This document shows positions 1 to 64,000 of a stretch of DNA of 64,000 bases, in pieces. The position numbers and the translations under genes were made by a program. Origin of the DNA: Comamonadaceae bacterium (GTDB lineage: Bacteria > Pseudomonadota > Gammaproteobacteria > Burkholderiales > Burkholderiaceae_C); contig CANGDZ010000007.1 of NCBI GenBank assembly GCA_947452785.1, positions 1 through 64,000 of the forward strand. Reading direction: 5' to 3'. The notes beneath the pieces are model-generated. The model saw nothing but the letters and a program-made list of their open reading frames with translations, ran no database searches and had not been told where the DNA came from. Positions within the stretch are counted from its first letter, which is position 1. The number at the start of each line of letters is the position of its first letter.

Positions 1-159
1 CAAACCTATTGCCAAAGGGTGGAATCGGCCTTGCCCAAAGGAGGGCAGGTCAATATTTTGCAAATGACCGATAAACAGTACGAACGCATCATCAGTTTTC
101 ACGGCAGGCGCAAAGACCCAGCGAAAAAAACACCCGATCAGTTCGATTTATTCGGGTAA
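1..159 (+). CDS. cas2: CRISPR-associated endonuclease Cas2, C-terminal part (cut by window start)
   Basis: Frame 1 is open from the first base and stops at TAA 157-159, giving 52 codons. The tail reads KGGQVNILQMTDKQYERI, then a basic stretch, and ends PDQFDLFG. The pattern of a last beta-strand followed by Y-x-x-I and a Phe-Asp-Leu-Phe end is typical of short Cas2 proteins (about 100 aa) of type II-C and related systems. Cas2 works with Cas1 as the spacer-integration complex. The CRISPR array starts 66 bp downstream, which supports the call. Cas1 and the effector (expected Cas9) would lie left of the window and are not visible. Confidence 0.8.
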   Translation, partial: QTYCQRVESALPKGGQVNILQMTDKQYERIISFHGRRKDPAKKTPDQFDLFG

Positions 160-225
160 AGGAGCGATTTTGAAGAGACGGACAACAGAGAAAGTCTTTG
201 CGAAACAGAGACTTATCGTTGTCCT
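160..225. other. Spacer between cas2 and the CRISPR array, with a small stem-loop
   Basis: This 66-bp stretch has no gene. It holds a 6-bp inverted repeat, AAGTCT at 192-197 and AGACTT at 209-214, with an 11-nt loop. No T-run follows on either strand, so a terminator role is uncertain. No anti-repeat matching the CRISPR repeat is present, so a tracrRNA gene is not here. Confidence 0.5.
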
Positions 226-519
226 AGTCTAGTCGATTGGGAAATGCGCTCTGACCGGAACTCGAAATTCCATCTTATGGCCCGCCACATTAGTCTAGTC
301 GATTGGGAAATGCGCTCTGACCGGAACAATAGGAGTACCTCTTGCGTAGCCGCTGACAGTCTAGTCGATTAGGAAATGCGCTCTGACCGGAACAACCGCC
401 CCAAGATTGACCTCGCGCAATTGAGTCTAGTCGATTGGAAAATGCGCTCTGACCGGAACACTGCATCTTTCCCATCATCCTTGCCGGGAAGTCTATTCGA
501 TTGGGAAATGCGCTCTGAC
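226..519 (-). CRISPR. Short type II-C-like CRISPR array, 5 repeats and 4 spacers
   Basis: 36-bp repeats lie at 226-261, 292-327, 358-393 and 424-459, and a degenerate fifth copy at 490-519. All four spacers are exactly 30 bp. Copies 3 and 4 each carry one substitution near the middle. Copy 5 has one substitution and loses its last 6 bp. Read on the minus strand the repeat begins GTTCCGGTCAGAGC and ends CGACTAGACT. That matches the layout of type II-C repeats, which begin G-T-T and end in a -10-like element so that each repeat can act as its own promoter. The 36/30 geometry and the adjacent Cas2 tail agree. Orientation is an inference: if the array were read on plus, the degenerate copy would be a normal trailer-end repeat. 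Confidence 0.9.
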
Positions 520-528
520 TGTCGTGTC

Positions 529-1371
529 TCAGCGCGAACAAGCCGGCCCGACTAGCTCGGGCCGGTATTCAAAGTGCACCGTGTCAAAGTGTGCCCATTT
601 GCCACCCCAAATAAAGCCTTCTTGTTCAAAGACCGTGACCACGCGTTGCAGCGTGGGATCTTTCAGTACCGCAGCCGGGTAGGTGCAAGCGCCTTCTTCG
701 GTGCAGCCGCTCCACTGCCAGTAGCGTCCCAGGCCGTGTGGCAGGGTGAAGTCCACCGCCGCGCCAAAAGCATGGGCGCTCAGGCGCGGTGCACCCGCAA
801 TGCGGCGCCAGTAAAAGCTGCCAGCGGGCTGGCGTACATAGGCGGCGGTGGCCACTTCTTGGGCCAGTGTGCGGCCCACCCGTTCTATGGCTTGGGCTGC
901 GCCGTTCAGGCGGGTGAACAGCAGCGTGCGGCCGTTCGGTGCCCAGGGCACGGCCACCAAGTGGCGCTGCACTTCGGTGGGTGTGGCGCCGTACAGAACC
1001 GTGAAGAAGGGCTGAGCGCGCATGCGGCCCGGGTCTTGGTTGCGCAGCGGCGGTGTGGCCGGAAATCCTGCGGCATAAGGCTGAGCCAGTTGGGTTTTCA
1101 GGTCGGCTTGGTTCAGCAATTGTGCGTGTGGCAGGTGGTCCTTGTGCTCGTCAAATTCAAAGCGCTGACCCGTGAAACTGACCAAGGCCTGATCTGACGC
1201 GGCGTTCACTTGCGGCGCCCAAAACTCGGGGTAGGCCTGGCGCAGACATTCGGGACCGCTCAGCGCCAGTGCCGGCGTGGCTGCGCCCAACACCAGAGCA
1301 GTGAATGCAAGCCCCACAGGGCTTCTAAGGATGAACAAAAAGATAAACATTGACGCAAGACAAGTAGGCAT
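529..1371 (-). CDS. Peptidase M15 family, D-alanyl-D-alanine carboxypeptidase-like, exported
   Basis: 280 aa. A hydrophobic signal segment follows the start (MFIFLFILRSPVGLAF, then an Ala-rich end). The C-terminal third has the zinc-peptidase pattern of M15/VanY-type enzymes: His in SAHAFGAAVDF with the Asp seven residues on, and the last His in FDTVHFEYRPEL. Such enzymes trim peptidoglycan peptides in the periplasm. A second ATG at codon 8 (1350) would give a cleaner signal peptide; neither start has an obvious ribosome site. The stop codon lies only 9 bp from the last, degenerate CRISPR repeat, so there is no room for a conventional CRISPR leader on this side. It is divergent from the lactate permease. 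Confidence 0.75.
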   Translation of the reverse strand: MPTCLASMFIFLFILRSPVGLAFTALVLGAATPALALSGPECLRQAYPEFWAPQVNAASDQALVSFTGQRFEFDEHKDHLPHAQLLNQADLKTQLAQPYAAGFPATPPLRNQDPGRMRAQPFFTVLYGATPTEVQRHLVAVPWAPNGRTLLFTRLNGAAQAIERVGRTLAQEVATAAYVRQPAGSFYWRRIAGAPRLSAHAFGAAVDFTLPHGLGRYWQWSGCTEEGACTYPAAVLKDPTLQRVVTVFEQEGFIWGGKWAHFDTVHFEYRPELVGPACSR

Positions 1372-1423
1372 TAATTAAGGCCATTGAAAATTCGTCTCTT
1401 GATCAACATCAACGGAGACAAGC

Positions 1424-3085
1424 ATGGCCTGGCAACAAATATACGACCCTTTCGGCAACATGATCATTTCGACGGCGCTGGCAGCGATCCCCGTGGTGGT
1501 GATGTTGGCCGCGCTCGGCTTTTTTCACATCAAAGCGCACATCGCGGCGGGCATCGGCCTTTTGGCTGCTGTGTTAGTGGCCGTTTTTGCCTACGGCATG
1601 CCCGCTGAGATGGCCGGCAAGGCCGCCATGTACGGTGGATTTACGGGCTTGTTGCCGATTGGCTGGATTGTGCTGAACATCATATTCTTGCAGCAGTTGG
1701 CGGAGAAGAACGGCAGTTTCAAAATTTTGCAAGACTCACTCTCGGGCATCACCGAAGACCGACGTTTGCAACTGCTGTTGATTGCGTTTTGCTTTGGTGC
1801 TTTCTTCGAAGGCGCTGCAGGCTTTGGCACACCGGTAGCGGTGACGGCCGGTATTTTGATTGGCCTGGGTTTCTCGCCGCTGGCGGCTTCGGGTTTGAGC
1901 TTGATTGCCAATACGGCCCCAGTCGCCTTTGGCGCTTTGGGCACGCCGGTCATCACGCTGGCCAAGGTACATGGTTACGACCTGATGGAGGTCACCGCCA
2001 TGATCGGGCGCCAGTTGCCGTTCTTCTCGCTCTTGGTGCCGTTCTGGTTGATCTGGGCCTTTGCCGGTCGTAAGGCGATGATGGAAATCTGGCCCGCCTT
2101 GTTGGTCACGGGCCTGTCCTTTGCGATCCCGCAGTACCTGGTATCTAACTTCATTGGCCCTGAGTTGGTGGACATCATTGCGGCCATCGTCTCGATGGGT
2201 TCGTTGATTTTGTTTTTACGCGTGTGGCAACCCGAGCAACTGTGGACCTCGCCTTCCATGCGCGGCCACGATATGAGCGCGCATGAGGCCAAAGAACCGC
2301 AAGCTGTCGTTCGTCACAGCCAGGCTGATTTAATTCGCGCATGGACACCTTGGGTCATTTTGTCGGTGTTCGTTTTTGTGTGGGGACTGCCTGAGTTTAA
2401 AAACTATCTGAACGCCCTGTTTGCGCCCAAGTTCCCGATTGACGGCCTGCACAACCTGATCATGAAAGTGCCACCGGTGGTGACCACGCCGCACCCCGAG
2501 GCTGCGGTCTATACGCTCAATCTGTTGTCGGCCACGGGTACCGGCATCTTGTTGTCGGCCATCGTCGGCGCGCTGGTGATGAAGTACAACCCGATGGAGA
2601 TCGTCGGTAACTACCTGCGCACTTTTTGGTTGGTGCGTTATTCGTTGTTGACCATTGTGTTGATGCTGGCGCTGGGCACCTTGACGCGCTACTCAGGCAC
2701 CGACACCACGCTGGGGCTGGCCTTTGCCAATTCAGGCGTGTTCTATCCTTTCTTTGGCACCCTGATGGGCTGGGTCGGCGTAGCCATGACGGGCTCGGAC
2801 ACGGCGTCTAACGTGCTGTTTGGTGGCATGCAAAAAGTAGCGGCCGAGCAACTGGGTTTGTCGCCCAACCTGATGGGCGCGGCCAACAGCTCGGGCGGCG
2901 TGATGGGCAAGATGATCGACGCGCAGTCCATCGTTGTGGCCTCCACGGCCACGCGCTGGTTCGACCATGAAGGCGACATTCTTCGCTATGTTTTTTTCCA
3001 TTCCATCGCCCTGGCCTGTCTGGTCGGTTTGTTTGTGACCTTGCAAGCCTATGTGTGGCCGTTCACCAGTATGGTGGTGCATTGA
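1424..3085 (+). CDS. lctP: L-lactate permease, LctP family
   Basis: 553 aa with about a dozen hydrophobic segments spread over the whole length, as expected for the LctP/LldP proton-lactate symporters of the inner membrane (about 550 aa). Recognisable family stretches are FFEGAAGFGTPVAVTAGIL near residue 130, SLIANTAPVAFGALGTPVI near 165, and the C-terminal GSDTASNVLFGGMQ and AANSSGGVMGKMI. The ATG at 1424 is preceded by an ACGGAGA ribosome site. It may import lactate or glycolate. No lactate dehydrogenase gene is adjacent, so the substrate remains a family-level inference. Confidence 0.92.
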   Translation: MAWQQIYDPFGNMIISTALAAIPVVVMLAALGFFHIKAHIAAGIGLLAAVLVAVFAYGMPAEMAGKAAMYGGFTGLLPIGWIVLNIIFLQQLAEKNGSFKILQDSLSGITEDRRLQLLLIAFCFGAFFEGAAGFGTPVAVTAGILIGLGFSPLAASGLSLIANTAPVAFGALGTPVITLAKVHGYDLMEVTAMIGRQLPFFSLLVPFWLIWAFAGRKAMMEIWPALLVTGLSFAIPQYLVSNFIGPELVDIIAAIVSMGSLILFLRVWQPEQLWTSPSMRGHDMSAHEAKEPQAVVRHSQADLIRAWTPWVILSVFVFVWGLPEFKNYLNALFAPKFPIDGLHNLIMKVPPVVTTPHPEAAVYTLNLLSATGTGILLSAIVGALVMKYNPMEIVGNYLRTFWLVRYSLLTIVLMLALGTLTRYSGTDTTLGLAFANSGVFYPFFGTLMGWVGVAMTGSDTASNVLFGGMQKVAAEQLGLSPNLMGAANSSGGVMGKMIDAQSIVVASTATRWFDHEGDILRYVFFHSIALACLVGLFVTLQAYVWPFTSMVVH

Positions 3086-3091
3086 AATGGC

Positions 3092-3949
3092 TCACAAGCT
3101 GAGCAACTCCACGCTGCGCGTCAGCACCGGGCGGCACAAAATTTTGTAGCCGTCGGCGTCAAAGCCTGCCGCCAAGGTGCTCAGTTGCCGCGCCTCGTCC
3201 GGCGTGGCGGCGCTGCCCAAATAGCACCAGTGGTTCACGACGTGGATTTGCGTGAGTTCTGCGTCGCGCTCCACCAAGCCTATTGCGCCTTCGTGCGGCC
3301 AGCATTCCACCCGCAAGCCGAGCAGGCTGGTAAACAGGCGTTCGCTGTGGGCTTGCGGCGTTTCATCACCCCGGCATACGCCCGCACATTGACGGATCGC
3401 AGCGCGAAAGCAGGCCTTGCTGGGCGGCAACTTTTCCAGACCCAAAGGGGCATAACAGAGCTTGTTTTGATCGGCCAGTGCGCGCAGTGCATCGAGCGCC
3501 GCATGGCGACTGGCAAACAGGCCGTACAGGTCGGGCACGCGCGCAAAGTCGATGTCTTTGGCGTACACCACCTCGGGCACGCCCTGCGTCATTTGCAGGC
3601 TGCACAGTTGCTTGTTACGGCGCAGCTTTTGGTTGAACAGTGGGTGCTGCGCCTTGATCATTTGCGCCTCCAGCAACAGCGCGCCAATCTCACCCGCGGT
3701 GCGGATATGGCTGATGCGCTGGGTCTGGCGCAGCATGCGCGCTTCGTCCTGCGTGCGAAGGTGCGACAGCAGCCGTGCGCGGATGTTCACACTTTTGCCG
3801 ATGTACAGCGGCAAGTCCCCTTCTTGGCCATGAAACACGTAAACACCCGCACCTGTGGGCGCGTCTTCAATGGCAGCGCGCAGATGCTGCGGATATTCGT
3901 AGACCCGAATGTCCTCAAAGTCGTCACGGCGGCGGCGGGGCAGTTGCAT
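3092..3949 (-). CDS. cho: GIY-YIG excinuclease, Cho-like (UvrC N-terminal homologue)
   Basis: About 285 aa when started at the ATG at 3949. The reading frame stays open upstream to 4096, but that extension overlaps the next gene and lacks family character. The GIY-YIG nuclease core is seen as GVYVFHG with LYIGKS, followed by the conserved Arg (IRARLLSHL) and the Glu of GALLLEAQMIK. Cho is the single-domain relative of UvrC that makes the 3' incision during nucleotide excision repair of bulky lesions. E. coli Cho is about 295 aa and belongs to the SOS response; no LexA box was seen here. The gene converges on lctP with a 6-bp gap. Confidence 0.82.
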   Translation of the reverse strand: MQLPRRRRDDFEDIRVYEYPQHLRAAIEDAPTGAGVYVFHGQEGDLPLYIGKSVNIRARLLSHLRTQDEARMLRQTQRISHIRTAGEIGALLLEAQMIKAQHPLFNQKLRRNKQLCSLQMTQGVPEVVYAKDIDFARVPDLYGLFASRHAALDALRALADQNKLCYAPLGLEKLPPSKACFRAAIRQCAGVCRGDETPQAHSERLFTSLLGLRVECWPHEGAIGLVERDAELTQIHVVNHWCYLGSAATPDEARQLSTLAAGFDADGYKILCRPVLTRSVELLSL

Positions 3950-4077
3950 GGGGAGCGATTGTGACCTGCTTGTGTGGCCCTCGCTTTTTGATGGAATCTG
4001 TTGACTTGCATCAGTGAAAAATTGAATCAGGGGCCGCAAACTGCAATGCATGACTTGATATAAGAAGGAAGTACTGT

Positions 4078-4473
4078 ATGTCGCACTACCATGCACTGGT
4101 TTGGCTGGATCACGTTGAGGCGCATGTCATGCATATCAGTCCTGACGATGTGGAAAAGTCTGTGATCCAACCCAAAGATCAACACCACAAACTTCACTCA
4201 CGTGCTGGCACTCTAGGGGATGGGCGCGCCCCTGAGGATCAGGACTACTACCACCGAGTCGTCGAAGCACTGAAAGGCGCCACGGAAATCTTGATCGTGG
4301 GCCCCGCACAGGCCAAGCTCCAACTGATCAAACACATCCATGCACATGACCCTGATGTGGTGAAAAAAGTGGTGGGCGTGGAGACCGTGGACCATCCCAC
4401 CGATGCGCAGTTGGTCGCTTACGCACGCAAGTACTTTTTGGCGAAAGACAAGATGCTGCAGGGCGCAGCCTAA
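4078..4473 (+). CDS. 'Translational machinery protein' family, eRF1-domain-3-like
   Basis: 131 aa, opening MSHYHALVWLDHVEAHVMHI and continuing with His-rich turns (QHHKLHS) and the strand GATEILIVGPAQAK. The protein resembles a small family annotated in betaproteobacteria as translational machinery protein, related to the eRF1/aRF1 domain-3 fold. Its molecular role is not established. The start is supported by an AAGGAAG ribosome site. It stands alone, divergent from cho and convergent with the SRAP gene. The name is from memory of the family pattern, so treat the function as unknown. Confidence 0.65.
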   Translation: MSHYHALVWLDHVEAHVMHISPDDVEKSVIQPKDQHHKLHSRAGTLGDGRAPEDQDYYHRVVEALKGATEILIVGPAQAKLQLIKHIHAHDPDVVKKVVGVETVDHPTDAQLVAYARKYFLAKDKMLQGAA

Positions 4474-4509
4474 TCCGAGACGCTGTTGGCAAAGCGCCAA
4501 CGTGCGCGC

Positions 4510-4523
4510 ACTTAGCGCTAAGT
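4510..4523. repeat. 14-bp perfect palindrome between convergent genes
   Basis: ACTTAGCGCTAAGT reads the same on both strands. A second inverted repeat, GTTGGC/GCCAAC with a 5-nt centre, lies just before it (about 4482-4500). Together they may end transcription of the two converging genes. There is no long T-run, so this is only a candidate. Confidence 0.45.
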
Positions 4524-4536
4524 CGCCGTGAGACTT

Positions 4537-5241
4537 TTAAAACAACGGCGCAGTGGTGTGCTCCGCATCTGGCGTCCCTGGTTGCGCCCTGCTCCCTGGC
4601 CCTTCGGCCTTCAATCCTTCCGCTGGCCAGGCCTGCAAGAAGTCGCCGCTTTCCCGCTCACTGGCTTGCAGCCAGTCGTCATAGCGCCCAGGCGGCAAGA
4701 TCACGATCATGCGTTTCTCGTCCTGCGGCTTGTGAAAGTTGCGCATCAGCGCGTGCTCGTCGGCGTTGATCGTCAGCATCGTGAAGCTGTGCACCGTTTC
4801 GCCTTCGGGTGACCGCCACTTAGCCCACAGACCGGCCACGCCCATTGGTTCGTCGTTTGCCAGCGCAATGCGCGTGGGCACCGCTTTACCGCTTCGCCAA
4901 TCGGGTTCAAAGAAAGACTGCACCGGGATGACGCAATGCTGGACGCGCTTCCAAGCATCGCGAAAGCTAGGCTTCTCGGCCACGGTTTCAGTGCGGGCGT
5001 TGTACGTGTGGCGGGCGATCTTGTGGTCTTTGGCCCAATGCGGAATCAGGCCAAAGCTGCCGAGCAGCGCGTCACGATGCGGCACCGCGTCATCGCCCAC
5101 ATCGGCGTTTTCATGGCGCCGAATGAAGGTGCTCAGGTAGCCTGGCCACACATCGCGCCGGGCCAGTTCGCTGGGCATGGTCACGCCGAAATGCTTTTTC
5201 AAGAGAGCTTTGTCGTGGACGGATTCGAAGTGGGCGCACAT
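4537..5241 (-). CDS. yedK: SRAP-family protein (YedK/HMCES), abasic-site DNA-protein crosslinker
   Basis: 234 aa starting MCAHFESV, so Cys2 becomes the N-terminal catalytic residue after Met removal, the hallmark of SRAP proteins. Further family positions are the Asn/Arg of YNARTETVAEKPSFRDAW, the Glu of PVQSFFEPDW, and the His in NFHKPQDEKRM. These proteins form a thiazolidine crosslink with abasic sites in single-stranded DNA and shield them during replication. The motif around the Glu is QSFFEPDW rather than the common DGFYEW, so this belongs to a divergent subgroup. The gene is divergent from the glutathione peroxidase operon. Confidence 0.9.
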   Translation of the reverse strand: MCAHFESVHDKALLKKHFGVTMPSELARRDVWPGYLSTFIRRHENADVGDDAVPHRDALLGSFGLIPHWAKDHKIARHTYNARTETVAEKPSFRDAWKRVQHCVIPVQSFFEPDWRSGKAVPTRIALANDEPMGVAGLWAKWRSPEGETVHSFTMLTINADEHALMRNFHKPQDEKRMIVILPPGRYDDWLQASERESGDFLQAWPAEGLKAEGPGSRAQPGTPDAEHTTAPLF

Positions 5242-5372
5242 GCAGGGACTTTAATCCGCTGAATTCATTTTTTCGATCCCCTTGATTGAATGCAGTTCAC
5301 AAAACAGACTGCGAGACAAGTTTTTTCAATTAAAGTAGACTACACAGTCACAAATCAGAACCTGGAGTTCGC

Positions 5373-5963
5373 ATGACTTTACGCGCGGCATTCAAAGCCC
5401 TCTTGGGGCTGAGCTTGGGCCTGTGTTTCAGCGTGGGGGCCATGGCGGCAGACCCTGCGTCCAAGGCAGCGGCCTGCCCGGCCCTGTTGCAGCACAACTT
5501 GCTGCGCCTGCAGGATGAAAAGCCGCAGTCGCTGTGCCAGTACACCGGCAAAGTGCTGTTGGTGGTCAACACCGCCAGTTACTGCGGTTTCACGCCCCAG
5601 TACAAAGACTTGGAGGCGCTGCACGCCAAATACGCCGACAAAGGCTTGGTGGTGCTGGGCTTTCCGTCGAACGATTTTGCGCAGGAGAAAACCACCAACA
5701 AAGAAATCGCTGATTTTTGCGAGAACACTTTTGGCGTGAAATTTCCCATGTTCACCAAGACCGCCGTTACCGGCGCTGACGCCGCCCCGCTGTACAAACA
5801 ACTTGCCGAATTGACCGGTAAAAAGCCGAGCTGGAATTTCTTCAAATACCTGATCGGCCGTGACGGCAAGGTGGTGGACACCTTTGGCAGCATGACCAAC
5901 CCCAGCAGCCGCAGCGTGGTCAGCGCAATCGAAAAAAGTCTGGCCGCACCGGCGGCGAACTGA
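5373..5963 (+). CDS. Glutathione peroxidase family protein, periplasmic
   Basis: 196 aa with an N-terminal signal peptide (hydrophobic residues 8-22, then AMA-ADP as a likely cleavage site). The catalytic motif is NTASYCGFTPQY with Cys71 in the position of the peroxidatic residue. The second motif is GFPSNDF instead of the usual GFPCNQF, so the resolving Cys and the Gln of the classical catalytic set are both changed. The WNF motif is present (SWNFFKYLI). Family members reduce hydroperoxides, including lipid hydroperoxides. It is the first gene of a packed cluster; only 2 bp separate its stop from the next ATG, which ties it to lipid chemistry at the membrane. Confidence 0.87.
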   Translation: MTLRAAFKALLGLSLGLCFSVGAMAADPASKAAACPALLQHNLLRLQDEKPQSLCQYTGKVLLVVNTASYCGFTPQYKDLEALHAKYADKGLVVLGFPSNDFAQEKTTNKEIADFCENTFGVKFPMFTKTAVTGADAAPLYKQLAELTGKKPSWNFFKYLIGRDGKVVDTFGSMTNPSSRSVVSAIEKSLAAPAAN

Positions 5964-5965
5964 GT

Positions 5966-7300
5966 ATGGGTTTGCGCAAAATTGCCATAGTCGGCTCCGG
6001 TATTTCGGGGTTGGCCGTGGCCCATACCTTGCACTGCTTCGCTGACATCACCTTGTACGAGGCTGGTGATTATTTTGGCGGCCACACCCACACGGTGGAC
6101 GTGACTTTGCCCACCCCGCAAGGCCCTGTCACGCATGGCGTGGACACCGGGTTTTTGGTGTTCAACGAGCGCACCTACCCGAACTTGATCAATCTGTTTG
6201 CGCAGCTCGGGGTGCAAACCGTGGCGTCCGACATGTCGTTCTCGGTCAAGGTGCCGGGGGCCTTGAATGGCCAAGCGCTGGAGTGGAGCGGCTCGAACCT
6301 AGACACCGTGTTCGCGCAGCGCAGCAACTTGGTGCGGCCTCGCTTTTTGAAAATGCTGGCCGATGTGCTGCGCTTTAACGCGTTGTGCAACCGCATGGTC
6401 AGCGCCAATTTGGACGCCGAGCTGCACCAACCGCTGTCTGATTTTTTGCTGAAAAACCGTTTCAGCAACGAGTTTCGCGACTGGTATTTTTTGCCTATGC
6501 TGGGCTGCATTTGGAGCTGCCCGACCGACCAGATGCTGCGCTTCCCGGTGGCCACCATGATCCGCTTTTGCCACAACCATGGCTTGATTCAAGTGACGAA
6601 TCGGCCCCGCTGGTTCACCGTGCTGGGTGGGGCGCGCCACTATGTGGACAAGATCGTGGCGAAAATGGCCGACAAGCGCTTGAACACGCCGGTGCGTTTG
6701 ATTGAGCGCGATGCCGATGGTGTGCGTATCGTCACCGACGGCCAGGTCGAGCGTTTTGACGAAGTGGTCATTTGCAGCCACTCCGACCAGGCTCTCGCCA
6801 TGTTGCGCGACGCCACGGCTGCCGAGCGCGAGGTGCTGGGCGCGATCCGTTACCAAGCCAATCTGGCGGTGTTGCACACCGACGCGAGCGTGTTGCCCGA
6901 GCGCCCAAAAGCCTGGGCCGCCTGGAACTACGAGCGTGCAGCCAGCGCCGCGCAAGAGTCCACCCGCGTGTGCTTGCACTACCTGCTGAATCGCTTGCAG
7001 CCCTTGCCTTTTGAGCAGCCGGTGGTGGTCTCCTTGAACCCCGTCAGCACCATTGCACCCGAGCTGATCCTGGGCCAGTACAACTACGCGCACCCGGTGT
7101 TCGACCTGGCCGCGATCGAGGCGCAAAAGCGCATGCCGCAATTGCAGGGCCAGCAGCACACCTGGTTTGTCGGGGCGTGGATGGGTTACGGCTTTCATGA
7201 AGACGGTCTCAAAGCCGGCCTGTCCGTGGCGCGTGCATTGCTTGCGCGCATGGGGCAAGGCGACGGCGCTCAAGCCGCCCTGTATCAGAGCGCGACATGA
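5966..7300 (+). CDS. FAD-dependent oxidoreductase of the cyclopropane-fatty-acid gene cluster type
   Basis: 444 aa. The N-terminus carries the dinucleotide-binding fold (IAIVGSGISGLAVAHTL, then the acidic end LYEAGDYFGGHTHT), typical of amine-oxidase / phytoene-desaturase-like flavoproteins. The C-terminal FAD motif GYGFHEDGLKAGLSVA is also present. In many proteobacteria this protein is encoded beside DUF1365 and a CFA-synthase homologue, and it is presumed to act on unsaturated fatty-acyl chains of phospholipids; the exact reaction of this one is not known. It follows the peroxidase by 2 bp and overlaps the DUF1365 gene by 4 bp (ATGA), so translational coupling is likely. Confidence 0.85.
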   Translation: MGLRKIAIVGSGISGLAVAHTLHCFADITLYEAGDYFGGHTHTVDVTLPTPQGPVTHGVDTGFLVFNERTYPNLINLFAQLGVQTVASDMSFSVKVPGALNGQALEWSGSNLDTVFAQRSNLVRPRFLKMLADVLRFNALCNRMVSANLDAELHQPLSDFLLKNRFSNEFRDWYFLPMLGCIWSCPTDQMLRFPVATMIRFCHNHGLIQVTNRPRWFTVLGGARHYVDKIVAKMADKRLNTPVRLIERDADGVRIVTDGQVERFDEVVICSHSDQALAMLRDATAAEREVLGAIRYQANLAVLHTDASVLPERPKAWAAWNYERAASAAQESTRVCLHYLLNRLQPLPFEQPVVVSLNPVSTIAPELILGQYNYAHPVFDLAAIEAQKRMPQLQGQQHTWFVGAWMGYGFHEDGLKAGLSVARALLARMGQGDGAQAALYQSAT

Positions 7301-8088
7301 ACACGGGCGGCGCACTCTTGGGGCTGGGCCAAGTGCGCCATACCCGGCTGCGCCCGACCCGCCATGTGTTTGCTTACCCCAGCTACTTTTTGATGCTGCC
7401 GATGCGGCGCTTGCAAGCCGAAGCGGCGACACAAGGTGCAAAGGCCGATCTGGCCATGAACCGCCGCGCGCCTTTGTCTTTTTACGATGCCGATCATGGC
7501 GACGGCCGCAGTCCCGCACAAGGCGGCGCCTTGGCTTGGATCACCGAGTTGCTGCAGCAAGAAGGCGTGCAGCATGCTGACGGCGAAATTTGGTTGCAAA
7601 CTTTCCCGCGCGTCTGGGGCTACACCTTCAAGCCGGTGAGCTTTTGGTATTGCCACCGGGCGGACGGCCAACTGGCCGCCATCGTGGCCGAGGTGCACAA
7701 CACCTTTGGCGAGCGGCATTGCTATTTGCTGGACGCGCCGCGCTATGGCCACACCCTGCAAGCCAGCAAGGTGTTTCATGTTTCGCCGTTTTGCAGCGTG
7801 GAGGGGCAGTACCGCTTTCGCTTCATGCGCACCGTGCACCAGGGCCAAGAGCGCGTGGTGGCAAGGGTCGACCATGACGAAGACGCCGGCCCATTGATTG
7901 AAACCAGCTGGAGCGGCACCTTGCAACCGGCCACCCGTGAGGCCTTGCGCCAAGCCCTGTGGCGCTATCCGCTGATGACCTGGGGCGTGGTGCTGCGCAT
8001 TCACTGGCAGGCCTTTTTGCTGTGGCGCAAAAAAGTGCCGTTTTGGCGCAAGCCCGCGCCGCCTGAGCATTTTGTGACCCGTGCTTGA
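7297..8088 (+). CDS. DUF1365 family protein
   Basis: 263 aa. It shows the family landmarks RHTRLRPTRHVFAYPSYF at the N-terminus, a central FPRVWGYTFKPVSFWYCH and HNTFGERHCYLL, and KVFHVSPFCSVEGQYRFRF. No catalytic function is established for DUF1365; it is known almost only from its constant place between the FAD oxidoreductase and the CFA-synthase homologue in lipid-modification clusters. Overlap of 4 bp with the upstream gene implies co-translation. The C-terminal part has a hydrophobic stretch (VVLRIHWQAFLLW), so membrane contact is possible. Confidence 0.88.
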   Translation: MNTGGALLGLGQVRHTRLRPTRHVFAYPSYFLMLPMRRLQAEAATQGAKADLAMNRRAPLSFYDADHGDGRSPAQGGALAWITELLQQEGVQHADGEIWLQTFPRVWGYTFKPVSFWYCHRADGQLAAIVAEVHNTFGERHCYLLDAPRYGHTLQASKVFHVSPFCSVEGQYRFRFMRTVHQGQERVVARVDHDEDAGPLIETSWSGTLQPATREALRQALWRYPLMTWGVVLRIHWQAFLLWRKKVPFWRKPAPPEHFVTRA

Positions 8089-8147
8089 GTGCGCAGGTTC
8101 ATCGCTTTGTATTTTAGTTTCTTGTTTTTTATTGATTTCTTGGCACC

Positions 8148-9368
8148 ATGAATTCAACCACTTCCTCTCCTGCGGCCACCTCTTTGGCCCGACCTATGGC
8201 CGCGCAGCGGGTGATTCAGCTTTTGTCGCGGCTGCAGCACGGCACGCTCACCGTGCATTGGCCCGACGGCAGTGAGCAACGCTTTGGTCATCATGACGCG
8301 CCCTTTGCTGTGTTGCATGTGCACCAATGGTCGGTCTGCGCCGAGGCGCTGAAGTCGGGCGACATCGGCTTTGCCGAGGGCTATATGCGCGGCGACTGGA
8401 CAAGCCCTTCCCTGACCGATTTGATGCGTGTCTTGATTCGCAATCGCCGCGAGATGGAAGACATGATTTACGGCCATTGGGCGGGCCGGCTGCTGTACCG
8501 CATCAAGCATTTTTTGAACCGCAACAACCGCAGCAACAGCCGTAAAAACATCCACGCGCATTACGATCTGGGTAATGCGTTTTACACCTTGTGGCTGGAC
8601 GGCACGATGAACTACTCATCGGCTTGGTTTGACGGCGACCTGAGCCGTCCCATGCAAGAGGCGCAAACCGCCAAAGTACGCCGCGCCCTGCGCATGACGC
8701 AGGTGCAGCCGGGTGACCGGGTGCTGGAGATCGGCTGCGGCTGGGGCGCCCTGGCTGAGGCGGCCACCACCGAGTTTGGCGCGCACATCACGGGCGTGAC
8801 CTTGTCGACCGAGCAGCTCGCCTTTGCCCAGCAGCGTCTGCAAGGACTGCAGCTCGCAGACCAAGCCGACTTGCGTTTGCAAGACTACCGCGACATTGAT
8901 GATGGCCCCTACGACGCGGTGTGTTCGATTGAAATGGTCGAAGCTGTGGGGCGTGAATACTGGCCGACGTATTTCGCCAGCATCGCACGCTTGCTCAAAC
9001 CCGGTGGCCACGCCTGCATACAAAGCATCGTCATCGACGACAGCTTGTTTGAGCGCTACATCCAGTCGACCGATTTCATTCAGCAGTACATCTTTCCGGG
9101 CGGTTGTTTGCCGAGCCCGAGCGAGTTTCGCAAGCAGGCGCAAGCTGCCGGTTTGCAGGTGGTTGACGAGTTGAAATTTGGCCCTGACTACGCCGAAACC
9201 CTGCGCCGTTGGCGCCATGACTTTATGGCGCAATTGGCGGCCGTGAGGCAACTAGGCTTTGACGATCGCTTCATCTACCTGTGGGAGTTTTACCTGGCGT
9301 ATTGCGAAGCGGCCTTCGATGAGGACAACATCGATGTGGTGCAGTTCACCGTGCGCAAACCGGTGTGA
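8148..9368 (+). CDS. cfa: CFA-synthase-like, SAM-dependent fatty-acyl phospholipid methyltransferase
   Basis: 406 aa. The SAM-binding motif VLEIGCGWG is at 192-200, HYDLGNAFYTLWL at 139-150, and the conserved Glu in EMVEAVG at 265. The family adds a methylene or methyl group to double bonds of membrane lipids. Compared with the bicarbonate site of E. coli Cfa (Cys139, Glu239, His266, Ile268), the reading here is Ser158 (YSSAWF), Glu265, Gln292 and Ile294 (IQSIV). Two ligands are therefore changed, so ring closure cannot be assumed. Methyl- or methylene-branched or furan-type products are alternatives. A 59-bp gap upstream could hold its own promoter. An internal ATG at codon 17 is an alternative start. 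Confidence 0.88.
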   Translation: MNSTTSSPAATSLARPMAAQRVIQLLSRLQHGTLTVHWPDGSEQRFGHHDAPFAVLHVHQWSVCAEALKSGDIGFAEGYMRGDWTSPSLTDLMRVLIRNRREMEDMIYGHWAGRLLYRIKHFLNRNNRSNSRKNIHAHYDLGNAFYTLWLDGTMNYSSAWFDGDLSRPMQEAQTAKVRRALRMTQVQPGDRVLEIGCGWGALAEAATTEFGAHITGVTLSTEQLAFAQQRLQGLQLADQADLRLQDYRDIDDGPYDAVCSIEMVEAVGREYWPTYFASIARLLKPGGHACIQSIVIDDSLFERYIQSTDFIQQYIFPGGCLPSPSEFRKQAQAAGLQVVDELKFGPDYAETLRRWRHDFMAQLAAVRQLGFDDRFIYLWEFYLAYCEAAFDEDNIDVVQFTVRKPV

Positions 9369-9375
9369 GGTGCAT

Positions 9376-9921
9376 ATGAACCAAGGGCAAAAATTCACCC
9401 GTCGTTCAGTCACTGTGGTGGTCACATGGGCCGCGTTGTTGATGGCCGGCCCCGCCCCAGCGCTTGAGTCGACCCTGCTCGGTGCGGTGCCCACTACCGC
9501 TGTGCGCTTGACGGTGTGGGGTTTTGATGTGTACGACGCCAAGCTCTGGACCCGGCCTGGGTTTGCGCCGGGGCAGTATGCGCAGCATTCGTTTGCCTTG
9601 GAGCTGCAATATCTTCGGGACTTGAAGGGCGAGGCGATTGCCCGGCGCTCTCTCGATGAAATGAAGCGCCAAGGCCCGATCAACGAGCTCCAAGCGAAAG
9701 CCTGGCTGAAAGCCATGCACAGCCTGTTTCCCGATGTCCAAAAAGGCGACCGTATCACCGGGGTGCACAAGCCCGAGCAGGGCGCTGAATTTTGGGTGAA
9801 TGACCGCTTGGTGGGCCAGGTGAACGATCCGCAGTTTGCGCAGTTGTTTTTTGGCATTTGGTTGTCGCCGCAAACTTCCGTGCCTGACGTGCGCAAAGCC
9901 TTGTTGGCGCGCTGGCCTTAA
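9376..9921 (+). CDS. Chalcone-isomerase-like protein, exported
   Basis: 181 aa from the ATG at 9376, 7 bp after the CFA-like gene; the frame is open upstream, but that part lies inside the previous gene. A signal peptide is visible (basic MNQGQKFTRR, hydrophobic core VVVTWAALLMAGPA, then ALE). The mature part, with VRLTVWGFDVYDAKLW and the C-terminal FFGIWLSPQTS, fits the bacterial chalcone-isomerase-like family. These proteins share the fold of fatty-acid-binding chalcone isomerase relatives and are not thought to make flavonoids. The context suggests a periplasmic lipid-binding or lipid-modifying role. Confidence 0.8.
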   Translation: MNQGQKFTRRSVTVVVTWAALLMAGPAPALESTLLGAVPTTAVRLTVWGFDVYDAKLWTRPGFAPGQYAQHSFALELQYLRDLKGEAIARRSLDEMKRQGPINELQAKAWLKAMHSLFPDVQKGDRITGVHKPEQGAEFWVNDRLVGQVNDPQFAQLFFGIWLSPQTSVPDVRKALLARWP

Positions 9922-9927
9922 AGTCTC

Positions 9928-11208
9928 ATGACCAGCACATCAGCATCACCTTTTAGCCATGCCTACAGCGCGGCGGCGGGCGGGCTGGGTTTGCCTTTGG
10001 CATTTGTGGCCTTACCCTTGTATGTGCATTTGCCGCATTGGTACGCCTCCAACTATGGCCTGTCTTTGGCTGCGTTGGGCGCGGTCTTGTTGCTGAGCCG
10101 ATTGACCGACGCCTTGGTCGATCCGTGGATGGGCCGGCTCAGTGACCGCTTGTATGCGCATTCCGTCGCGGCCGTGTTGTGGGCGGCGGTGCTGGCGGCC
10201 TTGTGCCTTGTGCTGGGATTTACCGGTTTGTTTTTTCCACCCGCGAGCTGGACCGGGCCACAAGACAATGCGTCTTTGTTGATGTGGGTGGCCGCGATGC
10301 TGACGCTCAGCCACTTGGCCTACAGCGCCTTGGGCATCTTGCACCAATCCTGGGCGGCCTTGCTGGGGGGCGACGCGTTGCAGCGCAGCCGCTTGGTCAG
10401 CTGGCGCGAAGGCTGGGGTTTGTTCGGTGTGTTGTTGGCCGGCGCCTTGCCCACGCTGGTCGGCATGGGCGGCACGGCCTGCGTGCTGGCGTTGACCTTG
10501 GCCTTGGGTTTGTGGACCTGGTCGCGCAGCCACTGGCCGGCTACGCACATGCAAAAGGAGCCGCTTGCGCTGACCTTGCCTTGGCGCTTTGCTGCGTTCA
10601 GACGCTTGATGGCGGTTTTCTTGCTCAACGGCATTGCCAGCGCAGTTCCGGCCACCTTGGTGCTGTTTTTTGTACAAGACCAAATTCAGGCGCCCGCAGC
10701 AATGGCACCCTGGTTTTTGACTTTGTATTTTGCCGGCGGCGCCCTGTCGTTGCCACTGTGGCTGGAGGCCCTACGCCGCGTTGGTTTGGCCCGCTCTTGG
10801 TTGGCGGGCATGGCTTTGTCGGTGCTGACTTTTGCGTGCGTCAGCCTGTTGGGCGCGGGTGATACCACCGGCTTCGCGTGGGCTTGCGTGCTTTCTGGTT
10901 TGGCGCTGGGCGCGGACCTGGCCGTGCCCGGCGCCCTGCTCAACGGCTTGATTGATCGCTTGGGTTTTCGCGCCCGCGCTGAAGGCGCGTTTCTGGGTTG
11001 GTGGAGCCTGGCCACCAAACTGAATTTGGCCCTGGCGGCCGGCACGGCCTTGCCCTTGCTGGGTCTTTGGGGCTATGTCCCTGGCAGCCAGGCGCCTGCC
11101 GCTTTGCAGGCCCTGACTTGGGCTTATGTGTTGCTGCCCTGCGCGCTCAAGTTGTGTGCGGCCCTGGGGCTGTATGTTTTTTTTGTCCGGCCAAGGAGCC
11201 TTGTATGA
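9928..11208 (+). CDS. MFS transporter, GPH-like
   Basis: 426 aa with about 12 hydrophobic segments. The loop after segment 2 reads LLLSRLTDALVDPWMGRLSDR, a major-facilitator motif A variant (D-x-x-x-D-P-x-x-G) typical of glycoside-pentoside-hexuronide-type carriers. Within this cluster a lipid or lysophospholipid substrate is more plausible than a sugar, since related MFS proteins accompany DUF1365/CFA gene sets in other proteobacteria, but that is inference. The start lies 6 bp after the previous stop; the 3' end overlaps the DUF3833 gene by 4 bp (ATGA). Confidence 0.85.
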   Translation: MTSTSASPFSHAYSAAAGGLGLPLAFVALPLYVHLPHWYASNYGLSLAALGAVLLLSRLTDALVDPWMGRLSDRLYAHSVAAVLWAAVLAALCLVLGFTGLFFPPASWTGPQDNASLLMWVAAMLTLSHLAYSALGILHQSWAALLGGDALQRSRLVSWREGWGLFGVLLAGALPTLVGMGGTACVLALTLALGLWTWSRSHWPATHMQKEPLALTLPWRFAAFRRLMAVFLLNGIASAVPATLVLFFVQDQIQAPAAMAPWFLTLYFAGGALSLPLWLEALRRVGLARSWLAGMALSVLTFACVSLLGAGDTTGFAWACVLSGLALGADLAVPGALLNGLIDRLGFRARAEGAFLGWWSLATKLNLALAAGTALPLLGLWGYVPGSQAPAALQALTWAYVLLPCALKLCAALGLYVFFVRPRSLV

Positions 11209-11771
11209 ATCGACGTTTGGTTTTAAAGCGCATCAGCAGCTGGTCCGTTGCCTCCACTGTGACCGCAGGTGGAGCGGCCTCGCTGCTCAGCGGCTGCGCT
11301 GGGCCGCAACCGCATGATTACGCCCAAGAAAAACCGGCGCTTGATTTGCGCCAGTATTTCAACGGCACCGTGGATGCCTGGGGCGTATTCACGGACCGCA
11401 GCGGCAAAGTGGTCAAGCGTTTCACCGTGCTCATGCAGTGCAGCTGGCAGGGTAATGACGGTGTGCTCGACGAAGCCTTCACCTACAGCGACGGCACCCT
11501 GCAACGCCGTGTCTGGCGCATTCAGGCTCTGCCTGATGGCCGCTACATCGGCCGCGCAGATGACGTGGTGGGCGAGGCGCAGGGCCTGGCCAGCGGCAAT
11601 GCCTTGCGCTGGCAATACACCTTGGCTTTGCCCGTGGACGGGCGGGTGTGGGAAGTGCAGTTTGATGACTGGATGTACCTGATGAACGACCGCGTCATGC
11701 TGAACAAAGCAGTGATGAGCAAATGGGGTGTGCGCCTGGGTGAAGTCACCTTGTCGTTCACGCGCCGATGA
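11205..11771 (+). CDS. DUF3833 family lipoprotein
   Basis: 188 aa from the ATG at 11205, which is served by an AAGGAG site and overlaps the MFS stop. The N-terminus is a lipoprotein signal: basic MNRRLVLKR, hydrophobic core, lipobox LLSGC with the Cys to be lipidated. The mature part follows the DUF3833 pattern, with FNGTVDAWGVFTDRSGKVV, DEAFTYSDG and a C-terminal DRVMLNKAVMSKWGV. The function is unknown. The protein is anchored to a periplasm-facing membrane leaflet and probably acts with the exported chalcone-isomerase-like protein of the same operon. Confidence 0.85.
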   Translation: MNRRLVLKRISSWSVASTVTAGGAASLLSGCAGPQPHDYAQEKPALDLRQYFNGTVDAWGVFTDRSGKVVKRFTVLMQCSWQGNDGVLDEAFTYSDGTLQRRVWRIQALPDGRYIGRADDVVGEAQGLASGNALRWQYTLALPVDGRVWEVQFDDWMYLMNDRVMLNKAVMSKWGVRLGEVTLSFTRR

Positions 11772-12559
11772 GACTCGCGCCGTTGAACCCGCCCATGGCG
11801 CAATGGGCCGGCAAGAGGGTTTGGCTTATCGGTGCCTCCAGCGGTATTGGTCTGGCCTGCGCCCAGGCCTTGGCCCATGCGGGTGCGCAGGTGGTGGTCT
11901 CGGCGCGCAAGGTGGATGGAGTGGCGGGCTTGCCGAACATGCACGCCGTGCCCATGGACGTGACCGATGCGGCCAGCATTCAAACCGCCACCGCGCAGGT
12001 GGTCAGCACGCTGTTGCAACATCCCAGCCTGGGTGGTCCGCTCGATGTGGTGGTGTACTGCGCCGGGCATTACCACGCACAACGCGCCACTGACTATGAC
12101 TTGGCCGACATGCTGCGGCATCAGGAGGTGAATTATGCGGGCGCCTTGCGGGTGCTCGACGCGGTGCTGCCGCTGTTGTTGGCGCAAGGCCAGGGCCACA
12201 TCAGCTTGGTCAGCAGCGTGGCCGGTTGGCGCGGCCTGCCCAATGGCCTGGCCTATGGCCCCACCAAAGCGGCGTTGACGCATTTGGCTGAATCGCTGTA
12301 TTTGGATTTGCAAGACCGCGGCCTTGGCGTGAGCGTGATCAACCCCGGCTTTGTCGCCACGCCCTTGACCGCACAAAATAATTTCCAAATGCCTGCCCTG
12401 ATCACCCCTGACCAAGCCGCCGCTGCCATGCTCAAAGGCTGGGCGCAGGGCGCGTTTGACATTCACTTTCCCAAACGGTTTACGCTGTGGCTCAAACTGC
12501 TGCGCCTGTTGCCTTACCGCTGGTACTTTGCACTGGTGCGCCGCTTTACAGGACTGTGA
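11768..12559 (+). CDS. Short-chain dehydrogenase/reductase
   Basis: 263 aa. Classical SDR marks are the cofactor motif GASSGIG near residue 24, the catalytic Ser in SLVSSVAGW, and the YGPTK Tyr-x-x-x-Lys pair followed by AALTHLAESL. The enzyme should be an NAD(P)-dependent oxidoreductase in the cytoplasm; SDRs of this gene neighbourhood are presumed to handle acyl-lipid intermediates. It overlaps DUF3833 by 4 bp and the following NTF2-fold gene by 1 bp (TGATG). The C-terminus ends in a basic, hydrophobic segment (LWLKLLRLLPYRWYFAL), which may contact the membrane. Confidence 0.87.
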   Translation: MRLAPLNPPMAQWAGKRVWLIGASSGIGLACAQALAHAGAQVVVSARKVDGVAGLPNMHAVPMDVTDAASIQTATAQVVSTLLQHPSLGGPLDVVVYCAGHYHAQRATDYDLADMLRHQEVNYAGALRVLDAVLPLLLAQGQGHISLVSSVAGWRGLPNGLAYGPTKAALTHLAESLYLDLQDRGLGVSVINPGFVATPLTAQNNFQMPALITPDQAAAAMLKGWAQGAFDIHFPKRFTLWLKLLRLLPYRWYFALVRRFTGL

Positions 12560-13017
12560 TGACCTTAGACCCTTCGGCCGCCCCCGATTACCGAGACCGC
12601 ACGGCTGCCGTGGCGGCTTATTTTGAAAACCTGTCGCCCGCTAGCGTGGCGCAGTTGCCGCTGTTTTATGCACCCGACGCCCGCTTCAAAGATCCGTTCA
12701 ACGAGGTTCAAGGTTTGAAGGCGGTCACGCTGGTGTTTGAGCACATGTATGAGGCACTCAATACGCCGCACTTTGTGATTACGCACAGCTTGGTGGACGG
12801 CGATCAGGCGTTTTTGACCTGGGACTTTAAATTCAAGTTCAAGCGCTTTGACACGCAGACCCTGCAAACCGTGCGCGGCGGCACGCATTTGCAGTTCGAT
12901 GCGCAAGGCTTGATCACCTTGCACCGCGATTATTGGGATGCGGCGGAAGAGCTGTATGAAAAGCTGCCGCTTTTGGGCGGGGTGATGCGCTGGCTCAAGT
13001 CGCGCGCAGTGAGCTAA
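12559..13017 (+). CDS. NTF2/SnoaL-fold protein
   Basis: 152 aa when started at the ATG at 12559, which shares one base with the SDR stop; upstream in-frame codons belong to the SDR coding region. The sequence fits a small NTF2-like cone fold: LPLFYAPDARFKDPFNEVQG near the N-terminus, VFEHMYEAL, and LTWDFKFKFK followed by HRDYWDAAEELYEK. Such proteins bind or isomerise small hydrophobic ligands. It is the last gene of the cluster that begins with the peroxidase, and a strong hairpin follows its stop. Confidence 0.82.
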   Translation: MTLDPSAAPDYRDRTAAVAAYFENLSPASVAQLPLFYAPDARFKDPFNEVQGLKAVTLVFEHMYEALNTPHFVITHSLVDGDQAFLTWDFKFKFKRFDTQTLQTVRGGTHLQFDAQGLITLHRDYWDAAEELYEKLPLLGGVMRWLKSRAVS

Positions 13018-13022
13018 AGGGC

Positions 13023-13041
13023 GTCACAGCCGCGCTGTGAC
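13023..13041. terminator. Hairpin between convergent operon end and GST gene
   Basis: GTCACAGC and GCTGTGAC pair perfectly around a CGC loop. It lies 5 bp after the NTF2-fold stop and 5 bp before the GST stop on the other strand, so it can serve both genes. T-runs are weak (GGATTAATTT on plus). Confidence 0.6.
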
Positions 13042-13045
13042 CGGA

Positions 13046-13660
13046 TTAATTTGGCCTGGTGTCGATGAAGCTGGCGCGCAGTGCCAGCTTGTCGTGCAGC
13101 TTGTGCAGTTGAGGTTGGCCGGTGCGCCAGTCGAACTGCGGAAAACGGAAATCCAAATAAGCCACCGCGCAGACCACCGCGATGTCCGACAGGCTCATGT
13201 GAATGCCCGAGCAAAAGGGCTTGTCGCCCAGACCGCGCTCCATGGCCTGCAGGGCCAGCTCGATCTTGCCCATTTGGCGCTCTATCCAGGCGGGGCTGCG
13301 CTGCGCTTCGGTACGGCCGGCCCAAGTGGCTTCCAGACGCGCCAGAATGGCGGCGTCCAGCAGGCCGTCGGCCAAGGCTTCCCAGGTTTTAACTTCCGCG
13401 CGTTCGCGGCCGCCGGTCGGGATCAATTTGCCCACGGGCGACAAAGTGTCCAAATATTCAACGATGACGCGTGAATCAAACACCGCCTCGCCACCTTCCA
13501 TGATCAGACAAGGCACTTTGCCCAAAGGGTTGGCGGTGTGGATTTGGGTCTGTGCGGACCAGACGTCTTCGGTGACGAACTGGTAGTCCAGCTTTTTCTC
13601 TGACAACACCATGCGCACTTTGCGCACATAAGGACTGGTTACGGCACCGATTAGTTTCAT
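13046..13660 (-). CDS. Glutathione S-transferase family protein
   Basis: 204 aa from the ATG at 13660. The N-terminal thioredoxin-like half shows TSPYVRKVRMVLSEK and the glutathione-binding cis-Pro segment NPLGKVPCLIMEGGEAVFDSR, followed by the all-alpha half with SLSDIAVVCAVAYLDFR. These are standard cytosolic GST features; the substrate cannot be told. The reading frame continues upstream antisense to purB and should be ignored. The gene is divergent from purB with 66 bp between starts. Confidence 0.88.
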   Translation of the reverse strand: MKLIGAVTSPYVRKVRMVLSEKKLDYQFVTEDVWSAQTQIHTANPLGKVPCLIMEGGEAVFDSRVIVEYLDTLSPVGKLIPTGGRERAEVKTWEALADGLLDAAILARLEATWAGRTEAQRSPAWIERQMGKIELALQAMERGLGDKPFCSGIHMSLSDIAVVCAVAYLDFRFPQFDWRTGQPQLHKLHDKLALRASFIDTRPN

Positions 13661-13705
13661 AAAGGCAATTAGGGAGGAAGCGAATTCAAAGACAAGCCAT
13701 TCTAG

Positions 13706-15130
<1,425 letters not shown>

Positions 15131-15134
15131 CCAG

Positions 15135-15695
15135 ATGGCGCTCAAATCCACCATCTATAAAGTCAATTTGTCGATCGCCGACATTGACCACAATTACTAC
15201 GCCGACCACGCGCTGACCTTGGCGCGCCACCCCAGCGAAACCGACGAGCGGATGATGATCCGTTTGCTGGCCCTGGCCATCCATGCGCACGAGCTGCACA
15301 GCGTGTGCAACGGCGATGGCACCTTGGGCTTTGGCGCGGGCTTGTCGGACCCGGACAACCCAGACCTGTATTTGCGCGACTACACCGGCCGCACCCGCTT
15401 GTGGGTGGAGGTGGGGCAGCCCGAAGACAAGCCGCTGAACAAAGCCTGCCAAAAGTCAGACGCGGTGCGGGTTTACGCCTTCAATCACGCCGCCGAAGTG
15501 TGGTGGAAGGGCATTGAAAACAAGCTCAGCCGTATGGAGAAATTGCAAGTCTGGCGCGTGCCTACCGAGGGGTCGCAAGAGTTGGCTAAATTGGCCGAGC
15601 GCAGCATGCAGATGCAAGCCACGGTGCAAGAAAATTCGGTCACCTTCAGCAGCGACAAGGGCAGCGTGCACATCGAGCCGGTGCGCTGGAAGTAA
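15135..15695 (+). CDS. yaeQ: YaeQ family protein
   Basis: 186 aa. It matches YaeQ along its length: MALKSTIYKVNLSIADIDHNYY, LARHPSETDERMMIRLLALA, LWVEVGQPEDKPLNKA and KSDAVRVYAF. The fold is related to PD-(D/E)xK nucleases, and the conserved acidic and Lys residues (ETDER, EVGQP) fit that core. E. coli YaeQ is a high-copy suppressor in RfaH-deficient cells, but its biochemical function is not settled. It lies 4 bp after purB. Confidence 0.93.
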   Translation: MALKSTIYKVNLSIADIDHNYYADHALTLARHPSETDERMMIRLLALAIHAHELHSVCNGDGTLGFGAGLSDPDNPDLYLRDYTGRTRLWVEVGQPEDKPLNKACQKSDAVRVYAFNHAAEVWWKGIENKLSRMEKLQVWRVPTEGSQELAKLAERSMQMQATVQENSVTFSSDKGSVHIEPVRWK

Positions 15696-15745
15696 GCGCT
15701 GTTTCCTGGGCTGGCGTTAATGGGAGCTTCAGCGCCCCTAAAAAA

Positions 15746-16198
15746 TCAGAGCAGTGAAATCTGCGCTTCGGCCGCAGCCTTGGCCCAATCGCGCTCTTGG
15801 GCGGCTCGTTCTGCGTAGCGGTTAAAGCGCCAAGAGTTGCCTTCTACAGTGATGCGGTGCCACACGTCGCGCTTTTCACCCGGTGTCATTTCGGTCCACA
15901 GCTGCACTTCTTCAAAGGTGCGACCACAACCCTTGCACATTTCATCGCCCTGGCTGGTCGAGCAAATGGCAATACAAGGCGTGTCGGGTGTGGTGGCGTA
16001 CCAGACTTGCCAAGCTTCAGCGGCAGCCAGGGGTATGCTGAACTCGTCTACCGTGTCTTCGTGGTGGAACACCATCAGGGCGTACACCTCGGCCAAAGCA
16101 CGCAACTCCTTGGGCAAGGTGATGCCGTCGGGAGAAGGATTTTTGACGCGCCAGTAGTTGATGGCGGCTTCGATGTCAGTGATGTAAATGCCGGCCAT
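15746..16198 (-). CDS. DUF3717-DUF1289 fusion protein
   Basis: 150 aa from the ATG at 16198. Residues 1-65 (AGIYITDIEAAINYWR, then LPKELRALAEVYALM) match DUF3717. Residues 72-115 match DUF1289, a small Cys-rich module with PCIAICSTSQ, MCKGCGRTFEEVQLW and MTPGEKRDVW; the Cys-x3-Cys...Cys-x2-Cys set could bind a metal. DUF1289 normally occurs as a stand-alone protein of about 60 aa. Neither domain has a known function. The C-terminal tail is Ala/Arg-rich and helical. Confidence 0.82.
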   Translation of the reverse strand: MAGIYITDIEAAINYWRVKNPSPDGITLPKELRALAEVYALMVFHHEDTVDEFSIPLAAAEAWQVWYATTPDTPCIAICSTSQGDEMCKGCGRTFEEVQLWTEMTPGEKRDVWHRITVEGNSWRFNRYAERAAQERDWAKAAAEAQISLL

Positions 16199-16289
16199 GG
16201 TGTGTGTGCAAAGGGGGAGAGCGATCATAGCCCGTGATGACCGTATGGCCGCAAAAAATGCAAGGTTTTTGAGTTGCAGGTGAAATAGA

Positions 16290-16448
16290 AGTTGAAGGGG
16301 AGTAACTCCCACAGCAAGCACCTCGCCAACCCTGTGCAGGGGCTTGCACCATCAACTTGCCGTCAACACGAAGCGGGCGCTTTCAAAGCGCACTGTTTCC
16401 GGTGAGTTGGGTTTGTGCCACGCACAAGCTGAGTGAGACCTTCGAGGA
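16290..16448 (+). ncRNA. yybP-ykoY manganese riboswitch
   Basis: The leader of the TerC gene holds the conserved parts of the yybP-ykoY (Mn2+-sensing) aptamer in order: GAAGGGGAGTAAC at 16293-16305, a variable stem, GCCGTCAACACGAAGCGGGC at about 16359-16378, a second variable stem, and CTGAGTGAGACCTTCGA at about 16429-16445. The same parts and order occur upstream of alx and mntP in E. coli. TerC-family genes are classical targets, which supports the call. Ends are approximate. Confidence 0.9.
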
Positions 16449-16449
16449 C

Positions 16450-16466
16450 AAGCCCAAAGGCTTTTT
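16450..16466 (+). terminator. Possible expression-platform hairpin of the Mn riboswitch
   Basis: AAGCC-CAAA-GGCTT followed by a short T-run lies directly after the aptamer and 21 bp before the TerC start. The stem is only 5 bp. It could act as a metal-controlled terminator or as a ribosome-site sequestering helix. Confidence 0.4.
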
Positions 16467-16487
16467 GACACACTCGTGGGAACAAAA

Positions 16488-17171
16488 ATGGAATTTTTAT
16501 CTGCCCCTTGGTGGTCGGCGTTGCTGGCCATTATTTTGATTGATCTCGTCTTGGCTGGCGACAACGCCATCGTGATTGCCTTGGCCGCGCGCAGTCTGCC
16601 GCCGGCGCTGCAAAAGAAAGCCATCATCTGGGGTACCGTCGGCGCCATCGGGGTGCGCGCGGTGATGACGGTGGGCGTGGTTTGGTTGCTGCAAATTCCC
16701 GGTCTGATGCTGGTCGGGGGGCTGGGGCTGTTGTGGATTGCCTTTCAGTTGCTGGTCGACCAGAGCGCGGGTGCGCATGACGGGCCCGTGGCCATCACCT
16801 TTTGGGGTGCGATGAAAACCATTGTGGTGGCTGACGCGCTGATGGGCGTGGACAACGTGCTGGGCGTGGCGGGTGCGGCGCACGGCGCCATGGATCTGGT
16901 GATCATTGGCTTGTTGATCAGCGTGCCGATTGTGGTGTTTGGCAGTTCGGTGGTGCTCAAACTGGTGGAGCGTTTTCCCATCATCATTCAACTGGGCGCT
17001 GCGGTGTTGGCCTTCACGGCAGCCAAGATGATCATGGACGAGCCTTTGCTGAGCCCGTGGTTTGAGGATCATGCTTACTTGCGCTGGCTCCTGTCTGTGT
17101 TGGCCGTGGGGGGTGTGTGCGGCGGCGGTTGGTGGCTGAGCCGCATCCAACAAGATCCAGAAAAGATCTAA
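16488..17171 (+). CDS. TerC family integral membrane protein, probable Mn2+ exporter
   Basis: 227 aa from the ATG at 16488 (MEFLSAPWW). Seven or so membrane segments. The two family motifs are LIDLVLAGDNAIVIALAARSL near the start and ADALMGVDNVLGVAGAAHG in the middle; the paired acidic-Asn motifs (GDNA, VDNV) line the presumed metal site. TerC/Alx proteins export manganese, and the yybP-ykoY riboswitch in the leader argues directly for manganese control here. A second TerC paralogue lies 4 kb away without this riboswitch. Confidence 0.92.
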   Translation: MEFLSAPWWSALLAIILIDLVLAGDNAIVIALAARSLPPALQKKAIIWGTVGAIGVRAVMTVGVVWLLQIPGLMLVGGLGLLWIAFQLLVDQSAGAHDGPVAITFWGAMKTIVVADALMGVDNVLGVAGAAHGAMDLVIIGLLISVPIVVFGSSVVLKLVERFPIIIQLGAAVLAFTAAKMIMDEPLLSPWFEDHAYLRWLLSVLAVGGVCGGGWWLSRIQQDPEKI

Positions 17172-17212
17172 AAGCGCCTGACAGGCAACACCTGGGCTGC
17201 TAAGCTGTGCCC

Positions 17213-17566
17213 ATGAAATGGATTGTCAAATGGATGTTGTGCGCGGGCGCCTTGTTGCTGGTGGCCCAAATCTACAGTGGCGTGCAGTTGCAAAACTTCA
17301 CGGCCGCTTTGATCGCGGCGCTGGTGCTGGGCTTGTTCAATACCCTGTTGCGCCCGGTGTTGATCGTGTTGACCTTGCCGATCACCGTGGTCACCTTGGG
17401 CTTGTTTCTGTTCGTGATTCATGCCGTGACGTTTTGGGCGGCCTCCGGCATGCTGGACGGATTTGCTGTGGCCGGTTTTGAAGCCGCGTTGATTGGCTCT
17501 GTCTTGTATTCTCTGCTCTGTATAGTGATCGACTCAGCGCTCGAGCAGTTGTTCCCGCCACAGTGA
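17213..17566 (+). CDS. Small four-helix membrane protein, phage-holin superfamily IV (PF04020-type)
   Basis: 117 aa from the ATG at 17213 (a GTG two codons upstream is also possible). Four hydrophobic segments are separated by short loops: LCAGALLLVAQIYSG, FTAALIAALVLGLFN, LPITVVTLGLFLFVIHAV and AALIGSVLYSLLCIVID. The loop NTLLRPVLIVLTLP is a family landmark. Despite the holin name these are chromosomal membrane proteins of unknown role. The 3' end overlaps the converging M48 protease gene by 33 bp. Confidence 0.85.
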   Translation: MKWIVKWMLCAGALLLVAQIYSGVQLQNFTAALIAALVLGLFNTLLRPVLIVLTLPITVVTLGLFLFVIHAVTFWAASGMLDGFAVAGFEAALIGSVLYSLLCIVIDSALEQLFPPQ

Positions 17567-19084
17567 CTGCACAAAGCGCAGCTGCGCATCGACAATCGAC
17601 GCCTCAATGTGGTCGGCCCCTTGCAGGGGCTGTTTGCGCGCGACATCTTGCGCCGCTTTGAAGCGGTCAATCGCGCCGCTGTAGTCCATGCGCGCCAGTT
17701 GCGCTTCGCCCTCGGCGCGCAGTGATTGCAGCGCGTGTCCCTGCGTCATCCAACCTGCCGCCAGTGCTTGCCAGGCCTGTCCGTCGCCGGGATGCACTTG
17801 CAGCCAGTTGCGCAGCTGTAACAGAGCTTCATGCAACGCGGGCGATGCTGCGAGTCGGGTACGTGCTTGCATGCCGGCCAACAGTTCGGGGCGGCGCACG
17901 GCGGTGCTTGCCGGCTGGGCCGGAATCGCGGCCAAAGCCGCCAGCACACCGGGCATGTCGTCCGCCTTATGGGCCAACTCGGCTTTGAGCAATTGCACGA
18001 GGCGAAAGGCTTTGGCATCGCTTTGTACCAGCGGTGTCAAACGCAGCACCAAGCGCTGTGCAAGCTGCGGGTCACGCAAGGTGATCTGCGCCACGGCGGC
18101 GGTATACAAAACGCTGACTTGTTTGGCCAGGGGCTGCTGCGCCAGCTGGGGCTCGGCGGCCTCCTGGGTCCAGCTGCGCAGCAGGTCCACACCCGGCTGC
18201 GACAGCACTTTGGAGCGCGCCGTCATGATGGCGTGCTCCAAATCGGGGCGGTCCAGCGCTGTGCGCATGGTCAGCAATTGCTGGCGCCCTTGCATGTCGG
18301 CCATACGCTCGGTGGTCATGGGGTGGGAGCGCAAATAGGGAAACGAGCCGTTGTCGTTCAAGGCAGAGGCTTGTTGCAGCTTGCCAAACATGCTGACAAA
18401 GCCCTGCGGGTCAAACCCGGCTTCGGTCATCACGCTGTAGCCCACCCGGTCGGCCTCGCGCTCCATGTCGCGCGAAAAGCTCAGCTGGCTTTGGATCGCT
18501 GCAGCTTGACCGCCCACAATCAAGGCTTGCGCGCTTTGCGGGCTCTTGCTCGCGGCCAGCAGGCCCAAAATCATGGTGCCGATCATGATGGGCGTCATGC
18601 GCGATTGCGCGCTCATGGAGCGCGAAATATGGCGCTGAGTAACGTGGCTCAGTTCGTGCGCCATGACGGACGCCAATTCATCGCGGCTGGAGACCACGCT
18701 GATCAAGCCCAAATGCACACCCATGTAGCCGCCGGGCAAGGCGAAAGCGTTGACCGAGCGGTCTTTGCCCAGCAAGATCTTCCAGGCAAAGCGCTCCTGC
18801 ATTTCAGGGCTCATTTCGCCGCGCGCCAGTGCGCTGGTCACCAGCGGGCGCCACAGGCTTTGGATGTACTCGTCCAGGATGGGGTCTTCAATGAAATCCG
18901 GGTCACGGTACAGCTCGCGGGCAATCCGGTCGCCAATGCTGCGTTCACCACTCAGGGTGATGTCCGAGCCGTCGCCCAAACTGGGCAAGGCAGAGGTGGC
19001 GCTGCCCACGCCAGACAATGCGGGTGCCTGTGCCCATGCGGGGATCAACAGGCAAGCAGCGGCCCATGTGACCAGCTTGGCCAT
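17534..19084 (-). CDS. bepA: M48 family metalloprotease with C-terminal TPR region, BepA/YfgC-like
   Basis: 516 aa from the ATG at 19084. A TTG at about 19114 behind an AGGATAGGG stretch is an alternative that would lengthen the signal peptide. A signal segment is clear (VTWAAACLLIPAWAQA). The zinc motif HELSH is at 143-147 and the third ligand in DMEREADRVG. Residues after about 330 are helical and repeat-like, as in BepA, whose TPR domain docks on the BAM complex. BepA degrades stalled outer-membrane proteins and assists LptD maturation in the periplasm. Its end overlaps the holin-like gene. Confidence 0.87.
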   Translation of the reverse strand: MAKLVTWAAACLLIPAWAQAPALSGVGSATSALPSLGDGSDITLSGERSIGDRIARELYRDPDFIEDPILDEYIQSLWRPLVTSALARGEMSPEMQERFAWKILLGKDRSVNAFALPGGYMGVHLGLISVVSSRDELASVMAHELSHVTQRHISRSMSAQSRMTPIMIGTMILGLLAASKSPQSAQALIVGGQAAAIQSQLSFSRDMEREADRVGYSVMTEAGFDPQGFVSMFGKLQQASALNDNGSFPYLRSHPMTTERMADMQGRQQLLTMRTALDRPDLEHAIMTARSKVLSQPGVDLLRSWTQEAAEPQLAQQPLAKQVSVLYTAAVAQITLRDPQLAQRLVLRLTPLVQSDAKAFRLVQLLKAELAHKADDMPGVLAALAAIPAQPASTAVRRPELLAGMQARTRLAASPALHEALLQLRNWLQVHPGDGQAWQALAAGWMTQGHALQSLRAEGEAQLARMDYSGAIDRFKAAQDVARKQPLQGADHIEASIVDAQLRFVQSLWREQLLER

Positions 19085-19222
19085 GGGTTTGCGAGACAAT
19101 GGCAACAACTTCAACCTATTCCCTATCCTTTGAACGACCGTATCATGCCCGTGTGATACACGAAATATGTCAAGCCAGTGTAAATCTTCGCTGTCATCGG
19201 TCAGCCCTTCAATCAAAATCTT

Positions 19223-19714
19223 ATGAGCAGCACCTCACCCTTGACCCATTTTGATGCCCAAGGCCAAGCGCACATGGTCGACGTGGGCGCCAAAGCCGCG
19301 ACCCACCGCGTGGCGGTGGCCACAGGGTGCATTGAGATGCAGCCAGAGACTTGGCGTTTGATTGCGTCCGGTACCGCCAAAAAGGGCGACGTGCTGGGCA
19401 TTGCGCGGATTGCCGGCATCCAAGCAGCCAAAAAAACCAGCGACTTGATCCCGCTCTGCCACCCCTTGGCGCTGTCGCGCGTGGCGGTGGACTTTGCGAT
19501 GGAGGAGACGCCGACGCCCCATGTGCGGTGTGTCGTGACCGCAGAAACTGTGGGCCCCACGGGCGTGGAGATGGAGGCCTTGACGGCAGTGCAAGTCGCC
19601 TTGCTCACGATTTACGATATGTGCAAAGCCGCGGATCGCGGCATGACGATCACCGGCGTGAAGCTTTTAGAAAAGCAAGGCGGCAAGTCGGGGCATTGGG
19701 CGGTCGAGAAGTAG
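19223..19714 (+). CDS. moaC: Cyclic pyranopterin monophosphate synthase
   Basis: 163 aa. MoaC marks are all present: [18 protein letters not shown] near the start, [19 protein letters not shown] with the active-site His, [26 protein letters not shown] with the catalytic Asp, and a final Lys-rich stretch [15 protein letters not shown]. It converts the MoaA product to cyclic pyranopterin monophosphate, the first stable molybdenum cofactor precursor. It stands alone here, divergent from bepA, with no other moa genes next to it. Confidence 0.96.
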
Positions 19715-19807
19715 GCCTTTCCCCGAATTGCGGTCTGACGGCAACGTGCAAAAACTGGCTTAAGGCCCGTTCCGATCCACTGCTGCCGTTCAGATCAAAC
19801 GCTCAGC

Positions 19808-20290
19808 TCAGTTGGACTTGCACGATGATGGCAAGTACTTCACTTCCAATCCATGGGTGCCCGCAGGGCCGCAGCTCCAGCCGGCAATCGACTTGCCGCC
19901 GTCGGTCGTGCCCACCAGTTTGGTGCTGCTCGTTTGCAAGGGCGTAAGCGAGATGGCGTTGGCCGTGGCGCTGGTGCTGCCGCGCAGGGTCGCCGCATTG
20001 CCGACCACGGTGATCACGCCATTGGCATCTGCCGTCACGCTGCTCACGTACTGCGAGCTTTGGGTTTCACAGGCTTTGGGCAGAAGGGCCGAGACATCGG
20101 CTTGTGAAGCGGTGGTCACCGTCTCTGTCACGGCTGTTTTGCAACTGGTGGCCGCTAGCAGCATTTCAGACACCTTGGTGCGGACCGTGTAGTCTTGGTA
20201 TTGTGGCAGCGCAATGGCGCCCAAGATGCCGATGATCGCGAGCACGATCATCAATTCGATCAACGTAAAACCCTGTTTAGGCTTGTGCAT
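19808..20290 (-). CDS. pilA: Type IV pilin (major pilin-like)
   Basis: 160 aa from the ATG at 20290, preceded by an AAGGGGAG ribosome site. A short basic leader MHKPKQG ends at Gly7, followed by [22 protein letters not shown], the prepilin peptidase site and hydrophobic alpha-1 helix with Glu5 of the mature protein. A Cys pair near the C-terminus (WSCGPAG and PSSCKSN) marks the D-loop disulfide of pilins. Other pil genes are absent nearby, as is common for a lone pilA. Confidence 0.92.
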
Positions 20291-20310
20291 GGTCCCATCT
20301 CCCCTTTGTT

Positions 20311-20339
20311 TATATAAGTTTAAAACAATTGACCTCCAA
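20311..20339 (-). promoter_or_regulatory. Candidate pilA promoter
   Basis: On the minus strand TTGGAG (20339-20334) and TATATA (20316-20311) are 17 bp apart, 21 bp before the pilA start. The -35 element lies inside one arm of a larger inverted repeat. Confidence 0.45.
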
Positions 20340-20374
20340 TGCAAGCCTTGCGACAAGGCAAGGTGCGTTGGAGG
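20333..20374. repeat. Composite inverted repeat upstream of pilA
   Basis: Outer arms CCTCCAA (20333-20339) and TTGGAGG (20368-20374) enclose an inner hairpin GCCTTG-CGA-CAAGGC (20345-20359). It sits between the terC2 stop and pilA and could end terC2 transcription, act on the pilA promoter, or both. Confidence 0.6.
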
Positions 20375-20401
20375 CCAAGCGCAAGCGGGGCTGGAGTGGG
20401 C

Positions 20402-21094
20402 TTATTCGACGGCTTCGGGCGCAGCAGAATGCCTGGACTGCAGAAATTTACCGACGCCCACCACCAAGGCAGCGCCCACAGCGGCAGCAGCATAGTGCAG
20501 CCAGGTGTTGGCGGCGAGGACCTCAGACAAAGCCACATCGCTGACGATGGTCTCGCCGCCGACCCAACCGATCAAACCAGCACCAAAGACAACAATCACG
20601 GGGAAACGCTCCATCATCTTGATCATCATCGAGCTGCCAAAAACCACCAATGGAATGCTGATGGCCAAACCGATGATCAGCAGCAATTCGTCGCCCTTGG
20701 CGGCCGCAGCCACGCCAATCACGTTGTCCAGGCTCATCACCAAATCAGCAATCAAGATGGTGCGCACGGCGCTCATCAGGTTCGATGCTTTGGGTTCGCC
20801 CTCGCCCTCGCCTTCTTCTTCGCTCAGCAATTGAATGCCAATCCACAACAGCAGCAAGCCGCCAATGATTTGCAAATAGGGCATGGCCAGCAATTTAGCG
20901 GCCACCACGGTCAAGGCAATGCGCAGCACCACGGCCGCGCCAGAGCCGATCATGATGGCTTTGCGCTGTTGTTCCGGGGGCAGTGAGCGGGCTGCCAAGG
21001 CGATCACCACAGCGTTGTCACCGGACAGGATGATGTTGATCCAAATGATCTTCAGCAGGCCAATCCAAAAATCCGGGTTTTGAAAAAATTCCAT
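20402..21094 (-). CDS. TerC family membrane protein, second paralogue
   Basis: 230 aa from the ATG at 21094 behind a CGGAGAGAG ribosome site. Motifs NIILSGDNAVVIALAARSL and LIADLVMSLDNVIGVAAAAKG correspond to the two acidic-Asn motifs of TerC. Between segments 3 and 4 there is an acidic loop, EEEGEGEGEP, absent from the other paralogue. The role is likely metal efflux, perhaps tied to co-translational metalation. No yybP-ykoY aptamer is present upstream; instead an intrinsic terminator lies about 22 bp before the start codon, between this gene and sucD. Confidence 0.9.
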   Translation of the reverse strand: MEFFQNPDFWIGLLKIIWINIILSGDNAVVIALAARSLPPEQQRKAIMIGSGAAVVLRIALTVVAAKLLAMPYLQIIGGLLLLWIGIQLLSEEEGEGEGEPKASNLMSAVRTILIADLVMSLDNVIGVAAAAKGDELLLIIGLAISIPLVVFGSSMMIKMMERFPVIVVFGAGLIGWVGGETIVSDVALSEVLAANTWLHYAAAAVGAALVVGVGKFLQSRHSAAPEAVE

Positions 21095-21115
21095 GTCTCT
21101 CTCCGAGGGTGCAAT

Positions 21116-21151
21116 AAAAAAAGCGCTGACAATGTGCATCGCCAGCGCTTT
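21116..21151 (-). terminator. Intrinsic terminator after sucD, in the terC2 leader
   Basis: AAAGCGCTG (21120-21128) pairs with CAGCGCTTT (21143-21151). On the minus strand the stem is followed by seven T residues. It lies 22 bp from the terC2 ATG, leaving no room for a promoter in between. Confidence 0.85.
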
Positions 21152-21207
21152 CAGATCTGGACCCTTATTTTAGCGGGGAGTGTTCCCCGCCAGGTCCGTA
21201 GTAGTGC

Positions 21208-22104
21208 TTACTTCAATTGGGCTTTGAGCAATTTGCCCAATTCAGACGGGTTGCGTGTGACGATGAAACCACACTCTTCCATGATGGCCAATTTGGCATC
21301 GGCTGTATCGGCACCGCCAGAGATCAAAGCACCGGCATGGCCCATGCGTTTGCCAGGAGGCGCGGTCACACCCGCAATGAAGCCCACAATCGGCTTTTTC
21401 ATGTTGGCTTTGCACCACATGGCGGCTTCGGCTTCGTCGGGTCCGCCGATTTCACCAATCATGATGACGGCATCGGTGTCTGGATCGTCGTTGAAGGCGC
21501 GCATCACATCGATGTGCTTCAAACCGTTGATCGGGTCGCCACCGATACCGACGGCGCTGGACTGGCCCAGGCCGACTTCGGTCAACATCGCCACGGCTTC
21601 ATAGGTCAAAGTGCCCGAACGGGACACCACGCCAATGCGGCCTTTGCGGTGGATGTGACCGGGCATGATGCCGATCTTGATTTCGTCAGGGGTGATCAGG
21701 CCGGGGCAGTTGGGGCCGAGCAACAAGGTGCGCTTGCCGCCAGCGGCTTCTTTGGCCTTCATGCGGTTGCGCACCATCAGCATGTCCTTGACGGGAATGC
21801 CTTCGGTGATGCAGATCGCCAAGTCCAGATCAGCTTCCACAGCTTCCCAGATGGCCGCTGCAGCGCCAGCTGGGGGCACGTAAATCACGGACACGGTGGC
21901 GCCGGTTTCCGAAGCCGCTTCTTTGACCGAAGCGTAGATCGGGATGTTGAAGATGGACTCGCCCGCCTTCTTGGGGTTCACGCCAGCCACAAAACAGTTT
22001 TTACCGTTCGCGTATTCCTGGCATTTTTCCGTGTGGAACTGACCGGTTTTGCCGGTAATGCCTTGGGTGATGACTTTGGTGTCTTTATTGATGTAGATCG
22101 ACAT
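21208..22104 (-). CDS. sucD: Succinyl-CoA ligase (ADP-forming), alpha subunit
   Basis: 298 aa. It opens with [20 protein letters not shown], the CoA-binding Rossmann part, followed by VNPKKAG. The phosphorylated His lies in [11 protein letters not shown]...[11 protein letters not shown] (His in GHAGA), and [16 protein letters not shown] is the conserved alpha-beta contact. SucD and SucC interconvert succinyl-CoA and succinate with ATP formation in the TCA cycle. A TTAGGAAC ribosome site precedes the start. It follows sucC by 51 bp. Confidence 0.97.
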
Positions 22105-22124
22105 GTTTGTTCCTAATCAGTTAA

Positions 22125-22146
22125 GGACAGAGCTCAAGATCTGTCC
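22125..22146 (-). other. Intercistronic hairpin between sucC and sucD
   Basis: GGACAGA (22125-22131) pairs with TCTGTCC (22140-22146) around an 8-nt loop, 20 bp before the sucD start. No T-run follows, so RNA stability or translation control is more likely than termination. Confidence 0.6.
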
Positions 22147-22155
22147 CCAAAGTCA

Positions 22156-23316
<1,161 letters not shown>

Positions 23317-23350
23317 GAGGTTTCTCTCAGAGAGGTGGATGGTTTCACCA

Positions 23351-23386
23351 GCTTGCAGGGAAGTGCGTGGGCACTCGACTGCAAGC
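23351..23386 (-). other. Nested hairpin in the sucC leader
   Basis: GCTTGCAG (23351-23358) pairs with CTGCAAGC (23379-23386); inside it AGTGC (23362-23366) pairs with GCACT (23371-23375) around a GTGG loop. It lies about 35 bp before the sucC ATG on the minus strand and would form a long interrupted stem in the mRNA. Confidence 0.55.
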
Positions 23387-23494
23387 GCTGGACACTGCAG
23401 CCCATGACTGTATCATGCTGCAATGCACAAATCTTGAGCCTTGCGACTTACATTGACATGACGCCGGGCACCACCTGACAGGGAGTCACACAGG

Positions 23495-24421
23495 ATGGCG
23501 ACACTATTTATTGACGGCGAAGCGGGCACCACTGGCCTGCAAATTCGGGAGCGGCTGGCGCTGATGCCGCAGGTTCAGGTGCTCAGCATCGACCCTGCCA
23601 GGCGCAAAGACCCGGAGGCCAAACGCGAATTGATGGCGGCGGCCGATCTGGTGGTCCTCTGCCTGCACGACGATGCGGCGATCGAGTCGGTGGCCATGAT
23701 TGACAGCCTGAGCGGGCGCAAGCCGCGCATTGTCGACGCCTCCACCGCCCACCGCTGCCACCCGGATTGGGTGTTTGGTTTTCCTGAACTGGCCCCTGGG
23801 CAGCGCGAAGCGGTGCAAAAAGCCGAACGCGTGGCCAATCCGGGCTGTTACGCCACGGGCGCCATTGCCATCTTGCGCCCGCTGGTGGACGCTGGCTTGC
23901 TGCCCAAGGACTTTGCGGTGTGCCTGCCCTCGGTCAGCGGTTATTCGGGCGGCGGGCGCAGCATGATCGAAGACTTCGAAGCTGGGAAAGCGCCGCTTTA
24001 TGAGGCCTACGCCTTGGGTTTGAAGCACAAACATGTGCCCGAAATCATGCGCTACAGCGGTCTGACCACGCGGCCCTTGTTCGTGCCAGCGGTGGGCAAT
24101 TTCCGCCAGGGCATGCTGGTTCAACTGCCTTTGCACTTGGATCAACTGCCTGGCAAGCCCCAGGTGGCCGACCTGCACGCCGCGCTCAGCGCCTACTATG
24201 CGGCCAGCCACGCGGCGGGCGGTTGGGTGAGTGTGGAGCCTGCGACTGAAAGCGGCAAACTGGACGCTTTGGCCCTGAATGACACCAACCAGCTGGAAAT
24301 CCGGGTGTTTGGCAACGAAGAAGCTCGCCAGGCCGTGGTGCTGGCCCGTTTGGACAATTTGGGCAAAGGCGCCAGCGGGGCTGCCGTGCAAAACATTCAG
24401 TTGATGCTGGGTTTGTCTTGA
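23495..24421 (+). CDS. argC: N-acetyl-gamma-glutamyl-phosphate reductase, short (type 2) form
   Basis: 308 aa. [20 protein letters not shown] is the N-terminal cofactor-binding start of the short ArgC class. The catalytic Cys is in [17 protein letters not shown], and [15 protein letters not shown] and [19 protein letters not shown] complete the family pattern. It reduces N-acetylglutamyl phosphate to the semialdehyde in arginine synthesis. Other arg genes are absent from the neighbourhood. A LysR regulator follows 20 bp downstream on the same strand. Confidence 0.95.
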
Positions 24422-24441
24422 ATCAGACACGCTGAGAGTTT

Positions 24442-25347
24442 ATGAAACGACTGCCGCCTCTGAATGCTCTTCGCGCCTTTCACGTGGCTGCGCAGCAGGG
24501 CAGTTTCACCAAGGCGGGTGCGGTTTTGCACGTTACGCAGGGCGCGATCAGCCGGCAGGTCAAATTGCTGGAGGACGTCATGGGGCGTCCCTTGTTTTTC
24601 CGCGTGCACCAAGGCATCAAGCTCACTGAAACCGGCAAGTTGCTGGCCGAAGGTTTGCAGACCGCTTTTGGGGGCCTAGAGCAGCTGTTCGATCGCATCA
24701 ACAGTGACCAGCGGCGCTTGCAGATCGCGATCAATATTCCGCCGACTTTTGCGACACGATGGCTGGCCCCCCGGCTGTCGAAATTTTGTAATTTGTATCC
24801 CTTCGTGGATTTTCAGATCACCACCAATTGGGTGCAATCGGTGCGCGACAGTGCATCGCACGATGCGCTGGTGGTTTTTGCGCAAGCGCCTTGGCCTAAA
24901 GTCGACTGCGAACTGCTGATGCTGGAAAAGCACGTCATGGTCAGCCATCCAAGCTTGTGGCTGAATGACCTGCCCCCCACGCTGGGCAACCAGACCTTGT
25001 TGCATATTCTCAATGGCGCAGAGCGGCTGCCGGTCTGGGAGCGCTGGATTGAGCACAACCACCTCAGCCACATCAACCCCCAGCCTGGCGTGGCGTTCAG
25101 CACCTTAGACCAGGTGATCAACGCCGCGATCAGTGGCGCCGGCGTGGCCATCGTGGATCAGCGCATGATTCGGCCCGAGTTGGCCTCAGGTGTCTTGCGC
25201 CGTTTCAATGAGGTGCACATGGACGGGCCCAATGGCTATTGGTTTGTGGATGTGGCCAAAGACGACGAGCACAAAGCGGTTGTGCGCCTTTTTCGTGAAT
25301 GGCTTAAACAAGAAGTGGCAGACAGCCAGACCGACCCGACTGCGTAA
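24442..25347 (+). CDS. LysR-type transcriptional regulator, GcvA-like
   Basis: 301 aa. The N-terminal winged helix-turn-helix reads [19 protein letters not shown], then [22 protein letters not shown], closest in pattern to the GcvA/AmpR branch. Residues after 90 form the periplasmic-binding-protein-like effector domain, with ITTNWVQSV and a [12 protein letters not shown] stretch near the end. It converges on a long minus-strand set of oxidoreductase and transporter genes, so it may control them, but LysR regulators are often divergent from their targets and the arrangement here is only suggestive. Confidence 0.88.
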
Positions 25348-25365
25348 GTCACGCGAAGGCCCTGT

Positions 25366-26994
25366 TCAGTGCGGCTTGTCTGATAAAACCAAATCGGCCC
25401 CCTTTTCCGCCACCATCATGGTGGGCGCATTGATGTTGCCCGAGGTGATGTTGGGGAAAATCGAGGCATCGATCACCCGCAAGCCTTGCACACCGTGCAC
25501 GCGCAACTGCGCATCCACCACACTGGTCTGGGCATCAGGACCCATGGCGCAGGTGCCGCACAGGTGGTAAATCGAGCCGCAATGGTCTTTAAAATAAGCC
25601 AGCATCTGCGCGTCGCTGTGAATGGCCAGGCCCGGTGCGACTTCTTCTTTGATCAAGTTGCGCAGGGGTGCGGTGCCGCTCAAGCGCCGGATCAAGCGGA
25701 TGGCTTGTAAAACCTCTTCTTGGTCATGCGCGGTGCTCAGGTAGTTCGGGTCAATCAAGGGGCGTTCGCAAGCGTCCGCACAGGTGATCTGAATTTGGCC
25801 TGTGCTGCTGGGTCGACACGCATTGAACGCCATCAAAAACCCTGAATACGGCTCCGGTTTCAGGTTGGCATTCGGCAACGCAGGAATCGTGTACGACAAG
25901 GGGTTGAAATACAGCTGCAAGTTGGCACGAGGCTGGTGCGTAGAGCCTCTGAAAAACCCCCCGGCTTGGTTCACAGACATGGACAGCGGACCACGGCGCG
26001 TCAGCAGGTACTGCAGCCCTGCCCGCATTTGCCCCCACAGTGAATTGAATTCGTCATTCAAAGTTGGGCGGTTGGCGCGGTAGTAGAACGAGGCGCACAA
26101 ATGGTCTTGCAGGTTGTGGCCGACGCGCGGCAGATGCTGGCGCACCGCGATACCCAGCCCGTTCAAACGGTCGCCATCGCCGATGCCCGAGCATTGCAGC
26201 AATTGGGGCGAACCCACGGCGCCGGCCGACAAAATCACTTCCCGTTGGGCCTGCACGTCGAAGTCCCGATCACCTTGGCGAACCCGCACGCCACAGATGC
26301 TGTTGGCCGACCCTGGGGCATACAACAAGCGCAGCGCCTGCGTGTGGGTCATGACGGTGAGGTTGGACCGTGAGCGTGCCGGAGCCAAATATTCGATGCT
26401 GCTGGAGGAACGCTGGCCTCGGCGGATATTGGTTTCGTAAATACCCGAACCTTCAAACTGTGCGCCATTGAAATCTTCAGAACGCGGCAGACCCAAGGCA
26501 TCGCAGGCGGCCAGGTAGTCATCACAGATAGGGTGTGTCCTGCCTTTCATGGGGGTGATGCCGATGCGGCCTTGCTCGCCGCGTCCTGCGCTGGCCCCTT
26601 GGGGGTGGTTTTCTAATTTGCGAAAGTAAGGCTGCACATCATCAAAGCCCCAGCCCGGGTTGCCCGCACGCTGCCAATCGTCAAAGTCTTGGCGCTGGCC
26701 TTGCACATAAATCATGGCGTTGATGGAGCCCGATCCGCCCAAGACCTTGCCGCGCGGCGCATACAGACTGCGCCCGCCCAAATGGGTTTGGGGCGTGCTG
26801 TAAAACATCCAGTTGGTTTGGGGATTGAAATAAGATTTGATGTAGCCCACGGGCAGCTTGAACCAAAAGCCTTTGTCTTCGCCGCCCGCCTCCATCAGCA
26901 ACACGCGATGCTCGCCGCTCGCGCTCAGACGATCCGCCAAGATGCAGCCAGCCGAGCCCGCACCCACAATGATGTAGTCGTAAACGGTGCCCAT
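25366..26994 (-). CDS. GMC family FAD-dependent oxidoreductase (choline/alcohol dehydrogenase-like)
   Basis: 542 aa from the ATG at 26994. The FAD motif is [21 protein letters not shown] signature 1 is [18 protein letters not shown] and signature 2 [17 protein letters not shown]. The active-site His is in [12 protein letters not shown] and its partner Asn in [14 protein letters not shown]. These enzymes oxidise alcohols such as choline or polyethylene glycol to aldehydes. It follows the dehydratase gene by 2 bp and is probably the last gene of its operon. The substrate cannot be told from sequence. Confidence 0.92.
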
Positions 26995-26996
26995 GG

Positions 26997-28241
26997 TCAC
27001 AGCGCCTTGTCGTGTCGCCAGCGGTGATTCCACGTCTGGGCATCGCCACGCACGTCATAGGGCTGGGGGTCCATCAGTAAATGCATGCGTTGGCCGGTGT
27101 AAGGCGAATGGGCTTTGACCACGTCCATGTTCAATTCGACACCCAAGCCCGGCTCGGTGGGCGGCACGATGAAACCGTCTTCCCATTGGATGGGTTTTTT
27201 CAGAATTTCCGCATGAAAGCCCGACCAGTCGAGCATGCTTTCCTGGATCAAAAAGTTGGGCGAGGCGGTGGCCAGTTGAATGCTCGCGGCCGCGCCCACC
27301 GGGCCGTTGTACAGGTGCGGTGCGATCTGCACGTAATGGGTTTCGGCCAGGGCGGCGATTTTCTTGGCTTCGAGCAAGCCGCCGACACGGCCCAGGTTCA
27401 TTTGCAAAATGCTGGCGGATTTTTTTTGCAAAATCTCCATGAATTCATACTTGGTGGTCAGTCGCTCTCCGGTGGCGATCGGTATCGTGGTCTTCGCCGC
27501 CACTTCGGCCATGGCATCGGCTTGGCCTGGGGGCACGGGTTCTTCAAACCACAGCGGGTCGAATTTTTCCAGGCGCTGGGCCAGCCGAATGGCCGAGGCC
27601 GGCGTCATCTGGCCATGGGTGCCAAACAGCAAATCACAGCGGCTGCCCACGGCTTGGCGGATCTTGCGACAAAAGGTCTCGCAGTGGTCCATCTGCTCCA
27701 GCGAAATATGGTGGCCGGAATAAATCGAGTACGGCCCTGCCGGGTCAAACTTGACAGCGGTGAACCCCCGGTCCGCGTACTGTGCGGCGCATTCCGCGGC
27801 CAAATCCGGATCGTCGTAATCGTATTGGCCTTGCGCATTGACCGGGTAGAGGTAGGTGTAGCTGCGCAAGCGCTCATGCACCTTGCCGCCCAAAAATTGG
27901 TACACCGGCTGCCCGGCGGCTTTGCCAATGATGTCCCAGCACGCCATTTCCAGGCCACTGAGCACGCCCATCATGGTCAAGTCCGGGCGTTGCGTGAAGC
28001 CGCTGGAGTAAGCGCAGCGAAACAGCCGCTCAATATGGTGCGGGTTGTGGCCTTCCAGGCAACGTTGAAACACATCGTCAATGGCCAAGGTCATCACCCG
28101 CGGGTGAAAACTGGCGGCATACACCTCGCCCACGCCTTCAATGCCGCAGGCCGTGCGCAGCTTCACAAAGATCCAGTACATACCCCCCACATGGGGCGGA
28201 GGAACGGCAACCACATGGGTTTCGAGCTCAATGATTTTCAT
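26997..28241 (-). CDS. Enolase-superfamily protein, mandelate racemase / sugar-acid dehydratase group
   Basis: 414 aa. N-terminal capping domain (KIIELETHVVAVPPPHVGG), then the beta/alpha barrel. By alignment in register with mannonate dehydratases (metal ligands Asp210, Glu236, Glu262, catalytic His212), this protein has Gly207 in LFGTHGQ, Glu233 in WFEEP, Glu259 in ATGERL and His209. His309 (APHLYNG) fits the second catalytic His. The first metal ligand is thus missing, while the rest is kept. Likely role: dehydration of an aldonic or related acid to a 2-keto-3-deoxy acid, if active. It is packed between an aldehyde dehydrogenase and a GMC oxidoreductase. Confidence 0.85.
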   Translation of the reverse strand: MKIIELETHVVAVPPPHVGGMYWIFVKLRTACGIEGVGEVYAASFHPRVMTLAIDDVFQRCLEGHNPHHIERLFRCAYSSGFTQRPDLTMMGVLSGLEMACWDIIGKAAGQPVYQFLGGKVHERLRSYTYLYPVNAQGQYDYDDPDLAAECAAQYADRGFTAVKFDPAGPYSIYSGHHISLEQMDHCETFCRKIRQAVGSRCDLLFGTHGQMTPASAIRLAQRLEKFDPLWFEEPVPPGQADAMAEVAAKTTIPIATGERLTTKYEFMEILQKKSASILQMNLGRVGGLLEAKKIAALAETHYVQIAPHLYNGPVGAAASIQLATASPNFLIQESMLDWSGFHAEILKKPIQWEDGFIVPPTEPGLGVELNMDVVKAHSPYTGQRMHLLMDPQPYDVRGDAQTWNHRWRHDKAL

Positions 28242-28262
28242 AGGGAAATTTCTGCAGGCAGG

Positions 28263-29687
28263 TCAATAAGGCATCACGACCAGGCGGGTCTGTGTGAATT
28301 CGAGCATGCCGTGTTTGCCGTCGTCGCCGCCCAGGCCGGAGCGCTTCCAGCCGGCGTGGTAGCCCTGGTAGGGGTCGGCCGGTGTGCGGTTGACGTACAG
28401 CTCACCGGCTTCGATCTCGCTGGCAAACAAGCGCACGGTTTCATGCCGGTGTGTGAACAGCACCGAGGCCAGGCCATACTGGTGATCATTGGCGCAGGCC
28501 AGGGCATGCGCCATGTCGTCGCAGGCCATGACGGCCAGCACAGGGCCGAACACCTCTTCTTGGATGATCTCCATATCTTGACGGCAAGCGCTGAGCAAAG
28601 TGGGCGGGTAAAAAAAGCCCAGCCCTTCAGGGATGAAGCCGCCCAAGAGCAGCGTGGCGCCTTGTGCCACGGCGCGTTGCACCATGGCGTGCACATGTTG
28701 GCGTGCAGACTCAGAGGCCAAAGGCCCCATGAAGTCGGCATTGTCTTGGCGGTTGCCCCAACGGCGCAGCGCCATCAAAGCCTGGATGCGCGTGAGCATG
28801 TCGTCGTGCACGCTGCGCTCGACCAACACCCGCTCCACCGCTGTGCACAGCTGACCGCAGTGGGTAAGGCGTGAGACCACGATCTCGGCGGCGGCGGTTT
28901 GCAGGTCGGCGTCGGCGGCGACGATGGCGGGCGTTTTGCCGCCCAACTCCAGCGAGGTTTTGGCGATGTGGGTTTGCGCGTAGCCCATGATCTGCCGGCC
29001 TGCGGCGACGCTGCCGGTCAAGGTCATCATGCCCACGCCCGGTTGCTGGCACAGCGCGGCGCAGACGGTATGGTCCATCGCCAAAATACTCACCACCCCA
29101 TCGGGCAGATCGGCCTCGCGCACGGCTTGCGCAAACACCAGCGCCGACACCGGTGTGCTGTTGCTGGGCCGCACCACCACCGTGTTGCCGGTGATCAAGG
29201 CGGGCGCGATTTTGCGCAGCAAGGTGTAAATCGGAAAGTTGAAAGGAATCAGGCACACCACCACGCCGATCGGTTCACGGTGCAAAAACAGCTGCTCACG
29301 CGGGTTGTCCGAAGGGATGATTTCGCCCTCGATGCGGCGTGCCCACTCGGCGTGGTAACGCACAATTTCCGCGCCGTAGCCCACTTCGGCGCAGGCGTCT
29401 GCCAGGCTTTTGCCCGACTCTTGCGCCAAGGCTTTGCCAATCGTTGGCGCATGGCGCTCTAAAGCACCCGCCAAGCGCTGCAGGGCGCGTGCGCGCTCAA
29501 TAGCGGGCAGGCGTTTCCAAGGGCCGTGGGCTTGGGCCGCGCTTTGCACCGCCTGTTCGGCGGTGGCCTGGCTGGCCAGTTGCACGGTTGCGAAGGGCGC
29601 GGCCGTGGCGGGGTTCAAGACGGTGAAGGATTGCGCGGTGGAATCATCGATGAATCGATTCGCCACAAAATTGGAATAAGTCTGCAC
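28263..29687 (-). CDS. NAD-dependent aldehyde dehydrogenase, lactaldehyde/AldA-like
   Basis: 474 aa with a GTG start at 29687 behind a GAGG site. The cofactor and catalytic marks are IPFNFPIYTLLRKIAPAL, TGSVAAGRQIM, the Glu in SLELGGKTPAIV and the nucleophilic Cys in THCGQLCTAVERV. The pattern is nearest to the lactaldehyde / glycolaldehyde dehydrogenase branch. It probably oxidises an aldehyde made by a neighbouring oxidoreductase. The enolase-superfamily gene follows after 21 bp. A porin terminator sits just upstream, so the operon likely starts near here. Confidence 0.92.
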   Translation of the reverse strand: MQTYSNFVANRFIDDSTAQSFTVLNPATAAPFATVQLASQATAEQAVQSAAQAHGPWKRLPAIERARALQRLAGALERHAPTIGKALAQESGKSLADACAEVGYGAEIVRYHAEWARRIEGEIIPSDNPREQLFLHREPIGVVVCLIPFNFPIYTLLRKIAPALITGNTVVVRPSNSTPVSALVFAQAVREADLPDGVVSILAMDHTVCAALCQQPGVGMMTLTGSVAAGRQIMGYAQTHIAKTSLELGGKTPAIVAADADLQTAAAEIVVSRLTHCGQLCTAVERVLVERSVHDDMLTRIQALMALRRWGNRQDNADFMGPLASESARQHVHAMVQRAVAQGATLLLGGFIPEGLGFFYPPTLLSACRQDMEIIQEEVFGPVLAVMACDDMAHALACANDHQYGLASVLFTHRHETVRLFASEIEAGELYVNRTPADPYQGYHAGWKRSGLGGDDGKHGMLEFTQTRLVVMPY

Positions 29688-29714
29688 GGCGCGAGGCCTC
29701 GGTGGGGTGGCAGG

Positions 29715-29741
29715 AAAAAAGGGGGTCGATGATCGACCCCC
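29715..29741 (-). terminator. Porin terminator
   Basis: GGGGGTCGAT and ATCGACCCCC (29721-29741) form a near-perfect hairpin. On the minus strand it is followed by six T residues (29720-29715). It lies 27 bp past the porin stop. Confidence 0.88.
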
Positions 29742-29768
29742 TTGCCTTAGGTAAGCAGCATCAAACGC

Positions 29769-30758
29769 TCAGAACGAATAGTTCACGCCGACGCCAATCG
29801 CGTCTTTACTGGCTGTATTGCCCCAAAAGCCTTTGGCTTGATTGCCGTAGCTGACATAGACATTGGTGTTGGGCTTGTAGGCATAGGTGGCGCCCAAGCT
29901 GTAGAAGTTGGCGTGGTAGTCCGTTTGGCGGCCAAAGCCGGCCAAATAAGTCAACTTGCCATCGACCAGTTGTGCAGACAAGGTGGTTGAGCGGTTTTTG
30001 GCGCCGCCGTACAGCTTCTCGTCGTCATAGGCACCCATCAAGGTCACCGCACCGAGTTTGTACTTGGCTGCAACGAAGGTCACGGTGTTGCCTGCGGGTG
30101 TTTTCTCGTTGGCCAGCATGCCGTTGAAGGCGCCTTGTTCGTACTTCAAAGCCACGGATTGGCTGTTGTTTTTGTCGGCAGTTTGTTTTTGCAGACCGAC
30201 TGAAGCGTCGACAGAAAAGCCGCCGCCAAATTTGGGTGAGGCATAGAACAAGCCGTTGTTCAAACGGGCAAAGCTGGCATTTTTGGAAGAAGCGTTGGGG
30301 TCTGCCGCGCTGTTGCCGTGCCACAACCACCAGGCGGGTGAGGCGATTTGGTCATAGTTGTACCAAGCGTCATAAGCCCAGTCGTTTTGCCACAGTGCGG
30401 TCAAAGCACGACCCACACGCACATGGCCAAAGTCACCCTTCAAACCCGCCGTGGCTTCGCCAGCGAACAGGTATTTGGTGTCTTCGCTGACCAGGTTTTC
30501 TTTGGTGTTAGGGTTGTGCAAAAAGAAACGGGTATTGAGCTTGACCGTGCCGGCCATGCCATTGCCCAGGTCTTTCAAACCATCAAAAGCCACGTTGCTG
30601 CGGCTGATGCTGCCTGTTTTGGTTTTGTCATCGTAGTCGCGGTAGTAGCCCAGGTCCAGCGTGCCCGAGAATTTATAGCTGTCTTCAGCGGCATGCGCCA
30701 CGCCGGTCAGGGCCAAAGCCATGCCCAGGGCGGCGTTGAAAGGTGTGAAATTTTTCAT
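29769..30758 (-). CDS. Gram-negative porin, Burkholderiales type
   Basis: 329 aa with a signal peptide (PFNAALGMALALTGVAHA-A) and a strong AGAGGAGA ribosome site. The mature part has alternating strands and Gly/Tyr-rich turns of a 16-stranded trimeric porin: YKFSGTLDLGYYRDYDD, NGMAGTVKLNTRFF, FGHVRVGRALTALW. It ends in Phe (GVGVNYSF), the outer-membrane insertion signal. The eyelet loop segment is short. Placement between an aldehyde dehydrogenase and a ProXWV-type importer suggests it admits the same substrate. It has its own terminator. Confidence 0.93.
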   Translation of the reverse strand: MKNFTPFNAALGMALALTGVAHAAEDSYKFSGTLDLGYYRDYDDKTKTGSISRSNVAFDGLKDLGNGMAGTVKLNTRFFLHNPNTKENLVSEDTKYLFAGEATAGLKGDFGHVRVGRALTALWQNDWAYDAWYNYDQIASPAWWLWHGNSAADPNASSKNASFARLNNGLFYASPKFGGGFSVDASVGLQKQTADKNNSQSVALKYEQGAFNGMLANEKTPAGNTVTFVAAKYKLGAVTLMGAYDDEKLYGGAKNRSTTLSAQLVDGKLTYLAGFGRQTDYHANFYSLGATYAYKPNTNVYVSYGNQAKGFWGNTASKDAIGVGVNYSF

Positions 30759-30875
30759 GTCAGTCTCCTCTATTTAAGTTCAAGTTAAATGCGTCCATCC
30801 GTCGACGCGAGTGTTTTTGGCCAAATTTTTCCTGACAGCCGCTGGGGTTGCGCAGGGTGGTTTTGTCCAAAGGGA

Positions 30876-31718
30876 TCAGTGGGCCCTTGGGGCTTCGGTC
30901 AGGCTGCGTTTTTCAACAAATCGCCTGACGTAGTCGTCGGCCGGTTGGTTCAAAATCTGCTCGGGCGTGCCGATCTGCACCAACTCACCATCTCGCAAAA
31001 TGGCAATGTTGGCCCCGATGCGAAGCGCTTCATCCAGATCGTGGGTGATGAACACAATGGTTTTTTGCAAGGTGCTTTGCAGCTCCAGCAGCAAGGTTTG
31101 CATGTCATAGCGGATCAAGGGGTCGAGCGCACTGAAGGCTTCATCCATCAGCAATATTTGCGGGTCCATGGCCAAAGCACGAGCCAAACCCACGCGCTGG
31201 CGCATGCCGCCAGACAGCTCGTCAGGGTAGGAGTGCTCATAGCCTTTGAGACCCACGCGCTCAATCCAATGGTTGACGCGCGCGAGTGCCTCGGGACTTT
31301 TATCGCCGCGCACAGCCAAGCCATAACCCACGTTGTCGCTCACCGTTTTGTGCGGCAGCAGGCCAAAGCCTTGGAACACCATGCTCATGGTTTGACGCCG
31401 CAAGTTGCGCAAACCTGCCGGATCGCAAGACAGCACGTTGTGCCCGTTCACCAAGATCTCGCCCGAGGTGGGCTCGATTAAGCGGTTGAAGTGACGCACC
31501 AGCGTGGATTTTCCCGAGCCTGACAAACCCATGATCACAAAAATTTTGCCCGCTGGAATATGCATGGACACATCATTGAGTCCGACATTGCAGCCCACTT
31601 GCGCGAGGACGTCTTTTTTGCTGACCCCCTGTTTCAACAGGCGCATGGCGGTGTCTGCACCGGCGCCGAAGATTTTGTAGATATGACGTACTTCGATACT
31701 GCCTTGTGACTCGCTCAT
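30876..31718 (-). CDS. proV: Betaine/quaternary-amine-type ABC transporter, ATP-binding protein (ProV-like)
   Basis: 280 aa. Walker A is GLSGSGKSTL, the signature LSGGMRQRVGLARALA, Walker B ILLMDEAFSALDPLIR, and the switch His lies in VFITHDLDEA. The N-terminal extension (VRHIYKIFGAG, then KKDVLAQVGCNVGLNDVS) is that of ProV/OpuAA. The C-terminal CBS pair found in osmoregulated ProV (about 400 aa) is missing; the protein stops soon after the nucleotide-binding domain. This favours a nutrient-uptake role over osmotic gating. It overlaps proW by 4 bp. Confidence 0.92.
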   Translation of the reverse strand: MSESQGSIEVRHIYKIFGAGADTAMRLLKQGVSKKDVLAQVGCNVGLNDVSMHIPAGKIFVIMGLSGSGKSTLVRHFNRLIEPTSGEILVNGHNVLSCDPAGLRNLRRQTMSMVFQGFGLLPHKTVSDNVGYGLAVRGDKSPEALARVNHWIERVGLKGYEHSYPDELSGGMRQRVGLARALAMDPQILLMDEAFSALDPLIRYDMQTLLLELQSTLQKTIVFITHDLDEALRIGANIAILRDGELVQIGTPEQILNQPADDYVRRFVEKRSLTEAPRAH

Positions 31719-32599
31719 GACTGGCCTCCTTTGTTGTTTTTGCGTAGGGCTTGGCGCTCGCGCCGTCCCTTGCCGTAGGCTTGTGAAATCCGGTCAATCA
31801 CCACGGCCAGAATCACGATCGAAAAGCCGCCTTGCAGGCCGCGGCCCATGTCCATGTTGTTGATGCCTGAGAGCACGTCTTCACCCAGGCCTCGTGAGCC
31901 GATCATGGAAGCGATCACCACCATGGCCAAAGCCATCATCACGGCCTGGTTCAGGCCAGCCATGATGCTGGGCCGTGCCAATGGCAAATTCACGTCCACC
32001 AGCAACTGCCACGGCGTGGCACCAAAGGAGCGAGAGGCTTCAACCACTTCTTTGTCCACCTGGCGAATGCCCAGATCGGTCAAACGCACCAGAGGTGGCA
32101 GCGCGTAGATGACGGTGGCCAACACCGCAGGCACTTTGCCCAGACCAAACAGCATCAGCACGGGCACCAGGTACACGAAGGTGGGTAAGGTTTGCATCAC
32201 GTCCAGCACGGGCTCCAGCACGCGGCGCAGTCGGGCGTTGCTGGACATCCAAATGCCCAAGGGCAAACCCAGGGCCACGGTCAGCGTGGTGGACACCAGC
32301 ATCAAGGCCAGGGTCTGCATCAACTTGTCCCACAAGCCAAAGCATCCGATCAGGTACAGACCTGCTACCAAGGCGATGACGATGGGCCAGCGACGCAAGG
32401 CGTGCCAGGCGAGCGCGCCGATGGCCAACAAGACACCCAGAGGGGGAAGTCCGATCAAGAACTTTTCCAAGGGCACCAGAAAATGGATCAGCAAGACCCG
32501 GGTGATGTCATGGAAAAAATCGCCATGCTCAGTGACAAACGACATCACAGCGGAGTTCACCTGGTCAACAAAACTCAGGTCGAAAAAAATCGAATTCAT
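31715..32599 (-). CDS. proW: ABC transporter permease (ProW-like)
   Basis: 294 aa. Several hydrophobic segments; the permease coupling region is seen as FGATPWQLLVDVNLPLARPSIMAGLNQAVMMALAMVVIASMIG, with the conserved Gly of the EAA loop. The N-terminal part (VNSAVMSFVTEHGDFFHDI) matches ProW/OpuAB proteins. It forms the membrane channel of the importer with ProV as motor. Overlap with proV is 4 bp; proX lies upstream with a 105-bp gap containing a hairpin, so the order is X-W-V instead of the enterobacterial V-W-X. Confidence 0.93.
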   Translation of the reverse strand: MNSIFFDLSFVDQVNSAVMSFVTEHGDFFHDITRVLLIHFLVPLEKFLIGLPPLGVLLAIGALAWHALRRWPIVIALVAGLYLIGCFGLWDKLMQTLALMLVSTTLTVALGLPLGIWMSSNARLRRVLEPVLDVMQTLPTFVYLVPVLMLFGLGKVPAVLATVIYALPPLVRLTDLGIRQVDKEVVEASRSFGATPWQLLVDVNLPLARPSIMAGLNQAVMMALAMVVIASMIGSRGLGEDVLSGINNMDMGRGLQGGFSIVILAVVIDRISQAYGKGRRERQALRKNNKGGQS

Positions 32600-32664
32600 G
32601 AATGGGGTCCCACAATCAAAGCAAATGCAGGAGCGAACGTGATGGCCGCTTCTGCTCAGGTGGA

Positions 32665-32691
32665 GGCCGCTGCGCTACAAGAGCAGCGGCC
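32665..32691 (-). other. Hairpin between proX and proW
   Basis: GGCCGCTG (32665-32672) pairs with CAGCGGCC (32684-32691) around an 11-nt loop, in the middle of the 105-bp gap. No T-run follows on the minus strand. Hairpins here commonly protect the abundant binding-protein mRNA or attenuate the downstream genes. Confidence 0.6.
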
Positions 32692-32704
32692 CCCTGTGGC
32701 ACGC

Positions 32705-33736
32705 TTATTTCAGAGCTGCAGTGATCTTGGCGGCCGCCTCGGCACTGACCCACTTTTGCCAAATGGCTGGGTTGGCCTTCATGAATTCACGTGACACCAC
32801 ATCGCTGCTGGCTTTGCGTTCGGTCATTTGCAACACCGCGCCGTTGATTTGTTCTGGCGTCAGTTGAACTTTGTCCATGACCGTCAACGCACCGGCATTG
32901 GAGGTGGCAAAGGGGGTAGAAACGCCCACGGTCAATTTGGTGTTGGGGGTGGCGGAAGGGCAAACGTCTTTGACCTTGATGTCGCGAATCGTGTCCCAGC
33001 ACTTGGCGTTGTAGGCCGGCTCTTGCAGCTGCACCAATTTGTATTTACCCATCAGGCTGGCAGGCGACCAGTAGTAAAACAAAATCGGCTTGCCGCGCTC
33101 AATGGCGGAGATGATCGCAGCGTCCAACGCGGCACCGGTGCCCGCACGGAAGTTGGTGTAATCGCCTTCCAGCTTGTAGGCTTTGAGTTTTTGCGTGTTG
33201 ATTTTCTCGCAGTCCCAACCCACGGGGCAAGACAGCAAGCGACCCTTGCCCGGTTCTTCGTCGTCCTTGAACAAGGCCTTGTACTTGGGCAAATCGGCCA
33301 CCGATTTCAGATCGGGCGCCATGGCTTTGATGCCGCGTTTGGCGTCGCCCTTGACGACGTAATCGGGCACAAAAAAGCCTTCCACCGCACCACCGCCAGA
33401 GAGCAGGTCACCCACCAAACGGACCTTGCCCATTTCTTGGCCCTTTTTGATGATGTCCGTGCGGTTCCACTGTTCCACCCACACTTGCACGTCATTGCCG
33501 ACCAATGCGGTTTCGGTGGCGGCCGTACTGCCGGTGACCAATTCGGTTTTGCAGCCATAGCCTTGCTCCAGCAAGGTGCGAATCAAGCTGGTGTACAGCT
33601 GACCCGACTCCCAGGTGATACCGGCAAATTTGATGGTTTGGTCTGGGCTGCAAACCGCGCTTTGTGCAAAGGCGGTTGGTGCCGCCAAACTGGCGCTGAG
33701 CGCCAGGGCCGTGGATAAAGTGTTCAAGAATTTCAT
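32705..33736 (-). CDS. proX: ABC transporter substrate-binding protein (ProX-like)
   Basis: 343 aa with a signal peptide (LSTALALSASLAAPTAFA-QS) and a GGAGA ribosome site. It fits OpuAC/ProX binding proteins: IKFAGITWESGQLYTSLIRTLLEQGYGC, TGSTAATETALVGNDVQVWVEQWN and ILFYYWSPASLMGKYKLVQL. Trp residues in the two lobes (W in ITWESG, VWVEQW, YYWSP) could build the aromatic box that holds trimethylammonium groups of betaine, choline or carnitine. The exact ligand is not decidable. It is likely co-transcribed with the aldo/keto reductase and Fae homologue upstream (65-bp gap). Confidence 0.93.
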   Translation of the reverse strand: MKFLNTLSTALALSASLAAPTAFAQSAVCSPDQTIKFAGITWESGQLYTSLIRTLLEQGYGCKTELVTGSTAATETALVGNDVQVWVEQWNRTDIIKKGQEMGKVRLVGDLLSGGGAVEGFFVPDYVVKGDAKRGIKAMAPDLKSVADLPKYKALFKDDEEPGKGRLLSCPVGWDCEKINTQKLKAYKLEGDYTNFRAGTGAALDAAIISAIERGKPILFYYWSPASLMGKYKLVQLQEPAYNAKCWDTIRDIKVKDVCPSATPNTKLTVGVSTPFATSNAGALTVMDKVQLTPEQINGAVLQMTERKASSDVVSREFMKANPAIWQKWVSAEAAAKITAALK

Positions 33737-33801
33737 TTTTGTCTCCAGTTTTAAATAATGCCGCTGCCCCTTCAGGCTGCGCGGCGGGGTTGAAAATCAA
33801 A

Positions 33802-34791
33802 TCAACGCGCGACCCGAGGGATGCGCGAAGTGTTGTAGTCGTTGATCACATCGCACGGCGTGTAGCAACGGTCGATTTCGTGCACCTCTTGTGCGGTGAG
33901 TTGCATGTCCAACGTAGCGATGTTTTCGTCCAGCTGCGCCACGGTTTCGACGCCAATCAAGGTCGAGGTCACACCGGCGCGGCCACTGACCCAAGCCAGT
34001 GCCACTTGCGAGGACTTGACGCCGCGCGCTGCCGCAACCCGTGCCACCGCTTGGGCAATGTTGTGGCTGGTTTCGTCGCCGTACTGGTCGGCGGTGAAGC
34101 TGTCGGTTTTGTTGCGCAGCGAGTCGACTTGACCCGTCAGCAGACCCCGTGCCAAAGGAGAAAATGGCGTGACGGCAATGCCTTCGCTGATGCAATAAGG
34201 AATCATCTCGCGCTCTTCTTCGCGGTAGGCCGCGTTGAGTTGGCACTGCATGGACACGAAAGGCGTCAAACCGGCTTGTCGCGCCAATTCGTTCATCTTC
34301 ACGAACTGCCAGGCGTACATGGTGGAGGCACCGACGTAGCGGATCTTGCCGGCCCGAATCAGATCGTCCAGGGCACGCATGGTTTCTTCCATGGGGGTCA
34401 TGGGGTCGAAGGCATGGATCACAAACAGATCCAGGTAATCGGTTCCCAGGCGGCGCAAAGAGGCCTCGACAGAGTCCATGATGTGTTTGCGCGACAATCC
34501 TTGGTCATTGATGTCATCGCTCATGGCGTAGAAACACTTGCTGGCCAAGACCAGTTTGTGCCTGGGGGTGCCTTGAATGGCGCGACCCACCACCTCTTCA
34601 GACACGCCCATGGAATAAAAATCGGCCAAGTCGATGAAGTTGATGCCGCGGTCGATGGCGGCTTGAATCACAGGCGTGGAGGCAGCCTCGTCCAAGACCC
34701 ATTTGCGCCAGCTTGGCGTGCCAAAGGTCATGCTGCCCAAACACAGGCGCGACACTTTCATGCCGCTGTGGCCCAGATTGACGTATTGCAT
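33802..34791 (-). CDS. Aldo/keto reductase
   Basis: 329 aa beta/alpha barrel. The catalytic tetrad is readable: Asp and Tyr in FIDLADFYSMG, Lys in KLVLASKCFY, His in LDLFVIHAFDP. The start MQYVNLGHSGMKVSRLCLGSM is that of the AKR group near YhdN/Tas. The C-terminal part has the cofactor stretch STLIGVETVAQLDEN. It reduces aldehydes or ketones with NADPH, or runs in reverse. It lies 10 bp after the Fae homologue, so the two are almost surely co-expressed; an aldehyde substrate linked to formaldehyde chemistry is a tempting inference only. Confidence 0.93.
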   Translation of the reverse strand: MQYVNLGHSGMKVSRLCLGSMTFGTPSWRKWVLDEAASTPVIQAAIDRGINFIDLADFYSMGVSEEVVGRAIQGTPRHKLVLASKCFYAMSDDINDQGLSRKHIMDSVEASLRRLGTDYLDLFVIHAFDPMTPMEETMRALDDLIRAGKIRYVGASTMYAWQFVKMNELARQAGLTPFVSMQCQLNAAYREEEREMIPYCISEGIAVTPFSPLARGLLTGQVDSLRNKTDSFTADQYGDETSHNIAQAVARVAAARGVKSSQVALAWVSGRAGVTSTLIGVETVAQLDENIATLDMQLTAQEVHEIDRCYTPCDVINDYNTSRIPRVAR

Positions 34792-34801
34792 GCAGTGCCT
34801 C

Positions 34802-35299
34802 TTAGGGTTTGGGGGTGTAGAAGGGATTGGTGACAGCCTTGGCCGCCGCTGTGATGGTGGCCAACGACGGTTCTTGGCGCATGGCGGCGGTCACTGCGCC
34901 TTTGGCTGCGGCGTAGTTGTTGGCAAACACCTCGTCTGCATCGGCCGCGGACCAGTTGACCCAGACGGCGGCAATCACGCACCAGTCGTTTTCAGCTTGC
35001 TCAGGCAAGATGCCCTCGAGCAGGCATTCCTGAACGCCCTTGGCTACGCCGGCTTGGGCGGGGCCCCAGGTCATGGTTTCGTGTTGCTCGCCGCGCAAAT
35101 CGGCTTTGTTGATGAAGGCGGTCATGGGTTTGACCGGAACGCCTGGCTGCAGCACCACCATGTAAGGCAAGTGGCCTTTTGTCGGGGAGGACAAAGCGCC
35201 AGCCCAAGCATTGCCAACCGGACCACTGCGGGGCCCGATCATGACGTTGATGTGTGCGGCATTAGGGCCGCTGCCAATGAATGATTCGCCAATGAACAT
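34802..35299 (-). CDS. Formaldehyde-activating enzyme (Fae) family protein
   Basis: 165 aa. The pattern follows Fae throughout: FIGESFIGSGPNAAHINVMIGPR, GHLPYMVVLQPGVPVKPMTAFINKADL, TWGPAQAGVAKGVQECLLEGILP and WVNWSAADADEVFANNYAAAKGA. His16 corresponds to the catalytic His of Fae, which joins formaldehyde to tetrahydromethanopterin. True Fae is about 170 aa, so length fits. However, several positions differ from methylotroph Fae, and Fae paralogues of unknown role exist, so the reaction is not certain. It is first in a likely operon with an aldo/keto reductase and the ProXWV-type importer. Confidence 0.85.
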   Translation of the reverse strand: MFIGESFIGSGPNAAHINVMIGPRSGPVGNAWAGALSSPTKGHLPYMVVLQPGVPVKPMTAFINKADLRGEQHETMTWGPAQAGVAKGVQECLLEGILPEQAENDWCVIAAVWVNWSAADADEVFANNYAAAKGAVTAAMRQEPSLATITAAAKAVTNPFYTPKP

Positions 35300-35596
35300 G
35301 TCTTATTCCCAAATAAAAATGGCAGCAAAAACGGGTTCTTTCGTTTTTGCCGAGGACCTGTGGCGCGCTTCAACTTGCTGTTGAAGGCTGGCGCATCCTG
35401 TCCTGTGGCAACTGTCCATTTTTAACAAAAATAATACAAACTATTGTTACTTGTTTGTAATATGAGTATTTGTAATTGCTTAAGTGTTTACCATGACATG
35501 ACATTTACTCATGCGTGATACGCCGAAAAATCGTTTGAGATTGAGGCGTCAAACCCCTAGGCTGAGGGCCCGAATACTCTGATCAGGCTCACGCAC
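35300..35596. promoter_or_regulatory. Divergent control region between Fae homologue and gabD-like gene
   Basis: 297 bp without a gene. Next to the Fae start are two hairpins: GCAAAAACG/CGTTTTTGC (35325-35333 with 35342-35350) and CTTCAAC/GTTGAAG (35368-35374 with 35380-35386). Further out is an AT-rich block with TTTGTAA repeated at 35454-35460 and 35469-35475 (15-bp period), plausible as an operator or promoter. No known riboswitch pattern could be fitted. Confidence 0.5.
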
Positions 35597-37060
35597 ATGC
35601 TTCCTTCACTGTCCCACCCCCACCTTCTGCAAACCGGTGCATTCATCCATGGTCAATGGCTCACCGCGCCCGACCACTACCCCGTGATCAACCCGTCCAC
35701 AGGGGAAACGCTGGCTCAGGTGGCCAAGGCCGGGGCGAATTTGGCTGACCAAGCGGTTGCAGCGGCCAGCCAGGCCTATGTGACTTGGCGTCAAACCACA
35801 GCCAAGCACCGCGCTGGGATCCTTCGTCGTTGGGCGGATTTGATGATGGTCCATCAGGAAGACCTGGCGCAGTTGTTGACTGCCGAGCAAGGCAAGCCTT
35901 TGGCCGAGTCGCGCGGCGAGGTCGCTTATGCCGCCAGTTTTTTGGAGTGGTTTGCCGAAGAAGGTAAGCGCGCCTATGGCGATGTCATTCCCTCCCATAA
36001 ACCGGATGCCCGCATCCTGGTGCTCAAAGAGCCGGTCGGTGTGGTGGCGGCCATCACACCTTGGAATTTCCCACTTGCCATGGTGACCCGCAAATTGGGG
36101 CCGGCCTTGGCCGCAGGCTGCACGGTGGTGCTCAAGCCCTCTGAAGAAACCCCTTTGTCAGCGCATGCGTTGGCGGTATTGGGCCAAGAGGCGGGCTTGC
36201 CGGCAGGCGTGATCAATGTCGTTTCTGGTGACGCCGTGGCCATCGGCGGCGCATGGATGGCCAGCCAAGCCGTGCGCAAAGTGACGTTCACAGGCTCTAC
36301 CCGTGTCGGCAAGTTGTTGATGAAGCAGGCGGCGGATACGCTGAAAAAAGTGTCTTTGGAATTGGGCGGCAATGCGCCTTTCATTGTGTTTGATGACGCC
36401 GATATCGATGCCGCGGTGATCGGCGCCATGGCCTCCAAGTTTCGCAACACCGGTCAGACCTGTGTCTGCGTAAACCGGTTTTTTGTTCAAGAGGGTGTCT
36501 ACGAAGCGTTCACCACCAAGTTAGCCGAAGCGGTTCGCGCCTTGAAAGTGGGCGATGGTCGTTTGCCGGGCATGACACAGGGGCCCTTGATCAACCCTGC
36601 GGCTTTGGCGAAAGTGCAAAAACACGTGCAAGACGCGCTGGCCAAGGGCGCACAAGCCTTGTGTGGTGCCCAGCCTGATGCATTGGGCGGCACTTTTTAC
36701 CAGCCCACGGTGCTGGTGAATGCGAATGCACAGATGGAGATGGCGCACGAAGAAACCTTCGGGCCCGTGGCCGCGTGCTACAAATTCAGCACTGAAGAGG
36801 AAGTCATTCAAATGGCCAATGCCACCGCCTTTGGTTTATCGGCTTATTTTTACAGCCGTGACTTGGCGCGCGTGTGGCACGTGGCGGAGAAACTGGAAGT
36901 GGGCATTGTCGGCGTCAACGAGGGCATCATCTCCACAGAAAATGCACCGTTCGGTGGCGTCAAAGAGTCGGGCATGGGCCGTGAAGGCTCGCATTACGGT
37001 CTGGCCGATTACATGGAAGTCAAATACGTGCTGATGGGCGGCTTGCGCAAGCCGGGCTGA
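35597..37060 (+). CDS. gabD: NAD(P)-dependent succinate-semialdehyde-type aldehyde dehydrogenase
   Basis: 487 aa. Family marks: TPWNFPLAMVTRKLGPALAAG, FTGSTRVGKLLM, the catalytic Glu in VSLELGGNAPFIVFDDAD and the catalytic Cys in RNTGQTCVCVNRFF. The N-terminus TGAFIHGQWLTAPDHYPVINPSTG and the C-terminus GGVKESGMGREGSHYGLADYMEVKY are those of GabD. It oxidises succinate semialdehyde or a related omega-oxo acid such as glutarate semialdehyde. It diverges from the Fae/importer operon. A small PQ-loop membrane protein gene follows after 6 bp. Confidence 0.93.
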   Translation: MLPSLSHPHLLQTGAFIHGQWLTAPDHYPVINPSTGETLAQVAKAGANLADQAVAAASQAYVTWRQTTAKHRAGILRRWADLMMVHQEDLAQLLTAEQGKPLAESRGEVAYAASFLEWFAEEGKRAYGDVIPSHKPDARILVLKEPVGVVAAITPWNFPLAMVTRKLGPALAAGCTVVLKPSEETPLSAHALAVLGQEAGLPAGVINVVSGDAVAIGGAWMASQAVRKVTFTGSTRVGKLLMKQAADTLKKVSLELGGNAPFIVFDDADIDAAVIGAMASKFRNTGQTCVCVNRFFVQEGVYEAFTTKLAEAVRALKVGDGRLPGMTQGPLINPAALAKVQKHVQDALAKGAQALCGAQPDALGGTFYQPTVLVNANAQMEMAHEETFGPVAACYKFSTEEEVIQMANATAFGLSAYFYSRDLARVWHVAEKLEVGIVGVNEGIISTENAPFGGVKESGMGREGSHYGLADYMEVKYVLMGGLRKPG

Positions 37061-37066
37061 AGGTTC

Positions 37067-37369
37067 ATGGGCCTGCTTCACACCACTGTCGAGCGGTTGT
37101 ACGTCGTTTCAGCGCCCTTGATGTTTCTGGCCTATTTCCCGCAAATCATCACCTTGCTGAAAAACAAGGACGGTGCGCACAGCACCTCCTTGCTGACTTG
37201 GTTCATGTGGACCTTGGCGCTCAGCATCAACACCGCCTATGCGGCTTGGGTCAACGGCGACCGGTATTTTTTGCTGTCAACAGCCAGCAGTTTGTTGGGC
37301 ACGGCATTGGTGTTCATGATCGCTTGTTACAAAAGGTGGCGCATCCACCACCCCTTGGGCTCAGTCTGA
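37067..37369 (+). CDS. Small PQ-loop / SemiSWEET-like membrane protein
   Basis: 100 aa with three hydrophobic segments. The first carries the Pro-Gln motif (FLAYFPQIITLLKNKDG), followed by the conserved HSTSLLTWFMWTLALSIN and a third segment SSLLGTALVFMIACY. This three-helix unit is that of SemiSWEET sugar transporters, which work as dimers, but related PQ-loop proteins have other cargo. It starts 6 bp after the gabD-like gene and its end overlaps converging recX by 9 bp. Confidence 0.75.
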   Translation: MGLLHTTVERLYVVSAPLMFLAYFPQIITLLKNKDGAHSTSLLTWFMWTLALSINTAYAAWVNGDRYFLLSTASSLLGTALVFMIACYKRWRIHHPLGSV

Positions 37370-37885
37370 CGCGTCGTCGGCGCCGCTGACCACGCGACGC
37401 ACCGCTTCAGCCGCAAAACCGCGGGTCAGCAAAAAGCGCATTTGCTTGGCCCGCGCGTTCGCATCAGCGGCGGGCTCGCCAAATTTTTTGCGCCAAACTT
37501 CGCGCGCCCGGGCCACTTCGGTGTCGCGCAAACCTTGCAGCGCTTCAGACACCGCATGCGCATCGAGCCCCTTGGCTTGCAACTCCTGCTTCAGCCGTGA
37601 GGTGCCCAGTTTGCTGGCGCGGCGGTTGACCACCGACTCGAGCACGCGTTGCTCGTTGATGAAGTCCTTGGCCTGCAACTCATCCAAGGCCTGCGCCAAC
37701 TCGCCTGGCACTTCTTCAAAGGGCCGCAACTTGCGCTCGAGCTCTTGGCGTGAATGCTCACGCTGCGACAACAAGCGCAGCGCACGGCCTTTGAGGCTGG
37801 GCTGGAAGCCCAAGCGCTTGCCCGGCTGTGTCGGTTCAAGCCCCAAACCCTCATCGGGTTTGGGGTTGTAGCGTGCGTGGTTCAT
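37361..37885 (-). CDS. recX: Regulatory protein RecX
   Basis: 174 aa, mostly helical and basic. RecX three-helix repeats are seen: GRALRLLSQREHSRQELERKL, then DFINEQRVLESVVNRRASKLGTSRLKQELQAKG, then a last unit ending KQMRFLLTRGFAAEAVRRVV. RecX caps or remodels RecA filaments and limits recombinase activity. It follows recA by 14 bp on the same strand, the usual arrangement. The N-terminal 25 residues (HARYNPKPDEGLGLEPTQ) are an extra, family-atypical leader. Confidence 0.93.
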   Translation of the reverse strand: MNHARYNPKPDEGLGLEPTQPGKRLGFQPSLKGRALRLLSQREHSRQELERKLRPFEEVPGELAQALDELQAKDFINEQRVLESVVNRRASKLGTSRLKQELQAKGLDAHAVSEALQGLRDTEVARAREVWRKKFGEPAADANARAKQMRFLLTRGFAAEAVRRVVSGADDASD

Positions 37886-37899
37886 GCCGCGGTGCGCTC

Positions 37900-38985
<1,086 letters not shown>

Positions 38986-39045
38986 GAAAATATCCTTAAG
39001 AATCAGGGGGTTGAATCGGTAGCACCGTTTTGCAATTGCATTTAA

Positions 39046-39061
39046 CTGGATGCTTGAACAG
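39046..39061 (-). promoter_or_regulatory. LexA-binding (SOS) box of recA
   Basis: CTG-N10-CAG, extended on the minus strand to TACTGTTCAAGCATCCAGTT. It matches the proteobacterial LexA consensus TACTGT(N)8ACAGTA in most positions and lies 61 bp before the recA ATG, directly after a fitting -10 element. Confidence 0.85.
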
Positions 39062-39062
39062 T

Positions 39063-39090
39063 ACTTTAACGGCTTATTGGAGCTTGTAAA
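39063..39090 (-). promoter_or_regulatory. Candidate recA promoter
   Basis: On the minus strand TTTACA (39090-39085) and TAAAGT (39068-39063) are separated by 16 bp. The LexA box overlaps the last base of the -10 element and covers the expected start site, which fits repression. Confidence 0.6.
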
Positions 39091-39125
39091 CACTTTTATT
39101 GGTCAGTTTGCTTTACTATTTAGCC

Positions 39126-39632
39126 ATGTCTTCTTTTGACCTGAACACGCCCACTGCTGCCGCGCCCAAGGTGGACGACCGTTGGCGCCAGATGCACTTG
39201 GGACGCTTGCTGGGCCATGCGATGCGTAAGTTCGACGAGCGGGTGCTGCATTTGATGGCGCATGACGCGGGCGTCCCCCTGGCGCTCGCCAATCTGGCAG
39301 CGCGCGACCAAATCAGCGCAGCGCACATCCACATCACGCGTCATTTGGCGATGCAGGGCTCACGCTTGACCGTGTTGGCGCAAGCGGCCGGTATGAGCAA
39401 GCAGGCCATGGGCGATTTGGTGGACCAGTGCGAGGCTTGGGGGCTGGTCAAGCGAGAGCGTGATGAACAGGACGCCAGAGCGAAAAAAGTGGTCTTCACC
39501 GCCGATGGGCTGGCTTGGCTCGACGCCTTTAAAACGGCGGTGGCGCAGGTGGAAAGTGAGTTCAAAGAGTCGGTCGGCCAAGACGTGGCGACCGTGGTGG
39601 CGCTGGGGCTCGAAGCCTACGCGCAAGCCTGA
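39126..39632 (+). CDS. MarR-family winged-helix transcriptional regulator
   Basis: 168 aa from the ATG at 39126. Region 45-115 forms a winged helix: SAAHIHITRHLAMQGSRLTVLAQAAGMSKQAMGDLVDQCEAW, then the wing GLVKRERDEQDARAKKVVFTADGLAWL, the standard MarR D-x-R-D/A-K layout. The ligand is unknown. It is divergent from recA, and its upstream region includes the recA LexA box. A response-regulator gene starts 66 bp after its stop. Confidence 0.88.
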   Translation: MSSFDLNTPTAAAPKVDDRWRQMHLGRLLGHAMRKFDERVLHLMAHDAGVPLALANLAARDQISAAHIHITRHLAMQGSRLTVLAQAAGMSKQAMGDLVDQCEAWGLVKRERDEQDARAKKVVFTADGLAWLDAFKTAVAQVESEFKESVGQDVATVVALGLEAYAQA

Positions 39633-39698
39633 GTCCGGCAGGGCCTAAAATTTAGCCTTGCGCACAATCCTTGTCGCGCAAGACACAAGGAGACAACA

Positions 39699-40373
39699 AT
39701 GCGAATATTGATCGCCGAAGACGACCAGGTGTTGGCCGATGGCTTGTTGCGCACTTTGCGCAACGCGGGCGCGGCAGTAGACCATGTGGCCAGTGGCAGC
39801 GAAGCGGATGCCGCGCTGATGACCAACAGTGAATTCGATCTCCTGATTCTGGATTTGGGATTGCCCAAAATGCACGGTCTGGAAGTGTTAAAAAAATTGC
39901 GCGCCCGAGGCTCCACCTTGCCGGTGTTGATTTTGACGGCGGCGGACAGTGTGGAAGAGCGCGTCAAGGGCCTAGACTATGGTGCCGATGACTACATGGC
40001 CAAGCCCTTTAGTTTGCAGGAGCTCGAAGCCCGCGTGCGCGCCCTCACCCGCCGAGGCATGGGCGGCGCCACCTCGCAAATCAAGCATGGACCGCTGATC
40101 TATGACCAGTCTGGCCGCGTGGCCACGATCGACGGCAAGATGGTCGAGTTGTCTGCCCGCGAACTCGGCTTGCTGGAGGTGCTGTTGCAGCGCGCAGGCC
40201 GCTTGGTGAGCAAAGACCAGCTGGTCGAGCGTTTGTGCGAATGGGGCGAAGAGGTCAGCAACAACGCGATCGAGGTCTACATCCACCGGTTGCGCAAAAA
40301 AATTGAAAAGGGCCCTATCCGCATCGCCACGGTGCGCGGCTTAGGCTACTGTTTGGAAAAAATTCCCAATTGA
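39699..40373 (+). CDS. OmpR/PhoB-family response regulator, TctD-like
   Basis: 224 aa. Receiver domain with acidic pocket Asp8-Asp9 (IAEDDQ), phosphoacceptor Asp52 (LLILDLGLP), Thr in LILTAAD and Lys in DYMAKPFSL. The C-terminal winged helix reads VELSARELGLLEVLLQRAG, then VSNNAIEVYIHRLRKKI and VRGLGYCLE. The type is close to TctD/QseB, often controlling uptake of carboxylates. AAGGAG precedes the start. A 7-bp inverted repeat (39657-39663 with 39676-39682) lies in the leader. The kinase gene overlaps its stop. Confidence 0.95.
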   Translation: MRILIAEDDQVLADGLLRTLRNAGAAVDHVASGSEADAALMTNSEFDLLILDLGLPKMHGLEVLKKLRARGSTLPVLILTAADSVEERVKGLDYGADDYMAKPFSLQELEARVRALTRRGMGGATSQIKHGPLIYDQSGRVATIDGKMVELSARELGLLEVLLQRAGRLVSKDQLVERLCEWGEEVSNNAIEVYIHRLRKKIEKGPIRIATVRGLGYCLEKIPN

Positions 40374-41893
40374 AATCGCAACAATGGTCCCTCTTCAAAC
40401 GCGAGCAACGTTCGCTGTTTGGAGAAATTTTGGACTGGATGCTCACACCCCTGTTGCTCTTGTGGCCGGTGAGTTTGGCCTTGACGTGGTTGGTGGCCCA
40501 GGGTCTGGCCAACAAGCCCTTTGACCGGGCCTTGATTTACAACGCGCAAGCCTTGGCTCAGCTGGTCAAGGTCGGACCCGACCGCAGGGTGCTGTTTAAC
40601 TTGCCTCAGCCCGCAAGTGAATTGCTGCGTGCAGACGAGTCCGATCTGGTGTATTTCCAAGTCATCGGCCCCAAAGGGGAGTTGTTGGGCGGCGATCGGG
40701 ATTTGCCGCAACCCGAGGACGAGGACAAACTCGGCAACTATGAAGTGCGCTTGCGTGACGACGAAATGCGTGGCCTGGAAGTGCGGGTGGCGTCCACCTG
40801 GGTGAGCTTGGATCTGCTCAGTCCAGAACCTGAGACGCAACCACCCGCAGTCTCAACCGCTGTGCATGCCAAGCCACTCACCATGCCGCGCCTGGTCTTG
40901 GTGCAGGTGGCAGAGACGCGCGAAAAAAGATCTGTCTTGGCGGCCGAAATTATCAAAGGCGTGATGCTGCCGCAGTTTGCGATTCTGCCTTTGGCGGTGC
41001 TGTTGGTCTGGCTGGCGCTGGTGCGCGGCATCAAACCGCTGTCGCAATTGGAAGAACGTATTCGTGCCCGCAAACCCGATGATCTGAGCCCGCTTGACGA
41101 AAAAGCCGTGCCCATGGAAGTGGCGCCACTGGTGTCTTCAGTGAACGATCTGCTCAATCGCTTGAAAGACTCGATCGCCATCCAGAAACGCTTCTTGGCC
41201 GACGCGGCGCATCAACTCAAAACCCCTTTGGCGGGTCTGCGCATGCAGGCCGATTTGGCGCAGCGCAATGACGCAGGTGAAGATGAGCTCAAGCATTCTT
41301 TGAAACAAATTGGCCGCGCCAGCGTGCAGGCCACCCACACCGTCAACCAGTTGCTCTCACTGGCGCGGGCTGAAGGCGGCGGCGCCAACCTCAGCCGCCA
41401 GCCCTGCGACATGGTGGCCATGCTCAGTGACGTGCTGCAAGACGCCCTGCCACGTGCTTTGGACAAAGGCTTGGACTTGGGCTACGAAGGCGCAGAAGCC
41501 GGATCGCCCGATGTGCAGGTGCATGGCAACCCCGTGTTGCTCAAAGAGATGGTGCGCAACTTGGTGGACAACGCCATTCACTACACCCCTTCGACGCACG
41601 AGCGGCCTGGGGTCATCACGGTGCGCACCTTAGTTGACCCCTACAGCCATGCGCTGGTGATCCAGGTCGAAGACAACGGCCCCGGCATCGCCCCGGCTGA
41701 AAGAGACCGGGTGTTTGAACCGTTTTACCGGGCGCTTGGGACGAACGTAGATGGCTCAGGCTTGGGCTTGCCGATTGTGTTGGAGATTGCCCAGCAGCAC
41801 GGCGCCACGGTCAGCATCGAGGCGGCGCACCCCAGCCAAACTCCGCCAGGCGCTTGCTTCACCGTGCGCTTCTCGCGTGGTGGCGGCGCCTGA
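40370..41893 (+). CDS. Sensor histidine kinase, TctE-like
   Basis: 507 aa with a TTG start at 40370 that overlaps the regulator stop (TTGA). Membrane segment 1 is LLLLWPVSLALTWLV; an extracellular sensor part follows, and segment 2 is FAILPLAVLLVWLAL. Then HAMP, the dimerisation His in DAAHQLKTPLAGLRMQAD, N box MVRNLVDNAIHYTP, and G boxes EDNGPGIAPAERDRVFEPFYR and GSGLGLPIV. The short N-terminal sensor resembles the 2CSK_N module of TctE-type kinases. It likely phosphorylates the adjacent regulator. The signal is unknown. Confidence 0.94.
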   Translation: MKSQQWSLFKREQRSLFGEILDWMLTPLLLLWPVSLALTWLVAQGLANKPFDRALIYNAQALAQLVKVGPDRRVLFNLPQPASELLRADESDLVYFQVIGPKGELLGGDRDLPQPEDEDKLGNYEVRLRDDEMRGLEVRVASTWVSLDLLSPEPETQPPAVSTAVHAKPLTMPRLVLVQVAETREKRSVLAAEIIKGVMLPQFAILPLAVLLVWLALVRGIKPLSQLEERIRARKPDDLSPLDEKAVPMEVAPLVSSVNDLLNRLKDSIAIQKRFLADAAHQLKTPLAGLRMQADLAQRNDAGEDELKHSLKQIGRASVQATHTVNQLLSLARAEGGGANLSRQPCDMVAMLSDVLQDALPRALDKGLDLGYEGAEAGSPDVQVHGNPVLLKEMVRNLVDNAIHYTPSTHERPGVITVRTLVDPYSHALVIQVEDNGPGIAPAERDRVFEPFYRALGTNVDGSGLGLPIVLEIAQQHGATVSIEAAHPSQTPPGACFTVRFSRGGGA

Positions 41894-41898
41894 GGTTT

Positions 41899-42558
41899 TC
41901 AGGCGGGCTTGAACAAATTCAATTGCAAACGCTCGCGCTCGATCACACGGGCCACGGCCGGTTGTGCGGCCACTTGCTTCACAAAGGCCCACAGTACGGG
42001 GAACGTTTCTGGGTCAATGCCGGCCAGACTGCCCCAGCGGGTGAGCGTCAAACTGTAGGCGTCCAGCGGACCGAAATGAGCACCGGACAACCAGGTTTGA
42101 CCTGCCGACTGGGCGGCCACTACCAAGGCTTGCAATTCAGCCAGTAAACCGCGGTAAAGACCGGTGTTGTAGGTCTTTAGCTGGGCTTGCACCTCGGCTT
42201 GATCCGAGTATTTGTGCGGCATGAAAATATGCGTGAAGGTCGGGTGCACCGTGTTGTTCATCCAGACCAAGGTCTCAAGGGCTTTGGCGCGCGCCACCGC
42301 TTCGGTGGGCAAAAAACCGGCCGTTGGAAACTTCTGGTCCAGGTACAACACAATCGCCACGATCTGGGTGATCACCTGGCCGTCATCCACCAACACCGGC
42401 ACTTGGCCGCGTGGGTTGATTGCGTGGTAGGCCGCTTCGTTTTGTTCGCCTTTGTGCAGCTTGACCATCGTCGGCTCAAAAGTGGTGCCAGCGATTTCCA
42501 ACAAAGTATGCGGCACAAACGAGCAAGCACCGGGTGAGAAATACAGTTGCAAAGACAT
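41899..42558 (-). CDS. Glutathione S-transferase family protein
   Basis: 219 aa from the ATG at 42558 behind an AAAGGAAA site. The N-terminal half begins LQLYFSPGACSFVPHTLLEIAG, like the bacterial beta-class GST (GstA/GstB), with a Cys at position 10 in CSF, the glutathione-binding Cys of that class. The cis-Pro segment NPRGQVPVLVDDGQVITQ follows. The C-terminal helical half ends in a basic helix. The function is detoxification or redox related. It is tightly packed 5 bp from the kinase end (convergent). Confidence 0.9.
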   Translation of the reverse strand: MSLQLYFSPGACSFVPHTLLEIAGTTFEPTMVKLHKGEQNEAAYHAINPRGQVPVLVDDGQVITQIVAIVLYLDQKFPTAGFLPTEAVARAKALETLVWMNNTVHPTFTHIFMPHKYSDQAEVQAQLKTYNTGLYRGLLAELQALVVAAQSAGQTWLSGAHFGPLDAYSLTLTRWGSLAGIDPETFPVLWAFVKQVAAQPAVARVIERERLQLNLFKPA

Positions 42559-42560
42559 GG

Positions 42561-42854
42561 TTATTTTCCTTTGGCGGGTGAAGGGGCGGGCGACGGGATG
42601 GGGGAAATTTCGGTCGCTGTTGGGGGTGTTGCTGTGGCCGGTTTGGTCTCGGCCTCGGTGGGTGATGGAAGTGTAGGGACTGGGGCCGCGTCTTGCGGGG
42701 TCACACGCAGGGCTTGTGGTTGAATTTGGGTTTTGAGCCGCACCGGCTCGCTGACCTCGATCGGCCCCAGATCGAAGGCACGCAGTTCGCCGTGACTCCA
42801 CAACCAAAAAACGCCATTGGCGGCCACCAAAGCCAAAACGATCCATCTCCACAT
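42561..42854 (-). CDS. Hypothetical single-pass membrane protein with Pro/Thr-rich tail
   Basis: 97 aa from the ATG at 42854, which shares a base with the birA stop; a TTG one codon upstream is possible. One N-terminal membrane helix (WIVLALVAANGVFWLW) is followed by a 75-residue low-complexity region rich in Pro, Thr, Ala and Glu. A periplasmic spacer or the truncated start of an SPOR-type protein would look similar, but no SPOR domain is present. I do not recognise a family. Overlap with birA implies co-translation. Confidence 0.65.
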   Translation of the reverse strand: MWRWIVLALVAANGVFWLWSHGELRAFDLGPIEVSEPVRLKTQIQPQALRVTPQDAAPVPTLPSPTEAETKPATATPPTATEISPIPSPAPSPAKGK

Positions 42855-43642
42855 CAAATGTTCTCCTGATGTGCGGCGGGCCGCACGCTGACTTCTGAGC
42901 TGTGAACGCTGACCACGCCGCGCGGCGTTTCAATTTGCAATGCCCCGCTGGCGTCAACCCCCATCGCACGACCGTGCACACCATCACTGGTGGCGACCAT
43001 CAAGCCCTGCAACACATCGCGCGCATGAAAGCGTGCTTGCAGCGGGGCAAAGCCCGTCAAGGCAAAGCCCTGCACGGCCATCACCAAAGGCGCGGCCACG
43101 CGGCCTAAAGCGTCTGCGGCGGTGATGCCAGGCAGCCATTGGGTCAAGGCCGCCGGTGGCGTGCGCAAACCCTCAACGGGTTGGGGCTCAACGTTCAGGC
43201 CGACACCGATCACCACATAACTGTGGCTGCCGGTGCTGGCCGCTTCGATCAAGATACCGCCAAGTTTGTGGCCCTCAATCCATAAATCGTTGGGCCACTT
43301 CAGGCCCACCTGCGTGTGCAGGTTTTCGGCCAGACTCAAACCCACCGCCAACGACAGGCCCGACCAATCCTTGGGGGCGATGGGCAAACCCAGCGAAAAC
43401 GTCAAGGAGTCCCCTCGCTGGCTGACCCATTGTCGGCCCAAGCGACCGCGCCCCGCGCTTTGGCTTTCGGCCACCAGCAGCACTGCATCGGTCTGCCCGG
43501 CGCGTGCGCGGCGCATCAACTCGGTGTTGGTCGAGTCGATCTCGGGCAAGATTTCGACACTGAAGCCGGGTATTTGGGGTGACACGGCCTCCCAAATGGC
43601 TTCGGCGGGCCAGCGCATCAAGGAGTCGAGCTGTAGGGCCAT
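42854..43642 (-). CDS. birA: Biotin-[acetyl-CoA carboxylase] ligase
   Basis: 262 aa. Catalytic marks: IDSTNTELMRRA, the biotinyl-AMP loop SAGRGRLGRQWVS, LKWPNDLWIEGHKLGGILIE and the Gly-rich GVGLNVEP. The N-terminal helix-turn-helix of E. coli BirA is missing, so this is a monofunctional (group I) ligase without repressor activity. It biotinylates the carrier protein of acetyl-CoA carboxylase. It overlaps the small membrane protein gene downstream. The SET-domain gene lies 15 bp upstream on the same strand. Confidence 0.95.
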   Translation of the reverse strand: MALQLDSLMRWPAEAIWEAVSPQIPGFSVEILPEIDSTNTELMRRARAGQTDAVLLVAESQSAGRGRLGRQWVSQRGDSLTFSLGLPIAPKDWSGLSLAVGLSLAENLHTQVGLKWPNDLWIEGHKLGGILIEAASTGSHSYVVIGVGLNVEPQPVEGLRTPPAALTQWLPGITAADALGRVAAPLVMAVQGFALTGFAPLQARFHARDVLQGLMVATSDGVHGRAMGVDASGALQIETPRGVVSVHSSEVSVRPAAHQENI

Positions 43643-43657
43643 GGGTTCAGCGCGGCT

Positions 43658-44281
43658 TTAACGTCGGGCCTTAACGGGCGATTTCGTGGCGGCCTTGGTG
43701 GGTGTCTTTGTCGGTTTCTTGGCGGGCTTCGCTACTTTGCCCGCTTTGATGGGCTTGACCGGCTCAGGGGCGGCTTTTTTCACCTGGCTGGGGATCTTGG
43801 GCGTCGCAGGCCTGCGTTTGGGCGCCAGCAGCGTTTTACGGCAGTTGGCGCTACCGCACCAGCAAGGGTATTCGGCTTTGAGCTTGGGGGTGTAGGGCTC
43901 GTCAATGATCAGGCCGTAGTCATAGTTCAGCTCTTCACCCGCGTGGATGTTGCGCAAGGCCTTGATGAAGATGCGGTCGTTGTCCTCGTCGGCTTCACAG
44001 TTCGGGTCGCAGCTGTGGTTGATCCAACGCGAAGAGTTGCCCTCGTTCACCGCGTCGATCACTCGGTCTTCGTTCACATGAAAGTAAAAAGTGTGGTTCG
44101 GATCGCTCGGGTCATGCGGGTGGCGGTCTTGGGCTTCTTCCCAGCTGATGATCTCGCCCACGTACTCGATCAAGGTCTCGCCTTCGGCAATATCGACCAC
44201 GGCAAAGACACCCTTGCCGTGCACACCCGAGCGGCGAACTTGAATACGGCGATTTGACGTTGGAGCAGGTTTTTTGGCCAC
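43658..44281 (-). CDS. SET-domain protein-lysine methyltransferase with histone-H1-like tail
   Basis: 207 aa from a GTG at 44281, which directly precedes AKKPAPTSNRRIQVRRSG; no ATG fits, and the more distal open frame lacks family character. SET motifs: HGKGVFAVVDI (21-31), RWINHSCDPNCEA (85-97) and GEELNYDYG (115-123). The post-SET zinc motif is CWCGSANCRK (140-149). From residue 155 the chain is a Lys/Pro/Ala tail (PVKPIKAGKVAKPAKKPTK and so on), like histone H1 C-termini. Bacterial SET enzymes can methylate Lys on DNA-binding proteins; the target here is unknown, and its own tail is one possibility. It is divergent from the SWIB-tailed topoisomerase gene. Confidence 0.9.
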   Translation of the reverse strand: MAKKPAPTSNRRIQVRRSGVHGKGVFAVVDIAEGETLIEYVGEIISWEEAQDRHPHDPSDPNHTFYFHVNEDRVIDAVNEGNSSRWINHSCDPNCEADEDNDRIFIKALRNIHAGEELNYDYGLIIDEPYTPKLKAEYPCWCGSANCRKTLLAPKRRPATPKIPSQVKKAAPEPVKPIKAGKVAKPAKKPTKTPTKAATKSPVKARR

Positions 44282-44314
44282 GGTTGAAAAATTTGTTATG
44301 GTGAAAGCATGTGG

Positions 44315-44334
44315 GCGCGCGCATGTGTGTGTGC
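44315..44334. repeat. 20-bp perfect alternating purine-pyrimidine tract (Z-DNA-prone)
   Basis: Eight bases of GC alternation, a central AT step, then TG alternation, without a break over 44315-44334. Another such stretch (12 bp, CG/CA-rich) follows near 44354-44365. Both lie between the divergent SET and topoisomerase III genes, where negative supercoiling from divergent transcription would favour Z-DNA. Confidence 0.8.
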
Positions 44335-44385
44335 CCGTGGGCGAGCGCGCACCTGCGCGCACGCGAGACACTGGATTGTAATGAG

Positions 44386-47358
44386 ATGAAAAACGAAGTT
44401 ATCGGCAAGACCTTGGTGATTGCAGAAAAGCCATCGGTGGCGCAAGACATCGTGCGCGCGCTCACGCCCGTGGCCGGCAAGTTTGAGAAACACGACGACC
44501 ACTTTGAGAGCGACACTTATGTAGTGACCAGCGCGGTGGGTCACTTGGTCGAAATTCAGGCCCCTGAGCAGTTTGACGTGAAGCGCGGCAAGTGGAGCTT
44601 TGCCAACTTGCCGGTGATCCCGCCGTTCTTTGATTTGAAGCCGGTCGACAAAACCAAGACCCGGCTCAATGCGGTGGTGAAACAAGCCAAGCGCAAAGAC
44701 GTCAGCGCCCTGGTCAACGCCTGTGATGCGGGCCGCGAAGGCGAGTTGATCTTCCGCTTGATCGAACAGTACGCTGGCGGCGCCAAGCCCCTGGGCAAGC
44801 CGGTGACACGCCTGTGGCTGCAGTCGATGACGCCACAAGCCATTCGTGATGGCTTTGACCACCTGCGCAGCAACAGCCAAATGCAGGGCCTGGCCGATGC
44901 CGCCCGCAGCCGCTCAGAAGCCGACTGGTTGGTGGGTATCAATGGCACACGCGCCATGACCGCCTTCAACTCGCGCGATGGCGGGTTCTTCTTGACCACC
45001 GTGGGCCGGGTGCAAACGCCCACGCTGGCCGTGGTGGTGGAGCGCGAAGAGCAGATTCGCAAATTCATCAGCCGCGACTATTGGGAAATTCACGCCAGTT
45101 TTGCCGCTGCCGCAGGCAGCTACCCGGGCAAATGGTTTGACCCGCAGTGGAAGAAAACCGACGAAGACAGCGAGAAAAAAGCCGACCGTCTGTGGACCGA
45201 ACGCGAAGCGCAAGCCATTGCCAACGCGGTGCGAGATCAACAAGCCACGGTCACCGAAGAGGCCTCGCCCACCACGCAAGCCAGCCCCGGCTTGTTCGAT
45301 TTGACGTCCTTGCAGCGTGAGGCCAACGGCAAATTCGGCTACTCCGCCAAGACCACCTTGTCGCTGGCGCAAAGCCTGTACGAGCGCCACAAGGCCTTGA
45401 CCTACCCGCGTACCGACTCGCGTCATCTGCCCGAAGACTATGTGGCTGTGGCCAAGCAAACCTTTGAAATGCTGGCCGACAGCGGCATGAAGCATTTGGC
45501 CCCGCATGCTTTGACCGCGCTGAATAACAACTACGTGCGCAAACTGCCGCGTGTGTTTGACAACAAAAAAGTCTCGGATCACTTTGCGATCATCCCGACC
45601 TTGCAAGCGCCCAGTGGCTTGTCTGAGGCCGAGCAAAAAATCTATGACTTGGTGGTGCGCCGCTTTATGGCGGTGTTCTTCCCCAGCGCTGAATACCAGG
45701 TGACCACCCGCATCAGCAAAGTGGCGCAGCACCACTTTAAAACCGTGGGCAAGGTGCTGGTCAAGCCCGGTTGGTTGGCCATTTACGGTAAAGAAGCCGC
45801 CGAAGAAGTGGCGGACGCCAAAGACGGCGACAAGGGCCAAAACCTGGTGCCGGTGCAAGCGGGCGAGCAAGTCGGCGTGGAATCGGTGGACGCCAAGGGC
45901 CTGAAAACCCGGCCACCCGCGCGCTACTCAGAAGCCACCTTGCTCGGCGCCATGGAAGGCGCAGGCAAGCTGGTGGACGACGATGAACTGCGCGAAGCCA
46001 TGCAAGAAAAAGGCTTGGGCACGCCTGCCACGCGCGCGGCCACCATTGAAGGCTTGATCAACGAAAAATACATGCTGCGCGAAGGACGCGAGTTGATTCC
46101 GACCGCCAAAGCCTTTCAGCTCATGACGCTGCTGCGTGGCCTGGGCGTGGAAGAGCTCTCGCGCCCTGAATTGACGGGCGAGTGGGAATACAAGCTGGCG
46201 CAAATGGAGCAAGGCAAACTGAGCCGCGATGACTTCATGAAAGACATCGCCGCGATGACCGAGCACATCGTCAAAAAGGCCAAAGAGTACGACCGTGACA
46301 CGGTGCCCGGCGACTACGCCACCTTGCACGCGCCCTGCCCCAATTGCGGCGGCGTGGTCAAAGAAAACTACCGCAGATATACATGCGTCGGAGCCGAAGG
46401 CGCCACTGAAGGCTGCGGCTTCTCGTTTGGCAAATCACCCGCTGGGCGCACCTTTGAGCCCGCCGAAGTGGAACAGTTTTTGACCGACAAGAAAATCGGT
46501 CCCTTGGAAGGCTTCCGCTCCAAAGCCGGCTGGCCTTTTGTGGCCGAGATGGCACTCAAATTCAGCGAAGAAGACAAGAACTGGAAGCTGGAGTTTGACT
46601 TTGGCGACGACAAAAAGAACGAAGAAACCGGTGAGATCGTTGACTTTTCACAGAGCGAGTCTTTGGGCGCTTGCCCCAAGTGCGGCAGCCCCGTGCATGA
46701 GCGCGGCAGCAACTTTGTCTGCTCTAAAACCGTGCCCACTGAAGCGCAACCCACACCAAGTTGCGACTTCAAGAGCGGCAAGATCATCTTGCAACAACCG
46801 GTCGAGCGCGAGCAGATGACCAAGTTGCTCGCCACCGGCAAGACCGACTTGCTCGATAAGTTCGTCAGCATGCGCACGCGCCGTTCGTTCAAAGCGTTTT
46901 TGGCGTGGAACGCCGAAGAAAACAAAGTCAGCTTTGAGTTCGAACCGCGCGTGAGCAAGTACCCGCCACGCAAAACCAAAACCCCGTTTGGCAAAGCGGC
47001 ACCGGCCAAGGCGGCGGGCAAAACCGCAGCCAAAACCGCTGCCGCCAAAACCGCCAAAGCACCGGCCAAAAAAGCCGTGAAATCTGCAGCAAAGTCGGCT
47101 GCGGTCAAAACCCCGCGCAAAGCCGCAGTGGGCAATTTGACGCCCAGCGCCGCGTTGGCGGCGGTGATCGGCGACGGCAAAGTAGCGCGCACCGAGGTGA
47201 TCAAAAAGCTGTGGGACTACATCAAGGCCAACAACTTGCAAGACGCGACCAACAAGCGCGCCATCAATGCAGACGCCAAACTCAAGGCGGTGTTTGGCAA
47301 AGACCAGGTCACCATGTTTGAGCTGGCCGGTATTGTGGGCAAGCACGTGAGTGCTTAA
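44386..47358 (+). CDS. topB: DNA topoisomerase III with C-terminal Lys/Ala linker and SWIB domain
   Basis: 990 aa from the ATG at 44386. Toprim domain: LVIAEKPSVAQDI with Glu14, and NACDAGREGELIF. The active-site Tyr is 340 (LTYPRTDS). Two Cys-rich zinc-ribbon-like modules follow (CPNCGG...C...C and CPKCGSPV...C...C). Residues about 858-914 are Lys/Ala/Pro-rich, like a histone H1 tail, and 915-990 form a SWIB/MDM2 domain (VGNLTPSAALAAVIG, EVIKKLWDYIKANNLQD, FELAGIVGKHV). The core relaxes and decatenates DNA. E. coli TopB is about 650 aa; the extra 300 residues are the tail. SWIB in eukaryotes belongs to chromatin remodellers. Confidence 0.96.
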   Translation: MKNEVIGKTLVIAEKPSVAQDIVRALTPVAGKFEKHDDHFESDTYVVTSAVGHLVEIQAPEQFDVKRGKWSFANLPVIPPFFDLKPVDKTKTRLNAVVKQAKRKDVSALVNACDAGREGELIFRLIEQYAGGAKPLGKPVTRLWLQSMTPQAIRDGFDHLRSNSQMQGLADAARSRSEADWLVGINGTRAMTAFNSRDGGFFLTTVGRVQTPTLAVVVEREEQIRKFISRDYWEIHASFAAAAGSYPGKWFDPQWKKTDEDSEKKADRLWTEREAQAIANAVRDQQATVTEEASPTTQASPGLFDLTSLQREANGKFGYSAKTTLSLAQSLYERHKALTYPRTDSRHLPEDYVAVAKQTFEMLADSGMKHLAPHALTALNNNYVRKLPRVFDNKKVSDHFAIIPTLQAPSGLSEAEQKIYDLVVRRFMAVFFPSAEYQVTTRISKVAQHHFKTVGKVLVKPGWLAIYGKEAAEEVADAKDGDKGQNLVPVQAGEQVGVESVDAKGLKTRPPARYSEATLLGAMEGAGKLVDDDELREAMQEKGLGTPATRAATIEGLINEKYMLREGRELIPTAKAFQLMTLLRGLGVEELSRPELTGEWEYKLAQMEQGKLSRDDFMKDIAAMTEHIVKKAKEYDRDTVPGDYATLHAPCPNCGGVVKENYRRYTCVGAEGATEGCGFSFGKSPAGRTFEPAEVEQFLTDKKIGPLEGFRSKAGWPFVAEMALKFSEEDKNWKLEFDFGDDKKNEETGEIVDFSQSESLGACPKCGSPVHERGSNFVCSKTVPTEAQPTPSCDFKSGKIILQQPVEREQMTKLLATGKTDLLDKFVSMRTRRSFKAFLAWNAEENKVSFEFEPRVSKYPPRKTKTPFGKAAPAKAAGKTAAKTAAAKTAKAPAKKAVKSAAKSAAVKTPRKAAVGNLTPSAALAAVIGDGKVARTEVIKKLWDYIKANNLQDATNKRAINADAKLKAVFGKDQVTMFELAGIVGKHVSA

Positions 47359-47400
47359 ACGCCGACCTTGAGCGCAGTCTGGCACCCTGCGCTGCCATGA

Positions 47401-47430
47401 AAATAGGGCGTCCTGCGGGGCGCCCTATTT
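47401..47430. terminator. Bidirectional terminator between topB and gap
   Basis: AAATAGGGCG and CGCCCTATTT form a perfect 10-bp stem around a 10-nt loop. A-tract and T-tract are part of the stem ends, so it can serve topB on plus and gap on minus. Confidence 0.85.
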
Positions 47431-47447
47431 GCTGTGCGCCGTGTGAA

Positions 47448-49004
<1,557 letters not shown>

Positions 49005-49259
49005 ATGTCAATTATTCAAACAATCTATGCGCGAAACACGGTCAGCATGACTGACTTGCGCCGCAACCCCGCTGAAGTCATCAAGGTTGCCAACCGCTCT
49101 CCAGTAGCTGTTTTGAATCATAACAAGCCAGCGGCCTATTTGATTTCTGCAGTCGACTACGAGGAGATGATCGACAGACTTGAAGATGCTGAATTGACTC
49201 GAATCGTCAAATCTCGCGCGGGTGGAAAAACGGTCAAGGTGAAACTTGACGACCTATAG
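49005..49259 (+). CDS. Type II antitoxin, Phd/YefM family
   Basis: 84 aa. The N-terminal DNA-binding part NTVSMTDLRRNPAEVIKVANRSPVAVLNHNKPAAYLIS is the Phd/YefM fold, with the YxxM-like DYEEMIDRLEDAEL and a basic tail (RAGGKTVKVKLDDL) that would wrap the toxin. It neutralises the downstream RelE-type toxin and represses the operon. The pair resembles the StbD/StbE and RelB/RelE arrangements. The antitoxin comes first and the toxin start overlaps its end by 14 bp. Confidence 0.9.
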   Translation: MSIIQTIYARNTVSMTDLRRNPAEVIKVANRSPVAVLNHNKPAAYLISAVDYEEMIDRLEDAELTRIVKSRAGGKTVKVKLDDL

Positions 49260-49539
49260 CCTTGAGTTCCATGTCTTGGCTCTCAAGGAGTGGAATAAGT
49301 TAGATGGCTCCATCAAGGCGCAGTTTCAAAAAGTCTTGATTAAGAGACTGGAACAGGCACATGTGTCCGCTGCCAAACTGAGGGGCGATCTTCAAAACAC
49401 CTACAAAATCAAATTGCGGGATGTTGGTTACAGGCTTGTTTATGAAGTCATTGATAGAAAACTAGTCGTCATTGTTCTTGCGGTTGGCCGACGCGACCAT
49501 GACAAGGCGTATGACCATGCCGCCAAGAGATTAGGGTAA
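49246..49539 (+). CDS. Type II toxin, RelE/ParE superfamily
   Basis: 97 aa with a TTG start at 49246 inside the antitoxin end, behind AAGGTG. Fold marks: SLEFHVLALKEWNKLDGSIKAQFQKVLIKRL, then AAKLRGDLQNTYKIKLRDVGYRLVYEV and VVIVLAVGRRDHDKAYDHA. The Arg/Lys cluster and C-terminal RRDHDKAY fit RelE-type ribosome-dependent mRNA interferases. Overlapping genes keep the two proteins in step. The neighbourhood (AT-rich gap, possible IS end) suggests horizontal arrival. Confidence 0.92.
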   Translation: MTTYSLEFHVLALKEWNKLDGSIKAQFQKVLIKRLEQAHVSAAKLRGDLQNTYKIKLRDVGYRLVYEVIDRKLVVIVLAVGRRDHDKAYDHAAKRLG

Positions 49540-49633
49540 AGCAGTTCAGGGGCCGCCCTTCCGATTGAGCTCAAGGCCCTTAGCGGCCCTTGAACCTGAA
49601 CCACCATTGGGCTTGACGCTGGCCTGCCAGGAC

Positions 49634-50878
49634 TCACTTCCCAAACAATTTGGCGATGTGCTGCCACGTCCGCAACAGCACGCCCGCGCGTTCCACATCG
49701 GCTTGCGCGACAAGCGGAGCTTCGCCGACCGGCTTACCGTTCGAGGTTGCGACCACTTTGCCAACAACAGCACCCTTGGTCACCGGCGCTTCTAGGCCTG
49801 ACTTGAGTTCTACCAAGGTCTGCACTTGCTGGCCGCGCGGCACGGTCAACAACCACGGTGCGCCCAGACCTGCGGGGACCGTGTCTGCTTTACCTAAGTT
49901 GACCTTGGCTGTCGTGACCACCGTGTTCATCTGAATCGGGGTGGCCTTCTCAAAGCTACTGAAGCCCCAGCCGAGCAGCGTTCGCGTCTCATCAGCACGT
50001 GCCTGAGCGCTGTGGGTGTTGAGAATGACCGTGATCAGGCGCATGTCGTTGCGCTTAGAGGAGGTGACCAGGCAGTAACCGGCCTCCTCCGTGTGGCCGG
50101 TCTTGAGCCCATCCACAGTGGGATCTGTGTAAAGCAGGGCATTGCGGTTGCCTTGCTTGATGCCGTTGTACTTGAACTCGCGCTCCGCGTAGAGCGGGTA
50201 ATAGTCAGCGCTGTCATGGAGGATGGCGCGCGCCAAGATGGAGAGGTCACGCGCAGACGACCTGTGCGCCGGGTCGGGCAGTCCCGTGGGGTTCACGAAA
50301 TGCGTGTGCGTCATACCAAGGCGCAGGGCTTCGGCGTTCATCAACTTGGCAAAACCCTCTTCGGAGCCGGCCATGTGTTCGGCAATCGCTTTAGAGGCGT
50401 CGTTGCCTGACTGGATGATGATGCCGCGCAGGATGTCGATCACCGTGGCTTGGCTGTTCAGCGGCAGATACATGCACGACTCGGTGCTCGAACCTCGGCA
50501 CCAAGCGTTCTGACTGACCGAGACCAGGTCGGTTTGCTTCAGCTTGCCGGAGCGCAGTGCTTGCTCGACCAGGTAACTGGTCATCATCTTGGTGAGCGAC
50601 GCGGGCGGCAGTGGCTCATCAGCGTTGGCCGAGGCGAGTACCTCGCCAGAGTCGAAGTCCATCAACAGCCAGGCCTTAGCGGGCAGCGCCGGCGGGTTGG
50701 CCGCCAAAGCGGCCTGAGCCTCCAGTGGCGGCAAGGCGTTCACGGCCGGTGCGGCCTTTTTATGAGGCACTGGCTTGGTGGCGTGATGTACACCCGCGAA
50801 GGATGCCGAGTGAGGAGCCAGGACGGCTGCGGCGATGGCGAACAGGATAGGGAGAATGGTGGAAGTCTTGAGTTGCAT
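49634..50878 (-). CDS. dacC: D-alanyl-D-alanine carboxypeptidase, PBP5/6 class
   Basis: 414 aa from the ATG at 50878; an ATG at 50902 would add 8 residues. A signal peptide is present (STILPILFAIAAAVLAP). Active-site triads: SLTK with Ser94 and Lys97, SGND, and KTGHTEEAGYC. A second domain of strands follows and the chain ends in a short amphipathic helix (VLLRTWQHIAKLFGK), which anchors PBP5 to the inner membrane. It removes the terminal D-Ala from peptidoglycan pentapeptides. It is divergent from the enoyl-CoA hydratase gene. Confidence 0.93.
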   Translation of the reverse strand: MQLKTSTILPILFAIAAAVLAPHSASFAGVHHATKPVPHKKAAPAVNALPPLEAQAALAANPPALPAKAWLLMDFDSGEVLASANADEPLPPASLTKMMTSYLVEQALRSGKLKQTDLVSVSQNAWCRGSSTESCMYLPLNSQATVIDILRGIIIQSGNDASKAIAEHMAGSEEGFAKLMNAEALRLGMTHTHFVNPTGLPDPAHRSSARDLSILARAILHDSADYYPLYAEREFKYNGIKQGNRNALLYTDPTVDGLKTGHTEEAGYCLVTSSKRNDMRLITVILNTHSAQARADETRTLLGWGFSSFEKATPIQMNTVVTTAKVNLGKADTVPAGLGAPWLLTVPRGQQVQTLVELKSGLEAPVTKGAVVGKVVATSNGKPVGEAPLVAQADVERAGVLLRTWQHIAKLFGK

Positions 50879-51062
50879 GGCGTTTATGTGCTGAGCGCCC
50901 ATTGTCGCCGATCGAGTTTGGACAACGCATCTGATCCGAAAAGGCCAACCCGGCTGTATGGTGCAGACGCCTTTTTCGACGCAGGCCTCACTGTCGCACG
51001 CATAACTCGGTACACCGCGCGCGCCCACCATACTGTTGCAGATCGGCACTTTGGAACGGCAA

Positions 51063-51860
51063 ATGAGTCAGCTTAAAACGAACAAGATGTTGGCCCTCAA
51101 GGACCAGCATGTGGGGCGAATTGTCTTCAACAACCCAGCGCGGCACAACGCCGTCTCGCTGGAAATGTGGGAGGGTTTGGCGTGCATTGCCCAAGAGTTT
51201 GCAGTGGATCCAGATATTCGGGTGGTTATCGTGCAAGGCGCGGGAGACAAGGCCTTTGTGTCTGGTGCTGATATTTCCGAATTCGAAGGGCAACGGGATT
51301 CAGCCCAGGCCACCCATCGTTACGACGCCATCGCCGCCAAGGGCATGCAGGCACTCAAAGGCTTGAACAAGCCGACGATAGCTTTGATTCAAGGCTATTG
51401 CATCGGTGGTGGCTTGGCCGTGGCTTTGAATTGCGATATACGCATAGCGGCCGACCAAGCCAAATTTGCAGTCCCTGCGGCCAAGTTGGGTTTGGGCTAC
51501 GAGTTTGATGGTGTGCGCAAACTGGTGGATGTGGTGGGCCCCTCCTTCGCCCAAGAGATCTTCTTCACAGCCAGGCAATTCAGCGCCCCAGAGGCCTTGG
51601 CAATGGGACTGATCAACCGCATGGTGCCCATGGGTGAGTTGCATGACTATGTAGAACACTATGCCGGCCTGATTGCCGCCAATGCGCCCATGACCGTGGC
51701 CTCCATCAAAACCATTGTGGGTGAAATTGTCAAAGACGAAGCCCTTCGCGATGTGGACGTGTGTGATCGCTTGGTGGCGGCGTGCTTCAACAGCGAAGAC
51801 TTCAAGGAGGGGCGCACCGCTTTCATGGCCAAACGCAAACCGCAGTTCAAGGGCCGATAG
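51063..51860 (+). CDS. Enoyl-CoA hydratase/isomerase family protein
   Basis: 265 aa from the ATG at 51063; a TTG at 51036 is a weaker alternative. Crotonase fold: VGRIVFNNPARHNAVSLEMW, oxyanion loops DKAFVSGADISEFEG and YCIGGGLAVALNCDIRIAADQAKFAVPAAKLGLG. The usual catalytic Glu position of hydratases (loop GLGYEFDGVRKL) is not the standard GxxPGxGG motif, so the reaction may differ from plain hydration. It is followed after 41 bp by a CoA-transferase gene, suggesting work on the same acyl-CoA. Confidence 0.88.
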   Translation: MSQLKTNKMLALKDQHVGRIVFNNPARHNAVSLEMWEGLACIAQEFAVDPDIRVVIVQGAGDKAFVSGADISEFEGQRDSAQATHRYDAIAAKGMQALKGLNKPTIALIQGYCIGGGLAVALNCDIRIAADQAKFAVPAAKLGLGYEFDGVRKLVDVVGPSFAQEIFFTARQFSAPEALAMGLINRMVPMGELHDYVEHYAGLIAANAPMTVASIKTIVGEIVKDEALRDVDVCDRLVAACFNSEDFKEGRTAFMAKRKPQFKGR

Positions 51861-51901
51861 GCGCCTAGGGCATTCACTCATCCTTTTAGAAAGAGAACCC
51901 C

Positions 51902-53119
51902 ATGCCTTTGCCGTTATCGGGAATACGCGTTTTGGATTTGACCAATGTATTGGCGGGGCCTTACTGCACCATGGTCTTGGCCGATATGGGCGCTGAGGTC
52001 ATCAAGCTGGAAAACGCCGACAAGGGCGATACCTCGCGTCAATTTGAGCCGCAGGTGAACGGTGAGTCTTATTGTTTTGCGGTTCTCAATCGCAACAAAA
52101 AAAGCATTGCCTTGAATCTGAAGGATCCCGGTGGGCTGGACGTGGCTTTGAAATTATCAGCACAAGCCGACATCGTTCTGGAAAATTTCAGACCCGGCGT
52201 GGTTCAGCGCATGGGCTTGGGTTATGAGGCCATCAAGGCCATGAACCCCGGTGTAATTTACGCTTCCATGTCAGGCTTTGGTCAAACGGGACCTTATGGC
52301 AAGAAGGGTGGCTTTGACATCATTGCGCAAGGCATGTCAGGCATCATGATGATGACTGGCGAGCCCGGCGGTCGTCCAGCCAAAGTGGGTATCGCCATGA
52401 ACGACATTGCCAGTGGCGTGACAGCCCTGTCAGGCATCTTGGGTGCCTTGATCGGCAAACTGCGTTTCGGACAAGGTCAATACCTAGAGACTTCATTGCT
52501 GGAGGCAGGTTTGGCCTGGACACCTTGGGAGTTTGGTGCTTATTTTGGTTCGGGCGAAATTCCCACGCCCACAGGCACGCGCCATCGGCGCTCCGCCCCT
52601 TACCAAGCCTACCGCAGTGCGGATGGCTATGTAACGGTGGGGGCCGGGTCTGGCAAATTGTGGCTTGAATTTTGTGAAAAAGTCATTGAACAACCCGACT
52701 GGCCTTCGAACCCGGACTACAAAACACAGGCCTTACGCACCCGAAATGCAGATGCTTTGGAGCGAGACATTGAGGCCATTTTGATGCTTCAGCCCACGGC
52801 ATATTGGGTTGACCGAATGGACCGCGCCGGCGTGCCCGGCGGACCGGTCTTTGGCTATGAGCAAATCATGCACGACCCGCATATTCACGCGCGCAAGATG
52901 GTGCATGAACTGGATCACCCGATCATCGGGCCAATGAAAACTTTGGGTCTGCCCCTGAAGTCGAGTGGCGAACTCAATACCATTCGCATGCCTGCGCCTT
53001 GGCTGGGCCAGCACACCAAAGAGGTGTTGTTGCAATTGGCCTATCCCCTGGATCAGATCGAGGCCCTGTTTGCGCAGGGAGCCGCATTTGACCAGTACCC
53101 CGACAAACTCAGGCCCTAG
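51902..53119 (+). CDS. CaiB/BaiF family (class III) CoA-transferase
   Basis: 405 aa. The class III pattern is clear: LSGIRVLDLTNVLAGPYCTMVLADMGAEVIKLE, NRNKKSIALNLKDPGGLD, NFRPGVVQRMGLGYEAIKAMNPGVIYASMSGFGQTGPY and the catalytic Asp region IAMNDIASGVTALSGILGAL. These enzymes move CoA between carboxylates (formate/oxalate, carnitine, benzylsuccinate and others). The substrate here is unknown. Neighbours are an enoyl-CoA hydratase and a converging TctC-type binding protein, suggesting uptake and activation of an organic acid. Confidence 0.93.
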   Translation: MPLPLSGIRVLDLTNVLAGPYCTMVLADMGAEVIKLENADKGDTSRQFEPQVNGESYCFAVLNRNKKSIALNLKDPGGLDVALKLSAQADIVLENFRPGVVQRMGLGYEAIKAMNPGVIYASMSGFGQTGPYGKKGGFDIIAQGMSGIMMMTGEPGGRPAKVGIAMNDIASGVTALSGILGALIGKLRFGQGQYLETSLLEAGLAWTPWEFGAYFGSGEIPTPTGTRHRRSAPYQAYRSADGYVTVGAGSGKLWLEFCEKVIEQPDWPSNPDYKTQALRTRNADALERDIEAILMLQPTAYWVDRMDRAGVPGGPVFGYEQIMHDPHIHARKMVHELDHPIIGPMKTLGLPLKSSGELNTIRMPAPWLGQHTKEVLLQLAYPLDQIEALFAQGAAFDQYPDKLRP

Positions 53120-53138
53120 TCATGGTTGCAGGGACAGC

Positions 53139-54116
53139 TCAGCTGTCCATGGTGATTTTGGCGCGCCGAATCACATCGCCCCATTTGAGGGCGTCCAGCC
53201 GCATTTGCTCGGCGATCTGGTTCAGTGGCATGGTGCCAATCTCTTCGACACCGGTTTTGCGCAAGGCGGCTTGAACCTCGGCATCGTCCAAGGTCATTCT
53301 GAACACTGCACGCAATCGCTCTAAGGCCTCAGGCGGCGTGCCGGTGTTGGTCACAAAGCAATTCCAGGGTTTTTCATCGAAACCCTCAAACCCTTGCTCG
53401 GCAATGGTTTGCACGTCGGGCAGTGCGCTGGATCGTTTGGCTGTTGAAACGCCCAAAGCGCGGATGCGCCCCGTTTGAATGTGCGGTACGGCAGGCCCCA
53501 ATGTGGAGACAGCCAAGTCCACTTGCCCGCCCACCAGATCGGCCATGTATTGGGCTGCGCCTTTGTAAGGCACATGGTTGATGGAGATACCCGCGCGCAT
53601 TTTGAAAAACTCGGCAATCAGGTGGTGGGGTGAACCTACACCGGCACTGGCGCAATTGAGTTTGCCTGGATTGGCCTTGGCATAGGCGACCAGTTCCTGC
53701 AGGTTTTTGGCCGGCACGGAGGGGTGCGCCACCAAGGCCATGGGCAAGGCGCCCAGATGGACCAAGGGGGTGAAGGCTTTGATGTCGTAATTGACTTTGC
53801 GCATATTGGGCACGTAGGCAAAAGCGGTACTGTCAATCAAATGGATGGTGTAACCATCGGCGGGCGCACGGGCCGCCGCGTCGGCGCCAATGGTCGTACT
53901 GCCCCCGGGGCGGTAATCGAACACAATGGGTTGACCTAGTATTTTTTCTGCTTTACCGCACACAATGCGAGCCCATTGATCGGCGCCGCCGCCCGTAGGG
54001 TAGGGCATGATCAATTTGATGGGTTTCTCCGGGAAACCAGCGGACCAAGCTGACTGTCCTGAGCCAAGGGTCAGGCCAAAGCCTGCCATGTGCATGAATT
54101 GTCTTCTGCGAATCAT
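53139..54116 (-). CDS. Bug/TctC-family tripartite tricarboxylate transporter binding protein
   Basis: 325 aa from the ATG at 54116, 8 bp after AGGAAAA. Signal peptide of a Tat-like look (MIRRRQFMHMAGFGL). Bug fold: KPIKLIMPYPTGGGADQWARI, FDYRPGGSTTIGADAAARAPADGYT, and VPYKGAAQYMADLVGGQVDLAV. The family binds carboxylates, amino acids or nicotinamide in the periplasm; most Burkholderiales copies are orphans without TctAB partners, as here. It converges on the CoA-transferase gene and may feed it. Confidence 0.93.
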   Translation of the reverse strand: MIRRRQFMHMAGFGLTLGSGQSAWSAGFPEKPIKLIMPYPTGGGADQWARIVCGKAEKILGQPIVFDYRPGGSTTIGADAAARAPADGYTIHLIDSTAFAYVPNMRKVNYDIKAFTPLVHLGALPMALVAHPSVPAKNLQELVAYAKANPGKLNCASAGVGSPHHLIAEFFKMRAGISINHVPYKGAAQYMADLVGGQVDLAVSTLGPAVPHIQTGRIRALGVSTAKRSSALPDVQTIAEQGFEGFDEKPWNCFVTNTGTPPEALERLRAVFRMTLDDAEVQAALRKTGVEEIGTMPLNQIAEQMRLDALKWGDVIRRAKITMDS

Positions 54117-54303
54117 TTGGGTTTTCCTGACCAATGTCTAAGACCTATGTTGAAGCTAGAAGGGTCGCGTGCCTGTAACCCAGATGACTGTGCGCGAGGC
54201 CAGTTCTGGAGGACCTGTGCGTTGAGGCGACTGACCATTTGTCAACCTTGGAGCCGCGTGCTGCGTTAAAAGGCAGTGGCACTTTTGCCGCTGATGCGAG
54301 AAA

Positions 54304-54654
54304 ATGATGTTTAAAAATACCCTGATTGCCACCGCTTTGATGGTTGCTTGTGCCGCAACTTTGGCCCAAACCGCGGCTACCCCGGCCAAGCCAGCGACAC
54401 CCGCCGCCCCTGCCGCTGCGGCCACCGTTGCAGCTCCCGCTGCAGCGACTCCCAAAGCAGCACCCGTGGCGAAAGCGGATGCGAAAGCCGCTGAAGCGAT
54501 GCCCGCTGTGAAAAAATCCAACAACGACATCTGTCACGACGCCACCAGCTCGGGCTACACGTCCACCAAAAATTTCAAGCCCTTTACCACCATGGACGAG
54601 TGCATCAAGTCCGGTGGTCGCGCGCCAAAGGGATCCACTCCAGCCAAAAAATAA
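54304..54654 (+). CDS. Small secreted Ala/Pro-rich protein of unknown function
   Basis: 116 aa. Signal peptide (FKNTLIATALMVACAATLAQ), then an Ala/Pro/Lys low-complexity stretch (residues 23-68), then a short conserved-looking domain with two Cys: NDICHDATSSGYTSTKNF and FTTMDECIKSGGRAPKG. The two Cys may pair. I do not recognise a family. The start is one of two consecutive ATGs. It is followed by a terminator hairpin. The upstream 187 bp hold no gene. Confidence 0.65.
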   Translation: MMFKNTLIATALMVACAATLAQTAATPAKPATPAAPAAAATVAAPAAATPKAAPVAKADAKAAEAMPAVKKSNNDICHDATSSGYTSTKNFKPFTTMDECIKSGGRAPKGSTPAKK

Positions 54655-54673
54655 TCAGTCACCCCTGGTGCTG

Positions 54674-54710
54674 AAAAAACAGCCCCCTCAGCCACAAGGC
54701 GAAGGGGCTG
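54674..54710 (-). terminator. Terminator after the acyl-CoA synthetase gene
   Basis: CAGCCCC (54680-54686) pairs with GGGGCTG (54704-54710). On the minus strand it is followed by six T residues. It lies 24 bp past the synthetase stop. Confidence 0.8.
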
Positions 54711-54734
54711 ACTTATTTGAGCCCGCTCAGGCCT

Positions 54735-56306
54735 TCATGCCGATGCTGCTGAAGGTGCGGTCGGGAGATGCAGGTCGCGAAGCTCGCGCTTGAGCACTTT
54801 GCCAATCGCGCTGCGCGGCAACTCGGCCAGAAAATGCAGCGCAGACAGGCGCTGGGTTTTGCCCACACGTTGTTGGTACCACTGCAGCAAATCTTCTGAG
54901 CTGACGGTCTGCCCTTCGCGCAGCACGACATAAGCCACAGGCGTTTCCCCCCACTCGCGTGAGGGCACGCCGACCACGGCCACTTCTTGGATTTGCGGGT
55001 GCTCACGCAAGACGGCCTCAAGATCGCTGGGATAGAGGTTGAAGCCACCGCTGATGATCATGTCTTTGCGTCGATCGACCAGCGTCAAAAATCCCTCAGC
55101 ATCAAATCGCCCGACGTCGCCTGTGCGGATGAAGCGACGCCCCGTGGCGTCGTACCACTCGGCTTCGCTGGTTTTTTCAGGTTGGCCGTAGTAGCCGGTC
55201 ATCATGGCGGGCGAGTGGCCCACCACCTCGCCCGTGCTGCCTGCGGGCAGTTCGAGGCCTTCTTCGTCGATCAAGCGGATGTCATGGCCTTCGGCCGGTT
55301 GCCCAACGGTGTGCAGTTTGTCGGGGTGTTGATGGGCGTTCAGAATGCAAGTGCCGCCGCCCTCGGTCATGCCGTAAAACTCGACCAAACCGCCCGGCCA
55401 GCGTTGGACCACATCGGCTTTGAGCGATGCGGCAAACGGCGCGCTGGTGCAAAACTTGACTTGAAACGAAGACAGGTCATGGCGATCAAAGTCCGTGCAG
55501 TCCATGATGCGCTGGTATTGCACCGGCACCAGCATCGTGTGCGTGATGCGGTGCTGCTCGGCCAGGGCCAGGTACTCTGCGGCGTTGAATTTGGGCATGA
55601 TCATCACGCAACCACCCAGCGCCAGGGTGGGGAAAAACACCACCAAAGTGGTGTTGGAGTACAGCGGCGTGGACACGAGAGAACGTGTTGCGGCGCTGTA
55701 GCCGTAAGTCAGGCCTCGTCGCATGTGGGTCCAGCGCATACCGTGGGATTGCACAATCCCTTTGGGGGTGCCGGTCGTGCCTGAGGAGTAAATGATGTTG
55801 AATGCCGCCTCAGGCGTAACGCGCACCGCTGTGGGCGTCATGCCGGCAGGGGTCAGCCAGCTTTCCAACGGACGGCCAGCGGCGCTGCCGTCCAGGGCGA
55901 TGCGCGGCAGGGCCTCCATTTCTGGCTCCACCAAGGCGCGGGCAGCTTCATCCACAAACAGCAGGCTGGCTTGGGCATCGCGCAGCATGCCGGTCAGGAT
56001 CTGGGGCGTGACCGACGGGGCCAAAGGCGCAACCACAACGCCGGCCCGCAGAGCGCCCAAAAACACGCAGGCATAGTCGACGCTGGACAGCGCACAAATC
56101 GCCACGCATTGCCCCGCTTTCACACCGTCACGTTGCAATGCGGCGGCCACCCTGTCCATGCGCTCGTTCAGGGCGGCGTAGCTGAGAACGGTGCGCGGGT
56201 CGCGTATCGCCAGGGCTTCGGGTTGGGTGCGGGCGTGGCCAAAAATCAGATCAGAAAGGGTCTGGAAAGCAGATTCTGGCGTGAAGAGGTGCGGCAATGT
56301 GGTCAT
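54735..56306 (-). CDS. AMP-forming acyl-CoA synthetase / ligase
   Basis: 523 aa. The AMP-binding P-loop is IIYSSGTTGTPKGIVQSH, then VEFYGMTEGGG, the hinge RFIRTGDVGRFDAEGFLTLVDRRKDMIISGGFNLYPSDLE and the C-terminal catalytic Lys in PRSAIGKVLKRELR. It activates a carboxylic acid through its adenylate to the CoA thioester. The substrate is not decidable; the nearby CoA-transferase and hydratase suggest fatty or organic acid catabolism. It lies downstream of the flavin-transfer genes on the same strand with a 63-bp gap. Confidence 0.93.
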   Translation of the reverse strand: MTTLPHLFTPESAFQTLSDLIFGHARTQPEALAIRDPRTVLSYAALNERMDRVAAALQRDGVKAGQCVAICALSSVDYACVFLGALRAGVVVAPLAPSVTPQILTGMLRDAQASLLFVDEAARALVEPEMEALPRIALDGSAAGRPLESWLTPAGMTPTAVRVTPEAAFNIIYSSGTTGTPKGIVQSHGMRWTHMRRGLTYGYSAATRSLVSTPLYSNTTLVVFFPTLALGGCVMIMPKFNAAEYLALAEQHRITHTMLVPVQYQRIMDCTDFDRHDLSSFQVKFCTSAPFAASLKADVVQRWPGGLVEFYGMTEGGGTCILNAHQHPDKLHTVGQPAEGHDIRLIDEEGLELPAGSTGEVVGHSPAMMTGYYGQPEKTSEAEWYDATGRRFIRTGDVGRFDAEGFLTLVDRRKDMIISGGFNLYPSDLEAVLREHPQIQEVAVVGVPSREWGETPVAYVVLREGQTVSSEDLLQWYQQRVGKTQRLSALHFLAELPRSAIGKVLKRELRDLHLPTAPSAASA

Positions 56307-56369
56307 GCCCGTTAGCGTAATTCAAGTGCGCCTTTGGCTCTGAGCCCAGGGTGACCTTGGAGACGGTGG

Positions 56370-56822
56370 TCAGGCCGTGGCGCGCTGGCCCCAAACAAAG
56401 TGCAGCGGGAAAAGCAACAGCCCCAGGCCCCCCATGACCCAGTGACTCCAGAGCACGGTGTTGCGCCAGTCTTCGCTGCCGTAGTAGAGCAATAGGCCAG
56501 TGAGCATCAAGGCACTGAGCAAGGCGCTCAGCGTGATTCCCGTGGTGCGGTTGCGCCTAGCGTTCCAGGCGACACGGATGTGTGCAGGCATCACCGCGCC
56601 AAAGGCCATGAGCGCCAATGCAGCGCTGATGCCGTGTGCCACCAAGAGGCTGTGCGAGCCCACGCCCGGTAGTTCCAGGTGCACCTCATGCGCCATGAAA
56701 AACAGCAGGCCCGAAAGGGCGCAGAAACCAAAGATCGCGTGCGTGGCGATGCGTTGCCAGCGCGGCAAACGGCCAACGCGAGCGGTGCGGCGTGCGTGTT
56801 TGTGGGGGTGTGCGGGACTCAT
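56370..56822 (-). CDS. Small four-helix membrane protein linked to ApbE, DUF4405/cytochrome-b-like
   Basis: 150 aa from the ATG at 56822, which overlaps the ApbE stop (ATGA). After a basic, His-rich start come four hydrophobic segments: IFGFCALSGLLFFMAHEV, LLVAHGISAALALMAFGAVM, LSALLSALMLTGLLLYY and WVMGGLGLLLFPLHFVWG. His residues lie at helix positions (THAIF, AHEVH, AHGIS, LWSHW, LHFVW) that could bind haem, as in small b-type electron-transfer proteins. This pattern fits an inner-membrane partner of flavinylated proteins, but the family name is an inference. Confidence 0.65.
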   Translation of the reverse strand: MSPAHPHKHARRTARVGRLPRWQRIATHAIFGFCALSGLLFFMAHEVHLELPGVGSHSLLVAHGISAALALMAFGAVMPAHIRVAWNARRNRTTGITLSALLSALMLTGLLLYYGSEDWRNTVLWSHWVMGGLGLLLFPLHFVWGQRATA

Positions 56823-57646
56823 GCGGCGGCGGTGATGAAGGGCTGAGCGCCGTAATGCGCAAAGCAAGGCAGCGCGGTATTGCGCGTGAGGGCGAGCACC
56901 TTGGTCAGCGCGTCGGCCACCGCGCACAGCGGCGCAATGACCGAAAAGCTGTCTGGGCACAGCAGGGCGTGCCGATTGTGAGGATTCAACAGCGCCGAGA
57001 TGGCTTGACCAGCATGCGTTTGCTGCGAGTAGTAGATGGCCGAAGTGGCGCAGGCACCGTCTTGCAGCAGGCCCGCAAAGACCGGCTCTGCGCCCCGAGG
57101 TTGTCGCACATAGATGGGCTCAGGCGTGGGGCCGATGACCCGCAAATCGCCACCTGCATTCACGCTGGCGCAGGTGATACCGCAGGATTGCAGCGCATCA
57201 ATGGCGCGGTCCACCGCAAAGCCTTTGGCGATGCCGCCCAAATCGATGTCACAAGGCCCTGCGCTGCTGACCTGGCCATCTTTCACGCTCAGTTGCGTGA
57301 TGGACGAAGGTGCAGGGTTGCCGAGGCAGTCGGGGTTGAATGGCAGCAAGCCCCAGGCCGCGAGCTGAGGCGCGACGCCGGGGTCAAACAAGCCCTCAGA
57401 CTGCGAATGCAGGGCTTGCGCCAAAAGGATCACGTCTTGCGTCCAAGGATGCACAGAGACCGGTTCGAGGTGCGCCAAGCGCCGGATGTGGCCGAGGTCC
57501 GAGTCGGGGTTGAAAGCCGACATCTGGGTGTGCACCAGCGCGATAGCGGCAAAGGCCGCATCGATGGCTTGGTGGCACAACTCGGGCGGCGCGTCCCGAA
57601 CGCTGATGCGCACATAAGTGCCCAGCAAGGGTCGCATGGCGTTCAT
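56819..57646 (-). CDS. apbE: FAD:protein FMN transferase
   Basis: 275 aa. ApbE marks: RPLLGTYVRISV at the start, MSAFNPDSDLGHI, SEGLFDPGV, DIDLGGIAKGFAVDRAI, and VNAGGDLRVIG. It binds FAD with magnesium and moves FMN onto a Thr of target proteins in the periplasm. No signal peptide or lipobox is visible, although ApbE normally acts outside; either the start is further upstream or export differs. Its likely target, an FMN-binding protein, is encoded 22 bp upstream in the same operon. Confidence 0.93.
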   Translation of the reverse strand: MNAMRPLLGTYVRISVRDAPPELCHQAIDAAFAAIALVHTQMSAFNPDSDLGHIRRLAHLEPVSVHPWTQDVILLAQALHSQSEGLFDPGVAPQLAAWGLLPFNPDCLGNPAPSSITQLSVKDGQVSSAGPCDIDLGGIAKGFAVDRAIDALQSCGITCASVNAGGDLRVIGPTPEPIYVRQPRGAEPVFAGLLQDGACATSAIYYSQQTHAGQAISALLNPHNRHALLCPDSFSVIAPLCAVADALTKVLALTRNTALPCFAHYGAQPFITAAA

Positions 57647-57668
57647 TTCATACCTCTTATTGCGTTTT

Positions 57669-58208
57669 TCATTTTGCGTTTTTGAGGGCCAGCTCGTACA
57701 TCACCATCAAGCGCTTGACGCCGTCGGTCAGGTGCTTGCACGACAGCGTGGCACCCGAGAGGTTTTGGATGTCTTGCTTGAGCTTGAGTGGGGCTACGCT
57801 GGTTTTGCCCACGAATTGCTGGCGCCATGCGGCGTCGGCCACCTCGTACCCGTAGGACTCGACGTACGCCATGATCTCAATGCCTTTGATGCTGCCGTTG
57901 GGCAGGATGGCCAGGGCGTACTTGACCATCTCGTGCTTACCCAGCACCTCGTCAATGATGAACCAACCCCCATCGGCGCTGCGCCAGACGCGTTCGCTTT
58001 TAAAGGGCTCGCGCACCGAGGACAACTCACGCATTGTGTCGCGTTGTGACTCTGTCAAAAATACCGGGTTGGGCGTGAGCTGTTGGCCCGGAAAGAGGCG
58101 TTGCTGCGCCTCCTCGGTGCCGACGTTGATTCGGGCGTGGGCCAAGGTGGGGGCCACCAAGGCGGCTAGGGGCAGCATCAAGATGGCGCTTGCGGGGGTC
58201 CAGTTCAT
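57669..58208 (-). CDS. Exported FMN-binding domain protein, likely flavinylated by ApbE
   Basis: 179 aa. Signal peptide (ILMLPLAALVAPTLAHA). A single FMN-binding domain, with ILPNGSIKGIEIMAYVESYGYEV and the flavinylation site DIQNLSGATLSCKHL: Ser151-Gly-Ala-Thr154 is the target motif in which FMN is attached to the Thr. An extra Cys157 follows. Such proteins carry electrons outside the cytoplasmic membrane. It lies 10 bp after the beta-barrel-like protein gene and 22 bp before apbE, making one operon. Confidence 0.92.
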   Translation of the reverse strand: MNWTPASAILMLPLAALVAPTLAHARINVGTEEAQQRLFPGQQLTPNPVFLTESQRDTMRELSSVREPFKSERVWRSADGGWFIIDEVLGKHEMVKYALAILPNGSIKGIEIMAYVESYGYEVADAAWRQQFVGKTSVAPLKLKQDIQNLSGATLSCKHLTDGVKRLMVMYELALKNAK

Positions 58209-58218
58209 GGGGATCTCC

Positions 58219-59115
58219 TTAAAGCGGGCGACCGAACTTGAACATCACCTCGTTGCGTGAGTGGCTGTCCCACACGCGGCCGTTAGAGCACTCGGCTTCG
58301 CCCGGTGCCCAGCAATGGCTTTGGCCTTTGAGTTGATAACGCCAGGCGGCGGTGACCCACCAGTCTTTGGTGGCGTAGTGCATGTTCGGGCCAATAAAGT
58401 GAGCGCGCTGGGTCTGTTGGTTGAACGAATAGCCCTCAAAGTCGTTGTGAAAACGGTATTCCATGCCAGCGGTCCAGTTGTTGGCCACGCGGTAGGACAT
58501 GCCCAGCAGCAGATCGGCCATGCTTTCTTTGCCGATGTCTGGCGTGTTGAATTTGACCCTCTCGACCGACAACTGCAGGTTGGCGGCGACCACCAAGCGG
58601 TCGTCCAGAAAGTTCGATTGCAGCAGCAGGCGCGACTCCAACTCGTCTTTCACGGCGCCGGTGGTTGCCTCCAGGTAAAAGCCGACGCCGACAGGGTCGA
58701 TGACGGGGTTGGTGAAACGCCAAATCCCTTCCAGCGAAACGCCGTCCACCCGGGTGCGGCTGTAGGGGCTGGAGCCCGCGGAGCTGGGGACCAACCAGCC
58801 CGAGGTGCTGCCATCGCCGTAGTTTTGGTTGGCACTGACGCGGCTGGTGTTCAGGTAGCCGGCGATCTGAAAGTCTTCGCTGACACCGTATTCCACCTCG
58901 GTTCGGGCTTGCCAAAGGTCGTAATGGCCTTTGGCTTGGCCTTGGTTGATCTGCAAGCGCTGCTCAAACTCCAGGGTGCCTTTGGGCTGCAGGTCCAGCG
59001 TATAGACCCAACCAAAAGAGCCCTCGCCGGCGTAAGCCGGTAGCGCGAGCAAGGACAACAGGGACGCCAGCAGGGCGGCAAGACGGAGTGAACTGGACAA
59101 CATGGCAGCATTCAA
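58219..59115 (-). CDS. DUF6662-like outer-membrane beta-barrel protein
   Basis: 298 aa with a signal peptide (LRLAALLASLLSLLALPAYA-GE). The mature chain alternates short strands and turns: SFGWVYTLDLQPKGTLEFEQRLQ, DLWQARTEVEYGVSEDFQIAGYLN, and the C-terminal EVMFKFGRPL. This is the look of a beta-barrel sensor or porin-like protein of unknown function. Two Cys near the C-terminus (HCWAPGEAECSNG) could form a disulfide in an external loop. It is the first gene of the flavin-transfer operon and lies behind a likely Fur box. Confidence 0.72.
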   Translation of the reverse strand: MNAAMLSSSLRLAALLASLLSLLALPAYAGEGSFGWVYTLDLQPKGTLEFEQRLQINQGQAKGHYDLWQARTEVEYGVSEDFQIAGYLNTSRVSANQNYGDGSTSGWLVPSSAGSSPYSRTRVDGVSLEGIWRFTNPVIDPVGVGFYLEATTGAVKDELESRLLLQSNFLDDRLVVAANLQLSVERVKFNTPDIGKESMADLLLGMSYRVANNWTAGMEYRFHNDFEGYSFNQQTQRAHFIGPNMHYATKDWWVTAAWRYQLKGQSHCWAPGEAECSNGRVWDSHSRNEVMFKFGRPL

Positions 59116-59139
59116 AAAGTGGAAGCCTCGATTCTAAAT

Positions 59140-59158
59140 GCGAACGATTCTTATTTGC
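59140..59158 (-). promoter_or_regulatory. Likely Fur box upstream of the flavin-transfer operon
   Basis: The minus strand reads GCAAATAAGAATCGTTCGC, an imperfect palindrome close to Fur sites of the form GCAAATGAGAATCATTCGC. It lies 25 bp before the start of the first gene, where a bound repressor would block transcription. Confidence 0.7.
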
Positions 59159-59298
59159 AATGGAGGGGCGTAACCCTGTTGCAAGTGTGGTGAATTAGAA
59201 GTGAGATCAAGGAAAGCGCTTGCCGGCCCCGTCTTTTGAGGATGGGACGGCAAGATCGAATACAGTATTCGTTTCCCGTCCTTTCAATCTATAAAAGA

Positions 59299-61548
59299 AT
59301 GAGTGCAACCATGGCCGCTGACAAAACCAAAATTATTTACACCTTGACCGACGAAGCGCCCTTGTTGGCCACTGCTGCTTTTTTGCCCATCGTTCAGGCC
59401 TTTGCCTCTCCTGCGGGTATCGATGTGGTGCCGAAAGACATTTCGGTCGCCGCGCGCATTTTGGGTGAGTTTTCAGACATGTTGCCCGAAGCGCAGCGCC
59501 TGCCCAACAACCTGGCTGAATTGGGCAAGCTGACTTTGAAGTCCGAAGCCAACATCATCAAGTTGCCCAACATCAGCGCCTCTGTGGGCCAGTTGGGGGC
59601 GGCCATTAAAGAGTTGCAGGCCAAGGGGTATGCCTTGCCCGACTATCCTGAAGCGCCCAAAACAGAGGCCGAAAAAGAAATCCGTACCCGTTACAGCAAG
59701 TGCATTGGCTCTGCCGTGAACCCGGTACTGCGGGAAGGTAACTCGGACCGCCGCGCCCCTCGCGCCGTGAAAGAGTTTGCGCGCAAGAATCCACATAGCA
59801 TGGCCGAGTGGAGCCAGGCTTCGCGCTCGCATGTCTCGCACATGCACAGCGGCGATTTTTACCATGGCGAAAAGTCCATCACGCTGGACCGCGCCCGTGA
59901 CGTGAAGATGGAGCTGATCACCAAGAGTGGCAAGGCCATTGTGCTCAAGGCCAAGGTGGCATTGCTAGACAGAGAAGTCATTGACAGCATGTTCATGAGC
60001 AAGAAAGCGCTGGAAGCTTTCTATGAACAAGAAATCGAAGACGCACACAAAACCGGCGTTATGTTTTCGTTGCACGTGAAAGCCACCATGATGAAGGTCT
60101 CCCACCCCATCGTGTTCGGCCACTGCGTGAAAATCTTCTACAAAGACGCGTTTGCCAAGCATGCAAAATTGTTTGATGAACTGGGCGTGAACGTGAACAA
60201 CGGCATGGCCGACTTGTACGGCAAAATCGCCACCTTGCCGCAGTCCAAGCAAGACGAAATCAACCGTGACCTGCATGCTTGTCATGAGCACCGGCCTGAG
60301 CTCGCGATGGTGGACTCGGCCAAGGGCATCACCAACTTCCATTCGCCCAACGACGTGATCGTCGACGCCTCGATGCCCGCCATGATCCGTAACGGCGGCA
60401 AGATGTGGGGTGCTGACGGGCGCCTGAAAGACGTCAAGGCGGTGATGCCTGAGTCGACCTTTGCCCGCATTTACCAGGAAATGATCAACTTCTGCAAATG
60501 GCATGGCAACTTCGATCCTAAGACGATGGGCACCGTGCCGAATGTGGGTTTGATGGCGCAGCAGGCCGAAGAATACGGCTCGCACGACAAGACCTTCGAG
60601 ATCACCGAAGACGGCGTGGCGAACATCACCGATCTGAACACGGGTGAAGTGCTGTTGTCCGAAAACGTGGAAGCAGGCGACATCTGGCGGATGTGCCAGT
60701 GCAAGGATGCGGCTATTCGCGACTGGGTCAAATTGGCTGTGACCCGTGCCCGTAACTCCGGCATGCCCGTGGTGTTCTGGCTCGATCAGTACCGTCCTCA
60801 CGAAGCACAGTTAATCACCAAGGTCAAGATGTACCTGCACGAGCACAATACGGCCGGTCTGGACATCCAGATCATGAGCCAGGTGCGTGCCATGCGTTAT
60901 ACCCTAGAGCGCGTGGTGCGCGGTCTGGACACCATCAGCGCCACAGGCAACATCCTGCGCGACTACCTGACCGATTTGTTCCCGATCATGGAGCTGGGGA
61001 CTTCGGCCAAGATGCTGTCGGTCGTGCCTTTGATGGCCGGTGGCGGCATGTACGAAACCGGTGCCGGTGGCTCTGCGCCCAAGCACGTGCAGCAACTGGT
61101 GGAAGAGAACCACCTGCGCTGGGATTCCTTGGGTGAGTTCTTGGCCTTGGCCGTGAGCTTTGAAGACCTGGGCATCAAATACAGCAACGAGAAAGCCAAA
61201 ATCTTGGCCAAAACCCTGGACGCGGCAACCGGCCAATTGTTGGACAACAACAAGAACCCTTCGCCCAAGACCGGTCAGTTGGACAATCGTGGCAGTCAGT
61301 TTTATTTGTCGATGTACTGGGCTCAGGATCTGGCCGCGCAAACCGAAAACAAAGAGCTGGCCGACAAGTTCGCACCCTTGGCCAAGGCCTTGACCGAGAA
61401 TGAAAAGAAGATCTTAGGCGAACTCAACAGCGTGCAAGGCAAGCCGGTCGACATCGGTGGTTACTACCAGCCCGACATGAAAAAAGTCAACGCCATCATG
61501 CGCCCCAGCGCCACCTTCAACGCGATTGTGGACGCGCTCAAGGCCTGA
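59299..61548 (+). CDS. icd: Isocitrate dehydrogenase (NADP+), monomeric type
   Basis: 749 aa from the ATG at 59299; the ATG at 59311 would give 745 aa, closer to the family norm. Long monomeric IDH pattern: [87 protein letters not shown] and [26 protein letters not shown]. It oxidises isocitrate to 2-oxoglutarate with NADPH formation in the TCA cycle. The gene is single, with a strong terminator after it, and its leader starts opposite the Fur box. Confidence 0.97.
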
Positions 61549-61570
61549 CCCTCGCACCGCGAACGAAAAA

Positions 61571-61610
61571 CCGCCCCGACCTGGCATGGCGCCGTCGGGG
61601 CGGTTTTTTT
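61571..61610 (+). terminator. Terminator after icd
   Basis: CCGCCCCGAC (61571-61580) pairs with GTCGGGGCGG (61594-61603) with a 13-nt loop, followed by seven T residues. A textbook intrinsic terminator, 23 bp past the icd stop. Confidence 0.95.
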
Positions 61611-61702
61611 ATGCGCCGTCCCGTTCGCTGTCGACTGGGCGCCTCCTGAATGGCGTAATCTGAGGTAAAAGTGATGAACGCAATGCGTCAGAGAGACAAG
61701 AC

Positions 61703-63301
61703 ATGAATCCAACCCGTTTTGATTACATCGTGGTGGGCGGGGGCTCCGCCGGCTGCGTGTTGGCCGCCAGGCTCTCGCAAGATCCCAACATTACGGTGGC
61801 CTTGCTCGAAGCCGGTCCCGTCGACGCCAGCCCGGTGATTCATTGCCCGGCGGGAATCGCGCTCATGTCTCGCATGCCAGCGATCTCGCAGGGCCTGCGC
61901 ACGGTGCCGCAACCGGGCTTGAATGGTCGCCAAGGCTATCAACCCCGCGGCCGCACGTTGGGCGGCTCCAGCTCCACCAATGCCATGGTCTACATCCGGG
62001 GTCAGCATGCCGATTACGACCACTGGGAGGCCATGGGCAACCCCGGCTGGGGTTGGCGTGATGTGCTGCCCTACTTTCTCAAAGCCGAACACAACGAGCG
62101 ATTGCAGGATGCCTGGCATGGGCAAGGCGGCCCGTTGAATGTGGCCGACTTGCAAAGTCCGAATCTGTTCACCCAACGCTTTGTCCAAGCGGGAGTTCAA
62201 GCTGGTTTGCCGTTCAATCCTGACTTCAATGGCGCTCAACAAGAAGGCGTAGGCATTTACCAGGTCACTCATCGCAACGGCGAGCGCTTCAGCGCCGCCA
62301 AAGCCTATCTCAGCCCCAACTTGCAGCGCCCTAATTTGCAAGTGATCACCGATGTCACCGCCGAAAAAATTGGCTTGGAAAACGGCGCCGCCCGCCAGGT
62401 TCAGGTAATACAAGGCGGCGTCAGGCGCACCTTGCATGCGCAGCGAGAAATCATCGTCAGCGGTGGGGCCTTCCAATCGCCTGCGTTGTTGATGCGCTCA
62501 GGCATTGGCCCGGGGGCACATTTACAGGCCATGGGCATCGTGACCCAATGCGACCTGCCGGGTGTGGGCGAAAACCTGCATGACCACCCTGACGCTGTGC
62601 TGTGTGCAGATGCGCCAGGACATGCCGAATTGTTCGGCATGTCGGCGACAGGCGCGTGGAATGTGTTGCAAGGCATTTGGGATTGGCGCCAGCACCGCAA
62701 AGGCGTGCTGACCACTAACTTTGCCGAAGGGGGCGGTTTTTTCAAAACCGATGCGGCCCTTGCCGATCCCAATATTCAACTGCATTTTGTAGTGGGCAAG
62801 TTGGTCGACCATGGACGCAAATTGCAGCTGGGCCACGGCTGCTCATTGCATGTGTGTTTGATGCAACCGCAAAGCCGCGGCAATGTGCGACTGGCCAGCG
62901 TGGACGCCATGGCTGCGCCTTTGATTGATCCGCAATTTTTGTCGCACCCGGATGACATGGCGCAGTTGATGCAAGGCGTCCGCCAAGGCCAGCGCATTTT
63001 GGCGCAGCCTGCCTTGCGTGCGTTCAGCCAAGAGTGGGTGGCTTCGGCCCATGCCACCACCGATGCGCAACTGGAGCAGTGGATTCGGCAAAACGCCGAC
63101 ACCATTTACCACCCGGTCGGCACCTGCCGCATGGGGCAGGACGCCATGGCGGTGGTGGACCCGCAACTCAAGGTGCGCGGCGTACCAGGCCTGCGCGTGG
63201 TCGACGCTTCGGTGATGCCGAGCGTGGTCAGCGGCAACACCAACGCACCCACCATCATGCTGGCCGAGAAGGCGGCCGATCTGATTTTGCAGACGGCATG
63301 A
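61703..63301 (+). CDS. GMC family FAD-dependent oxidoreductase, second copy
   Basis: 532 aa. FAD motif [18 protein letters not shown], signature 1 [18 protein letters not shown], signature 2 [17 protein letters not shown], active-site His in [12 protein letters not shown] and partner Asn in [18 protein letters not shown]. It resembles choline dehydrogenase and long-chain alcohol oxidases; the substrate cannot be told. It differs clearly from the GMC enzyme at 25366. It stands alone between icd and gap, with its 3' end running into the gap terminator. Confidence 0.92.
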
Positions 63302-63320
63302 AAAAAGCGCCCGAGGGCGC
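63301..63320 (-). terminator. Terminator of the second gap gene
   Basis: GCGCCC-GA-GGGCGC-type hairpin (63307-63320). On the minus strand it is followed by six T residues (63306-63301). It overlaps the last base of the GMC gene on the other strand. Confidence 0.85.
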
Positions 63321-63385
63321 CGAGTCAAAGAAGCGGGTGAACCCGGCCCGCAGGGACGTTCTCTGCGTTCAGGCCCAAGCCTGCA

Positions 63386-64000
<615 letters not shown>

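What the first reader, a model, noticed from the sequence alone, without database searches (positions are those of the whole stretch)
43658..47358. Chromatin-like divergent pair: SET methyltransferase and SWIB-tailed topoisomerase III, both with histone-H1-like tails
Two domains best known from eukaryotic chromatin are encoded divergently 104 bp apart. Both proteins carry Lys/Ala/Pro-rich tails resembling histone H1 C-termini (SET protein residues 155-207; TopB residues 858-914). A natural hypothesis is that the SET enzyme methylates Lys in the topoisomerase tail, its own tail, or histone-like nucleoid proteins, and thereby tunes DNA topology. SWIB fused to a topoisomerase is known in Chlamydiae, where SET proteins act on histone-like Hc1.
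Basis: partly seen in the sequence, partly recalled or inferred. Interest (0 to 1): 0.75.

Follow-up and report, generated by a model that had tools for sequence, protein, structure and literature searches.

The report
Conserved Z-DNA-prone topoisomerase III promoter
Next to a histone-methyltransferase-like gene, a topoisomerase gene of freshwater bacteria is preceded by a short stretch of DNA whose ability to flip into left-handed Z-DNA, rather than its exact letters, looks preserved by evolution, which would make it a natural supercoiling sensor.

Summary
The pair is real: a SET lysine methyltransferase with intact catalytic motifs and a full-length SWIB-tailed topoisomerase III, divergent, 104 bp apart. 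Linkage is conserved: 106 of 110 family loci examined. The chromatin-tail story is weak: 56 of 77 measured SET orthologues have a tail of 25 residues or less, 19 of 75 complete linked TopB lack SWIB, and TopB mostly keeps a basic tail where SET is lost. In two other lineages SET follows gyrB.

The stronger discovery is in the spacer: an alternating purine-pyrimidine (CG/TG) tract. Runs of 20 nt or more: 56 inside spacers, 0 in 913 kb of flanks; in a second set 16 of 28 spacers, 0 in 92 kb. In 20 genomes, 10 of 14 places with purine-first 24-mers are these spacers. Relatives change it mainly by transitions, which keep alternation (26:3, against 43:34 elsewhere in the spacer, ungapped pairs). 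RNA folding and palindromes add nothing. It has the lowest computed B-Z energy in 39 of 40 loci.

Best reading: a selected Z-DNA-type, supercoiling-responsive topB promoter element beside a SET enzyme of unknown substrate. Z-DNA in cells and regulation are untested.

The parts
43658..44281 (-). SET-domain protein-lysine methyltransferase (207-aa form, GTG start; open frame reaches 44371)
   Evidence: catalytic and post-SET residues invariant in 8 diverse relatives, window included
44009..44020 (-). catalytic NHSC motif of SET (residues 88-91)
   Evidence: invariant N88 H89 S90 C91 in alignment A2
43661..43819 (-). Lys/Ala/Pro-rich C-terminal tail of SET (residues 155-207), not conserved in most orthologues
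44282..44385 (.). 104-bp divergent spacer between SET and topB
44295..44300 (-). candidate leftward -10-like element for SET (AT-rich block; inferred)
   Evidence: left-block pattern in 71 of 73 spacers by a permissive regular expression without a shuffle control; layout; the consensus promoter scan found none
44315..44334 (.). perfect alternating purine-pyrimidine tract, 20 nt (Z-DNA-type)
   Evidence: longest such run of the 64-kb window; one of 3 purine-first 20-mer places in 3.5 Mb; dinucleotide-shuffle p 0.0065
44308..44365 (.). imperfect extended Z-prone segment
   Evidence: lowest computed B-Z energy of 1206 overlapping segments of the window at -0.05; energies from Table 1 of PMC3024258
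44374..44380 (+). candidate rightward -10-like element of topB (GATTGTA; inferred)
   Evidence: ATTGTA-type pattern, drawn up after viewing, in 73 of 73 spacers (72 family loci plus window) against a mean of 2.8 of 72 in shuffles
44386..47358 (+). topB, DNA topoisomerase III, 990 aa
46957..47127 (+). Lys/Ala-rich tail of TopB (residues 858-914)
   Evidence: a basic segment (K+R at least 20%) in 75 of 75 complete family TopB, with or without SWIB; SET-less genomes
47140..47349 (+). SWIB domain of TopB
   Evidence: Pfam SWIB 9e-26; place
42854..43642 (-). birA-type biotin protein ligase, codirectional with SET
   Evidence: same strand as SET in 80 of 80 loci

Best explanation
The spacer is a divergent control region whose selected feature is its capacity to become left-handed Z-DNA. 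It sits between two outward -10-like motifs. Negative supercoiling flips the tract to Z-DNA, which absorbs twist and so changes firing of the topB promoter, and perhaps of the SET promoter. TopB, which removes negative supercoils and decatenates, then resets local topology. The result is a homeostatic loop. The SET protein is probably a working lysine methyltransferase, likely cotranscribed with birA; its substrate is probably a topology or nucleoid protein, with TopB as one candidate. Shown in silico: the linkage, the active-site motifs, the alternation, the selection signature and the energy rank. Inferred: Z-DNA in cells, the promoter positions, the direction of the effect, enzyme activity, cotranscription and the SET substrate.
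For: Runs of 20 nt or more: 56 in 15 kb of spacers, 0 in 913 kb of flanks of 78 loci; 16 of 28 spacers and 0 in 91.5 kb in a second set. 68 of 72 family spacers have a run of at least 12, median 24.5, against a dinucleotide-shuffle mean of 9.5. In 20 genomes, 10 of 14 places with a purine-first 24-mer are these spacers. Transition:transversion counts: 175:111 in the tract against 267:396 in the rest of the spacer, p=3.4e-9; in ungapped pairs 26:3 against 43:34, p=0.0011; simulated neutral null 0.66. Locally alternating sites outside the tract give 26:40 against 24:3 inside, p=1e-5. No RNA-fold or palindrome signal beyond alternation. Lowest B-Z energy of the locus in 39 of 40 loci. A run of at least 16 remains before topB in 6 of 11 SET-less genomes with readable upstream DNA, so it goes with topB.
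Against: No expression or DNA-structure data. The longest run is under 12 in 4 of 72 and 5 of 28 spacers, and 6-7 nt in SET-less genus g118. It is 11 nt at most before topB in the f4 and f6 loci. 7 of 20 genomes have no purine-first 24-mer at all. The window's own tract is modest (20 nt, p=0.0065). The energy model was a one-run simplification in a 5-kb domain. The consensus promoter scan found nothing. A protein that reads degenerate YR steps could also preserve alternation.
Confidence: 0.6

Rival explanations
1. One reading: SET methylates lysines of the TopB tail, of its own tail or of histone-like proteins and so tunes topology.
For: Intact SET and post-SET residues; SET-topB linkage in 106 of 110 loci; a basic tail in 75 of 75 complete TopB of SET-bearing family loci; gyrB-SET linkage in two other lineages; the chlamydial SET protein automethylates (PMC2904774 passages).
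Against: SET tail not conserved; TopB basic tail with lysines retained without SET in genera g118, g130 and g165; SWIB not coupled with SET.
Confidence: 0.25
2. The tract is a cluster of degenerate sites for a DNA-binding protein that prefers alternating YR steps; Z-DNA is incidental.
For: Recurring blocks such as GCACACATGCG and GCGCACGCGAGA beside the motifs in groups of loci (seen by eye).
Against: Sequence varies within the R/Y pattern; transitions are tolerated more than transversions; palindrome content is as expected from the pattern.
Confidence: 0.2
3. Neutral synteny: SET sits by topB by descent and acts on an unrelated protein; only topB uses the tract.
For: birA and topB are directly divergent in 9 of 9 SET-less genomes where both were seen; most SET loci of other families have no topoisomerase gene nearby; 15 of 250 family genomes show no SET match, several of them small.
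Against: Retention in 106 of 110 loci; the SETs with topoisomerase neighbours in f1, f6 and f32-g34 lie in different parts of the SET tree.
Confidence: 0.35
4. The tract acts as an RNA hairpin or attenuator in a topB leader.
For: The tract folds well as RNA, z about -3 against mononucleotide shuffles.
Against: z is -0.06 against shuffles that keep the R/Y pattern; the candidate -10 lies downstream of the tract, so the tract would not be in the topB mRNA; the only Rfam hit scored 21 bits against a threshold of 90.
Confidence: 0.05

Closest known systems
Supercoiling-regulated topoisomerase promoters (E. coli gyrA, gyrB, topA; recalled)
   Same: A topoisomerase gene with a promoter expected to answer to supercoiling.
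   Different: Here the conserved feature is an alternating Z-prone tract, on topB; for bacterial promoters in general the discriminator sequence is proposed (title and abstract start of PMC8422995).
Z-DNA near transcribed regions and promoters in animals
   Same: Z-prone DNA at promoters; the introduction of PMC3024258 (passage) mentions the human c-myc flank; the listing for PMC5066173 reports human Z-forming sites at transcribed regions.
   Different: Bacterial, one locus, with a run of at least 12 in 91 of 100 spacers, about 90 genera; the listings of searches showed no such bacterial element.
Chlamydial SWIB-tailed TopA (PMC12445093, passages)
   Same: Type IA topoisomerase with a C-terminal SWIB domain after a flexible region.
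   Different: Topoisomerase III, not I; NCBIfam PRK06319 scores 193.5 against a cut-off of 868.
Secreted bacterial SET methyltransferases (LegAS4/RomA, NUE, BtSET; PMC3980110 passages)
   Same: Bacterial SET domain; NCBIfam NF043024 aligns over the SET region.
   Different: 44 bits against a cut-off of 550; Pfam finds only the SET domain; retained next to topB across a family with many freshwater members (names). Secretion was not examined.
Basic tails of type IA topoisomerases: actinobacterial TopA lysine repeats (PMC7398561, abstract start) and E. coli topoisomerase III (PMC9369019 passages)
   Same: Basic C-terminal region; in Actinobacteria tied to processivity.
   Different: Here a longer Lys/Ala tail on topoisomerase III, often followed by SWIB.

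Membership tests
SET-domain lysine methyltransferase | SET domain with catalytic NHSC and YDY motifs and post-SET cysteines | tested here: met
   Pfam 3e-25; N88-C91, Y120-Y122, C140, C142, C147 invariant in 8 rows; motif roles recalled
SET-domain lysine methyltransferase | methyl transfer to lysine | not testable with these tools
   needs an enzyme assay
Dot/Icm effector AnkI/LegAS4 | NCBIfam NF043024 cut-off 550 bits | tested here: not met
   44.1 bits, SET part only
SWIB-tailed topoisomerase III (NF011313/PRK14724) | whole-length match above cut-off | tested here: met
   1970.2 against 1088 bits, model 3-988 of 988
Chlamydial SWIB TopA (PRK06319) | equivalog cut-off | tested here: not met
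   193.5 against 868 bits
Z-DNA-forming regulatory element | alternating purine-pyrimidine tract rich in CG and CA/TG steps | tested here: met
Z-DNA-forming regulatory element | low B-Z transition energy relative to surroundings | tested here: met
   39 of 40 loci, simplified model
Z-DNA-forming regulatory element | selection for alternation rather than sequence | tested here: met
Z-DNA-forming regulatory element | Z conformation in living cells | not testable with these tools
   needs chemical or antibody mapping
Supercoiling-sensitive promoter | expression changes with superhelicity | not testable with these tools
   needs a reporter or transcriptome with gyrase inhibition

The most novel reading that the evidence does not exclude
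A native bacterial Z-DNA switch: a whole family of bacteria regulates topoisomerase III through a promoter whose conserved element is left-handed-DNA potential itself, and pairs it with a SET methyltransferase that modifies the topology machinery. This would be a self-contained supercoil sensor plus modifier module.
Probability: 0.35. Interest if true: 0.92.

Novelty: new variant of a known kind. Interest (0 to 1): 0.74.

Why it matters
Whether Z-DNA has a conserved role in bacteria is a long-standing open question (recalled). This locus gives an evolutionary signature for it, alternation kept while letters change, at a gene whose product acts on the stress that makes Z-DNA. It is small and can be tested with a reporter. 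It also points to a widespread, little-studied SET enzyme whose relatives lie next to topB or gyrB in three lineages. The 2025 paper on Chlamydia (passages) calls the SWIB domain rare in prokaryotes outside Chlamydia; a SWIB-tailed topoisomerase III is common in this family (56 of 80 loci; 56 of 75 complete TopB).

Tried and rejected
Rejected: coupling of SWIB with SET (SWIB absent from 19 of 75 complete linked TopB). SET tail as a conserved H1 mimic. RNA leader structure and palindromic operator as the cause of the alternation. Alignment artefact as the cause of the transition excess (simulation and ungapped pairs; context control). General abundance of such tracts (whole genomes). Dependence of the tract on SET. 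A common location of SET across the order: most SET loci of other families show no topoisomerase gene in the fetched stretch (queries were topB, gyrB, parE and parC; topA and gyrA were not searched for by their own sequences). The Rfam hit to mir-297 was taken as chance. No structure prediction was run, because the sequence match to MLL1 was clear. In alignment A1 one row (L279) was a wrong frame chosen by my ORF caller; A2 drops it. In one search the printed place of the best site elsewhere in the window lies inside the excluded stretch (a tie in value); only the energies (-8.4 for the spacer, -6.66 elsewhere) are used. The query P0001 carries 30 residues read from the spacer in the open frame, so matches may reach into the spacer with stops; counts of linkage use the SET core instead.
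Full report
The observation. The window lies in a 3.5-Mb genome. The best named matches to its SET protein are Comamonadaceae, many of them Limnohabitans. The SET gene (minus strand, 44281 to 43658) and topB (plus strand, 44386 to 47358) are divergent with 104 bp between starts. SET scores 3e-25 in Pfam and its best solved relatives are MLL1/KMT2A. TopB is a full-length SWIB-tailed topoisomerase III of the known NCBIfam family PRK14724. The catalytic NHSC and YDY motifs and the post-SET cysteines are invariant in an alignment of 8 diverse SETs, the window's included.

Linkage. SET matches occur in 235 of 250 genomes of the family but in 38 of 150 of the order. I fetched 80 family loci (79 genera by the handle table), chosen from the better-scoring listed matches. 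birA is codirectional with SET in 80 of 80 and topB is divergent in 78, in 72 of them under 400 bp away by aligned starts; L135 ends at a contig edge and L151 has no topB in 12.7 kb. Because that choice favoured high scores, I took 30 further genera from the lower-scoring part: 28 of 30 divergent, two without topB in view (L412, L416). Together 106 of 110.

What is not conserved. SWIB is found in 56 of 80 loci; 19 of 75 complete TopB lack it and are still linked. The SET tail is 25 residues or shorter in 56 of 77 measured orthologues and holds 10 or more Lys in 14 of 77; 3 were not measured (sequences). TopB has a basic segment in 75 of 75 complete cases. In SET-less genomes birA and topB are directly divergent (9 of 9 where both were seen), and TopB keeps a basic tail, Lys-containing in genera g118, g130 and g165, Arg-rich in g116, nearly lost in the incomplete genome G242. 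This argues against the tail being kept as a SET substrate, but does not exclude methylation. E. coli topoisomerase III is also said to have a basic C-terminal region (PMC9369019 passages).

Outside the family. In f6 (one genus; the same 4 genomes) SET and topB are convergent in 4 of 4, and gyrB directly precedes SET in the 3 where the contig reaches. In f32, genus g34, SET follows gyrB in 4 of 4, while none of the other 26 f32 loci looked at has a gyrB, parE, parC or topB match within 1.5 kb. In f4 topB lies roughly 4-7 kb from SET (2 of 2 loci), in one of two f8 loci roughly 8 kb, and in the f11 locus parE/parC lie about 5 kb away. The remaining loci of the order and class show none in the fetched stretch; in three f47 loci SET abuts a gene of one cluster, identified in L278 as an ilvD-type dehydratase. 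The f1, f6 and g34 SETs fall in different parts of the SET tree (bootstrap not fully settled). So an association with topoisomerase genes arose or was kept more than once; descent from one ancestral cluster is not excluded.

The spacer. Oriented with topB to the right, most spacers read: SET start, AT-rich block, alternating purine-pyrimidine tract, GATTGTA-like motif, topB start. The right motif, a pattern drawn up after viewing, is in 73 of 73 spacers (72 family plus window) against a mean of 2.8 of 72 in shuffles; the left block is matched in 71 of 73 by a permissive pattern with no shuffle control. I read them as the two -10 elements; this is inference, and a consensus scan found no promoter.

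The tract is exceptional. Of 72 family spacers with aligned starts under 400 bp apart, 68 have a run of at least 12, 51 at least 20, median 24.5; dinucleotide-preserving shuffles average 9.5, and 61 of 72 are individually below 0.05. In 78 loci, runs of 20 or more number 56 inside spacers (15 kb) and 0 in 913 kb of flanks, which are mostly coding. In the second set 16 of 28 spacers reach 20, with 0 in 91.5 kb around them, and 23 of 28 reach 12. In the named set, 73 of 80 loci passed the same criteria (7 dropped) and 73 of 73 have at least 12, 28 of 73 at least 20; this set is mostly close relatives of the window and shares some genomes with the first set. In the window's genome the purine-first 20-mer occurs at 3 places; I read the other two as inside coding frames. 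The backward control pattern, also alternating, has 5 hits that were not located. In 20 further genomes of the family the purine-first 24-mer occurs at 14 distinct places by my reading; 10 are the topB spacer, in 9 of those 10 genomes the only such place; 7 of 20 have none.

Selection on alternation. Between disjoint pairs of relatives (family and named sets together), transitions keep alternation and transversions break it. All 63 pairs: tract 175:111, rest of spacer 267:396, flanks 2408:2381. In 21 pairs without spacer gaps: 26:3, 43:34 and 657:407 (p=0.0011 for tract against rest of spacer). A simulated neutral process realigned in the same way gives 0.66. Sites in a locally alternating context outside the tract give 26:40 against 24:3 inside (p=1e-5; that call used a slightly higher identity ceiling). 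RNA folding strength and palindromes vanish as signals once the R/Y pattern is kept in the shuffle (z -0.06 and -0.13). Steps in the longest runs are 49% CG/GC, 45% CA/TG/AC/GT and 6.5% AT/TA.

Energetics. With the B-Z energies of Table 1 in PMC3024258 (passages read) in a simplified one-run model, the window spacer holds the lowest-energy segment of 1206 at superhelix density -0.05, and the spacer is lowest in its roughly 12-kb locus in 39 of 40 loci tested (the first 40 of 72) at -0.03, with a median margin of 4.2 kcal/mol; in the window at -0.03 the margin is small (-8.4 against -6.66). Absolute probabilities are not to be trusted; the rank is the point.

Which gene owns the tract. Of 11 SET-less genomes with readable topB upstream DNA (one, G284, has a weak SET match elsewhere), 6 have a run of at least 16, one has 11 plus 10, one has only an AT-rich 11, and three (genus g118) have 6-7. 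Upstream of topB in the f4 and f6 loci the longest run is 11, and in the 300 bp upstream of SET in loci of other families it is 12 at most. The tract therefore goes with topB in this family.

Results against. Runs are under 12 in L099, L129, L147 and L148 and L393, L408 and L413-L415. The window's own tract is only moderately long (p=0.0065). No experiment shows Z-DNA or regulation here. A protein that reads degenerate YR steps remains possible.

Literature. Passages, abstract starts or listings only. PMC12445093 calls the chlamydial SWIB-TopA fusion unique among TopAs and SWIB rare in other prokaryotes; PMC6426960 and PMC2904774 report the disputed methylation of Hc1; PMC3980110 does not contain the word topoisomerase in its held main text. 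The listings of searches showed no title or abstract start about a SET-topB or SET-gyrB link, or about a conserved Z-DNA element at a bacterial topoisomerase gene; the library holds open-licence papers only and I read few of those listed.

Verdict. The most interesting thing is the spacer: a conserved Z-DNA-type element at the topB promoter.

Noticed in passing
window 44315-44334: Alternating purine-pyrimidine tract in the SET-topB spacer, conserved as a pattern across the family; it became the main result.
   Followed up: yes
L271, L276, L280, L287, L296: SET directly downstream of dnaA-dnaN-gyrB; in f6 (L276, L280, L287) also convergent with topB.
   Followed up: yes
G000:C53:6134-6568 and G000:C24:7994-8377 (L385, L386): Two further SET matches in the same genome; the C53 copy is 61% identical and lies by a Crp/Fnr-like regulator (named by eye), with no topoisomerase gene recognised by eye in the stretch listed. 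L386 was fetched but not analysed.
   Followed up: partly
G000:C55:20210-20425: A second SWIB domain in a 140-aa open frame, apparently a small stand-alone protein; many family genomes also have a second SWIB match.
   Followed up: no
L278, L281, L283: SET adjacent and codirectional to a gene of one cluster in three f47 genomes; in L278 it is an ilvD-type dehydratase.
   Followed up: no
L181, L182, L183: In SET-less genus g116 the basic TopB tail is Arg-rich instead of Lys-rich; could be composition or loss of a lysine requirement.
   Followed up: no
window 49246-49539: 97-aa ORF that looks like a RelE/ParE-type toxin (by eye, not tested).
   Followed up: no
G228:C1:2312234 and G269:C1:732825: ACACGC tandem repeats that also form long alternating tracts, away from the SET-topB spacer.
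   Followed up: no
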